Assembly: GCA_000310025.1 (NCBI GenBank)
Contig: FN649736.1
Span: 3,469,835-3,533,834 of the forward strand
DNA from: Ectocarpus siliculosus
Taxonomy: Eukaryota > Sar > Phaeophyceae > Ectocarpales > Ectocarpaceae
Direction: 5' to 3'
DNA length: 64,000 bases
The notes below the pieces were generated by a model. It was given only the letters and a program-made list of their open reading frames with translations, was not told where the DNA came from and searched no databases. Positions within the stretch are counted from its first letter, which is position 1, and every line of letters begins with the position of its first letter. Shown piece by piece: positions 1 to 64,000 of this stretch. Position numbers and translations under genes: made by a program.

Positions 1-521
1 TGGTACTGGAGGCGTTGGAGCTGGTTCAACTGGGGTAGGCGTTGTTTGATGAGGCCGTGATGCTCCGGATGCTGCTGCTGCAGCACCAGCTGTGGTTCCG
101 GTTGCTGTGGCCACGGACAGGGCTCCGGGAAGGAGACCTGCACGACCCGCAGGTGGACGCGGTGGTCGCTCGCTCATGGCGGTCCGTGCGGTCTGGTGCG
201 CTGGTGCGCGCGGTTATCAGCGGCGGAATGCTCTGCCCGCGTGCTGTGGTCTGTGGTGCGCGAGGGGCGGTGCGCGGGTATACGGATTTGGAACCGTTCT
301 GCCCGCGTGGTTCTGCCCGCGTGCTGTGGACCAATGACAAGCCCCCAGATGATTACGATTTCTAGTCTTTGTTTCATATAATATTTAAAATGCCCGCGTA
401 GACTACCGAATTTTTTTGCCTCAGGCTGCGCCTCCAGCGGGGCCCCCTCACCAGCCGGGGGGGCCGCTTGGGCTCGCACAGCGAGCTTCCGCGCCTTCGC
501 GCGTCAGCTCACTGTGCTCGC

Positions 522-613
522 CGGCTCGCTGCGCTCGCCACTAACGGCTCGCTTCGCTCGCTACCAACGGCTCGCTTCGCTCGCTACCAGCGGCTCGCTT
601 CGCTCGCTAATAT
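522..613. repeat. Four tandem copies of a 23-bp unit
   Basis: Units start at 522, 545, 568 and 591 and share the core GCTCGCTTCGCTCGC. The first copy differs at a few bases and the last is altered in its final four bases. The core is nearly self-complementary (GCGAGCGAAGCGAGC), so each unit can form a small hairpin. Confidence 0.9.
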
Positions 614-2391
614 CGGATATCGATCACTTCACGGGCGAATCGTATCGAATCTATTAATTATTGAATCGATATCCAAAACTATCTATCGACGATGTCTTGT
701 CGATATTTTGAAAAATCGTATCGAACTTTTTTTCCGGACCAATATCCAACACTGCCAGAGTCAAGAGTCAAAAGAGGAGTCAAAAGGAACCTCACTTGTT
801 CGAATTCCGAATTCCGAGTTCCGAGTTGTAGTCCGAGTAGTTCCGAGCAGCTGGTTCCGAGTTCTCGAGTTCTCGATGGTTTCGACTAATCAAATTCAAG
901 CCGCCCAAGGAGAAACTGCCAAAATCGTTTGAGTTTTTTTTTTCACGTTCTCCGACCACGCGCGGCGCAATAGCAATGCACGCATGCACGCCTGGTGTTG
1001 TTGGCGACAGCGGTTTGCAAGCCCACAGTAGATACAGCGCAAGCACCTTAGGGTACGCCTCGTCTCTGCGGTGAAGTGGTCGAAATGGGGAAGAGGAAAC
1101 GGTGTCCTACTTGACACGTGTACACAGGAGGAGCTTTGGCACGGCGTGTGAAAGGGTAAGACACTCGTACCTGCACCTACACACCGCAGTATTACGACGC
1201 CGTTCGGGAGACTGTGGCAGCAGCGGCGTCAAGATATCTGGGGGTGGTGCGTACACATTTGACAACTACTCGGTTAGCCACGGTGGGACGGGAGGCGAAC
1301 CGATGGGATGCGGGGCCAGCGTTTTTGCCGCGACGACGTCGTCACCACGAAGTCCTCAGAAGCTAAAAGCGCAGGGGACGGCCTGGAAGGTACTACTGTA
1401 TCATACAGTAGCAGACTAGTCGTACACGAATCATCATGCGGCTTGTTGTCTTGCGGAAACCTACATGCATGTATCCTGCTGTCTGTGTACATTGAAGTAA
1501 CTGCGCTTCAGGCCATACTCGATGTTGTTGCATTTGTATTTTAGACTGGTGGCATACTGGAGCGGACACCCACAACGTTACGCAGTCGGAGCTCTGTACG
1601 GTCGTGGCCGGCCCAACCCATCTGAACCCTCTCACCACGGCCAACGCGGACGGCATGGTGGCCTGGAACGGGGCGAGAACGGGGTTGTGTCGCTTTTTTA
1701 AAAATCTCGGAATGCAGAACAGAGAGGGGACACTGGAGAATATTTTAATCGACCGCTCGAACCAACACTCGACCACTCAAAGGGCGTAAGACCCCGTACA
1801 TTGGAAGTTACACAACAGACCGTAAAAAACTGTACTGACCGGTCGATCATCTCTTGAGGCGGGAACTTCAACGCTGTTGAACCTACTACCCGTTTTCGGG
1901 TCTATCGATTTGTGGGGAGCTCTGATGAAGATCGCACAGAACCCTGCCTTACGTTAGGCTAGACAACTATTTAACGATAATGTGTAGCACGACGGTCTGT
2001 GTACGTGAAAAACAATCCGGACACATCGCCCCCCGCCCCCCGCCCCGGGAGGGCAATTTGGATATCTGTTTATTTAGGAATTAGTATAGGGGGCTTCGTT
2101 CACGAAAGTAAGTCATTGACCCCTGTTGGGCGAAGTGGCTTACGCTGTGCAGCGAGGGACGCTGTCCTCTCGAGCTGCTGGCGTTGTTCATGCGAGGTGT
2201 AGGTAGGGTAAACACAGAGTGATTTTTAATATCTGTTAGTGCACTGCCGCCCTCAGCGGTCTGTGGTGTTGAAACTGGGGACTATGTTATCCCAGGAACA
2301 GCTGATAAAAAAGGACCATGTATTGTATATATTCGTCACGCAAGCCCCTCAGGCAAGCTGGTATTCGACACGCAAGCCCCTCAGGCAAGTG

Positions 2392-2419
2392 CCGGGAGCA
2401 CACCGCTGTGTGCTCCCGG
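2392..2419. repeat. Perfect 11-bp hairpin behind a duplicated 21-bp word
   Basis: CCGGGAGCACA and TGTGCTCCCGG are exact inverse complements around a 6-base loop. Just upstream a 21-bp word beginning CACGCAAGCCCCTCAGGC occurs twice (about 2338-2358 and 2370-2390). No T-run follows, so this does not look like a terminator. Its role is unknown. Confidence 0.7.
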
Positions 2420-3056
2420 GGGCCCCGCACTTGGACCACAACCGCATACATACCCTCACACCCATACTTCCCATACGCGTATCCCCCACAGAGGATGCAC
2501 AGATCGGACTCATATCCAAGTACCACAAACAATATCCACACTCAGACGCCCAAGCTGTCTTCACGTGACGGTTACAGACAGACTTGGAAACATGCCTTCA
2601 CAATACTGCACAGAACCCATGCAGTAGAACCAGTCGTTCTTGTACACAAATACTCCAACAACCCCCCTATTGCGGAGGAGGGGTTCCACGGTGCCCCTTA
2701 CGAAACTATGAGAAATTTGAGTCCCACTACCCCAAATCACTCCCCCCCCCCGCCCCTCACGGACCCCGATTTTCGATTACTGTAGTAGGTCTTTGTGTCT
2801 TGATCTTTTTATATTCACATATACGACTGCATAGAAGTTTTTACTTTCGTATTCTAACATACTTTCTTTCCCATCAAATGTTGGCACTGTCATTCACGAG
2901 AAACATTATCCTTCTGGTCGTGCAAAGCAAGTTGCCTTTACAAAAGTCTAGCCATTCACATCATAAGCCAGGAGGTGGGTATGGAGGCCCACGCCCGCGG
3001 GATATCATGGAATGGCCCATGAACCCACGGCCGATTTTCATGGACATCCTATGGAA

Positions 3057-4976
3057 CTGTGGGGCTTTGACATTTTGTTGGGTTTTCTCATCGTCATCGG
3101 GTCAAGACTGACCCAGTCATGACCCGATCATGACCCGATCATGACCCGATCATGACTGAATCATGACTCGGTCATGACTCACAAGTTAGTCACGACCCGG
3201 GCAAGACTGGGTTGTGACCCGATCAGCATGGAGTCATGAACCATGACCGCTCATGACTTGATCACGATATGGAGCCATTACGGTACGTCGATCGTGGTCG
3301 AGGTGATGACTAGGCCATGACCGAGTCATGCTCAGAGAATTACCTGGACTTGACCGAGTCACTCGTGACCGGGTCGTGAACTGATCATTTCTCGACCATG
3401 ACATGGTTATGGTTAGGTCATGGCCAGTTCATGACTGAGTCATGACCCAGTCATGACTTGGCCGTGAACTGGTTATGGTTAGGTCATGCACCCACACCCT
3501 CGACAGGCCGAAATGTTGCCAGTCTCGAAGGCCTGTTCTGGTCTGCCACAGCATTTTGTGTTCTACCCCTTCAACCGGCAACCAGTTGATCAGCAATCTA
3601 TATGCAGTTCTGAACTCCTAAACAATAGATTCTCTGCTTTGGCAGGGGCATGAAACCGGTTAAAGCGCTAGCGCTATCCCTATCCCTACCCACACCAAAG
3701 GTACAAGGTTGGCGCTGGGTGGTGGTCTACTAGTAGGTAGGTGTGCCAGCGTTGGCGCTAGGTTGGTGTTGAAGGGATAGTTTACGTTGATTGCTGTTTT
3801 ACCCCCCTTACTTGGCAGTATAAATGAGGAGGGTTTCGTAGATCGTATCTCGTGTCGATTAGGGGGGATGTTTGGGGGTGCTCGACGGAGTACTGATCTA
3901 CGGAGCCTCCGGGAGATTACGTGGATGATAAAATGGATGGGTGGGCATGATATCGTAGGAATGACAAACCGGGGCCCTCTTTGCGGGTCTGTCACTCGTC
4001 GATAGTCTACCTTATTTCTTTGTCGGCTTCTGATCGTGTCATCACCGGGTCATGACAGACGATCAGGTCGATGTTTGGGCCACGAAGGGTGATGACATGG
4101 CCATGTCTCGGTCATGGTCCACTCATCGCGACCGGTCATGACGCCGTATGACCGCATCATGGCTGGACTAGGACCCGGTCATGATCCGACAGCCTGGCCG
4201 AGACTTCCTGGAAAAGTGCAACGGGGATTGTTGGGTTAGCTAGTGGTCGTGATCACGACTCATTGATCATATCATCATGGTTTCGGCCATGCCCCGGTTC
4301 TGTGACCCGATCATGATCGGATCATGACCGAGTCGTGACCGGGTCATGAGTTAGTTTGCTGTTTCTCACTTTCGCAGGAATATGCGGCCAGGCTGCTGGA
4401 TCATTACCCAGTCATGTTGCAGCTAGAAGTTTTCCCATCAACAACAAACTAGCGCCAATGCCGGCACAGAAATCTAGTCCGTATCCACCCAGCGCCAACC
4501 TAAAACCTATCGCAGGTGTGGGAATAGGGTTAGGGTTAGCGTTAGGTTTTTTGGCCAATTTCATGCCCCTCCCAAATGAGATAACCTATTGTTTAGGACC
4601 ATCAGGATTGCATCGATCGTAAATCGATGTGTTGCCGGTTGAAGGAACAGCACACGATGCTTTTGGAGACCAGGGCAGGGGTTCAAAACCGAGACCATGG
4701 CAGTTTACCCTTTTTTTCTTGCATGGGGTGTGTTCGGCCTGTCAAAGGTGTGGGTGCATGGCTTATTTGCACCCGCAACAAAGTCTTAGCTCCGTCGCTA
4801 TGACCGAGTCATGACCGAGCCATGACCGAGTCATGACCCTGTCATAATCGAAGTCATGATAGAGGTCATGATAGAGGTCATGGGCCGGTAATGACCGTCT
4901 CGACCGAGTCATGATCGGGTCATGATCGAGTCATGACTGAGACATGATCAAAACCCCAGTAATGTCAAAGCCCCCC
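3057..4976. mobile_element. Large imperfect palindrome (foldback-type element) with TCATGA-word arrays
   Basis: The left arm (about 3057-3785) is repeated in reverse complement as the right arm (about 4432-4976). Landmarks pair in order from outside in: GGGCTTTGACATT with AATGTCAAAGCCCC, GCACCCACACC..GACAGGCCGAA with its complement near 4725-4755, CTTCAACCGGCAAC with GTTGCCGGTTGAAG, CCTAAACAATAG with CTATTGTTTAGG, and GGTTGGCGCTGGGTGG with CCACCCAGCGCCAACC. Both arms (3100-3485, 4800-4950) and the loop (4020-4360) carry dense arrays of variants of TCATGAC, itself built on a 6-bp palindrome. No transposase is visible. Weaker ATGG-rich similarity outside (2970-3056, 5183-5330) may extend the arms. 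A foldback/MITE-like DNA element is the best reading; an origin by inverted duplication is the alternative. Confidence 0.65.
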
Positions 4977-5772
4977 ACTTTGCGTGCCATTCGGTCGGTG
5001 TTTGACGTGCCATGCTGCGCTTATAATGCACAGCAGACGAATATGGACGAATCCTTTCGTTGCAGTGGACCTGCTGCCACTGTCAACGGCGATCGAAGTT
5101 GTCCGACGGGGCGGGCCTCTCAAGCCAGAGAAAAAGTATGCGCGTTCTCCTAAACACACGTGGCTGCGTCTCGCCTGATTTTCCATGCAATCTCACTGCA
5201 TCCCGGGGCAACCCATAGTTTTCCATGGCACTCCATCGTCAAGCCGTAGATTCCATCTTGAAGTCCCACGAGTGCCCATGTTCTACGGAGCGCCATAGAG
5301 GTCGATGGGCCGCCATGGGCCTCCAATGTCCCTTAGGATGTCGCCACCGGGCTAGACTAGACTGTGGCGACTTTCCTTACCCGTTATCCCGGGGGTATTC
5401 AAACGAAAGTTGGAAATCCCCTTTTGTGATCGGCCGATGCCCATTGAAAAGTCGAGAGGCAAAAATGCGGGTTTAATTGAGGCGGAAAGGACGATGAATG
5501 ACCGAGGCTTTCCTAATAGACACCGAAATTAGAGAGGGGAATGCTACCGCAGGCACTGCGTTGAATAGGGGGGCTCATTATCACTACGTGAACTGTTTTC
5601 TTTTTGTTCTTGTTTGTTGTTGTCGTCACTGGCTGTTGGCGTCGTACAGTCAACTTGCCCTTGTGATCCTCGTTGTGGGGGACCTTCCCTCGTGACGCCT
5701 ACGGGCAGTGATTATTCTCACGCCTTTCCATCTCGCTACTCTATGGTGTAGATCGTTCCAGGAATAGACGGG
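4977..5772. other. Spacer before the kinase gene
   Basis: No coding exon is evident. 5183-5330 is rich in CCATGG-like words related to 2970-3056. A CAG at 5759-5761 directly before the first coding exon could be a splice acceptor, so an untranslated or further coding exon may lie upstream. Confidence 0.4.
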
Positions 5773-8700
5773 ATGAAGAAAGAATTAAGCGACGACAAGA
5801 GCCTCACGGGTGGAGATCCGCGAAAACTGGAAATGCGAGCCATACTGGAAGACCCGATCGGGCAGAAGTACATCGGCCAGTTCGCCAAGAAAGTCATGAC
5901 ACAGGTGAAATATCATAACACCAACTGACCAACGCCAGTCGCACCCCTTCGGGCACCTCACATGTACGAATCTTCGTAAATCCCTACAAGAACATAATCA
6001 CATCAGAAGTGAAGCCGAAATTGTTGCTTGCATGCCGTCCAAAATTAACTAGAGCGGCCCCGCTACAGGCGGGCACGGGTAGGGGGAAATCCTGTGTGCA
6101 GGGAGGGCCAAGACCACGTCTCTCCATTGTCGGCACTTAAACCGTGCTGAAGGAATGGAATGACGAAGGTCTTATCACCGCGCACGTTTTGCTTTGCATG
6201 AATAGAGCACTCTCCTCGTACGTTTCCGTATGTTGTCCCCCCCCCTGGTCTCATCCCGTGCCCGCAACCCCTGTGACGTGTGGAATAGATTGCCGAATGC
6301 ACTACTCACTCACCCAACCGCGATCATTCGGTTGATTCAGTCACTCACACCCGATGGGTGCGTTCCAATTAACTTCTATGTGCGTCGGACAGTCACCCCC
6401 CCCCGATGCTATCTACGTGTGCGCACACCCGCAGGAGTCATTCTATGCGTGGGTTGACATCCAGGAGTTCCGTAGCATCCCGACAGGGGACTATCGGAGG
6501 GGAAAGTCGATGCACATCTACCAGAAGTACATCCGAGAGGGCGCCGTCTTGCAGGCAAGATTTTCAGCAGTTTGGTCCGCCTTATAGTCTAAGCATCTTC
6601 TAGCAAAAAGAGTGGACCATAGAACTCACGAGCAATTCATCAGCATTTTGTAGCTGGAGGCGCAGATCGAAAAAAATAGATACTAAACTCCAGGGGACGA
6701 AGATGAACACCGTATTGTTTCCCGCACATCTACAGGACACACAAAGAAACAATTGAACAACGAAACTGCGTGCGTTTGTTGTATTTTGCGTCCCGCGCAA
6801 TACCAATTGTTTAAGCACCGGTGCTTACGTGTCTGTTTAGAGGCTGTGTTCCTACCTTGACAGTGACTTTTGGCTCGCCCACTGCACTTCCCTCTGTAAG
6901 TAGTTTCCTACGCACCTATGCTCAGAAGTGCATACGGCAGCGAAGAGCTCCAAACACGAAGGTACAATCAAAATGAGACTTTCTTTTCTACGAACTCAAC
7001 TCGGCACTCATCATAACACTAGAGGAGAAACTTGGACCGTCAACCAACCACCGGAGCCCGCCTGGTATGCTACAGCGATCCATGAGCAACAGGTCACCCC
7101 GTTCATTTTCTTGCGTGTTTGACCGGACCCGAGGAGTTTCTGGAGAGCCACTGTCGCCAAGGGAGCACAATCGGAAAGCCGCATTCCCCCTTTCCTTGCG
7201 GTTCCACGTGCTCAGCTATCGTGGCACTCCAAGTCCAGCCCATATTATGGGCAACTGCTTTTTACGACGTTCCTGCAGCTGTGGACGTCGATAAACACTC
7301 AACACCACACGCGACCCAAACTCGTACGCTCGCAGGTGGGGAGCATCCCTGCGGAAGAGCGAGCAAAGATCAAGCACATAATCGACGCCGGGGTGGTGGA
7401 CAAAGCCGGGAACAAGAGCGGCATCTCGACGGACATGTTCGACTTCTTCCGGAAGGCGGTGTTCAAGGAGATGTTCTACAACACCTTCCAGAGGTTCTCC
7501 GCCTCTCCCGAGTACGCCCAAATGCACGCCGACATCAAGAACGCCTACAACAAGGCGAGTGATTGGCCGGGTCGTTGGTTCGCTGTTCGGGTAGGGAGAA
7601 ATTGGTGTGGTTGGTTGAGTCGGTTCCAATGAGTTTTGGGTTACTTCAGGTGGGGTTTGATGATTGGATTTGTTGGTCTCGACGGCTCTGGCTTGAATGG
7701 GTGGGATTGAATTAGATGAAGAGAACGAAGTTAGATTGTGGGCATTTCCTTTTCGAGCGTTTTTCGGCGAAGGGACTTTGACGGGCATTATATTACGGAA
7801 TCTGACCGATACGAATACACGCTTTGAAGTACTGTTGTTTGTCGGCGTTGTCTTTTAGCGGTTGCGGAAAAATAAACGTTGTGCTCTCTGCATATTGCCG
7901 TGATCACGCAGGTATGTCCAGACGACTTCCTGTACATCGAGAGGATCGGCGAGGGAGGGTTCGGTCGGGTGGTGCATGTCAAGAAGAAGACCACCCAGTC
8001 GCACTACGCGATGAAGATCCAGCTCAAGACAGCGCTGCTCGACACGTTCAACGATGACCCTACCCGAATTGACCATGAGAGGTGCACGTCGTTTGCGTTG
8101 TTTGTACACTTTTTTTACTGACAATACCCTTCTGCTTCCAGGGGGTGAGATAGTCAAGACTATTACTCAGGCCTATAGGAGACCCCATGCGGTGCAAATG
8201 CAATATTCGGGTGGCATAAGAGCCTCAGAGGCAGTACAAGTGTTATAACAATGTGCTCGGGGCACAAGAATACATCTAGGCTTCTTTGTTTTCCTTATAT
8301 CTCCACATAAATGCGACCAAGCTGTTGTCTATCGTTATCATGAGGCGGAAACTAGAAAGGAATTCACCTTACGATGTGGTACGTATAACGACAATCCACC
8401 TTGCAATGTGGTGCGGATAACGACAATCCACCTTCCAATGGATATCGACGTCACCATTGCATCTTATTTACCTTCAATATTGTGTGCGGCTGTCGTTGAC
8501 TTGCAAGTAAGGCACCAAAAACTATCTTGAGCAGCCCAATGACGTGAGCCCCCCACCCCTCGCCCCCTCCTCACACGGGCTCCGATCCCCTCGCCGTCGG
8601 GACGGTGTTCCAAAGGCGCGTACTGTCGGTGACACATCACCCGTTTATCGTGGGCATGGACTACGCTTTTCAAACACCGGAGTTAGGGATTATGTGTCTC

Positions 8701-11700
8701 GAGCTTGTCACCGGGGGGGATCTTCAGGTAATACAGAGCAAGGCATCGAATGAGATGAAACGGCGACTTGATCTCTTGTTACGTCTCCAGCTTGCCACCG
8801 GTGGGGAAACCCTACCTGCGCTCTTTCCGGATGAGAAGCGTGTGGTGAATCAACAAGCGTCATGCCGCGTCAACGAAACTATTGTTCGCTGTCGAATTCC
8901 TTTTCGCTCTCTTTGACCCTTTTTTGGTCAGGACATCACCAAATAACATGAACCGGAGGGGATTCGATGAGGTCCCGCAAAGGAATCACGGGATGACGTG
9001 TAGCCACATTGATTGTCTGAGATTCGGATGTCGCTCAGTGCTTCGTTGTTGTACCTCAAGTAGGACAAGAATGGCACTTTTGACTAAACGTTTCCCTTGA
9101 AGGGATAGAGATGCAACGTTTCTACATGACATCAAGGGCGCAATACCCGGCGCGCTGGTACAATTGTCAGTAATGCGTATTCCATGAATGTCTTTCGCCG
9201 ATTCAGAACGAAGAATAAGAGAACGATTCAGGTCGGACGTCGATCGCCGACCAACCCTTACATCTGTTCAGTCGTGGCTCCGATATTCGAGGGTGGTGTG
9301 ACAAAGGTCCTCGACCCTCCTACATCGGAGCCCCCTCGTGTGCCGGAAAACGAGAGCATCCAACTATAGAATAGCGGGTGGAGTCGGTGACAACCGATTT
9401 CGACCCTCTTGTATCGGAGGCCCTTCTTATAAGGCACCCTCTTATAACGGAGCCACGACTGTAACAGACCGCGCTTCTGCCGTTTCACCATACACGACTG
9501 GTGCTGCTGTGCATCCACACAGGAGGCGATCGATACGGCCCCGGAGGGAAGGATCGAAGCGAAACGGGTTCAGTTCTACTCGGCGGAAATCATTCTGGCG
9601 CTGGTGCACTTGCACGACCTCGGGCTCATGTACCGGGATCTCAAGGTACCAAAGATGCGCTGTTGTTGCTCGCAACGCATTCTGCTGGTGTGTTTGGACT
9701 GTACATTCCTTCGAGTTTGCCCCGAGTAGGTTGAGTTATCGGAGACTGTTTGAACAGATGTCTCTAGTTTTCCGGTACCCTCGTGAAACAGTGACATTTC
9801 GACCCTAGCAGAAAGCCACACCGCAAAGAAAGTCGCACTCTGAGCCGTGGTGGTCGACTTAGTTCCAAATTAGTTCCTTTTTTCCTCCGTGTCCTTCCCA
9901 CAGCCGTGCAACGTGCTGCTCATGGGGGACGGGCATGTCAAGTTGGCGGATATGGGCGGGGTGGCGGAATTTGCAGACGGCACCTGTTTAGAGACAAACA
10001 AGGTGGGTTCAGCTGGTCAGAGGAAGCATACCAACCTTCGGTGTAGAAGAAGGTAGTTCTCTAAAAAGGGATACAACGCAATAAGACATGTTTGTGTTGG
10101 TACAAAAAAAGTGGTATGTACTTTATTCATCTTGCAGCCTAGGTTATAGAAGAGAGAACGAAATGAAGTGGCGGAGGTTTCGAGGAAAAACTGTGGTCCA
10201 GATACATGAGCAGGTCGGCATTGATTAGTACCTACAAGACGAAGTTGGACGACGTTCATGCTTCGTATGCGGCGGTTCTATTCGATACAGTTATGTCAAC
10301 GCAGACTCTCATCAACAGATATTCGAACTTGTGTCCTCTCTCATCCTATGGGGGCCCTGAATTGTTCTAGCTTGTGTCCTATCTCATCCTTTGAGGGCTT
10401 TGAATGTATATGTGTCGAACGAACAGCCGGTCGAGCATCGATTTATGTAAGTGTTCCATCTTTCGAAACGAATCAGGACAAGAATCCCTTCACGGGGACG
10501 GAGATAGGGTCGTTGCCGCAAAGTAAGTCCTCGGAGGACGGGCCTCCAACCCTCAACAACAAGCACCGCCGACGGAGTATCATGGGCACGCAAGGGTAAG
10601 CCGGCAAACGTCGCAATTCCGCTTCGGGTCTCCAAGGCATGCTAGCATGACACTAATACAGGCGGAAGCATACACTTTTTGTCGGGAATGAAGGGTTTGA
10701 TTTTTCGCGCTTCGTGTCGTTGCCTTCAAACGGCATGCATGGGAGGGCAAGCCGCAGCGAAAGTCTTAGTTCATGTTCCTACATTTTGCATCGCCACCAC
10801 CGCCACAATCACAACAACAACGCGGCGACATGGCCGCGTTTCTTTCTCGTACCTCGTTCAGCTATGGTCTCCAATGGCTCTGTATCTCGCTCCCTGTTTC
10901 TTGCTTCGCTTTCTCTTCGTTGCGCGAACGGGCGGCGAGTAGCTACATGGCGCCGGAGATGGTAATCCTTCCAAAGCAGCCTCGATCGGTCAGGGTGGGC
11001 TACTCAAACGTGAGAAACATCAAGCCGCACTGTATCTGACAGATGAGAACCTTGCTGGACTATAATTCTCGCCGATGAGATATTGTCGCATAGCTGTCAT
11101 GCACGGAGGAACTACGGCGTGCGTTCGTGATCAAACTACCGTCCGGTGTAGGATTTCGGAACAAACAATCCAAGAAACATCACATGAAACAAACAGCCAA
11201 GGATTGAACAAACGCGCACATACGCCGTATTTATCGCCATCTGATGTGAGAAAAGCAGCGCAGCATGGGTCAATGACTGGCAGGTTCCAAATGTTCCTAC
11301 AACACGATTTTCTTTGAGTAAGACGAAGAAGACCTGCCATGAACACAGCGAGAGGATTTCCCGCCGAATGCAACGGGAAGACGTTGATTCTCCTTGTCCC
11401 CAAACCAAAAATAACATGAAAAGCGCACATTCACGATCGACGTATTGGTTTCTGTGTCGCCCAACATTAGCTCTTGGTCCTGAGTGCTTGACTATCATCT
11501 GTGTTTTAGGCGTAACGAGCGCGCGATCGAGATTCGATGGGAAAGTGGTCGTTCAGCATTCTATGACCTTTACCAAGCAACCCATTGGTGTAGCCGGCGA
11601 GCACCCTGTCGCCGTCGCCATCCTTTCCCCTAAACGCTTGCCGTTGTTCGAAATGCTTCTCCTTTGCCCGATATACACAGGCCGTGGACTACTGGTCCTT

Positions 11701-14446
11701 GGGCGTGACGGTGTTCAAGCTCTTGACGGGGAGTCGACCGTTCGACAGGCGGCGGTTTCAGGCTTTTGTTGACGACACGCGGTGTCGCATGGGCTTGGAT
11801 CAGAACAAATACAACGTGCGTCGCTTCCTAGTCCTGATTGGTTAGATCACAAATAACTGATTGGGGAGTGAACTCGACCATTTCGGTTGGACGGATGAGA
11901 TTCAGTCAGTTTCGTCGCTCGCGTGCTTGGTCGAAGTAGAACGAGTTCGACACCATGCTTCGTCGTTCAATAAGCCTTAGCTGGACCAGAAAAATCGGTA
12001 CAACACGCATCTTTACGATCCGTAAAACACACCGCACGCATCCAATTAGACTCGGGTAGATGCGAACGAGTATTGCGGCTTCGGTGCACGTTATTCCATG
12101 TCGCCTTTAACGGGCAAGGGTTTGGTCGAGAACGAAAATTTACGAACGTGTCCCGACCGCTCTTATCGGTGTGTTTTGGCTTTGTGCGCGTGTTTGTATC
12201 CGTTCTCCCGGAGAAGAATCTTTCTCAGTACCACCCATGGGCGGAGGAGTGACCCAACTGTGCAGCCGCTGTTGTAATATCGACGCCATCGAAAACAATG
12301 TGGTTTCGCTGTGTGAAGACGTGCTGATGCTATTTTTGTTGGGGGGACTCTTCTGTTGGATAACAGCCGCCGTGGACTTCTCACTTTATGGTTCGATGGT
12401 TTTTCGCTGCTGTTGCGCGCGCGCCCATTTTTTATGCCATGGCCAACGTTGTCGATCGCATGCTGCCTCGTCTCTCAGGAGCTTCTTGATACCATTTCGT
12501 GGCCGGAGTACGTGGGGTCGGAGGCGAGGAGTGTCATCTCCGGGCTTTTGGCCTGCAAAGAGACGGAGCGATTAGGGGGCACCCCGGAGAACTTGCTCGC
12601 TGTGAGTACCTACCGAGACGGTTGCCTGTCGAGACGGTTGCCTGTCGAGGCTTTAACTCAAAGGGTCTGGTGCGGCCTTAGCCGAAAACATTGAAACAGG
12701 ATAGAAGTACATCAACCGTGTCAAATCTGCACGTTAAGCGTGTAGCAACGAATGATCTGTTCATTTGACGTATGGTAACCCGAAACATCAGCTCTCACCA
12801 GCCTGGTCGGCGGTTGGAACTCTAGCTGCTCTATTCCAGCCTTTGGAGGGATTTTGAGTCAGATGGTCAACACTTCGGCAAGAACGATGATATAGCCCCC
12901 CAACCCTCAATCGTAATTGTAGAGGTATGTATCGATCTGTGGTGTAGAGCTCAGACCAAAAACATAACAACGAGCATGCTATCTTCCCACGGTTCCGTCA
13001 GTCTCGCTATCCTTCAACCCAGGTCGGTCTGGCGCTTGTACCTTGTTCGTCTTTGTGTTTGTGTGCGTGTCTCTCTCTCTCTTTGTTCTCGCCCTCTTTC
13101 TCTCGGTGGCGGCAGCTGAAAAGTCACGAGTACTTCGAGGGGATTGACTGGTTACGGTTAAGCCAGAGACACGTCCTTCCGCCGTATCTTCCAAAGGTAA
13201 AGAATGGGAAACGTCCACGAAAAAACTATATTTTGAACTGAGTTACCATATGGGAAACGTGAACGTATTCATACAATTGTACGCACCTTTGCACCATACA
13301 CCTACCTGGCTGTTAAAGGTTTGGAGACGGTCACACGTTTTTGCGTGTTGTGCGTGGTTTTGTCTGTTGAAGGTCTTCATATTCTTATTCCGGTCGACTG
13401 TCTTTGCCTTTTTCAATGCATTGTTATCGTTGTTCTCGTTTTGTGTCAATCTTTTCGTTGTCGTGACTGTTCTCTGCGTTCTTGTTCCTGCGAGCCAGGT
13501 ACCCCCCTTGAGAGAAGAACCTCTATACCAGACGTTCGACCACCTCATGCGGGATTTCTACGCACAGCAGGAGATGGAAAGTGCTACCAAGGCATGTTGT
13601 TGTTGTTGTTGTTGTTGTTGTTGTCGTCGTCGTCGTCGTCGTTATTGTTACTACCCTGCCCTGTGAGGCGAGAGTCGGTGTTGACGTACGCTCCCAAAAG
13701 TCGAAAGCATGGCCTCATCAAGTATCGTGTGAGTTCTTACTCGCTTGTACAACCAGTGAGATACATGCTGACCCTGTCTTGTCCTCGAAAGACAAGTTCA
13801 CCACCATAGCTTATCCCCAATGCACCTGTGTATCGCTGCAGCTGCAACTGCAACAACGTTGCTGTGGCAGATGGATTGTGCCTATAGGCAAGACGCCTGT
13901 CTCGACGTACAGAGGGTACGAGTGTCGACATCGAACGATAGACCTTATTTTGGGGATGCTACGCAGACATCGTCCACGCACCCCCCCCCCTCTTCTAGGC
14001 CTTTCGCTTCTCCCTGATCAACGGGAAAACCGAAAACCCGCCCGCCCGCCTGTCTCGAGCACATTGCGGGCTAGCCGGGCTTCGTGCGTGCTTTGGTCCG
14101 TGGCTCTTAGGTTGACCGTCCTAAGTTCTGAGACCGCCGCGAAGCCAGCCCCCCTGTTTTAGTTTTCGTTTAGCAATCTGGACGCTACTCTCTCTGGAAC
14201 TACACCCCTTCGAAGCACACCAACGCCTCTCAAGATGGATGCTTATTGGTCGGCCTGCACATGACGCTTTGAATGTACCCACCTCGGTCCCGTTGTGTAA
14301 TCTTGCAGGACACTTACGATTGGTTCGTGGCCCCCACGGATGAGGACCAAGCCTTCTTCAACTCGTGGGACTTCGTTAGCATGCACACGCTCAAGATTGA
14401 GCTGGGGATCAGCAGCGAGATGGCTGTACACGACCAAAGCTTCAAG
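5773..14446 (+). CDS. RGS-homology/AGC protein kinase, GRK-like (14 exons, 3' end not certain)
   Basis: Exons: 5773-5904, 6435-6554, 7336-7554, 7912-8081, 8616-8727, 9523-9645, 9904-10002, 10477-10595, 10940-11009, 11681-11815, 12479-12601, 13116-13196, 13499-13591, 14309-14446; 1734 nt, 578 codons, every junction in phase. Residues about 20-157 form an RGS homology domain (WVDIQEFRSIP, IYQKYIREGA, MFYNTFQRFSASPEY). The kinase follows: P-loop GEGGFG 170-175, Lys192 (AMK), helix-C Glu in DHERR, YRDLK 288-292, DMG 308-310, GTQGSYMAPE 362-371, VDYWSLG. A C-terminal AGC-type tail (FEGIDW, LPPYLP, FFNSWDF) follows. RGS domain before an AGC kinase, and DxG lacking Phe, are GRK traits; GRKs phosphorylate activated seven-helix receptors. 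Oddities: PCN where PEN is usual, and a basic insert before the GTQG. The ATG at 5773 is the first in frame; earlier exons are possible. Candidate later exons lie near 19166 and 19384 (ELKDEERKLFRNPQFEEA), beyond an inserted LTR element. Confidence 0.85.
8369..8432. repeat. Two tandem copies of a 32-bp unit in an intron
   Basis: The units at 8369-8400 and 8401-8432 share ATAACGACAATCCACC and differ at a few positions in their first half. They lie in the fourth intron of the GRK-like gene. No function is evident. Confidence 0.75.
9269..9461. mobile_element. MITE of 193 bp with CAGTCGTGGCTCCG ends
   Basis: The left end CAGTCGTGGCTCCGATAT and the right end reading inward as CAGTCGTGGCTCCGTTAT are inverse copies. 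Related words (CGACCCTC..T..ATCGGAG) recur inside at about 9313, 9400 and 9436. There is no open frame. It sits in the fifth intron of the GRK-like gene. CAGT-type termini fit a Tc1/mariner-like non-autonomous family, but a clear TA duplication is not seen, so the superfamily is a guess. Confidence 0.65.
13592..13650. repeat. TTG/TCG microsatellite at the start of an intron
   Basis: About nine TTG units pass into about six TCG units directly behind the exon ending at 13591. The exon end is ACCAAG and the intron starts GCATGT, a GC-type donor, so the repeat begins within the donor region. Confidence 0.85.
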
Positions 14447-14737
14447 GTATTCTTGCCCATTTTATATAGTTATTTTCTGTATTCGTTTGGCGCACTGTGA
14501 GACTCTCGTATGCTCTTCCACTTTTGGGTATTTAATTCAATCACACCCATCAAAGAAATGTTTCTGTGTGACCCCCCGGATCGGACCTGTTAAAGTAGGG
14601 CATAGGTCGAAAATGCGGGCGACGAATAACATAAGTTGGATGGAATCAAACATAAATTGTCTGTATGTTTACCAGTGCTTAAGCTGATTGTACGTAGCAC
14701 TTTCCGGCGTTTGCTTGTTTTACGACACTGTTGAGTA

Positions 14738-14936
14738 TGTTGGGGTAGCGGGTGCTTACCGTCAGAGGCTGTGGGCAGAACGTTGACTCAAGACCTTGTT
14801 ATTAACGAGTGAACAGCAGGGCAAGAAATCCTGCACATCAGAAGGGGGTACGCCCTTCCAGTAACACATACCAACAAGATACACGAAACCCCTTAGATCT
14901 CCGTAGATCCGTATCTAGTGCTGAGTACACCCAACA
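14738..14936 (-). repeat. LTR (left copy)
   Basis: 199 bp, starting TGTTGGGG and ending CCCAACA, matched by the copy at 18783-18977 and preceded by the target-site copy GAGTA at 14733-14737. Confidence 0.9.
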
Positions 14937-15911
14937 GCCCCCCTACTCGGTACTAGATACGATCTACTTAATATTTTCCTCTTATCGCGGAACTTGGCCG
15001 TAACAACCTCAAATCTCAATTCTAGACAATCCATCGTCCCAATTCGAAACAAATCTCCCAAGATAACGTTGTCCTCCGCAATCATTGATTTCCCAATATA
15101 ACTCCATCATCCGAAATCCATTGAATCTTCAAATGTCGAATCGTTTTCTTTGATCCATATCCCCTCAAGACGGTACTCTCAATACGTCTCAAGATTTCAA
15201 AACACAACGGTTATCCTCTGCAAATATCTTCATGACATCAGCATTCCTGCAGAAATGTTACGCCACAGATCACAAGCTTCGCACAAAACCAGGTTTCAAC
15301 TGATTGACCAACGGACAATGAGCATTCGGAACGCACATTACGCCCCAACCATTGCTTATCAATACATGTCAAATCCTTCCTCCAGAATAGATATAAATTC
15401 TAAAAATAGTCTCTACTAACAACGAGTAAAGAACCCATTCGTCGGGAAACATCAGGGAAAATCTTCACCAGTAGTTGCGGCTTTAGCATATCAACGAAAA
15501 CATATCCAACAGCCCCCCTGCTGTGACTTTCCCGGGAAATGCAAACATATAATTGGGTAGAATATCACTCCGCCACGTAAAACGCGAAGAAATATCTGAA
15601 CATTCCAAAACACATTCTTCAATGAAAACCATAAAATACCCACGTTGTTTTCAGCGGAATTCAAGCAACCCCTCGTGTTGTGAATCACGAGGCACCATAG
15701 AAAACCATGAGGCTTACACCCATGGCCCACGGGCCCTTTCCAGTAACCAGGAGCCATCATTCCTAAAACATGTGCAATGCACGAAACCTTCTCGTGCTGC
15801 TACAAGGATCATGGCACAACACTCCCCCCCCACTATTCTTGATAGCAGCACGGCAATAACGTTGTTCACACGCTGCACAAGCACCAATTACCCACAAAGA
15901 CGAAGACAGCG

Positions 15912-16480
15912 GCCCACAGGCCGAAAACACGGAAAGAACGGTAGTTCCGAGCACCGAAAACACACCGAAGCACAAATATAGTGGCCTTCAGGCCGAAAGC
16001 ACAGAAATAACGGTGGTTCCGAGCACCGAAAACAGCAACACAAATATAGCGGCCCGCAGGCCGAAAACGCAGAAATAACGGTGGTTCCGAGCACCGAAAA
16101 CACACCGAAAGAAAAAAATAGCGGCACGCCGGCCGAAAGCACGAAAAGAACGGCGGTCCCGAGCACAGAAAACACACCGAAGCACAAATATAGTGGCCTT
16201 CAGGCCGAAAGCACAGAAATAACGGTGGTTCCGAGCACCGAAAACAGCAACACAAATATAGCGGCCCGCAGGCCGAAAACGCAGAAATAACGGTGGTTCC
16301 GAGCACCGAAAACACACCGAAAGAAAAAAATAGCGGCACGCCGGCCGAAAACACGGAAAGAACGGTGGTCCCGAGCACCGAAAACACACCGAAAGAAAAA
16401 CACACCGGCCCTCAGGCCAAAAACACAGAAAGAACTGGGGTTCAGAACATCGAAAATGCACCGAAAGAAAAATGTGCAGA
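15912..16480. repeat. Tandem array of 66-73 bp units with a 212-bp higher-order period
   Basis: About eight units share CAGGCCGAAA..AC..AAA..AACGGTGGTTCCGAGCACCGAAAAC split over two blocks. A three-unit block starting at 15985 is repeated almost exactly from 16197 (shift 212 bp), so units were duplicated in groups. The plus frame gives a hydrophilic Thr/Pro/Glu/Lys repeat (PSTENTPKEK), but no gene signals surround it. The array lies inside the LTR fossil. Confidence 0.85.
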
Positions 16481-18419
16481 AAGAATGGTGTCTTGTGACG
16501 CGACCACCGAAGACAAAACAAAAACAATCAACATAGCGGCCCTCAGGCCGAAAGCACAGGAATGGCGTCGCTGGAGCCGTCAGAAATAACAAAGACAAAG
16601 ACACAAACAAGTACAGCGGCCCCCCCGCCGAAAAAAGGTCAAGAACGGTGCACCTCGGCCACCGAAAACACAGAAAAAGAAACAAAAACAAGTAAGCGTC
16701 CCCCCCGCGCCGAAAACATTACAAAACGGCGTTGTTTTGACCGCCAAAACCACAAAATAAGCAAAGAAAAATGGATAGGGCCCTCCCAGCCGAAAACACA
16801 AGTGGAATGGCGGCGCTTAACAGGGAAACATTGGTTGGGTAGGCAATGGAGGGAGGGTCGGTTGGGGTCGACGCTTGCACACGGTACTCCACAAGCAACA
16901 AGTGCCAACAAATACAACGGGTATGAAAATTCTTCGCCCCCCGAATGGGCACTCAAAACAAAAAAATCCAGCATATTGTCTACCAGCGTACACCAAAATT
17001 GACAATGAATACGGTCATTGCAATATTTCATCAGATGGCTGGTCGCGGTCGAATAGCTGATCGAAACAAACGCATGTGACCAATGTTAGGTTCTGTATAA
17101 AACTGCTTGCTGTAACGTCAACACCACAAACTTCCAGCTTCCATGTACAGCGAACAACAGTGATGGGCGATAAAGGTTTGCAATGTCTCTGCCTACCCAT
17201 CACGACCGTACGCTTATCTGCAACAAAAGATGATCAACCCTCCGCAACAAAACACACTGAAAACGAGACATTCAACAGCAAAACACTACCAATCGAACAG
17301 AACGGAACACGTGCAACGCATGCGTATGGAATGACAACCAAAATGAGATATTGCAAACAGAAAGCGCACAAAATCAAAACCAAAACCTGAAATAGCCCGC
17401 CGCAGCAAGCCCGTTAAACTGCTTGCTGTTCGTCTCGCTTCAGGTCTCCAAACTTCCGCCAACACGTCTCGGCGCCCCGCTTCCGACGCCATCAAATCCT
17501 CCTCCGCTGCTTGGCCACAAACGCATGCACCCCGGCCGTCGCCACCCCAACATCTTGCCACGGTCAAAAGGGATGTCCACGCCGAGCGCCGTCCCCCGTC
17601 TGCTCGACCTCAGCAGACGCCGTTTGCCCGGGTCGAACGGGCGCAGCAGTGCCCCAAACCAGGCCACATCCAGCTCTTCGTCGCTGCTGCTGCTGCTGCT
17701 GCTGCTCTTCCAGTCGCCGACCTCGTCGGCGTATCCTCCACCATCACTGCCGCTGCTACTGTCGTTGCGGCTGCCGTCATTGCCGTCTTCGAGCACAGTC
17801 CCGGCGTCTCGAACCCCCACTAACACGATGCCGGGATCGAAAGGGTGCGTGGACGCCCCACGGCCACCACAGTCCAGCTCCTCCGCACACAGAATACCAT
17901 CGTTGCCGTCGCCGCCGATCCCGCAGACCGCTGCTGCTCCATTACAACTGCCCTCGGTGTCGTTGGCGCTGTCGGTGCTGCTTGAACCCATGGTTTCCAC
18001 CTCCTCACACAAGTTACGCAAAATCTCCGATCCCCCAAGGCATCAGATCCGTCTTCCAAGACCAAATCCTCATCTGTCTTTTCTGCCTCTTCCTCCCGCC
18101 GGATATCCAGCAGTGGCCCGCTCCTAGAAGGCGACATCGCCATCACTTCCGGCTGCTGGGACTGCTGTGCGCACGACGGTGTGAGCGGCACTGCTGGGGA
18201 GCGCCGCTCCGCCGCCACCGTCGGCGCTGGTGCCGTCACCATCGCTGCTCGTGCCTCCGCCGCCGATAAAGATGGCACAGCGGCTACCACACGAGATGGG
18301 AAGTCAGCAGGCGGAACACGAGTACCCTGGATGGAGTTGCCGTTGCTGCACTTCTCAACCTGGATGCTTCCCCCCATTAGTGACACACCCTTGCTGTTCA
18401 GAATGACCTCTTTTCTGCC

Positions 18420-18716
18420 CTACATCGTGGTCAAGGAAATGAGGGCACATGCCAGCCCCGGAACGACAGCAACGTCCTTCAAAGTGACAATAACGTTCTG
18501 CATGCAATGGAACTCTACCGTCAAGTCACCAACGAACGACACCCGAAGCCTCTGTCCATGGTTGACCTCAAGCTCCCGTTCCTCCGGCCGCGGCGAACGT
18601 CTGTTGAACACCATCTCGCCCGATGGGGAAGCGTGGAAGGTGCCCATGCTACCCCTGAATCTCGATACGTCTGGGGGTGCCGACGGGAAACTGGTAGACG
18701 TAGCATACAAGTACAA
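18420..18716 (-). pseudogene. Copia-like pol fragment inside the LTR element
   Basis: The minus-strand reading resembles the end of the Gag-pre-integrase/protease region of Ty1/copia polyproteins, with VTLKDVAVVPGL in place of the usual V-L-x-DV-x-x-VPGL. It is an isolated scrap on the same strand as the element's polypurine tract. Confidence 0.5.
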
Positions 18717-18782
18717 GACGGGGACAATCTGCCGCTGTGGTTGCTGCGGCTGTTGAGAGCCCCATACACCGCCCTGCTATCG

Positions 18783-18977
18783 TGTTGGGGTAGCGGGTGC
18801 TTATCGTCAGAGGCTGTGGGCAGAAGGTTGACTCAAGACCTTGTTATTAACGAGTGAACAGCAGGGCAAGCAACCCTGCACACCAGAAGGGGGTACGCCC
18901 TTCCAGTAACACACACCAACATGATACACGACCCTAGATCTCCGTAGATCCGTATCTAGTGCTGAGTACACCCAACA
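18783..18977 (-). repeat. LTR (right copy)
   Basis: 195 bp, about 96% like the left copy apart from one short length difference, followed by the target-site copy GAGTA at 18978-18982. Confidence 0.9.
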
Positions 18978-18982
18978 GAGTA

Positions 18983-20480
18983 GATTGCCTCCTAGAATAT
19001 TTTCAGGTTGTTTAGTATGGTGAGCCTCAAACCCAGCCTTGGCATGAGAGCGATCAACTAGAACGACGACTACGGGAGGGATAACGCAATGAAAACCGAC
19101 AAAACACCACAAGTCGAAGTACAAGCTAGACAACCCTAACCTAATTTCATCTAAAAAGTGTCCAGGAGGAAACCTTCAACGAGCATACAAATGAAGTTGC
19201 TCTACATACCAACATCTTTCTTCGGGACAGGAGACAACGATTTGTTTGAATGGACATCCGTCGTGTCAGCCAACCAAAAGGCGCTGAAGAATAGCTGGTC
19301 GCAGAAGCCCCCCCGGCCCAACTGTGCAAAACTTTGTTTGCGGCGGTGGGTGCAGGTCCGGCAATTACTGGGAGATGAGCCAGAGAAGCGAAGAAGGAGC
19401 TTAAGGACGAAGAGAGGAAGCTCTTCAGGAATCCCCAGTTTGAAGAAGCAATAGTTGTAGCTGGACGTGTTTCAGTCGCAACGCCTGACCTTCGCGGGCA
19501 GGCAGGGGAGAACGTGCGGGCGGGGGGGGGGAGAGGACAATAGATCTTGTTGTTCCCGCGCCAATTTCATCTGATCTATCGAGCGGAACTTGATGGACCT
19601 TTTATTTTGAGGATGGATCAAGCAGCATATGGATTTTTCGGTTGGGTCGTGGCTCTCCAATTTTTTTACATTCGTCTGCTCGTGCTTGTTTCGTGTCCAC
19701 CCGTCAGTCCTGTGTGCACGATTGCCCACACTGACGCCGTTCGAAGATTGGGAGAAACGTTGGCTTGTATCCAGGGCCAGAGTTTAGTTCCTTGAGCCAT
19801 GAAACGGGCTCCTTCTAATACCCTCTCCCGAACGTCACGCACCCCGAGGTGCCGTAGTAGATCAGTGTCACCACCCAGAACACCAAGCGGTGCTGAGCCT
19901 CAGCTCTTGCAGAGAGTTTTAGTGAGATTTGGTTGTAGATTTACGTGTGTCAGAAATATTTACGTGTCCGTGCGGACAGAACGTGAAGGGTGTAGACTCT
20001 CTTGTGTGTTCGACGTCCCCAAATGTGGACTGGTACAACTAGACGTATACTTCGTATGGTAGTACACTAGTAGACGTATATTAAATAGTGACATTGTAGC
20101 ATGACGTCGGCCCTGGCTACGTGTATGGTATTGATACCAGTATAATAGTCACATCGCTAGCAATACAGGGCACATACATACGCGACTGACGCAGTTAAAT
20201 TGTACAATTAGAGGCCGCATGCTGTGTGGTACGTTCTCGCAAGGCTATCTACAAACGACCAGAAACATTTACAACAGACCCCAACATGGAGGAGGTTCAC
20301 TGTCGGGTTCTGCAGCACACAGTTTTTCGTGTTTTCGAGCGCTCGAGATACAGTAGTCAACGCACCTCTCCCTCCCACACATCAAAAGCTGACTTTGGAG
20401 TCGAATCAGCAGGTACCAATGACATCTTTTAGCCTCATCATTCCGACGGTCAACGAGGTACTGGAAGTTACTGGGAAAAC
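18983..20480. other. Region with possible last exons of the GRK-like gene
   Basis: Two patches read as plausible exons behind AG acceptors: from 19166 (EETFNEHTNEVALH) and from 19384 (EAKKELKDEERKLFRNPQFEEA, starting one base before a codon). Their donor sites and phases do not join cleanly to the exon ending at 14446, so they remain candidates. The rest shows no gene. Confidence 0.3.
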
Positions 20481-20484
20481 ATGG

Positions 20485-20905
20485 CTGCTGGCGGTCCCCC
20501 CTCTTGCCGTCGGTGCTGCTGCCGATGCTGCCGCTCCCCCCGCGAGTGTATGCGCCCGGGCCGTCTGCCCCGCCGCCGTCGCCGCCGCGGGGACAACTCT
20601 GCCGCCGGGGGTCACAACTCTCGCCGCCGGTGCTGCTACCGATGGTACAGCTCGAGCCCCGAGTGCCTGCACCCCAGCCGTCCCCCCGGCCGCGTCAAGG
20701 GGAACACATGACCGCCGGTGGTCCCATAACTGCCGGTGGTCCCCCCTCTCGCCGCTGGTGCTGCTACCGATGCTGCCGCTCCCTCCGCGAGTGCGTGCGC
20801 CCCAGCCGTCTCCCCCGCCGCCACCGCTGCCACCCCGGCACAGACTCTGCTGCCGGGGGTCACCCCTTTCGCGGCCGGTGCCGCTGCAGCCCACCCGGTG
20901 GAAGT
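20485..20905. repeat. GC-rich tandem repeat of about 120-130 bp units
   Basis: Three to four diverged copies share CGGTGCTGCTACCGATG.. , CGAGTG..TGCGCCC and GCCGCCGGGGGTCAC-like words. All plus frames stay open through part of it (Ala/Val-, Cys/Arg- or Pro/Leu-rich), as does the minus frame, which is typical of GC-rich repeats rather than proof of coding. No splice or start context supports a gene. Confidence 0.6.
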
Positions 20906-23900
20906 CTGTCGCCAAACAACCAACATACTTCAGGCCCTGTAGGCCCATCGGGGAGAACTGCTTGAGACGTGTTTTCATGCGATTTCTTTCGCGTGTACTT
21001 TTCTTTTGTACGTATCCTTTCATCGTAGGTTTTCTTCGGATCAAATTCTTTGGCCTTGTCATCGTCGGCACCGTAGTTTCAAGGTCTTCATTGCGGTCTG
21101 GACGTCTTCATTCTTCAGTTACTTTGTTATTGCTGTGTCTCGTGCTCGAGAGTGTTACCGTAGGAAGCAGTTGCGGCTTCCCGTAAAAAAACAAGGGAAG
21201 CTTCAGACAGACAACGCAGACAAAACTCATCGAGGAGTTGCACATCAACAGCCTGTCTACGTAGCTTCTCAGCGAAAACAGTGAAGAACGCGGTAAACGC
21301 CACATTGACGGAGAACGCCCCGGGGCTCACAGTGTAAAACACACACGATAACATGAAAAAAACGGAGCGAACGCCCCGGGGCGTCATTTTTTCTATTGCT
21401 ATTTAACTTAGTAACGCCGCGGGGCGAGCAGAAACACAGGGTGTGAGGACATACAAGCAGGTGTGTTGCGCATGTTGCGGGGGGTATAAGCGACCAAACG
21501 AGCGTGTTGGTGAGCCTGTGTTACCCACCCACAGGGCAGCATGGGGGGATGTAGAGACCATGTATGGACCACAACAGTATGCGAGGTGAGGTACCGGTGG
21601 TAAAAGTCTCACCACATTTGTTTGGTATGGAATGAAGGAACACCACGGCGGTGTCTAATGATCCACCCGCAAAATCGGCAATTGACAACTACAGTAGACT
21701 ACAATAGTCTATAGTCTATCTAGGTCTGCAGAGTGCCGTTGCACGGCCTGCAGATCAGTGTGTTCGGTTCACGTTCAGCGAGATTGTGGGGTGGTTGTGA
21801 TTCGTATCCCTTTCGATGGGGTGGATGCTGCGTTTCCCACTGCTGCTGTAGCTGGCTGCAAACGCTGGCGAAGATCCAAACGAGGAAAACCGACCGGTAA
21901 CAAAACGGCTTCGCGGCCCGCGGCCTGACAGAAACCCAGGGACAGAACATGGAGCCCATGCGATCGGTTTGTCGTGCTACCTCGGTGCTGCTGCTGTTGC
22001 TGCGGTTGTGGTATGTGTGTTGCCGCGTAATAAACGAGAATACGAGACTGCTGTTGTACAGTAGGTCGGTACATAGACCTCGTATTCCGCACTGTACTGT
22101 ATCAATCTACTCATGATTCGTCTACATACAGCAGTTCTCGATCAATGTATTTGTCTGTGAGTACGTGTATCGTCGTCAACGCTCTTTGCATCGCTCTCGC
22201 ACGTGTCTGGTGCTGCAATATTCACACCTCGACGGCGCAGGTGAGGCACCCCCCCTTTCTGGTACGGCTTGCGACCACCAGAAACCAGCAGACGTACATG
22301 TACTCTGCTCTCCGGAGGTTGCTACAACTTTGAAAGAAACACCACAACAGAATCCACCGCAGAGTATACTGCTGGAATGCTGCTGCCAGTGTAACTTGTC
22401 TCATCCCGTCTCCACCGTTACATGAACCCACATCCTCCCCATCCCTCTCCGGGACCAACACAAGGAAGGGCTTCTCCTCCCGGAACTTCACTGGTGGTGG
22501 TGTATGAAAAGGGTGTGCCTTTCTTCCGCGCGTGTGTCACGCGCATCATGCGGCAGGATATCCGATGTTGGGACCCCGCCTGGTCGCCCATAACCGTCTC
22601 CACGGGAGAGCCAGTTTTAGCGGAGGAAGAAAATCGAACCACAAAAATTGGTAGGTTGTTGGTGGGTGTTGGGGCCGGTGTTGATGTTGCCATCTTCACT
22701 AATCTTCACGTGTGATAACCGTTCCGGTGCTCAGTACTCTAAGACCTGCACTGGTCCACTGACGCCGGACGCCTTTTTGTCCCGTGATGGTCGGTAGGTC
22801 TATCCCCTGACAAATGACATGCCGCCGCCGAATGTGTCATCGGGAGTTTTCTTCTTTGTTGTCGAGCGAAAAACGGGAAAAAAGAGACTGAAAAAAAGAG
22901 TGGTTGGCGTTCCATGAGGCGGGGTATGGGCAGAGGAGGTCTGCCCGCTTGTCCCGTTCACAACACCTCTCTCGTTGCTGCTGTTGTTGCACTACCGCTG
23001 TACCCACTCGTTTTCCTCTCTAGTCTGGCACAGCGTCAAACAAGGCCTCCCGCATCGGCACTGCCCCTCTTTTGATCTCGCTGGGTAGACCGAGCTCGAG
23101 TGTGCGAGGCGTGCGTGTGCTTGAGGGAGCTGAGAGGCGAGACAAGACCCTGAAACTTGGAAGATCCGCGAGCGCGTCGTGGGACCCGCGGCGCTCTGTC
23201 TCTCAAGGGGCGGGGCATCATCTCCTTTCGGCCAGCTTGTTTCGCACTTGAACAAACCGCTGTCCATTGCTGCTGTGCTACTGCTGCGGACGCCTACTCT
23301 GTGAGGCGAAGGCTCGGGGAAGAAGGTCGTCCATCGGTCTTATTCTTGTCAAAGCCTGCTGCGCTTTTTTTGGCACCACAGGTGTTGCTACATCTCCAAA
23401 AGTACTGTAAAAGTTTGTGCTTGCGTGCCTGCGTGCAGAGCGCGGACAGGAGGGCAGCAGATTGGAACAAACATCGGGAGGAGGGACGAGGGCGCACAAC
23501 GCCGCGTGCTGGGCGGGTAGCGAGGAGGAAACCCACGGGCAGCTATGTCTTTGGAGGAATGCAGGACGGACGACATCTGCTGCTACCAAGGTGAGCTGCT
23601 CGGGAGAGCGTCTCATGCATGTTTCCTTTTAGTGCTGACTCTTCGGCGCCGCTCCGAAGCACGATGAAGCCCAAATGCTGTCGACAAAACCTCGATGTAC
23701 ATGTACCGTGAAAGCCAGGCAGAGCCAATTCTCTGGCATTGGAAAGAGGGGTTGCAGAGGAGTTTATCTCGTTGGCTGGGTAAACCACGTTGAAGCGCAA
23801 CTCTTGTTGTGGTTCTCTCAGCAGCAGGGCAGCCGTTGGAACGGGACAGCAGTATATAGATCGCCCACGAAATAAAAACTTGGAAAATCATAGCATATTT

Positions 23901-24160
23901 TGTTTAGACTTTCGGGGTCTCTATTTTTAGTCAGTCTGTGTATGCATACATCCTTGAAGCAATCACTGCTGCTGTGTGGGAGCGTTTCATGATGTTACGT
24001 GTGGTGTCTGTTTTGCTCGGTTTGTGTCCAGACCACCAACAAACACTGTCCGTGCACATTTTCATCTTGCCATCTGTGCGTCACACAAAATCCATGCCAC
24101 AAGCCACCAATGCCCTTCATGATCGCTGTAGTCTAACATTTGTACACGAGCATATTAGAC
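20906..24160. other. Unassigned sequence
   Basis: The word GAACGCCCCGGGG occurs twice near 21310 and 21370. One patch at 22557-22650 could be an exon: it has an AG acceptor, reads DIRCWDPAWSPITVSTGEP, contains an NRT glycosylation-type site and ends in phase 1 before GTAGGT. That phase would fit the exon at 25677, but a 3-kb intron would separate them. Nothing else is recognisable. Confidence 0.35.
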
Positions 24161-24655
24161 TAGCCTTCCTTGTTTGTCCAGAGTACGTGGGCAATTACGA
24201 AATGTTCACAACTGGTTCGAAAAGGACAAATGGACAGCAGTTCGGTCACCGCTTTTAACAAATCCGTTCAACCACAACGTCTCAGTGCCCTTGGAATCGG
24301 TTTTCAGTCGCAAGTTGGAGATTTGTCTGGGCGACGAGCAACGACTCTTCCTCCCGAGCAACACAGAAGTCCAACCACTAACTTGCAGCATCTTGATTCA
24401 AAGGGAAGAACAAATAATTTTGACTTTTCCTGATGAAGCAAGGGCTCACTCGCTGTAGACTGGTTACCAGAAAATTTAGGCCGACTCCACATACGCATAG
24501 GAACAAGATAGGAACGAAAGCAGGGCTGCTGACGCAGCAGGCACTCGGTGCACACCAGGCTTTTTCAAGGCGAGGAGGGTGATGTCTACCGTGAAACCTC
24601 CGTGCCTGTCAACCCCAACACCCTGTGTGCTCACTACAGCAGTAGGCCGCCACAG

Positions 24656-24838
24656 TTGGAACGGGGCGTGGACGTTACGTACAGGCTTCGCGCGCCCGGG
24701 GGTTCATTTCTACCCTGGCTCCTCTGGGACAGCCTAAAGTTCTTTCCAGCGCGGGACATCAGTCTATGCATGCACCAGTTGTGTCTCTTGACGCTCCACC
24801 TGTACCTGATTGTAAATGATGGGGTGACCGAGCAATAA
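24656..24838 (+). CDS. Candidate exon: degenerate cadherin-like (dystroglycan-type) domain
   Basis: Behind the acceptor CCGCCACAG the frame reads ERGVDVTYRLRAPGGSFLPW and goes on through WDSLKFFPARD to YLIVNDG. The order (V-T-Y-x-L, G-S-x-LP-W-L-x-x-D-S, F-x-A-x-x, then an alternating hydrophobic strand ending near ND) resembles cadherin-like CADG/putative-Ig repeats, which are extracellular. A short patch at about 24250-24300 (LLTNPFNHNVSVPLESVFS) resembles the start of such a repeat in another frame. This could be part of the ectodomain of the membrane protein that follows. The frame ends in a stop unless a donor near 24811 or 24824 is used, so it may instead be a relic. Confidence 0.3.
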   Translation: MERGVDVTYRLRAPGGSFLPWLLWDSLKFFPARDISLCMHQLCLLTLHLYLIVNDGVTEQ

Positions 24839-24989
24839 AAGCTCGCACACACGAGATCTGTGCAATCTCTTCAGCCAAAAGGCAAGGATCACTCCAACCT
24901 CCGGCAAATTTGGATTTTTACCCAGACCCTCCTCTTGCTCCATTCTCGCCATCTGTCTGTGGCGGCCATCCAGATGTGCGGGGTTTCCA

Positions 24990-25420
24990 GGCCCAAGTAG
25001 GCGGTAAACCAAGGGTGTGGTACGGTATACCAATTCCCTGGTTGAATTGCATCGGGATACCCGAGTGAGAATCGCAAGACTTGGTTGTATGGAATGTCTT
25101 GTGTTTTACAAACCACAAAGGTAGAGGTGCTACCAGGCAAGAAAAGGTGGAACCGGGTGCCCGTTAGAGGTGGAACCGGATCGGGTACCTGGAAGGGGTC
25201 GCAGTGAATGGAAAACACCGCGTACCCTCCACTTGTGGGGGCCCCGTACCACCCAATGGGGGCGCAGGGTATGTATGTCAGGGTGTACTCCAAGGTTTGA
25301 GACGCCGTGTATCGAAGGCAAATACCTGGCGGGTATTGGGCTCGTCACGGAACCGAACGGGTACTGCCAGTTCCGGGTACCCGGTTACCCAGGTACTTTA
25401 CCGGGTATCCATGCATAGCA
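24990..25420. repeat. Region of iterated GGTACC/ACCGGGTA words
   Basis: Variants of GGTACC, GGGTACC and ACCGGGTA recur many times, for example at 25036-25065, 25150-25200 and 25360-25410. They are not in strict tandem. As in the TCATGA element, the repeated word is self-complementary. No open frame is favoured. Confidence 0.5.
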
Positions 25421-25676
25421 TCTCTAGCATCAGGCATCCACCTCCCGGGTAGGGAAGGCAAGACAATCGCGTTGTTGTATGAGTAATATCCAACTTTGTA
25501 CCAAGCGCGCATCGTGACTATGAGCACTGCACGCAAACGCTGAGGAGAGTGACATCTAGTCTTCCTCTTCGCTTCTTGCGCGCGTTCCTTCGCCCGGGTC
25601 ACGTCCTGTGAATCTAAAATACCACCGTCGTTCTCACCTTTCTGCTTGTTATCTTTCGAAAAAAAAAACGTTTCAG

Positions 25677-28600
25677 ACGACTCGGGCGCGCAGGGCCTCC
25701 GGCACATCGCGGCGGGCCTCGCGGCGGCCCTGGCCCTCTGCCTCGCGGCGCTCCTCGTGGCCGCGGTCGCCTGGAAGCGCGCCTCCGGCCGCGACTGCTT
25801 CGGCGGCGGCCACACTAAGGAGAGCCCCCCCTCCGGCGGCGGCGGCGGCGGCGGCGTCGACGGTGGCGGCGGCAGTGGTGACGGGAACACGACGAGATCG
25901 GCGCCGTCCTCGTCGGCAGCGGCGGCGGAGGCCGGGGGGGGCGACTCGGCCCCGCCCTACCAGGCGGCTGTGGCGGCGCCGAACGAGCGGCTGCTGCTCA
26001 CGGCCGAGGAGGGCTACGCCGCCACCGCCGGCAGGAAAAGCGGCGGCGGCGACGGCGGGGGGGAGGACCAGAGGACCACCAACACGGAGAGCTGCAACGG
26101 CGGCGGCGGCGGCGGCGGCGGCGGACAGAGGCCGCAGCTCGAGCTGGCCGTCGTGGAGGAAGGCCGCGGTGGCGGCGGCGGCGGCGGGCGGAATCACGCC
26201 ACCCGTGCTGCCTCGGCGAAGCAGCAGCAGCAGCACCAGTACCGCCGGTCGAACTCGGGCGTGAGCCTCAGGAGTCTCAGGAGTGTCGGGAGCCTCAACG
26301 ACATGCAGCAGCAGCACGTACTGGTCCGGTGAGTGTCGGTATTTTCTGTTTGTTCTACGGTAAATGATGGTACAGGGTACCGACCGGCTGGCCACCACTT
26401 GAGGATGTTGTACCTACTACATAGTGTTTAGTATTTTGCGCGCGCAACCCTCGGGTCCTTGTTTTCTCTGTGGATTATCAACAGCTGCGTGTGCTTGGGT
26501 TTTAGGGGTTCATGGGCTTGACTTGACGCCCAAAGTCCTATAAGGCTGGCTCTATACCCCGGGGACGTGTTCCGCGCGAAGAAAGCCTTCGCAAGAAACA
26601 CAAGAAAACTGCTTTGCATGAGCAGGAAGACTATTGATTCCTACACAACGCATGCGAGTCCAACAGACCATGGGCAACACGTATAGATAAAGAGTGAGTG
26701 ATCAAACGCAGCGGATTACAGCAGTAGGACCTGCAGCAAAGACGCCGCTAGCCTAAAAAGCACACACGCAAGCACACCCGAAAAGTCACCGTGAGGAAAA
26801 AATGCCACGTATATACGTCATGGAAATTCCAGGTAAATTCTACAGGTTGTACGCAAAACCGGCACTACCGAACGTCATGACGTTGAGATGCAACTATGAT
26901 GCGACCGCGATGACATTGGCCATGTCCTCTTGCGGAGCCCCCGGGAGGCAAGCCACCTAACTCCCGAAGGGGATCCTTGTAAATTCTTGAGTATTAACGA
27001 ACAGTGCACCCTGTAAATCTGGTCGGCCAAGGTTCTTGTGCGGTGGCCGGTACTTTTGTACTAGATATTGGTTCAGTTTCAGGTGTTGCTATTCTTGCAC
27101 TGGCTGTAGTGTGGATCACGTGGAGGCGTGAGCACTACACATGTGACGCACACGTGACAGCAAGCAGTGGACTCTAGCCAGGAGGTACGCTCTCCATCCC
27201 GGTGCAATTTCCAGCCAAAGTATTTAGGAGAGGGAGGTTCATGAAGATTGTTTTGTACAGCTCTCCCTGTCCTGTGCCGAACAATGCATGCGTGATTATT
27301 CCGATCGTCCCTATGATTCGTCAACTCCTTTTCTGTGCAGACAGCAGTGCTCGACTTGTATCAACTGGCGCTTGTTGTGTTGATGCCAGGGCTGATGTTC
27401 TTGTAGCGTTTCAGAAGGACCAAATTGTCTACAGAAGAGGTGTGGGCGTGCTGGAGGTTTGCCACCACCGCGGACACAAGGGTAGAGCATTTTTCTCTAG
27501 GGAACGTACGCGCTCAGGGTATGACGCGTGATGTAGAACCCAATTCATTGCAAGGCCCGAGCTGCGAAAACTTGATATGAATTGCTGTTGAAAACGGATA
27601 TAACTTGCTACGCACGCAACACATCACGTTCGAGAGTTTTCTCTGCTGGTTGGTCCACAAATTGCGGACTTGTGCGTGCTATCGGGGTTGACAGCAGGCG
27701 GGTAAGAAAGAGCATCTTACCAATCCAGTTTGACAGCCCCCCCCCCCCCCCTCAACCTGTCCAGGGAACCGCTTTCCCCGGCATCCACAGTGGGGCAGGA
27801 CGACATCCAACGCCTGCGTTCGCTGCTGGATACCGAGCGCTCCCGCCGCGTGGCGGCCGAGACAGCCCTCAGCGTCGGCGGCGGGAGCGTGTCCTCCCGC
27901 CGCTCCGGCATGTGCACGCCCTCCTCCGTGGGAGGGGGGGGGGGGGGGGAGAGCACTCCCAAGTCCCGGTCGTCTTCCTACGCGTCGTTCAACAAGCATG
28001 CGTTTGCTCGCGACCTGGATCAGCACGGCCAGGAGGTGACTTCGCCGAAATCAATGCCCCCCGGCGGCGGCGGCGGCGGCGGGTTCACCACGCCCGGCAG
28101 GAGCAGGGGCGGGGCGGGCGGGGGGCACACGACGCCCTCTCGCTCCTACGCGAGCCTCTCCAACATGCACGTTGGGACTCCCAGGGCCCCCCGGCTCTCG
28201 TACTCTGCCCTCCACAAGTTTCCGAGCGCGCGGGCCGTGGAGGCGCACGCTCTGGAGGCTTCTTCGAACGGGGCGAAGTGGGCGCGGAGTGCGATTTCGA
28301 GGGCAGGCGGGGGGGATGGCAGCGGTGAGACCAAAGCGGAGCAGCTCTACAGTTCGGTGAGTGGAGGGATGTTGACTTGTGGGGTGGGTTTTGTATTGAA
28401 TGGCGTCTTTTTGCGGGAGGGTCTCTGTTTTTGTGTTGATTGTGTTGTATTTTGCGTGGTAAGTCTAGTCGTGACGCGGCTTAAGTAGTGCATTCAACTG
28501 CCGTGCTTTTCGTGTGAAAATCACAGTTGTGCAGGGCATGCCTGCTGCTGTGTTTCCTCTTGCTCTCCGGTTGTACCATGTGGCAAAAACGGGGTACTGT

Positions 28601-30292
28601 ACGCATGTGTTGGCACACGTTCTTGTTGGGTTTTTTTACACCAGTTGTGGCCTCGAACCCACTTGCATCGTCCTTCCGTACCATGTGGTACATACAGTAT
28701 GGGGCAAAGACAAAGAGAGGGAGCACATCCTACCCGTGAGAATCGAGTTTCGGCGGTCACAAAGCCATGGCACCAAGCACGAGGATAGAAAAAATGGCAC
28801 GAGAATAGCGCGAGGGAGTCCGTGTTTGGTACCATGTACCCTAGCACCCCACCGAGATTTCGACGTGCGTTGCCTGCTGTGTTCTCCGAAGCGTTGCTCA
28901 CCCTCTGTTTGTCCGCCTCGTGAACGGTGCCATCATCAGCTCGGGCAGCCGCAGCAGAGCCGGGAGCAGAAACAGAAGATGCTGCTGTCCGTCGTGACCA
29001 GCATCCTCGTGCACCTGTTCCACTGCTGCCGTGTGGAAGTGAGGAAGAGGCTGCGGGTAAGGGTCGACGGCCTCCGGGCCTTCGTGGGAGGGGCCGAGTT
29101 CGTACAGCTTGGTAGTGTTGTCTCGGGGCCCGGGACGGGCGGGCCCAAGGCCTCTCTAGCAGCGACGGCGGCGGCGGGAGCGGCGGGGGCGACGCCGGGG
29201 GGCGTGATGGCCCAGGACACTCACGAGCTCCTCTACGGCGAGCTGAGGCGGCGGCACCGGACGATCGCCGGGCTGGGGAGGAAGGACCTGGTGACCCTGT
29301 CGGCGCGCGTGCTGTCCCGCGCGCTCAAGACCGAGGCGAAGAAGGAGGTCGGGCGGATGCTGGTGCACCAGACGTGGCCGACTTTCGAGCCGGTCGTTAG
29401 GTCCTACCTCGCGCTGTTCGTTGAGGTGAGTTTGGCTGGATGGTGGATGTGGGGTGGGTTTAGGGTCGGGTGGAGTGGATACGGCGCGACACGACCGTAC
29501 GTACAGCAGTAGCGAGCTAATGTTTTGCTTTTCCAGCCCACCCGCGGACAAGGCCGTTAAGCGCGTATTGATGTCGACAAGAGTGTATTACACTTGTGAG
29601 AGGTGAAATCAGGGCGGATGGTGTACTCGCAAGCTGAGATATTCCGCCGGAGGAAGAAGAAAATTGCAATGAGCGCCAGCCATCCCGCTTACTGCTGTTT
29701 TGTAGCAATGGAAGTGTCATCATACGCAAGGAAGTAAGCCCAAGATGCCGAACACCCTTAGCAGGATGCAGCGCACCCTTCATGCGACTCGCCGAATACC
29801 TCACGGACTTTCGCGCTGGGTGATGTTAGAGCCTGGTCCCGTGAGAACCCGGCGTGCTCCTTCCCGGCTTTGTAGGGATGCGAGAGGCGAGGTCAACGGT
29901 GTAACGACTACGGCATGCACGACTATGAGTACACCCCCCTCCCTCGGACTGCCCATCAAACCCAATCTCAGTGTGCCCTCCAGGAGCCTCAGATCGAGTT
30001 CGACGAGGCGGCGGGCAAAGAGGAACCGTTCGACCCGGAGAAACACCGCCCGCTGGCTAGCTTTTCCGCGGACGCTTCCCCGAGAGAGAGGGGGCCGGGC
30101 CTGCAGATAGACTCGGACACCCTGGAGCCGGGGTTCGAGACCGACGATGACAGCGTCGAAAGCGGCAGCGATGTGGCTAACAACAACAACTCCAGCCCAA
30201 GGCCCTGCTGCGTCGTGTTTCCGGCCGTGATCGCGAGCATCACGAGGTGGCCACCGTCCAAAGCGGCGAAGAGCGGGGTGATCTTGTACTGA
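25677..30292 (+). CDS. Single-pass membrane protein with long low-complexity cytoplasmic tail (3' four exons)
   Basis: Exons 25677-26328, 27765-28356, 28940-29425 and 29984-30292 (stop) join in phase (1-2-0-0), giving about 679 residues. Residues about 9-34 form one membrane helix (ALALCLAALLVAAVAW) followed by KR. The tail is Gly-, Ser- and Gln-rich (GGGGGGG and QQQQ runs) with repeated SYASL/SYASF and TTPGR/TTPSR motifs, and a short helix (DDIQRLRSLLDTERSRRVA). The third exon is folded-looking: KMLLSVVTSILVHLFHCCRV, then a helical block with LLYGELRRRHRTIAGL and TWPTFEPVVRSYLALFVE. The last exon is acidic. The first exon begins two bases into a codon, so upstream exons exist; candidates at 22557 and 24656 would supply an ectodomain. 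I do not recognise the family. Basic residues after the helix suggest that the tail faces the cytoplasm. Confidence 0.75.
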
Positions 30293-31434
30293 GCTATCCC
30301 GAGCGTTTCGTGATCTGACGGGTGTGTTTTGTGTGGAACTACTGCCGTCTGCGACGCTCTTTTGAGTTTGTGGGAGTGGAAGCCGAGCAACATGATTGGT
30401 TCCGGGCGCACGGAGTGTTCCCCGTTTACGAGCGACGGGCCAATGGTTTCGACGTTTTTGGGGTGCGTACTGCTCCGCGGTCGGCCTTCTCTGGATGCGG
30501 CCGAGAAAACGGCGTGGTCCGTTCTTGGGTTGGAGGCCGCCAACAGGCAAGATTATGAATTTCTCGCCTTCTTTCACCTGTTGGCTGACCCACGGGCTGA
30601 CCCACGGGGCTAGGACGGCTTCCAAGGTACCAGTGGTTTATCGGCTTCCCTGGTGGTTATTTGGCTTGGGGCTTGCTGGTGTATGACCATTTGGCGGAAG
30701 AAGCGTCCCTTGATGCAGCAGCAGCTCTCACTGATGAAGGCCTCAAGGCCGCTTGTTCGAGAAGTAGTCCGGCAAACGGGACTCGAGGAAGAATCTTTGT
30801 TCATGTTTTCATTTGAGACTGTTGTGGGAGGCACGGCTCGTTGTGTGTATCGGTCGTCGCGGTCGCGGCAAACATGGTGGGTGGGTATGGCTGTTTCAAG
30901 CAGTTGTCGGTTCTTGCGAATCTATCTTGGTTGGGTTGCAGTTATAACTTCAACTGCTGTGTTTTTTTGTTTTGCAGCGACCGAGTTCTTTTCTGTTCTT
31001 TGGGCACGACTCTTTGCAGGGGTTTCATTGTGTTTAGTGGTGGCGCTTTTTTTTTTTTCAATTGGCCCGTTCATTCTTCGACAGAGACACGTACGTCATC
31101 ACACTGGCGGGGGAGGAAAACGTATGGTGAAGATTCAAAGAATTCAAACGTGGGCACTTTCATGTGTAGGTGGGGCTAGAACGTCCTTCGGCTTGTGGGC
31201 ACACAAGATCGTTTCTGTGGGGTGTGCCGTTTAGAATACATCCAGGATATTGCAGTTTTTTTTTTTTTTACGAACCAGGGACAAAGACGGTCAGATGATG
31301 CTTGCATCGGTTGATCGGTTTGGCGTGCAGGCGCTGGTAGTGCAACTGTCTTTTGTCGGGCCTGCCGCGATCCTTTGGCGACTTAGCAGACGCTGATTTA
31401 GGTTTTGATCGTCGTCTCTGGATGAGAATAGACA
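30293..31434. other. Spacer downstream of the membrane-protein gene
   Basis: No certain exon. The patch near 30720-30825 reads QQQLSLMKASRPLVREVVRQ in one frame and is Ala/Glu-rich in another. A polypurine/polypyrimidine stretch precedes the gap. This is probably 3'-untranslated and intergenic sequence. Confidence 0.35.
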
Positions 31435-31534
31435 NNNNNNNNNNNNNNNNNNNNNNNNNNNNNNNNNNNNNNNNNNNNNNNNNNNNNNNNNNNNNNNNNN
31501 NNNNNNNNNNNNNNNNNNNNNNNNNNNNNNNNNN
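31435..31534. other. Assembly gap (100 N)
   Basis: Exactly 100 Ns. The sequence right of it (about 31555-31760) is a distorted copy of the sequence left of it (about 31250-31430): GGGACAAAGACGGTCAGATG becomes GGGAAAAAGACGGTCAGATG, and the rest is stretched into homopolymers. The right flank is probably low-quality read sequence, not real DNA. Confidence 0.95.
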
Positions 31535-34500
31535 CGGGTTTAAAAAAAACCCGGGATTTCCCTTTTTTTTTTTTTTTTTCAACCCAGGGAAAAAGACGGT
31601 CAGATGTTCTTTCCCTCTGTTTTTCGTTTGGGGGTGGCGGCGGTGGGAGGGCAATTTTTTTTTTTGGGGCCGCCCGCGTTTTTTTGGAGATTTACCAAGC
31701 ACAAATTTTGTTTTTTTTTTTCTTTTTGGGGGGGGAAAAGACAAAAAATAAAGCCAAGATTTAAAAATTCTCCTTTTTTAAACCGGCGAAATGGGGGGGG
31801 GGGGGGGGGGGAGGAGGGAGGTTCCGCACCTGGTCTGGGATGTCTTGAGGAGAAGCCCAGCCTCGAGTTCTCTGCTCTCGCAAAGGATGTGATCCTCTGC
31901 TGTAGTACCCCGCGGAAGGCGTGCTGTGCGAACAAATCATGTTGGAAACTGACGGATTTCCGGATGTTCCTGTGACTGTTGAGCCTCATGGCCTTGTACC
32001 TTAGTTGTCCATTGCAGCTACGTTGAGCTGTCTAGGCTGACACCATTGGTGCGCTGGGTTACCACAATTGGTTAGCAGTGCTGTCGGAAGGATTGTTTCA
32101 ACTCGCAACAGGGATCCAGGTGGATAGGATGCTGTGGGACCTGTCGTTCAAGTGCGCCGGTGGTGTTTTGCACGACGCAGAGGAGTGTAGGCTCGCGTCC
32201 GAGGCCCAGCAGGCGACCTTTCGTTTTTGTGTCCTGTTTCACGGGTGTGTGTGTGTGTGTGTGAAACTCATGGAAAAAATCGAAAACGAACGCGGACCTG
32301 GTCGGTCGTGTCAGAACTTTGGATGGGAGCAACTGGGAAGAGGGGTTGGAAGGACGCGATGTGCAGGTGCCTGTTGTTGTGTCCTGTTGTAGCCTCTTGT
32401 TCACACACATGATAGTCTCTGCTGCCAGCGTTGCGCGATCGAGGGAAGTTAGAATTCGTGTTTTGGTCGCCTCTCCTCCCCCTTCCCTCACCCCGCCCAT
32501 GCGAACGCGAGGGATACCCACTTTTCGCAATGTGGTACGATGTGTAGGTCATTCTGGTCGTGGAGGAAAGGCCTTGTGAACTTGGAAGCCCTTCTCAAGT
32601 TTGGTGGTCAGGGTTAGCGGCGTGTCGCCGATTGAGACAGAGCCCTTCTTTTTCTCTCCTGTTATTCTGTACGATCGAACGTTGCGTTTGCTTTGGCTTG
32701 ATTGTTGGGTTGCCGCGTTGTCGACCAGCTCTGCCCGCCAACATGTGTGTGATCGATGAGCGTCCGATGCGCGACGCGGCAGGTGTTGGTGGTGTGTTTG
32801 TTCCCCGCCCGGCGTGTGCTTAGACGTCCTTGTTTGTTGGATATGTTGTTCGTTTTGTTTGTGCTTGCCTCTGCTTTGGCTTTGCCGTGTGTGGCGTCCT
32901 CCCGTACTTGCGTAGCATGCTCGCTCCTCGTTGGATCGCGCAGGCTCGCTCGCATAAGGTCCTCTTTGCTAGGGCTCGCGGGACCTCTCATAGTCGTTTT
33001 GTTAGTAGCAAACCTTTGGAACAGACGACACGCATGGTGAACGAAAAAAGGGAGCTGCTTTAGTGTGTCAGTGGAGGGACGTTTTGTTCGGGAGGCACAG
33101 CGCAATCAAATGGTGCTGGCATCAAAGATGTGAGTCCTTCATATTTATACGTACAATATCTAGATCGAGAATTTCGAGAAATGCTCCTCGTCGTTCGTTT
33201 GCTAGTTTACAGGGCTCGATACTCTGGATTGCAAATTCGTTAGGTACGCGGCCTTGCCTGGGAATTTAGTCCACTTGGTGTTGCGTGTAGTGTGCTGGAC
33301 GGTTGTGTGGTTTGAGTCGATGCTTTCAGGCCAACACCCGAAGGATGTGCCGGGCATGTTCTTTCGGAACGGTACTAGTAGTTTTAGTGTCAAAGACAAC
33401 AATTGGGAGTATCGCGAGGCTTTGTGGCAAGACCGCTGCCAGCCGTTTTTCGTTTTCTGATAAAAAACGTACGAACGTGTTCGCCGCTCTCGTCGTGGTT
33501 GGAATCGAGAGACTACATGCCGGATGCAAGCGTTGTGAAGTTTTCCTTGCAGTGCATTCGAGTCTGTCTTTCCATTGCTGTTGCGTTTTTCCCATTTTCC
33601 CCTGTGTCAGCCCGAAATAGACTTGAAATTCGTCTGCCAAATCCTTTATAAATAGGCTCGCAAAAAAAAAAGACTACGGAAGTGGTACACCGAGTTCCGC
33701 CTCTTATGCCCTGGAACGGGATAATAGGTGCAAGCTCATCTTCACTTGGACAGACGGGGGCAGGAACGAGGAGGGGGGTATCTGCTTGTGCTTCGATGAA
33801 TCGGGTGGGGAGGGAGGGAAGAGAACGGGGGTTATTACTGTGTTGTTGGTGTGGAGTTATCGGGGGCTTCATCTAGAGAAGAGCAGAGTCAAGGGGAAAA
33901 CACGCGCATGTATGTAGGTAGGGCATACAAGTGCGGCGCTGTATTGGCACACAGACGGACGGTACGCAGCAGTTTGTCGAGCTGGTTTCGGCACATTGGC
34001 AGTAAGCTTAATTTGTGGTAGTTGGGACAGGTTATCAGGTACTACTTTTAAGTGTTTTGTGTTTTCTAGGGACTGAGAGGAGGTGGCGTGGCATGGCGGG
34101 GCATGGGGCGGGGTGTGAAGGGAGAGAAAAAGAAAAAAGGGTTATTTTCGTCCACGACATACGGATCTTCATGGGGAATTGCGGAACACCCAGAGCAACT
34201 GATTTCCCCCCTTGTCTTCGTGAAATATATAGTTTCTGAGACAAGACGTGAAGCGGGCTGCCCTCTGACGGCATGGCTGTCCGGTCGGCCTGCAGGTCGC
34301 CGACGTGCTAAAACGCACTATTGCGATCCTCCTGAAGAACGCCACACGCTAGTCCTCCGTAAGCTTGCTGCGCAGATGCGGTTGTCACAGCACTCACTCG
34401 GCTCTGAGCTGCATCCCCGCGTTTTGGCCCGAGACAGCGGTTGAAACTCTTCGCGTTAGATGAACACCTTCGTACAAGTACTACGGTTTCGGGATTCAGG

Positions 34501-34927
34501 AGGCCTCTCTTGTCAACATGGGGGGGCATCACCCGTGCTGACATGTGTGTGTGTGTGTTTTTTTCTCAGTGCCGTGAGTGAGTTGATGGTCGTACATTTG
34601 TACGTCTTCATTCTACCCTTTGGCCCTGTTCGCCCAACCACACTCACTCGTCTATCGTACCTTCTGAATGAAGCTCGTAAGATCAGTGTGCAGTCTGTGT
34701 GCGTGTCGGCGAATTGTGAGAGGTGTTTGGTAGATCGGCATTGCGCCACATTCGTTTATCTCATCAACATCCTTTCTTTGTTGAAATGGGCTTCACACGC
34801 CATACTATAATAGATCGCCCAATCAACGTGGAGAACCAGTCGTATGAGTATTTGTTGCTCCGTCCCCAAGGGAGACTCGACGGAGCACGGTACACAAAAA
34901 CCTTAATTCATGCAGCCGATCGCCTTC
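31535..34927. other. Spacer between convergent genes
   Basis: 31535-31800 is poor-quality sequence. Beyond it no exon is convincing. A GT microsatellite lies at about 32246-32262. Short frames such as the one at 32078-32220 (RMLWDLSFKCAGG) lack matching splice partners. Confidence 0.4.
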
Positions 34928-37900
34928 TTAATTGTGCAGCCGATATGCTCCAGTGGCGATCGCGGCCGCCTGCAGCCGCTGTGCCCATCCGTGAACCGAT
35001 AGTCCCTCCCAGCTGCCGCCTCCTTCATCGGCCCCGCCGCCGCCGCTACCCGATCCCGATGCCACTTCCCACCCTTTTCCTCCCGAGGCTATCATGGAGC
35101 GCACCTAACCGCCAGAGCACCAAAGCGAGAGTATCAACAGCACAGTTAATACCGCAGGTGAGAGAAATCTCCTCTCCTACACTAGGCAAGTGCCATTTGT
35201 ACCGCCTAGGCAAGTGGTCGTTGTCGGGCAGATCCTCGTTGTCGCAGTTTCTCACCCGGGTTGTTTGTTGATTGGACCATTTGGAGTCTGCAAGTGCCCC
35301 CTGCAGCGATACCGTCGTTCTTGTCTGTTTTGCAACCTGACTCGAATACAGTCCCGGTCCGGTAGTGAACATAACATGTACAGTTAAACAGAATGTCGAT
35401 ATCTTCATCTTCTTGTGCATATATACCTTGTCCAGCGCTTCCCTCGCGCCCGCCTCGTCGGCATACGCGCCGGCCCCCATCCGCATCACATCGGTTGCCC
35501 CCCTCCCTCGACATCCGGCCGTAGAAGCAGCAGCAGCAGCAGCAGCAGCAGCTGTAGTCGTGCCAGCTGATACGTGCGAGGAAGCCGGATGTGGGTTTGA
35601 CGACGCATTCGTCGATGTACACGCGGGCAATCAGGGGCCACATGATGGCTGTAGCATGGGTGACAGTAGTACGGCACCAAACGGAACATCTTAAAATGTC
35701 CCTTTTTCTCGATGTACGAGGGCGACCGACCACCAAAAGCGCATTCATTTTGCCACCCCTAGGTGTAAACCTTCGGAACCCAACAACCTGTAGCACATGT
35801 TGAAAACAAGAACTGCCTTGACACAGGCTATCGCAGTGATTGAGGAAGACGACTTAATAATTGGGACTGAAGATATAATGCCCGAAAGGGAACACCGGCA
35901 AACACTTTCGTGCAGACTATTTACCTGTCTCTTCGCACGGTGTCAGAAACAGCTGGTGGGATCGATCCCTAACCTCCACTCCTTGACCACCTCTTCCCTC
36001 GCACGAGGCGGCCGTAATTTGAATCCCCCTGCCATCGCTGCTACCATATACCGCACGCTCTCGTCGTGCGAGCGTCCCGACATCACCACCATCAGCGGCG
36101 AGAAAATCCCCGGAGTTTTCGGCCCGACGCGCCGCACTCTGCCCCCGGTCGCACGCCAGCGTCCCCAGCTCGAGAGCCAGGCGTCTGGCGGGCGCGTCCT
36201 CGATGCTGTCGACCCGCTTCATTACCTCCAGTGCCTTCCGGATCTCGGACATCTGGTCCGAAAAGCACCAGAATTCCATGAGCACGTAGGTAGGTGAAGA
36301 TGTGTACCGTAGGTAGGTGAAGATGTGTACCGTGTTGGAAGCAGCGGGGGCAGCAGCAGAGGCCGTCGCGAGAGAGGGGAACAAGGCGTGAGACGCAGGA
36401 TATGGGCGGACGCATCATGGACAAAGATGGGCATGGCAGGGAACACACACAAAACGTAGATCGCCGCCTCGCAATGAAAGCGATTTTCGAACTTGTTCGT
36501 GGTTTCTGCTCCATGGCGGCACCCCTTGGTGGCGTTACATCGGCCTCCGCGCTAAATAAGGACTGGCGGTTGATGCCTGGTCAGACCGCCGCCCAGAACC
36601 TCCCCCGCCTACTGTTACTCACGAAGGCGCACTTTCGGCGAACCCACACGATACGGTCTCGATAGGTACACATGATGTTCAGGTTCACCCTTTACTCCAT
36701 CTTACATCACACCAGAGGTGAACATTTATTACTGCACGTCTCATTCGTGGGTCCACGCAAGCTGTCGTGCTGTCCTGCACCCTACTCAGCGCGATGGGCT
36801 TTGGCATTTTCAACATATTTCGTACGAACTCCCGAGGTTCACAACAAGAGCATGAACAACACAACACACGCTAGGACGAGGGGAAGTACTGTAGGACGAC
36901 GACGATGGCGGTGACAAGACAACGACGACTGCTGACTTGGCTCACCTGCAACACCATTTCCATCTGATGCTCGTGCAAGCGCACTCTTGCCAGCACTAGC
37001 GCCTTCCGCTGTTCGGCCAACCCTTCTGCCTCGTCAACGACGCCTTTCTCCATCTAAGCCGTCGCAGTGCACGCGGTGATGCCAGGCCGAGAGGGAACGG
37101 GAGTCAATTTCACGCGTTCGCCGGGGTTGTGCCGTTCACCAAGACCATAGATAAATCTACCCTTGCGTTCGCCCGCACAGTCGGCGCTTGTTGTGCAAGT
37201 GACATTGCAACACGTTGTCATCAGACCAATGATTTGATTTACAAATCCTCCCCTCCAATGCGGGGACAAGGCGAGTGCCGCCGCCCCGGGCAGCGTTCCA
37301 CAATGATCAAGGGGGTTTTGAGGCTTGAAACCAGGTCTGGGGATTCGGTCCTTCTTTCGTGTGGTTCATAGTATCAATACGTGTAGTGAAGGGCGAGGGT
37401 AAGTTTGATTGGACAGCCTCCAACCAAGAATGAGAGAGTAGACCAAGACTGGGGCTGTACATCAACGTTGTTTTTTCCACTTGACCTGCTTGAACGCTCG
37501 GCGGGCTGTGGTGATCTCCTTCCACTTCACTTCCACCGCCGCTTCTCTACCTACAACCTCCGCTTCCATCTCCAGAGCGCGACAGACCTTCTCCTTCGCA
37601 CGACGAGATTCTTCCCTCGCTTCGGAGACACAGAATCACAAACACAGAAGGGGCAAACGCCGGCAAACACCCAACGCACGCACGAACAAACCAAGGGGTT
37701 TTGTCAGGCAGGAAGAAGAGAGGAGACAAAGCGGCGACCCAACCTCTGTAAATTAGCTCGCTAGCCTCTGGGGCGCGATTGGCTGTATCTTGGGCCCACG
37801 GAGAAGTGCTCATCAGCTTGAAGACAATATCCACAAAGATTCGGGAGGTGGGGTGGAGAAGGGGTACGTAAAGGGAACACACAGAATCACCATGAATCCT

Positions 37901-40900
37901 GTGGACATCTTTCTATTCGGTTATCGAGGTTCTTCTTGAAGTTGCGGCCCAAAGCGCCAGAGCGTGTACCGCTCTTGAAGGGACAAGGGTTACTACCCGG
38001 ACACCGGGAAACTCTGAAGGACAACCTGTCCGCGGACCCCCCCCAACAACTAGTTGTTGACACCACGTACGTTTTCTGCAAACGAACCCCCCGATCCCGC
38101 AAGTCTCACGTAATAAGTAGCAACTGATTGAGTTTTCTAAGTTTTCATGTTAGAACGTTCTCAGAAATCCAAGAAGTGAGACAAGTAGCGTGCCGGAGAA
38201 TACCACAGGTGGTCGTGGCCGAGCACGTGGAAAGGGCAGGGTAAGCAAAAGCACACGCCTTCTCGTTGAAACCCTTCTAGCGTCGCTCGCCCTTCTTCCA
38301 GGGCAGCAAGCTGCGGCGCGAGCATCGAGGCCCTCAACGCTAGAGCGTTCCTCTCGGCCTCGACTCTCCGACGCTCCTCGTTCGCCTCTGCCGTCTGCGA
38401 CGCCGCCTAAAATCCAAGATTCGGAGGCATTCACGCATCGAATTTTCGAACCGCTTCTTTTGTGTATTTCTGCGGCTTTAATCCACCCATCTTTGAACAC
38501 ATCCTTCATCTGCCTTCCGTTTGTTTCGGCCTGATCGAGTCTGCTGCTTAGAGGCTTATACACACTAGTTTCGGCGTCAGGCTACATACGCAGTCGTTTT
38601 CAGGGCCATGTTTTCGGTCAGCTACTTTTATCGTTACCGGCGACACTAGGAGTACAAATGACCCCATGGAACGCCTCTAGTCGCCGCGTGCTTGGTGTAC
38701 CCCATCGGCCGGATTCCGCTCGCTGAGGTTTCAGTTTTTGTGTCTCGGTCTCAATGTCGACGATTGCAACGGTATCGAGAACGGCATCCTGTGCTTGTGG
38801 CTACTTGTCCGCGAGGCCGGGCCCTGTTTCTAACCCCTAGGGATAGAGAAACGTCGAACAGTACGACCTTCCTCGTAACTTATCTCATAAAAAGATAAGT
38901 CCGCTCTATACACGGTCAACCTCCAAACAAAAAGGGGCCTCGGGCTGTTGGAAGCGTGTTAAAGTCGAATTTGTGGTTAACGCCAACTAGTCAAACCTCC
39001 CTTCACCATTGTGACGAATATGCTCGACACATGCTACAACACGATCGACTTACACGTATCCCCACGTGCCCTAGCCCAAGTCTATTGCTTTAATTCAAAT
39101 GGTGTGCCTTAACGATCACACGCACAACATCGGAGAACGGACACACACTAACCTCCGCTATCGCTGCCTGACCGGCCGATTCGGCTGCCGCGACACGCCG
39201 CAAGAGCTCCCCCCTCTCCCTCTCGAACGCCGACCTGGCGTTGGTCAGAGTCGATCGCTCCCTCGAGGCATCCTCTTCAACACGGGCCCGGGTTTCCGCC
39301 TCCATCCTGCGCACCTGCGCTCGACACGCTTCCATATCAATCTGGATCGAAGGGACGGTTTTTTGGCACCGGTAGACGCGGGGTAGGGGTTAACATATTT
39401 CGTGCGCAGCCGAAGCGCATTACCATGCATGTCATGCATCGTTATACCGATGGATGCAGTTCCAGACGGAGTGCGTTGGGGTGTTCGACAAACCAAACAG
39501 GCACGGGGAGGTGGGACGCGGTGGGGGAGAAGAAACTACTATCAAGCATCGATAGGATCTTTGAGTTGTCTCGTCCACAACTAAAAAGGGTACACGGAAG
39601 TGAACAGAGCACCACCTTCGCAACAAAAGCGATACGGCAAAGATGAGATGGCGGAAGGAAGCAGTACCTCCTGAATATCAATCCAAGAACAACAAAAAGG
39701 GCTCCACACTTTCGTGTTACCCTCCAAGCGATTAGTTGGCCCCTACAAGTTGACAGTCAAATATACATTCTATACGCAAAGCACAGTAAGAGTAGGCAAT
39801 CCACCTTGTGTGCTTCCTCCCTGCGCTGAAGACTCGCGGCTTCGGCTGCCAGGCGCTCCTCCCATCTCACTACGCGGTCCTTTTCTGCCTGGGGTCGAAA
39901 TCCACGATTTGACATGATACGGAGTGCCATTGATGGCAACACGAACTATTGGCAGCTAAAGGACCGCGGTCGAGCAGCCCTACACGATCATGGTCACACC
40001 GGTGCGGTGCGCGATCGACGTTGTCGAGAGAACTGAACTGAAAAACATGACCCGCCTGACGGGTGCATGGCACACAGAAGTTGGCGAGCCAGTATTCTAC
40101 ACAACGGCGCCTCCGCCACGCGTGGTCTCCTCGCTGTTAGTCTGATCGCCTCCGAACGGCCTTCGTGATGGACACGATACCGTGGTCGGAAAAGAGTCCC
40201 AGAGAACACACCGCCTTAGGTCGACGAACACGTCGACTGGCCACGGTTCGACGTCTATGATCATCCCGCGCGAGCGCGATAATAGGCAACACCAACCTGG
40301 AGCAGCTGTTGCTGGTGTTCGGGGAGGCGCTTGAGCTGCTCCTCCGCTGCCCTTTCCCGCGCCTCTGCCGCTCGAGTAGCGGCATCCACTTCGAGCTCTC
40401 GCTTTCTCTCGCAAAGCTTGGCACCATCAAGAGGCAACCGGAAGGACAACGAGCGAAGCAACGCAGACTTGCAGAGCCGCCGAGAACCATGGGTGTGCGA
40501 GAGCTTGCTACAAAACCCCGCCTGAGATACGTATCAATCGCGAGGCCCTGAAAGAGAGTACGGACACAAACAAGACAGACACACACACGATAATAAAACA
40601 ACCAAAACACCGCACCAACAGGCCCGTGTCCCACCTCCACCTTCTCCGCCGCATCTCTAACCGCGACAGAAGCTTTCCTCCTCTCCTCCTCAATCTCCAC
40701 GCGCACGTGCGCCATCTCTTCCCGAAGGCTCTCCGCTTTATCCTTGTTGCGGTGGGAGACACACAGGAAACCCGATTCACACCGTTGTCCACACACATTC
40801 ATCCTTTCCCTCCAACATACAATCAATGTCAAGAATTCCGACGAAAGCATGTTTGGGACGGGCCTCGGTATCTTCGCGCGATATACTTCGCACTACACCT

Positions 40901-43900
40901 TGCCGCATGTTTGCTAAAGGTACCGTACACCCTTGGTGTGTGTTCGAGTCTCGGTATCTCGACACTACAAGTCGTTCCTCCAGTATCGTCAGACGTGTCC
41001 AATGCTACTCTCCACCAAGATCTTCCCAGCGTCACTACCGTTTTCGATGTTAGCGCGTGTCTGCTGTGGAGATACTCATGTCGAGCTTACAAAATCGAAA
41101 TTCGACCCAGCCCGAGAAAAATTCCTTCAATTGCCGGAGTATCGTTGTTTTCGTCGTCGAGCGCCTCCAAAACTTCGCTTCCTGGACTCCATGTTCAACG
41201 AGCATGTGAGCAAATCAGCGACTCAACGCCTATGTATCTCGGCGCTACTCTTAGGTCTCAGCTCTGACTGAAGTTACAAAGGCCAATCATCATTCTCGCA
41301 TTTCCCTCCGCATCAACCCTTTCGGCACCCCCCACCTCAGCCACGGTCGCTTCCTTCTGGCACTGGTCGGCCCGGTCCTGCGCCGCTGAAGCCGCGGATC
41401 GTGCGGTTTCCAGCATGTCTCTCGCGTGTCGAAGCTCCGTCGCTCCGTCCGCTACCCTGGCGCGCAACGCCTGGTTTTTGTTCGGAAAGGGTGGGGAAGG
41501 CGTAAGTGCACAAAACTGATGTTTTTCGAGGGGCAGACGACAAAAATGCTGGTGACAGACACGGGAGCTGGCACTTTTTTCTTGATCGCCAAAGAAGAGT
41601 CTTGTCATTGACCATATGCGACGGATTTTTGGCACACTGCTGTTGTTCTTGCACGCGTGCCCTCGGCGTGCTTAGTGGCTTTCCTGTACCTCAGCCTCCG
41701 TCTTGGCTACCACCGCGGTCTTCCTCGCCTCGCCCAACTGCTCGAAGTGTCTGACCCTCCGCGCTTCCGCCCGCGCCCTCTTCTGTTGCGCTGCCTGTAG
41801 CCTCGAGGCCGCATCCTGCTCAACCTTCCGCCTCGCTGTCAACAGCTCCTGTGCGCGAAGAAAGGCCGGAGACATGGCAGGAAAAAAGCAGGAGGGCGGG
41901 GCAAGAGGGCAGTGGTAGACTTTCTCATGACAACAGTTTGCACACAACGTGTTTATCGGCGAGTCTCCTTTTTTCGTGCCGCGGAGAGACTCAAAGGCGC
42001 CTCGTTCGCTCACCCGCTCAACGTCGCCCAAGCACTCCCGCAGAGCAGCGTGTTCTCTTGTCACCGACGTTAAAGCCTCGGTGACCGTGAGGTGGTGGCC
42101 GCTATCAACGCCGTCGTGTCCGGCCCGCAGCAGCCCGTCCAGTCGAGCTTTGAGTGTGAGGACCTAAACTTCGTCGAGTCCAGGGGGAAGAACACCGTGC
42201 AAGGCTGTTATGAACAAAACGGGAAAGTTCTGATGTCATTAGAAGAGCAGTTGGACACAATCTTCCTCGCAAATGCAAGTATTGTTCCAGAATGTGGACG
42301 TCCGACAAGCATGAAGAAAACCAATCAACTGTCCTGTTGAGCATTGGTTGAGTGCAACAGGGAAACGTTGACCTCGAGAGTAGTAAAATTCTAACAGACC
42401 CACCACCGGATGCGGCCGCATGCAGGGGTTTTCTTCCAACAAGTACATGATTTTTAGATGTACGGCTGTACGGGCCGTGAACGAGACATGATGATGTTTG
42501 CGGCTCGAGACAAGAACCCTTTCGACGGGAGATACCTGCACGGGCAAGGAGGGTCCTCGATCCCCTCGTTCTTCACGTAGTAGCTCCTTTGTCTCCATGG
42601 TTCCTAATTCTGCCGCCGTTGAGGAGTAGGGCTCGTTCCTCGTCTGTGTTGTGATCATGTAGTTCTGCTGATGCGTCTCGTTATCGTGTGCTTGGCGTCC
42701 TGTCGACCTGCGGCCGTGGTGGGGGTTGGTCGGCGAACTCTGGAACAATGGTTCATTTCTAGAAAGCGGACTGCAAAATCAGTAGTAAATCACAAGGGCT
42801 CCAACCCCAGTTGGAGCTGTGACGGCGGGTATGTATACAGCAACATATCGTGAATGGTATGGACTCTAAGCTCTGTGTGTCAACTACCGGAATTCTTGTT
42901 GCCCAACACTTCCCGACTCGTCTTACGCGTCTTGTGTGTGACTGCTGGGTGCTCCCTTCGCTCATTTTCGAACTCCGTCAAATCACGATCCAATTGGAAA
43001 GCTGTACTTTCCGGTACACTCTAATGTGAACCAACGAGCTCTGCGGCGCAACCAAGACTTTCATCAAGGGAGGACGACATAGCGCACACATATGCATACA
43101 TACATGTCGTCCTTCTTCTTCGCATTAAAAGGCCAGGCCAACAACTACCTTTTCGGAGGAACTTGTAGCCCGCCTGAGTTGTTGCGGTCCGCGATGATGG
43201 TGGTAGTGTCATCGGCGAGCACGTGGCTTCGTGTCGTCCGTTCTTGGTCCCGTCCCTCTTGTTGCAAGCGTTCTCGTTGTTGGTGTTGGTGGCCCCCCTG
43301 CCTTTCCGATCCAACCCCAGTTGCTGACCACACGGCAGACGGCGAATTTTGCTGGCCATTGGAAGCTCCTCGTTGGTGTTGTTCGGCTCCTCTTGGATGT
43401 CTTGACCCTTCATAATCGTCGTCAAACTCTAGGCTGTAGTCTGAATGGCTATTTTCCTCCTCGATCTCTTCTATGCTCTCCTGTGTGCACAGCAAAGGGA
43501 GGAGAAAAGTGAAACCGAACGTCGGCTGGCGATAGTTGGTGTGTGCGTATCTCGTCCCATTTGTTTATGCAAGGGCTTATCTGGGGCGTCAGTTTTTACA
43601 CCTTTCGGCACAGAAGAACGAGAAAACGACATGTGTCCTCTTTGTATGTAGTCTATCCGTAGGTGACATACACGATATTCTGAAGCTTTAGCTTCAGTCT
43701 CATATTTCAATATCCGTGGGTGGGTGGAACTTTTATTCGCATGCCCCACCCCTTGCCCGACCCGGTCTCAAATGCTGATCTCGAGCTACAGTGCAAATGT
43801 CGTGGCGCCCCAAGTATGGTTCGGTAGGCAATCGCAAACCATGACCCCTCCCCGAGTTTCAGCAGCTTCCACTTCCTGTGGCCGACACGACTCGGCCTTG

Positions 43901-46900
43901 ACTGTTCCTTGTCTGTTTCGCCATGGAAACGGCCGGTTGAACAGTGAAAGAGGGTCCTGCGTGCTGCGCGCCAAAATCTTTTTTTTTTTTTCCTGAGTGA
44001 CCATGCTGCTGTTGCTGAATAGCTTCAGACAAGGTTGAAGGCTATCGTGTCTGTCGCTTTGGGGTGCACGCGTCGCGTAGTAGGCGATGCCCCAAGTATG
44101 GTTCGGTAGGCAATCGCAAACCATGACCCCTCCCCGAGTTTCAGCAGCTTCCACTTCCTGTGGCCGACACGACTCGGCCTTGACTGTTCCTTGTCTGTTT
44201 CGCCATGGAAACGGCCGGTTGAACAGCGAAAGAGGGTCCTGCGTGCTGCGCGCCAAAATCTTTTCTTTTTTTTCTTCCTGAGTGACCATGCTGCTGTTGC
44301 TGAATTGCTTCAGACAAGGTTGAAGGCTATCGTGTCTGTCGCTTAGGGGTGCACGCGTCGCGTAGTAGGCGATGCGCGTAGCTTACTTTGTCGCCTGTTG
44401 TGTCGTTATACATGAAAAGCAACAGCAGCACAACAGTTGAGACAGACAACAACAAGCCTTTTTTCTCTCTTGCTGCATATGCATGGGTGGTATGCATCGT
44501 ATTAGTCTAAGCGGCGTATGCATGGGTGGCATACATCGAATAAGGGTGTTGATGCTTTTTGAGTCTGCTGCGTAGTCAGTCGCAACTTGAGCGATAAGGT
44601 AGATGGCAGCACAATCTTATTTACAACAGAAAGTGAGGAATGACAACCAACAGTCTGCTGCTCTGTGCAACGGTGCACATCTATCGCGGACGGACTAACT
44701 CGTCCGTGTAGTCATGTTTTTTTGTTCTCACTTCGTCACAGAAGGATGAAAGTCCGCACTACTCTAGTCTAGTTCCAACTCGGCGACTTGTGGTTTTTGT
44801 GTTTGTTGTTGCTGAGCCCGCTTCGGATACCGCCGTTCGGTACAGATGTCCGACAGCCTGCGGTGGGCCAAAGGGACGAGAGTGAGTGAGTGTCTTCTCG
44901 AGAGTGAATGCCTTGTCTTCTCTCCGCTCTCTTCTTTCAGTCTACCTGTCTCTCATTCGCCTTTCGCCGGTGGGGTCCCAACAATATCGAACTACGTCAA
45001 CCGCAGTGGTTCCGCATCTTGCTGAGTAAGAGACTGCCCGTGCACGGGGCTGCTGCATGAGAGGCGATGTGCGCTACCTGTTTTATGTCAAGCAATGGAC
45101 TTGGTCTAATGCTGGACATGCAGTGCTATGTGACATGTTCCAGCGGGCCAGAGCGAGCGACGACCACGGTGGGTTTTCTATATTATTTTACCTCCTCCCT
45201 CAAGCCTGTCGCGCCTGGCTCACTTGTCTTTGATTTTTTTTTTCTTTTTTCATGCTTTGTTTGTTGGGGCCCCCCAGCCACCCGCCCACCATTAATTTTT
45301 GTTGGGAGGGGTGTTTACTTGCCATGTTCATGAATGGGCCCCGGACTTTTTACTCGCACCCCGTCCATTCCACTTGTCAACACACCGCCACATCCTATTG
45401 TACCATGCCCACCGACACGTCCAAGGCTTGGGGAATTTTGAAGCTTTAGCTTCAGTCTCATCGTTCAATATCCGTGGAAGTTTCATTCGCATGCCCCACC
45501 CCTGCCCGACCCGATCTCAAATGCTGATCTCGAGCTACACTGCAAATCTCGTGGTGCCTTGAGTATGGTTCGGTGTGGAATCGCAAGTCATGAGCGGTCC
45601 CCGAGTTTGAGCGGCTTCCGCCTCCTGTGGCCGGCAAGAGTCGGCCTTGACTGTTCCGTGCCCGTTTCGCCATGGAAACGGCCGGTTGAACAGCGAAAAA
45701 GGGTCCTGCGTGCTGCGCGCCACATTTCGTTTGTTTTTGCGTTTGTTCTTGAGTGACCATTGTACACATGCGGCTGCTGCTGCGGTTTCTGCTGTTATGG
45801 TCGGAATGTGCTGCAATGGTCGTACGGTTATCGTAGTCAGGTTTGACAACAGTCTGCTCGTTCGTATAGCGGTAGCGGTGCGCATCTATCGCGACGGCAA
45901 GCGCATTGAGATAATAGTTCGTCCGTCGTGCTTCTAGTCTACACAGACAGATAGTCGTGTTCTTCTTTGTTGCCACTTCATACCAGAAAAGAAAGAAAGT
46001 CTCCACCAACTTACAGTATCTCCACAGCAGTTCGGAAACGACGACTATTATTCTTTTGTCGTGTTTGTTGTTGCCGAGCGCACATCGGATGTCGCCGTTC
46101 GTTACACGTGTTCAAGCCTGCGGTGGGGATGAGAGTGAGTGTCTTCTCTAGAGTTCATGCCTTGTCTTCTCCAGTCTCTCTTCCTTTGGTCTGCCTCTCT
46201 CTCTCTGTTGCATTTTCGCCGTTAGGGTCCCCAATAACATCGAACGTCAACGGCAATCGTTTTGCGTCTTCCTGAGTAGGAGAGGCTACCCGTGTACCCG
46301 GCTGCTGCATGTGAGGCAATGGGAGCCGCCTCTTTCCGTCAAGAAATGCGCACGGCCCCCACAGTTCGCCGCACATGCAGTGCTGCGTGACAGCTTCTAG
46401 CGGTTCAGACCGTCGACGGTGTTTTTCGCCGGTAGAGCCGCAGAACAACGCGAACCGCGACTCTTTCATTGTTTTGGGGTCCCCCACTCACCCACCACTC
46501 CATGAATTTCAGCAGTTTTCGTTGGGGGGATGTTTTTCTTGTCATGTCCGTGACGTGGTGCCCCGAGCGATTATGGTTCGGTAGGGACTCGCAAACCATG
46601 ACCCCTCCCCGAGTTGAGCATCAGCTTCGGCCTCCTGTGACGGATAAGAAGACCGGAAATTGTCTCGCCATCCAAACAACAGTTGGCCAGTTGAAAAAAA
46701 GAGGGTCCGGTCCGCCGAAGATTTTGTTTTTATGTTTCCCTGCCGACAAATAACCTCGGCTACGGCAGTACAAACCTCACGGCGCCTCAAGTACGGTTCC
46801 GTAGGGAATTGCAAATCACGACCCCTCCCCGACTTTGAGTATAGCTTCCACCTCCAGCGGCGGATAAGACCGACGTCAAACCCTAGATTTGGTCTGTCTG

Positions 46901-49422
46901 TGTCGCCATGTCGTCGCCATCCACGAACAGCAGTTGGAGAGTCACAATCAAGAGGGTCCGCTTCGCCACCAAGAAAACAGTTTTTTTTTCGATTCTTCTA
47001 CAGCTGGATATGATGCTACCATGTATCGGGTGTAGCTGTAGTTGAGCTTGAAGGATATAGGGTCTACGGCAGCATATTCTATGCGAAGAGTTAACGCCTT
47101 CCTCGCGTAACGATGCGCATCTCCCATGGCAAGCAGAATGGATGACGTCATCATGACGGTATTTCTTGTGACTCCACGTTCAAGTTCGCCCGGGCGTTAT
47201 TGTTCTTGCCGGAGAAAGAGACTAAACTTCTACTACGTACCAGTCCGTGCATGTATCCGGCTACTGCATGTGAGGTAGTGGGTGCTGCCCCTGCTGTTTG
47301 CTGCGGTACATGGAAAGCTTCCAGTGGGTCAGAGCGGCAAGGGGGTCTTGTTTCTTCACTTGTTTCTTAGCTCTGCTCTCCTCTACTTCTTCTTTGTTTC
47401 CTGTCGCTGGCGGTCTCTCTTTTGTGATCGCCCTTCGTTATTGCTTGCAAGAAACTATGAGGATATAAACTGGCTGAGTCTGACTGTTTCTTAGGGTCCC
47501 CCGCCCACCCACGACCCACCTGTCGGTATGATTCATATCGTGGTCTCCAATATTTTCAGCAGTAGTTGTCTACTACAGGACATGCGCTACTACTACTGCG
47601 TCCATGGGTGGGTCCAACAGAAGAGCTCGGGGACTGGTGGTCTTCTGACCTGATCGCAGAGAGAGGTTCATGCCACTACCACAATACGACTCTTATGAAA
47701 TGCCCATGACGGGGAACGCGTCCTACGATCTCTTCTCTTTTCTTTTTTCCCTCTCTCCCGTCCGGTTCTTTCGTTTCGGAGAGGAAACCTACTGTGAAAA
47801 GCGTATCCTCTGGGGTCCGCATTCATTTAGTCCCGGATTCTTTCCCAGCGTGCGGAAGAGCGCGTTCTGGGTGTGGTCTCCTTTTCATTCGGGTATGACG
47901 TGCGCACTACATGTATGTAAACGAAAAAAACAGATCAACGAGATGATTCTTGAAAGCATGGAGTCCCTCGGCACCAAAAAGTGCATGCGCATGGATGGGC
48001 GTAGTGAGATATGCCGGTCGAAGACTGACGGTTTTTCGGGTGCGCGTGAGGTCGCCTCTAACATTCGTTTGCTCATTGTTTGCTTCATTGTCCAGTCTAT
48101 AGTTACTACCCCGCATAGCGAATTGAAGCGAGCGGAAGGTCCTAGACTAGTCTGTCGTTGACTTGCGGACCCCATTTTATTTTCGTGTAACTTTTTGGAT
48201 AAGTTAGCCTGTGACCACGGCGGGAATCGACCGCGTCAAGTGTCAGACTATCATGTATGATAGTACGAACAGACGAAGAATGTACAAGAAGGTACTGGGT
48301 AGAGATAACAGAACGAAATTTTTTGTAATTAATTGTGAAGACAACAGCAACGGCACTGCTGGGTTCGTCCATGGATAGTTTTTGCAGCACTTTTTTGTTA
48401 AGCATTTGTGTATAAAACGACTTCTTCATGGATGGGTAATGAGAGGTTTCAATTCAAAAACTTCAGTACTTTACTTACTGGAGTATGGAGGGTGCTCGTT
48501 GTTCTTATGCACGGCATGTACCGGCAGTAGTAGGTGACATAATATATCGCACCATCAATATTCACAGCTAATAATGTTAGTCCACGACGACGAGGATGTC
48601 AAACGATAGGTTTGTTTCGGAAAGCTATCGGTGCCAACGCTGCCCGGCCACGATTTCTGCTGTGGAGTAATCGAGCTTTGAAAATTAAAAATTGTTAAGG
48701 GGGTGTGATATCTTATGTCATCTACTCTGTGTATAGAACTCTTTGTCGTGCTTGGTGGGCGAGCGTGTCGCGGTGTGCGCCCTCGACTTTATTAACGGCT
48801 ATAAAACTGGAAAGCTTCAGACAGGCAACGCGACGATACTCGTCGAGTTGCTATCACAATCATATGTAGACTATTGGGAAATATACTATCCGTAGGTGAC
48901 ATACGGAGTACACGATATCACAGCCCCTTCGACCCATTTTCAGAGCTCGATTGTTCTCCTCGACTAGAAAGAGTGGCAGTGCCGAGAATTGCGACGTTGA
49001 AACCACTTCGTCGAGATCTTTCCGAAAACGCATCCCTAGAGCTTGGCATGTCCTCTTGAGTGCTGCTGTACAGGTAGTCGAGCGTTGAAATCGGTCCAGA
49101 GGGGGTGTGATATCTTGTGTCACCCACGGTATGCGTGTTGTTTTCTGGACGCCCGGCAGACTACATACGTAGTTCACCTGAGGCATTGCAAGCGAAGACC
49201 ACTCTACACGGCGACCTATGGGGGAAATAAAAGCATAGCAGAGAGTCGCATTGACACCTACAGGAGGACTCCACACGTCCATATCTTTGCGGGGCGTCTT
49301 TGAAATCCTTGTGTCTCCGACGTTGATTTCGACAGTCAGTCAGTGACGGACCACAACTAACTTCCTTCGAAACTCACCCTGAGATCCGACAAAACCGATT
49401 CATCCTCGTCATCCGCCCCCAT
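34928..49422 (-). CDS. Long coiled-coil protein, possibly FBF1-like (16 exons)
   Basis: Minus-strand exons in order: 49422-49378 (ATG), 43480-43149, 42770-42536, 42163-42014, 41848-41690, 41470-41336, 40742-40635, 40416-40297, 39888-39805, 39341-39153, 38394-38259, 37619-37486, 37053-36946, 36252-35991, 35551-35427, 35104-34928 (TAA). All phases agree; 2499 nt, 832 aa. The N-terminus is acidic (MGADDEDESVLSDLR, then ESIEEIEEEN and LEFDDDYEG), followed by a disordered part to about residue 204. A long charged coiled coil runs to about 690 (EEERRKASVAVRDAAEKVE, NARSAFERERGELLRRVAAA, AEQRKALVLARVRLHEHQME). The tail is Ala- and Gly-rich and ends YRLHN. The order of charged blocks loosely recalls FBF1, a transition-fibre protein of basal bodies, which flagellated algal spores would need; any long coiled-coil protein could look alike. 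The intron at 38258 would use a GC donor, and the ends at 35991 and 35551 were picked for phase. Confidence 0.75.
35524..35551. repeat. CAG/CTG microsatellite in a coding exon
   Basis: About nine CAG units. On the coding (minus) strand they give an alanine run at the start of the exon 35551-35427. If the acceptor further in (exon start 35506) is used, which has the same phase, the repeat is intronic. Confidence 0.8.
43649..47520. repeat. Decayed tandem duplications in intron 1 of the coiled-coil gene
   Basis: A block of about 250 bp (motifs TATGGTTCGGTAGGCAATCG, CATGACCCCTCCCCGAGTT, TTTCGCCATGGAAACGGCCG, GGGTCCTGCGTGCTGCGCGC) occurs at about 43740-44000, 44088-44290, 45480-45760, 46557-46740 and 46785-46985, with falling identity. 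Around it a longer unit recurs (44800-45060, 46060-46320 and part near 47200-47300: GGCTGCTGCATG, GAGTGAGTGTCTTCTC, a GGGTCCC-CACCCACC block). The first two short copies are nearly identical and 289 bp apart, so at least one duplication is recent. Confidence 0.8.
48529..48726. mobile_element. MITE copy 1 (198 bp)
   Basis: The ends AGTAGGTGACATAATATATC and, read inward from the right, AGTAGATGACATAAGATATC form imperfect inverted repeats of about 28 bp. No coding capacity. It belongs with the next element by shared ends (GTAGGTGACAT..GATATCACACCCC). Confidence 0.65.
48890..49129. mobile_element. MITE copy 2 (240 bp)
   Basis: The left end CCGTAGGTGACATACGGAGT..CGATATCACAGCCCC matches the right end read inward, CCGTGGGTGACACAAGATAT..CACACCCCC. 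Flanking TAT on both sides may be the target duplication. A lone left-type end (CCGTAGGTGACATACACGATATT) also occurs near 43659. All lie in the first intron of the coiled-coil gene. Confidence 0.65.
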
Positions 49423-51117
49423 GGTTAGCTTCAATGCACTGCGCTGTCGAGCGCATCGGGTGTGTGCTGTTGCAGCGTTGCAGCTGCCAGGGGGCTCCGT
49501 GAATCAATTGAGGGTCAGTGCTTCAGCGGGGCTCCGCGGTTTGCACCCACACTGCACACAATACACATGTGTACACACACATGCGGGACAGTAGACAGCT
49601 CTAAAGAGGATGGAGAGTGATGGAATAGGAGAGAATCAGGGAGGAGCCGGTCGGGGTGTACGGAAACAAATTTGTTCGGCAACGAGTACCAAGCAAGCTA
49701 AATGTTATCCCGCTGTTACGGCCTGCCTTTTACGACTGAAAAATAAATGCCATTCGCTTTGCGCGACAAAGCACTCTGCAGGCCAAGCTGCTGGTGTCAC
49801 TAACCCCCCACTGTAAATACTTCAATATATCTCCGCCGAGACGTGTCTCAAACGGGCGGTATATCTGTTATGCTATGCCTATACTCCTCCTGATCCTCCT
49901 CCTGATGATCCATTGGGAACGGCCGCCGTTTCCACTCGAATGATTTGGGAGGGGTATGAGCCAGCCTCACCCCGCAGTCCCCGACGAAGCCGCGAGTCCG
50001 TATTGAAAGAAACCGATCGAGATCGCATGAGAAACGTCTCCGAATCTTGTGAGAACGAGTTCACCGTGTTGTCTGTGTGTGAAAAAGTTATTAAAGTAAA
50101 AAAGGTATACTATACGAAGTACTACAATAATATGGGAAGGTCGGGTTGCACTGGATGCTCCACGTTGCCCCTCTTCATTTTGTTTCGTACTACTACTACG
50201 TAGTTTAGGACGAGCGAAGTGTTACTTGGGAGCATCCCATTTGTTCTGGACGTCCGTTCTACCCCCTGCGGTATGTCTACCCCCTTCGGTATGTTTGGCC
50301 GCGCCAGCCGGGTATGTATGCACAAGAAGGCTTCTGACGAGATTTTGGTTTGTTTCTCCTCCCTCCCTTCTGTGGCGCTTGCCTTCATTTTTAGTCCCTA
50401 CGAGCATCCAACCATCCCCTCCCCTCGTCGAAAGTCAAGACGAATATATCGTATCCGCGCATCAATGAATTCCACATTTACGTGGTTCGAGGTGAAAGTA
50501 ACTCCTAGAAATCCTAGTTCGTGTGACTCCACCGGACGTTCGAAATCACGTCCAATCGTCAAAGGTGGCGTAGTTGCCGACTGAGCCACCGGAGACCGCG
50601 GCTTCGAATTCAACCCTCTCCTACATATTATATACCGTATAGCCACTCTTGCTATACCACCAAGTCGGAGGGCAATCTGTTTTCAGCTGTGCTCTCCCCC
50701 TCAAAGGCCACGCATGGTACTCGTTAATTTACTCGTTTGTTTTGCCAGAAATAAACAACATCTTCGAATTAATACACAATGGAAGGCGTCTCCGTAGACC
50801 AATGAAACCGTACGGGTGCGCGTGTGATCTGCTCCTCGTGTTTTTCGGCAAGCGGCAAGCACATCACATGTGTACTAGTCTGCACCCAACTCTCGGACGC
50901 TTGTGCCCTGTCCACGTTTTCTCCACCTCGCGTTTCATTAGGTCTAGGCAGCGTTTCGGTGTTGTGTGTTCGGCGTAGGCCCAAGCCTGTGTCTGGACGC
51001 CGTCGCTGTCGTCCTCAACTAGGTAGAGGCTTGTGACGGGAAAAGATGGTGCATCTCGACGGCGAACTTCCACCTCGAGTGTCGTTGCAGTTCTGCTTGG
51101 CGTGGTGAAATGTGTCA
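49423..51117. other. Spacer upstream of the coiled-coil gene
   Basis: This should hold the promoter and any 5' leader of the minus-strand coiled-coil gene. No TATA-like or other clear element was found by eye. A tRNA-like block near 50524-50612 is listed separately. No other gene is seen. Confidence 0.4.
50524..50612 (-). mobile_element. Possible tRNA-derived SINE head
   Basis: On the minus strand TGGCTCAGTCGG is a perfect polymerase III A-box, inside a hairpin GGTGGC..GCCACC. About 35 bases later ATTTCGAACGT resembles a B-box, inside a perfect 6-bp stem GGACGT..ACGTCC. The acceptor stem and anticodon arm do not fold, so it is not a working tRNA gene. No poly(A) tail or target duplication was identified. 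Confidence 0.35.
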
Positions 51118-52480
51118 ATGACGCACCTGACAGTAGTGGAGCAATGCGTACCTCCCCGTCTGTTGTACGATGCCGCCAAGCAGGAGACTGGCAGCGGCAA
51201 CAAGAGTCCCAAATGGACGCGATGCCTGTTGTTCGACCCCTTAATGTTACGTGGGAGCTGGCCAGCTTCTTCGCTGATGCTGCTCAGCGTCGATGTGCCT
51301 TCAAGCGTGGAGTGCTTGGTGTTCTGCGGCCGGTTCGATGATGAAGTAGATCAGGCGATGTGGCCTTCTAGACCGAAGGCACTAAGTTTCGGCGAGGAAT
51401 CCAACAGGCCCATCCACGACACTTCGTGGCCAGCGTCATTGCAGCAGCTGAGCTTTGGGGCAGACTTCAATCAGAAGATCAACGGGTCATTTTCCCGCCA
51501 TCGCTATATAGAACAGAACATCTTCGGGAAGTGCTTCAACAAACTGAACTACTAAGTCTTCTGGCCGACCTCATTACAGCGTATCACTTTTGGAGAGGAA
51601 TTCAACCAGCCCATCCACGAGCTTTGGTGGCCAGCGTCGCTCCAACTTCTTACGCTCGAAGGTACATTCGACCAGCCGATCAACGAGGTCGCGTGGCCAA
51701 CATCGCTTCTTCACCACCTGGCCTTCGGGGGCTGCGAAGTCTTTTCTTGGATGTGTGGATTCAATCAACCGGTACGCCGTGATCCGTGGCCAGCGTCGCT
51801 GCAGCATCTTACGTCCGGGGTGACCTTCAATCAGCCTGTCACACGTTTTTTATGCCAGAAACACTGCAGGGGCTGACACTTCAGGGTGAAGTCAACCACC
51901 CGATCGTCGACGTCGCGTGGCCAGTATCGCTGAGGCAGCTGACCTTGGGAGGGAACGAAGTCTTTTGATCGACGAGGTCGCGTGACCAGCATTGCTGAAG
52001 CAGCTGGCCTTTGGAGGGAACGAACTCTTTTGTTTCACGAGCAGATTCGATCAACCGGTACACAGTATTTCGTGGCCGGTGTCCCTACATCATGTCACGT
52101 TTGGGGCGGAATTCGACCACCCAGCGTCGCTACAACATCTCACGTTTGGGGCGGCCTTCAATCATCCTGTCAAAGAGGTTGATTGGCCAGAATCAGTGAA
52201 GGATTTTTGATGGGAAATTCGACCAGCGGATGTACGAGGTCGTGTGGCCAGCATCACTTCACCACCTGGCATTCAAGGGTACGTTCAGCCAGCGGATAGA
52301 CCACGTCGTTTGACCATCGTCGCTTCATCGTCTGTGCTTTGGATACGGTTTCGAGCAGCCCAACGCCGACGCCGCTTGGCCAGCCTCACCGCAGGAACTA
52401 GTTTTCACAGAGAGTTCTCATGCAGGATGTGGATGGCATCGAACGGCTGGATGGCATTGACTGGCCGGTCTCACTGCAGC
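51118..52480 (+). pseudogene. FNIP/LRR-type repeat protein, decayed
   Basis: The frame from ATG 51118 is open to 51555 (MTHLTVVEQCVPPRLLYDAA at its start) and enters 22-23-residue repeats of the form WP-x-SLQ-x-L-x-FG-x-x-FNQPI, for example WPASLQQLSFGADFNQ. Repeats then continue in other frames: 51558-51735 (WPTSLQRITFGEEFNQPIHE), 51740-51870, 51880-51965, 52060-52210 and further traces to about 52480. At least five frame changes and several stops interrupt them, with too few splice signals to explain this as introns. FNIP repeats are leucine-rich-repeat relatives known from slime moulds, giant viruses and algae; they are thought to bind proteins. This copy looks like a recently decayed member of a repeat-rich family. 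Confidence 0.65.
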
Positions 52481-53046
52481 GGGTAACGATGGCTGAGCAA
52501 ATCCTATTCGTTCGGGATAGATATGCCCTCCGACGAGTTTCTTCGGCCTTGTGGTCGACAACGGCAAGAGCGCAATAGCTGACATGACACCGAAAAAGAC
52601 GGTCGAGTGGCACCAATGCGTTCTGCTCGTTTGGCGCTGGCGTGGGTCCGTTTGACACGGAATCACGTAAATGGCACATGAGCTTCCGGGCCGTGGAGTT
52701 CTTGCTGCTTGACCTGGTTTGAGCAGGGTTGGTCATCCAGGTTCCCCTCGAAGGTGGCGTTTTTCCTTGGGTGTTATTGGGTGAGCTCCGGGCGAGGAGA
52801 TCGCGGCAATACAACCCCAAGAGCCCAAATGTTGTATGTGACAAATGTGCGGCCCAGGTCAGCCTGGAAGTAGATATACAGCAAGCGGAGTTTGATTACC
52901 TAGTCGAGCTGGCGGTGGCGAGGCACCCCAAAATATATGCGCCAGAGTCCTCAGCTGTACGCCATTTCAAGATGTGTTGATGCGGGAGAGCCGTCGGGTA
53001 TGAAGCAAAACCAAACACCGCCAATAACAGGGTAACTTCCAAGCGC
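52481..53046. other. Spacer between the FNIP relic and the minus-strand gene
   Basis: A 252-nt frame (52729-52980, +) includes PNVVCDKCAAQVSLEVDIQQ and ends near the 3' end of the opposite gene. It has no partner exons or recognised domain and is left unassigned. Confidence 0.35.
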
Positions 53047-56000
53047 TTACGGCCAACCAACGGGAGGCGTGACTTGTTCTAGCATGTACCATCGGTCCCG
53101 CCTAACTCGGCAAAGTTTGGACCCGAGACGGTGTATCTTGTGTACTACTATAATAATCGCCCCACAAATTAAATAACACTCGTTGTATTGCACTTCTGTT
53201 CGCCTTAACGTTTGGACTTCTGCTGTAGTCTGAAGCAAGTTTTCTTCGCATGCAACCTGCCAGATCGGACGGGCGTATTGTCTTGATTGGTTCCGCCGAG
53301 CGAACGGCATGATGTCTGTCTGCCAGCGTATGCCCTCCCCAAAGGATTCCTGTTCGTAGCACGTGTCACCGATTCCACACCTGCAGTCAGATTTCGACAA
53401 AACTGCGTGCGTTTGATGGGCACGTGACACAGCAGAGGCTATATCTGGTCGACCAGTCTACAAGTCAAGCACTGAACAAGCCTATTGACCAGGAATCTCG
53501 CCACGTACCGCCAGTGTTGCAAGACCTGTGAGTAAATCTTTGCGCTTGGGAGCCCAAACGTACAGAATCCAAGCTCTCTGCCTCTCAGGGATGTTTATCG
53601 CGCGCAACACATCATTTTGCAGTTCTCACGCGTGCGTGACTCGGGCCAATGATCTCCTCCCCTATGAAGCGCAAATACGTAGAGTCGTATGTAGCGGCCA
53701 AGACAGAGATCATACCAGCGCGGGGTACAAGTAGGACTAAATAACCCACCAGTAGCAAAGGTTCGTCGTACGCGATCGGCTTGAAGTCGTAAAATAGCGG
53801 CACCATCACCGGAGGGTCTACTCCGCGGGGCGCCCCCTTGATGCCGTAGCCTTTCAGGGTCTGCATCTCGTCTTTGAGCTCGTTAGCTTCCGTGAAGGCC
53901 CCCTTGCAGACGATGAGGTCAGCTACCCGCCCATGATGCTCCAGCAGAAGGTTCTAAAGGATGCGCATTGGAGCGCCCACACAACAATTTGGAAAGTGGC
54001 ATGTGTGTGTTCGGGGGAGCGAGACAATGTAAGGAAAACGGGTGGGAAATTTCTAACCATCGCACCTCTCCTGTGTCAGTCGGCAAACGAACGGTTTCCC
54101 AAGAGATGGTGACTACGCTTAAACACTCACGGGAAGCAGTTATAGCCCTTTGTGGCGGCAAACGCGCTCACCTTGATCGTGAAGATGTGTGTTGTTGTTC
54201 TTACCCGATGCTTGAAATCCAAAAATTTCCAATTGAGAAGCTGATGATGATTGGATAATGTAGGCATCCGAAAAAGGCAAAACGAAACGAAACAAGGGGG
54301 GGGGAGGGGGTCAAGGCCTTTCTTTTTTGGGTGTTGTTGGCGGCTGCCGTGTGGCTTATCTCATCGTATAGAGTATTACCATGCAGAATACGCTTTTGGT
54401 ACATAACTCGCCGGGTTGTTCTTCACCGGGGAAAACCTCCCACCCAGGGAGGGACTACAGTGCATAGTCTCTGCTTTCTTCACCTTTAAGTCCAACGTGA
54501 CCCACTCTTCATCGCTCGGCATCGCCAAGGCAGGTTCGGCTGGTAGCGGACCGTCGACATTGTCCACCTTTTGCAGGGAATGGCACATCGACGTGTTTTT
54601 ATGGGAAGGCACCGGGGGTGAGAAACCACTTTCTTGGCACCTAGATGGTGAACAACAGTCAGCCACCCGTGACAAGCCGAGCACAGCAGTACAACACAAT
54701 TCCGAACAGACCACCACTTGGATAGTCGACAAGAAAGCAGAAGTTTTGCCAGCCTATGTAGGAATCCCGTCTTCTTGGTGCGACTGGCAAGCTGCTGTTA
54801 GAGCTTTCCATTAGTGGTGGATTCGTCATTGTTTGCGCTGCCAGGCTCGCAAAACATCCCGGGGAACGGGCGCGATAGCCATTTCAAAGCTCGTCGTGGC
54901 CTTCCACACCTGGCGTGTCCGTGGGCGTCGATTGTTTCGCCCCCCTACCGACCACCCCTCGGCGTACACGTACTTTCTTACACTCTGCCTTTCAAAGATT
55001 GTTGTTGATGTTCTGGTAGGCACGCCACCATCTCCGCTGAGTTTACTGCCGAAGGCGCTGCATATGTTTCATTGCATCGGTGCTATCCCCTTGTGATTTT
55101 GCTGACCTCCGCGTCTGTCTGTGGTCGGACAATGGCACACATATTTTCTCTTCAAACCTATCGCGCGAAGACTGTCTACAAACGTCTCGCAGTGCGCAAA
55201 AGTTGGTACAGTACCAGCTCAAATCACCCCAACGGCAATGGCGATGTAGAGCGAGTCAACTACAGCAGTACGGCACATGCTTACCATGGTCCACCCTCCC
55301 CATGTTTGTGTGTTGATGTCTTGACAGTATAAATCGCCAGTCTCTAGCCGGTACCTTCAAACGTCCATACCGGTCCAACTGATGCGAACGCCTTCTGCAG
55401 TCATAGGCCAATTACACACTTGCAAAAGGAACTAAAAAAACATGGACAGACAGACTTGATATATTTCAGAGTGTAACAACAACTCTAGTAGCGTTGCAAC
55501 TGATTTAGCACCTAATGAGTTGCATGTTGACCACTATAAACTACCGATTACCATCGAGCACATCCGGAAGCTAGAGGCCATCAAGGCATGGATCGTGACA
55601 CCTGGAGTTGCGGTCTGCTGCTACAGTGGTTGCCAACGTGCTTACAAGTTGGTGCATGGGTAGCACCAGGTGTCCGTTCCATGGATTCAGCATCGGAGAA
55701 CGGCTCTCTCGGATACCTTGTGCAAGATCCCGATGTACACCGTCGGCTATTGGGGTTTAAGTGTATCTATCTCTACGTCCACTATTCACCAAGGTGTTCG
55801 ATCAGGTACTGACAACAAGCTTGTTCAACGCGAAGTTATCTTTGCTTCTGAACAGTCCACATAAACGTTGCTGTTTGACCCTGTTCGAACGCCTCTCCTT
55901 TGGTGACTGCACTTGAACTCCTACCTGTTGGCTTGACCTAACACGTTTTCGACAACCCAACACGTTTTCGACAACTACAAGATCAAATTTCCTCCGTATC

Positions 56001-57593
56001 ATATTGTGGAAGACGGCGTATCGACTCCGGTCGAACGTCTTGAATTTGAAAAAATTGCTGGTCATCAGTCTGTTCGTGCTTGTGATGGTTTTATCGCAGT
56101 TCTCTACGAGACACATTGGAACTAACTGTCTTCTCCGCCCTTCTTGGGAACGTGAGATAGAGTATCACATGGTCGGTTCATTGTCGATTTCTGGCTTTGA
56201 CATTGTCTTATCCTCGTGTTTCCCGTGTATCTGCATACACGAATCTTAGGGTGGGCTAATCGTCACGGCATTTGAGCACAAGGATCTGAACGGTGGTGCT
56301 AGGGAGTACAGGCTATAGGCGGGAGCTGCAACTTCCTGGATATACTTGTCAGGGGAGGGATTTCAACGGCCCCTCCCTGCAGGAGGCGTCGCCCCCTTTG
56401 TTCGGTCTACCTAAGAGAGCAAGGCAACAACAAGCACCGCTGTTCTAAGAGATGCATCGAAGTGAGTCTTTCATCAAGGTCCTATGGGATTGCTACGCGT
56501 GCAAAACTTGCCGCATCTGTTCTAAAGGCCAAGCTCTCAAGTTTGTCTTAGTGTTAGGCTGGATTTCTTAACTCCCATGTTCTACGTGGCGGCACGTCCT
56601 ACTCAACTATCGGAACTCGCGCTCACCACCACTCCCTTTGATCGCACTACTGTTGTTGTAGTGTTAAGGAGGACCCGATTCGCAGCACCTTCGCACATGG
56701 TGTCAGCAGGATACTGGTTCGAATCTCCTTGGGTTCACATTTTTTCTCCTGACTTGGACACTTAGCAAAAGCATCGCAAGCCAGCATCTCTACAGGAGAA
56801 GAAGCAGAGAAGGCTAAGTCTAGATTATCGTGGGTGGTGAGACCAAATAACCGACAACCCAGTGATTGTGAAGAAAGCGTGACAACAACACACAGCAGTG
56901 TGGAGGCCGCGTCCAGCACCCGCTTACCGTGTAATGCCAGCTGACGCCAAGTTTAAAGGCGTACCGATTCTGGTAAAAGTCAATCGACGGATACCCTGCG
57001 AATCGGGTCCTCCTTAACAGTAGACTGTTGTACAATAGTTCTTTCGTTCTCTCGCTCCACCATCTCTCGGAGGAATATAGGGGGAAACGGAGGCGGTCTT
57101 CGGCTGAGGCCGGTGGGAGCGCCAGGCTATTTTTCGTGCTACAGCAGTATGCACCTTGTTGGGTGGCAGTTAGTCTGTGACCCCGGAAGGCATACGCGTC
57201 AGTTGGGACCCGTGCTTAAAGTCAATAGAAACGTACAGGGTAAAAAATGGTACCAAGTAAACCAGGTCCTTGAACATAACCATGTATAGAGATATCTCTC
57301 GCGCATGTATGGTATGCGTTTGTGAGATAGGCGCCAACTCCTCGACAACAGCACCAACGTCAGTGACCGCAGCCACTGCCATTAGTTCATCAGCAGTTAC
57401 AACTCTACAGCTCTCCGCGCCTAGGCGTAGCATTTGAACACAGCACAAGACGCTCCAAACCCCTCTAACAACATGATGATTTGATTGCGCCGCACCAACT
57501 AAGCAGTCTGCGCCTCTCGTGAATGTGCACCTTCTCATCGGCTTTGTCGCCCCCTGTTGACTTCTTCTTCGCCTTGGCTTTCTTTGGTCCCAT
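53047..57593 (-). CDS. Unknown protein with basic MGPKK N-terminus (partial exon model)
   Basis: Supported minus-strand exons: 57593-57531 (ATG; MGPKKAKAKKKSTGGDKADE), 54567-54484 (VDNVDGPLPAEPALAMPSDE, WVTLDLK), 53953-53750 (HGRVADLIVCKGAFTEANEL, GYGIKGAPRGVDPPVMVPLF, YDFKPIAYDEPLLL), a possible 32-nt exon 53661-53630, 53380-53257 (CGIGDTCYEQESFGEGIRW) and 53136-53047 (ending TPPVGWP and a stop). Phases agree through this chain, but further exons may lie between 57531 and 54567 and between 54484 and 53953. I do not recognise the family. A short Lys-rich start followed by an acidic linker and a W-V-x-L strand is common in small axonemal proteins, which is only a hint. The long second intron contains a MITE and a copia fossil. 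Confidence 0.5.
55080..55320 (+). pseudogene. Ty1/copia-like integrase fossil fragment
   Basis: The stretch keeps the landmarks of a retroelement integrase core in order: WSDNGT, then a spacer, then P-x-GN-G-x-x-ER-x-N-like residues. It is isolated, broken at several places and has no LTRs nearby, so it looks old. It lies in an intron of the minus-strand gene. Confidence 0.45.
56662..57019. mobile_element. MITE of 358 bp with 24-bp perfect inverted repeats
   Basis: 56662-56685 (starting TGTTAAGGAGGACCCGATTC) is the exact inverse complement of 56996-57019. GTAG flanks it on both sides (56658-56661, 57020-57023), a likely 4-bp target duplication. The inside has no useful frame. It is a non-autonomous DNA element; the superfamily cannot be named from the ends alone. 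Confidence 0.8.
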
Positions 57594-57906
57594 AGCGTCG
57601 CCGCGTTCGCATACCCTCGTTCGCTGATAGAGGTTAAACCACGCCAAACCAAAAGTGTGTGTGTAGGTTTAGGGTGCGAGGGTGCGAGTTCACCCATGAG
57701 TTTTAAAAAAAGTTTCGCCGCATTCTACGGTTTCGGAAATTTGCCGACTATTTTTCTATTTTTGTATCACAGCGGCTCCCGACCGCACACCGCCTACGAC
57801 ACTCCCCCGGATCCGCTGGTCTTGAGTACCTGCCCCCCATCTCTACAAAGTAACACAGACGCAAAAAAACAGTAGTATATAGGGTGCGTGGGCACTGTGC
57901 TTCGGC
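57594..57906. promoter_or_regulatory. Shared divergent promoter region
   Basis: Only 313 bp separate the start codons of the minus-strand gene (57593) and the plus-strand gene (57907). A TATA-like AGTATATAGGG lies at about 57872-57882, 25-35 bases before the plus ATG. An AT-rich block (57703-57770) lies in the middle. Both transcripts must start within this space unless untranslated exons exist. Confidence 0.5.
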
Positions 57907-60900
57907 ATGGATGGAGACGACGACGACGATAGTAAATTGTTCGAGCTCGACGACGACGACGACGACGAAGGTTGGGACGGGCCGGACCTCACCACCACCG
58001 CCATGGATAGTGGTCCGTTGGAATCGGCGAATCCGCCGCCGCCAAAGGACATAACGATTGGAGAGGAGGAGGGGGGCGAGGAGGAGGAGGGAATGGGAAA
58101 CCACCCATACAGCCCGAACGATTGGGAGGATATGGTCGGTGAGCCCGAGGCCGAAGATACGGAGACCAGGCGAGGCAACAAGTCAATGACACAGGACTTA
58201 CTACGTGTGCTCACAAACACCAGAGGAAATTCCTTTGCTACAACGCAACATGTATGTTGTATCTTTGTCATGAGATTATGGAATATTGCATCCTACGACG
58301 TGCGAAACTGACACGAAAGAAAAGTCTTTGCTGGGCATTGACAACGTGTGTGTGTCGTTGTGCGCCCAGGTGGCCGCACGTCTTTGACTTCCCTTGGCGT
58401 TCGATATGGTGACCCACTCAAGCGCTTGACACTATTTTCGGCGTTTTGAACCGCAAATTATTTGCTGTGCTTTACTGTTGTAGAACGTGGACCGCGCCAA
58501 ACGGTCTCGTCATCCGAGGTGCTCGAAAGCATAGTCAATGACTTAACCACACACCCTCCTCGATTCGAACGTGGCTGTTCTTCTGCTGCCAATATGGTCA
58601 ATTCGACAGTGCGTTGTTGTTTGACGACTACAATGGCCAAGGCAACGAAAACGGCGACATCGACATCGACAGCAGCAACGAAGACGACCTGAACTCTCTG
58701 ATGGACTGCGGGCTCGAGGAAGTAGACGACCTCCTCAACATGAACGGGAGGTTGCGCGTCTCCGGTTCAGCTCACACATCCTCAGAAGAAGATTCCAGGA
58801 GCAACAAACTCTCGACGTCAACAATCGGGCCCAACACCGGCCAAACTGTAGCACCACGCAACGCAGCTCCAACAGGCGGCGGCGTGGCGCAGCAAGGCGA
58901 TACTGGCGTGCCGGCGTCCGGCTTACACCCGAAGGTAGATAGCGCAAGAGGCACCGGTGCACATGCGGCGAACATCCTGATGTCCTCAACGGCTCCTGCA
59001 GGACTCGACAGGAGCTCCTTTCCCGCCGACCCCCCGACCCCCCATGTGTCGGGATCAATGCTAGGTGGGTCACCAACCGAGGGATTGCTGAGGTGCAACG
59101 ATGATACGGCTGCCAACAACAACAACGGCGATGGCCACGACAACAACGACACATCGCCGAACGGCGACGAACACCTTGCACCACAAAACGACGGCACACA
59201 GTTCTACTGCTACGACCCTCGACAAGACGCGGCAGCACGCCGTGGCGGCGGCGGCGTGCGTTTCTTGTCTCCGCCTCGGCGACCCGCAAAGGAAACGGCC
59301 CCGTTCATACGAGCGAAAGGCTTGACGCTAACGTACGCCCAAGCCAAACTTTTCGGCCTGGCAGGGTCCCCGCAGCTGGGAGAAGCGATCGCGAGCAAGG
59401 GTTTCACGGCAGGTCGGGGAAATAAAAGAGCGACCACCGGCAACGATACTCGCACCTTCCCGGACGGGAACTTACAAGGTGACCAAGGACTGCAACGGCA
59501 TCCACAAACCCGCACCTATTCTCCGTCGAGAATAGAACATCTGGCTCGACCCGTTCCTGGGAAAGGACGAGCCGGCGGCGGCGAAACAACGGCAACACTC
59601 GAGAGGTCTGACGGTAGTCCGCAACAAGCGGGTCAACGGGGCAGAGGAGGGGAAGAGGCAAGCTTTACTTGGAAGCGTTCAAAAAAAGCGGAGGCCGCCA
59701 TGAGGCAGGTGGTGATGAGTGATTTTAACAAGAAAAGTGGTATTGTAGCTCACGATCTTCATGTAGAGAGTTCCGTGCGTGGCGAACTACCACACCAAAG
59801 ACATATACCGCCACCGCCACCTGTAGCTCTATTCCCTAACACGTCCAACATTTCCGCTTCAGACATCGACTATAGTACATTAAACAAAACCAACAAAAAC
59901 ACATTTATCGTCAAACGCTTCAAGCCTTAATCGGCGAAATTTACCGAGTGTACGTTTCAGTACAACGCCAATAGTCCGAGACATAGATGGAAGCAATGTG
60001 AAATTGGCGAAAATATTACGCGAACTTTTGTCAAAAAGTTGCACACCACTTTTTTCGTCGCCTTCAGAGATCCAGCGTGCGGGTACGATTTTGTCCGGGA
60101 AGCCGGGTATAATACGGAGGGGTTTTTAGGCAGGGTTGAGGCTTACGCTTCCTACAGCAGGCACAAGCTCGAAACTCGGCGAGGGGAAGACCTCTACGCT
60201 TCACGAGTGGACAAGCTCGAGTGCCCACAGTGAGTCAGTCCATGATGTGCGGTACTTTGCTGGCGCACTTGTTGTTGTACCGGTTGTTTAGGAGTCCGTA
60301 GACGAGACAACACGTGGTAGTGTATGGGGCCATTTAGCCGATGCAAGCGCTGATTTCGGTTTGTCGCGAGTAGTAGAGTCAGGAAGCATTAGGACCAGGT
60401 TGCCCACGGCGAAAGGAAGACAGGAGACGACCTCAACTATTTGCCGCAGCGTTGAGAGTCGAACGATGCTCAAGTGAATTTGACGGGCTCGCCCATAGGT
60501 GTTGCCGAGAGCAACCAGTACCAAATCAGCACAACCAAGGACCGGTCGCTCTGTGACCCCGCCCGCCCACCTCGCTCCGGCAACTGTTTTACATTGTATC
60601 AACAAGCGGTTGAGAACTACTTCTAACTTTGGTGAGATTATTGTAGTTTTAGACGGAGAATAAAACTATGATTCCATCACGTAGGGGTGCATTGCTTAAA
60701 AAAAGGATTCACTGCGGTAGTGGGATTGTTACTGGTCGGAGGTCTTGTCGGCGGCGGGCGGCGGCGGAAGTCACCTCTGGCGTTCGGTCGCCACCACAGC
60801 AGATAACATGGCTGATAAGCGGAGTTTCATCGAACAGCTCATCATCTGTGAAACGTGCACGTATGTGGTACATCGGTAGAATCGATACTTGGTAACACAA

Positions 60901-63218
60901 ACCTTCACATGCAGGTGTGTGACTGCTGCGAAACACATGAAACAAGTGAGATAGAACATGTTTTCCGTTGGAATCGACAGCCAACGGGTTGCATCCGACA
61001 TCATTCCGAATTGAAGTAAATTATGCAGGCGTACGCATCCATCCTTGCCTTGTCAGTTACCACGAATATACTCCTCTCGCATTGATTTTTGCAAACAACC
61101 GCAGGTGCCACAACCCTCAGTCTTACGATGAGTTCGTGAGCAAAAAGCTCAAGTGCGGCGGGTGCGAGGTGCCGTATTGCATGCCCCGGACGTGGAATCG
61201 AAGGGTCTGGGATCACAGGAACGAATTGTGGGTGAAATTGTTTTCATGCTTCCGAAGGGTCCTGGGATAGATCTCCGGGGAACCGACGTCGTGTGGATTT
61301 AATTTAGAGTTTTTGCAATCCTGGTCTAAATTCCGACGTCGGTTGAATGGGATGCAAGTTCCGCTCTGTCGACAGAGAGCTTGATTGGCCAGGGAATTAA
61401 CGCACAACCGAAACAAGCAAGAACACAAGTGTTAGCTCTCCCTCTTCACGGCGAGGGGGTAGTGTGTTCTGTCCTGCGCCGTGGCCGCGGGTAGACAGCG
61501 ACGTACGGAGCGAAAAAAACTTGTCTTCGCGTGGAACTCGCTAGTAGCCCGTTCCCGACCCCACGGTCGGCGAACAGCCCGAACTACAGTACCGCAAAAT
61601 CGTTTGTGGTACGTCCAGAGCGTGTTCATATGGACCCGTAAGCAAAGCAAAAAGTGAAAATGAGTAGGTCCTGCCTGGAACGCCCGACGAAGCGGCGGCG
61701 AGTTAGGAAGACGCTGAGTGCTACGTTTCGAATTAGTCGTGTTTGATGTGCGTAGCACTCTTGATTTCCTTACGCGAAGGATAGAAGGCGCATATCAAAC
61801 AAGGTGTGCCGAAAATATCAACCGGTGGGTACGCAATACCTACGGAGTGGTGTGTAACACGAAGTCGACGTGTGGGCTGGGTGCATCTTACATGATGCAG
61901 ATGTTTCCGGGTGTTACCGTTGTTACTAATGTTGTGCAGGTGTGCGGCAAAGAGTGAGGAGCGGAGGGCACGTCTAGAGCGAGAGGCTGAGCAAGATTTT
62001 CTCAAGAGGATACCGAGACAGACCCGACACGCGGCGATGCTCCGGCAACGTGTGGGACAGGTAAGAAGAGTTCGGGAAACATTATTCGAACAAGGCCATT
62101 ATCATCATGGTACCATCCATACTGGATTCAAGCGGGATTCGCAAACACTACAAGTTTCCGGGTGATTTCGTCCACTGTTTTCCCCGTTTCTCTGAAGCCA
62201 TGAAAACAAATAATCTCTGCCTCCAAACACTGTTCATCTCACAACACTCACCACATGAGCCCCGGTCACGAACATGGGCTCAACAGGGGTTGCGCACTCA
62301 TGCGTGTGGGCGGAGCCAAACATGTTCCTACAGTGCTTTGTATACCTCTTGCTACGATTACACGGCTGGCTTTGATTTGTGCTTCGGAATCGAGTTTACC
62401 GTGTATTTCGAACTGCGCTGTAACACATGGTCGATCGATATGTACTGCGCTGATCAAACCTTGGCCCCAAGAAAGGATTTGATGCCGTAACCTTGTTTCT
62501 TGGCCACTCGGCACAGCAGATGGTACACTAAGGTACGTGCACAGACGGATAATCTCGCCTGCTACAGCGACGACATCAAGCAGGGATTCAAAACCCGTCC
62601 TTGCCAAACGGTGTAGGAGCAGTAACTTTCACGCGCGCACACTATTGTATGCGATGTTCATATCATCAGGTTGGCTTTATTCGGCGCATGCGTCGCGACC
62701 TGCAGCGACGGCGCGCGCGCGAGGGGGACACGAAAAGCCGGGACATCAACCAACACAACGGAGAAGATCAGCAACAGCATGATGATCGCAATCACCGACA
62801 CCAGCGGGGACATGATTCCTCGAGGCGCCCGGCTTCCGCCCCTCGCACAACGGCTAGAGTCGGGAGCGCGGCTCCAGCGATGGCGGCTCGGGCTACTGCT
62901 AGCGGCCCTCATGGCCAGACCACGGGGGGGGCAGGCGGGGGAGAAAGGAAGCACTGGGACGAAAAGGAAGAGGGTAGAAGAAGCCTCACCACGTCCCCCA
63001 GGCGGACAACACCACGATCGCCATCATCACAGGTGGCCGGGAGTCTTCAGGAAGCAGCAGCACAGGGGTATCGCCACCACCACGACCCCGCTCGACCTAT
63101 CACCCTTCAAACGCAGGGCGGCGGCAGCGGCAGAATTTCTCTGGAAAATCTTAGCATTGATGACGACAGAGGTGCTGGCAAGAGGCACCTTTCGCCGAAT
63201 GCTGCTGGTGTTAAATAG
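57907..63218 (+). CDS. Acidic/low-complexity protein with double-CxxC zinc-ribbon-like module (7 exons)
   Basis: Exons 57907-58251, 58484-58518 (35 nt), 58610-59704, 60068-60229, 61105-61227, 61940-62060, 62670-63218 (stop); 2430 nt, 809 aa, all phases agree. The N-terminus is very acidic (MDGDDDDDSKLFELDDDDDD). A long polar region rich in Asn, Asp, Gly and Thr follows. Then comes the conserved-looking part: RDPACGYDFVREAGYNTEGF, LECPQCHNPQSYDEF, LKCGGCEVPYC and W-x-x-RVW, i.e. CxxC-x18-CxxC, fit to bind one zinc. A basic helical part (EERRARLEREAEQDF, RRMRRDLQRRRAREG) and a polar tail ending SPNAAGVK complete it. The join 59704/60068 needs a GC-AG intron (ATGAG/GCAGGT); otherwise the frame runs to a stop at 59930 and the zinc part would be a second gene. 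Function unknown. Confidence 0.65.
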
Positions 63219-64000
63219 ATGAGGACAACTTTCCGGAGTGACTTTCTAAAAGAAGAGTGACATCTCCCCGACGTTTGTCGAGGACGATTCCCTCTTTTCA
63301 CAATCGCGTCGACAAAGGGATGCATCTCCGATTTCACAGCAAAATATCTCGATTCCGCCTCCCGCCTACAGACAACGGTGGAGGGCCACAAAAAAAAATG
63401 CATCGAACTCGTCGGACTTGTGGTGACCTGGCGGTGGACATGTTGTTGTGCGTGTCTTCACATTAATGAACAATATCGAACTCACTCGTGGGACTTGTGG
63501 TGACGTGGAGGGCATGATTGTTGTTGATGTCTTCACATTAAAAACCGTTCCGGCCTCTGCTAAATAGTACTTCTTCTCAACATGCGTACTGATCCAACTG
63601 ACTAATGCAGACGCCCGCCACTGTCACGGACGAACTACCCCAACCGGGTACACACTTTTAGAAACCAAATGACGTAAAAAATGACCCAGAAAAACAAACA
63701 CAAGCGTAACAACAACACCAACAGAGCACAATACAAACCGGAGGGAAACAGGCAGCCCCCAGCCAGCCACCAGCAGTCAGACGTCACTGGGTGATACATC
63801 GAGCATCAGGAAGAACGACGCATACATAACTTCTTCAACAGCCCGTCGTTCCCCGCTCCCGGCACGCGATGCCAAGCAATGATGGAAGAGAATCAAGCCT
63901 GTGTTCGCCCCCGCCATGCCATTTTCCACACACACACAAAATACGGTGCACAGGCCAAAACCACGCTCAGAGCATTGCGAACGAGTGCATCGACCGCCAC
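63219..64000. other. 3' flank of the zinc-ribbon gene
   Basis: Contains a direct repeat of about 70 bp (63404-63475 and 63477-63542, sharing GGACTTGTGGTGAC and GTCTTCACATTAA). No polyadenylation signal or further gene can be named with confidence. Confidence 0.45.

What the first reader, a model, noticed from the sequence alone, without database searches (positions are those of the whole stretch)
2970..5330. Large palindrome built from iterated TCATGA words
Two arms of 550-730 bp pair across a 650-bp loop, and both arms and loop are packed with variants of a word that is itself a palindrome. The result is a nested palindrome: the long arms fold, and every short word can fold or pair with any other. 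No transposase or known family is visible. It could be a foldback element, or a dense binding array for a dimeric protein.
Basis: partly seen in the sequence, partly recalled or inferred. Interest (0 to 1): 0.7.

Follow-up and report, generated by a model that had tools for sequence, protein, structure and literature searches.

The report
Recombinant foldback transposon with palindromic arrays
The palindrome is best read as an old jumping-gene copy without a visible transposase, from a dispersed family whose ends are packed with an 11-base word that reads the same on both strands; this copy looks like two family members fused head to head, so the kind of element is known and the family looks new.

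Summary
It is one copy of a dispersed family in a 189-Mb, apparently eukaryotic genome. Thirteen other loci (two share flanks) show two ends: a common core TGACATTnTTGGGTT with different outer 7-mers, GGGGCTT-like (E) and CAATGAG-like (E'); both ends exceed background in 6 of 13, at least one in 12. Subterminal TCATGA arrays have an 11-bp, strand-symmetric unit. Ten of the 11 non-miniature copies keep D(-)-B(+). The window copy instead reads E-array-D(-)-S-B(+)-C(+)-D(+)-array-E. I read it as a head-to-head recombinant of a non-autonomous foldback DNA transposon. The design resembles Tm1 (Mutator/Phantom foldback of root-knot nematodes). Against a firm assignment: no transposase appeared in 15 ORFs scanned, no empty site was found, and target-site duplications are not significant (p about 0.1). 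That the arrays bind transposase is analogy with Galileo. New member of a known kind.

The parts
3061..3067 (+). left outer 7-mer GGGGCTT (E end)
   Evidence: alignment; leave-one-out score 19.6 against best background 17.8 in window 10001-64000
3068..3086 (+). shared inverted-repeat core TGACATTTTGTTGGGTTTT
3109..3480 (.). left TCATGA array, 11-bp period (best stretch 3109-3178, 6.4 units)
   Evidence: tandem repeat scan, self-comparison
3485..3777 (-). D module, inverted copy (matches at 3485-3512 and 3532-3777)
   Evidence: 93% and 72% to the window's D(+)
3800..4040 (.). S spacer, found in this copy only among the 14 compared; about 3808-3929 is a separate dispersed repeat (80%)
4055..4216 (+). 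B module
   Evidence: 69-83% pieces in 10 of 13 other copies
4265..4416 (+). C module (array plus a non-array 3' part TTTGCTGTTTCTCACTTTCGCAGGAAT); in the opposite direction to the C pieces that follow B in 8 other copies
   Evidence: up to 86% over more than 100 bases
4423..4772 (+). D module, direct copy, related to a separate MITE-like repeat found alone elsewhere
4797..4949 (.). right TCATGA array
4950..4967 (-). right shared inverted-repeat core (TGACATTACTGGGGTTTT on the minus strand)
4968..4974 (-). right outer 7-mer, also GGGGCTT (E), where the other copies have a CAATGAG-like end
   Evidence: leave-one-out score 26.0

Best explanation
Window 3061-4974 is an old, apparently non-autonomous foldback-type DNA transposon copy. 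Shown: it belongs to a dispersed family with defined ends (different outer 7-mers, shared inner inverted repeat, subterminal TCATGA arrays), and this copy has two ends of the same type and a second, inverted D module. Inferred: it arose by head-to-head recombination, or template switching during repair, between two family members, with loss of the E' ends. Inferred: a transposase supplied in trans, most likely Mutator-type (Phantom-like), bound the arrays as a multimer, cut at the outer ends and moved the ancestral copies. The 11-bp spacing puts successive palindromic sites on about the same face of the helix.
For: Dispersed pieces, mostly 66-89% alike (capped lists). Two ends at 13 other loci (L009 and L015 share flanks, so at most 12 insertions); similarity ends at the termini. 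Leave-one-out scores against the best background in 54 kb of window (E 17.8, E' 15.2): both ends above in 6 of 13 (L009, L014, L015, L042, L049, L057), at least one in 12, neither in L041; both E ends of W above (19.6, 26.0). Flanks: of 11 joined flanks, 6 (W, L010, L011, L012, L014, L029) matched only themselves (40 of 138 candidates scored). D(-) then B(+) in 10 of the 11 non-miniature copies, not L042; C(-) after B in 8 (in L010, L030 and L032 not reaching its non-array part). W alone has E at both ends and D in both directions. W's D arms are 74.3% alike, no closer than to copies elsewhere (W right to L014 81.3%, W left to L014 76.9%), so not a recent duplication. In 13 elements, 45 of 164 nearest TCATGA spacings are 11, 11 are 22; spacer consensus YYSRR. 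Of 22 exact three-unit matches per strand in the genome, 20 lie at 12 loci found; reversed control 0. MULE domains exist in this genome, 45 matches. Tm1 has asymmetric 7-bp ends outside the inverted repeat, tandem subterminal units and mostly 9-bp duplications (passages of PMC3169594).
Against: No transposase: Pfam found none in 15 ORFs from 8 sources; other ORFs were not scanned. By eye no MULE match is closer than about 21 kb to a family locus; the one MULE locus read (L058, 4 kb) has no array, no inverted repeat and no end above background. Duplications are not established: 29 of 90 positions match in a fixed 9-mer register, permutation p 0.097; maximum over eight registers p 0.10; the best cases (L010 7/9, L014 6/9; L049 6/8) are not in one register, and L049 is 0/9 in that of the first two. 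No empty site was found. End calls are weak in L010, L013, L032, L041 (E') and L011, L012, L030, L041 (E). Trees of D and E ends have low support.
Confidence: 0.8

Rival explanations
1. The mobiliser is not a Mutator-like transposase but one of another superfamily with long repetitive ends, such as P (as in Galileo) or hAT; foldback ends evolve convergently.
For: Galileo, a P-superfamily element, has foldback-like ends with repeated transposase sites (abstract; passages). No duplication length is proven here.
Against: Asymmetric outer 7-mers are described for Tm1 and, there, for other Mutator-like elements, and MULE domains are present in this genome. Other transposase families were not searched for.
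Confidence: 0.35
2. A host array of binding sites for a dimeric DNA-binding protein (regulatory or architectural), with the palindrome as by-product.
For: Strand-symmetric unit in about one helical turn; the copy lies about 3.6 kb upstream of an AGC-kinase-like exon.
Against: Arrays occur inside elements with defined ends at unrelated sites; copies are strongly diverged and vary in unit number.
Confidence: 0.07
3. A locus making long hairpin RNA for small-RNA silencing.
For: Very strong predicted folding, z about -28 from 12 shuffles.
Against: Other copies fold too, less strongly (L014 z -16, L011 z -7), as any foldback would; the D arms are only 72% alike; no Rfam family matched the window; no expression data on hand.
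Confidence: 0.05
4. Same kind of element, different history: two separate E/E' elements lay head to head and later lost their inner ends by deletion, with no recombination event.
For: The S spacer between the halves contains another dispersed repeat; the arms are no closer to each other than to other copies.
Against: B(+) and C(+)D(+) are joined with no E' end and no B(-) recognised between them; both routes give nearly the same product, so this is a variant of the best explanation rather than an alternative to it.
Confidence: 0.3

Closest known systems
Tm1 Mutator/Foldback family of Meloidogyne (PMC3169594; outline and passages seen)
   Same: Different 7-bp motifs at the two ends outside the inverted repeat, a short conserved inner motif, variable tandem short units in the ends, MITE-like and larger classes, some copies with nested elements.
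   Different: End and unit sequences differ (about 14-bp unit there, 11-bp strand-symmetric TCATGA unit here). Tm1 has clear, mostly 9-bp duplications and a transposase-bearing class; here neither was shown and copies are more diverged.
Galileo (P superfamily, Drosophila; PMC3573991 passages; PMC3688188 outline and abstract)
   Same: Long internally repetitive ends; recombinant and chimeric copies, the chimeric ones flanked by non-matching sequences; additional transposase-binding sites identified in the tandem repeats of its ends.
   Different: P-type transposase and 7-bp duplications, neither tested here; sequences were not compared.
Tetris (Drosophila virilis; PMC4079207, passages)
   Same: Non-autonomous foldback with tandem repeats in its ends, no transposase copy found, assigned by its authors to Mutator from 8-10 bp duplications.
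   Different: TIR-220 repeats that grew into satellite arrays; here 11-bp units, with no long satellite seen in the loci read.

Membership tests
Foldback (FB-type) DNA transposon | long, internally repetitive inverted ends of variable length | tested here: met
Foldback (FB-type) DNA transposon | dispersed copies with precise ends in unrelated flanks | tested here: met
   6 of 11 flank pairs matched only themselves, the others lie in duplications or repeats
Foldback (FB-type) DNA transposon | target-site duplication or empty site | tested here: inconclusive
   29/90 matches in a fixed 9-mer register, p 0.097; no empty site
Mutator superfamily (MULE/Phantom) | MULE transposase within an element bearing these ends | tested here: inconclusive
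   45 MULE matches in the genome, none seen inside a copy; 15 ORFs scanned without a transposase; 1 MULE locus read, ends not matching
Mutator superfamily (MULE/Phantom) | 8-10 bp duplications | tested here: inconclusive
Tm1 | asymmetric 7-bp motifs outside the inverted repeat | tested here: met
   analogous layout; exact GGGGCTT at 6 of 15 E ends (two of them in W), exact CAATGAG at 6 of 13 E' ends, the rest degenerate
Tm1 | Tm1 motif sequences (A1 CGGTTAA, A2 CCTACCC, about 14-bp motif C) | tested here: not met
   E/E' consensus and 11-bp unit differ (motifs)
P superfamily (Galileo type) | P-type transposase with THAP domain and 7-bp duplications | not tested
   no P or THAP search was run

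The most novel reading that the evidence does not exclude
Because the 11-bp unit (TCATGA YYSRR) is palindromic at both of its centres, the array has no direction. A transposase multimer could therefore load on an end in either orientation, and head-to-head recombinants with two like ends, such as this one, could stay mobile. If so, a strand-symmetric binding array would be a route by which ordinary elements turn into large palindromic foldbacks.
Probability: 0.12. Interest if true: 0.6.

Novelty: new member of a known kind. Interest (0 to 1): 0.38.

Why it matters
It adds an apparently undescribed foldback family with Tm1-like asymmetric ends in an unnamed, apparently eukaryotic genome, and one copy that seems to catch head-to-head recombination between foldback elements. 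The unit that reads the same on both strands gives a testable idea of why foldback ends grow and recombine. It is not a new class of system.

Tried and rejected
Set aside: simple satellite (20 of 22 exact three-unit matches lie at family loci; those loci were partly found through their arrays, and of the 12, nine have at least one recognised end while L031, L039 and L046 have internal module matches only). Virus-borne array: 0 matches in viral contigs. Prokaryote genomes: 4 single matches, not followed. Rfam: no match in the window. Outer flanks as part of the palindrome: no. Younger miniature copies: a search with L057's element found none close, best other match 86% over 71 bases. Window ORFs: 10 of the 47 of at least 150 aa were scanned in Pfam, none matched. 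Target-site duplications: an early scan of 720 registers over 10 copies, L009 and L015 both counted, gave z up to 4.07; the fixed-register permutation test, L015 dropped, gave p 0.097. In one search a 10-mer register gave 39 of 100, but it was outside the permutation test. No duplication is claimed. A motif test for two kinds of E end did not separate W's left end; its resemblance to L010 and L013 (TTCTCAT) is by eye. Dropped before the 13-locus count, having one end or none recognised: L017, L029, L031, L033/L052, L034-L040, L043-L048, L050, L051, L053-L056. Host identity was not established: two rRNA searches failed; a brown alga is only my guess. Paper searches listed no TCATGA foldback family; only the listed titles and abstract starts were seen apart from the papers cited, and the library lacks most subscription journals and holds no repeat database. 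After re-checking, confidence in the best explanation went from 0.82 to 0.80, because one search showed several end calls to be weak.

Full report
What is there. The window lies in a 189,456,909-base genome of 492 contigs, C11:3469835-3533834. Inverted-repeat search and self-BLAST confirm two arms, 3061-3777 and 4433-4974, around about 655 bases. Both the array part and the D part of the arms exceed all 100 shuffles; the outer flanks do not. TCATGA occurs 24 times in the element against 13 in the rest of the window. As a single strand the element folds with 319 of 718 pairs bridging the arms; 12 shuffles put the energy at z about -28 (RNA parameters).

The word. In 13 elements (W and 12 others, L042 left out) there are 177 TCATGA words. 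Of 164 nearest spacings 45 are 11, 11 are 22, 8 are 23 and 6 are 12; the spacer consensus is pyrimidine-pyrimidine-S-purine-purine, each position held by about 75-91%. The unit TCATGA-YYSRR is therefore self-complementary at both centres. An exact search for three units found 22 places per strand in the genome and 0 for the reversed pattern. Twenty lie at 12 loci found, six of the 20 in this copy; the other two have unrelated spacers. The tighter YYSRR pattern gave 0 hits in viral contigs and 4 stretches in prokaryote genomes.

A family. Searching the genome with the window element returned 122 matching pieces (best 40 of 386 candidates scored); further searches used the right end, a second copy and probes of both ends. 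I fetched 50 loci by region. Ends were found by eye and by a weight matrix. The matrix was built from those ends, so I re-scored each end with itself left out. The best chance scores in window 10001-64000 are 17.8 (E) and 15.2 (E'). Eleven of 15 E ends and 9 of 13 E' ends exceed them. Both ends do so in L009, L014, L015, L042, L049 and L057; one end does in L010, L011, L012, L013, L030 and L032; neither in L041. The weaker E' ends of L010, L013, L032 and L041 rest on the inner part (near AGCTCGTGATCGTGATCATGA) in the alignment. L009 and L015 share flanks and are one duplicated insertion. All 13 were assigned one E end (consensus GGGGCTTTGACATTnTTGGGTTTT) and one E' end (TCAATGAGTGACATTnTTGGGTTAGCTCGTGATCGTGATCATG). 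The outer 7-mers are exact at 6 of 15 E ends and 6 of 13 E' ends. Outside, similarity stops. Of 11 joined flank pairs, W, L010, L011, L012, L014 and L029 matched only themselves; L009/L015 and L013 have duplicated flanks, L041 lies by a repeat, and L030's left flank has one 78% relative.

The modules. The modules are cut from W, so W matches them at 100% by construction. In E-to-E' orientation D(-) is followed by B(+) in L009, L010, L011, L012, L013, L014, L015, L030, L032 and L041. C(-) pieces follow B in eight of these (not L013, L041), reaching C's non-array part in L009, L011, L012, L014 and L015. L009, L015 and L030 have an extra short B(+) piece, and L032 a B(-) piece, before D. L042 has D(-) and C(-) but no B; L049 and L057 have only array. 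The window copy reads E-array-D(-)-S-B(+)-C(+)-D(+)-array-E and is the only one of the 14 with two E ends. D also occurs without TCATGA arrays as a repeat of its own: 6 of 11 solo copies tested show inverted ends of 28-61 bases, and L013 carries such a D end inside its element. D is thus probably an older insertion carried along by the family.

How the window copy arose. Its left half follows the standard order through B(+); its right half is the mirror image C(+)-D(+)-array-E without B(-). The simplest account is fusion of two elements with their E' ends facing, followed by loss of those ends. D arms are 74.3% alike; W right D is 81.3% and W left D 76.9% to L014, so the arms are not a recent duplication. 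Tree support is low, so I do not name the parents. Galileo shows recombinant and chimeric copies, the chimeric ones with non-matching flanks (passages); the window copy also lacks matching flanks.

Mobilisation. No transposase was found in 15 ORFs from L036, L048, L042, L047, L033, L046, L009 and the window element; the only hit was one sub-threshold YnhH-like match in L046. Several of those ORFs may lie outside the elements, and other ORFs were not scanned. The genome has 45 MULE-domain matches, none closer than about 21 kb to a family locus by eye. One MULE locus was read in 4 kb: no array, no inverted repeat, no end above background. Single copies suggest duplications (L010 AACGAACA/AACGAAAA, L014, L049), but they do not share one register and are not significant together (p 0.097). 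The Mutator assignment rests on architecture: Tm1 has different 7-bp motifs outside the inverted repeat and variable tandem units, and the authors of Tetris also placed a transposase-less foldback in Mutator, from 8-10 bp duplications. That the arrays bind transposase is an analogy with Galileo (abstract).

Known or not. In the Ectocarpus transposon survey I read section 5; it lists one MuDR family, many unclassified DNA families and nested insertions fixed in many copies of giant elements, and the listing counts 0 uses of 'foldback' in the whole text. Whether this genome is of that lineage is unknown. I could not compare with repeat databases. My paper searches listed no TCATGA foldback family. 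I rate it a new member of a known kind, with one unusual copy.

Noticed in passing
window 8596-8745 (+): Exon-like stretch similar to AGC kinases (S6 kinase, PKC, Akt; best phmmer E 1.6e-4), though Pfam gave no match at 0.01. An upstream open stretch near 5773-5909 looked like an RGS-type exon by eye but matched nothing in Pfam or the PDB.
   Followed up: partly
window 2223-2624; L036 2285-2773 (-); L037 2489-2902 (-): Very similar open stretches (...PPSAVCGVETGDYVIPGTAD...), seen by reading translations only, occur beside this element and beside an E-end copy at L036 and its near-duplicate L037; probably a dispersed repeat.
   Followed up: no
window 15908-16473: Tandem array of 72/212-bp A-rich units, which may explain part of the strong AT skew at 16-18 kb; the opposite skew at 30-34 kb is unexplained.
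   Followed up: no
L016, L018-L026, L028: Solo D repeat, a MITE-like family with ends near TGCACCCA..ATAAGCCATGCACCCACACC (inverted ends seen in 6 of 11) and repeated CCAACCTAGCACC words.
   Followed up: partly
G000 C6:1027840, C1:2787893 and others: 28 of 45 MULE-domain matches score 52.1-52.6 bits, 25 of them in a 233-aa frame, suggesting a recently active MULE family.
   Followed up: no
L024 3517-4221 and 4530-5211: A different and seemingly much younger inverted repeat of about 0.7 kb, 92.6% alike.
   Followed up: no
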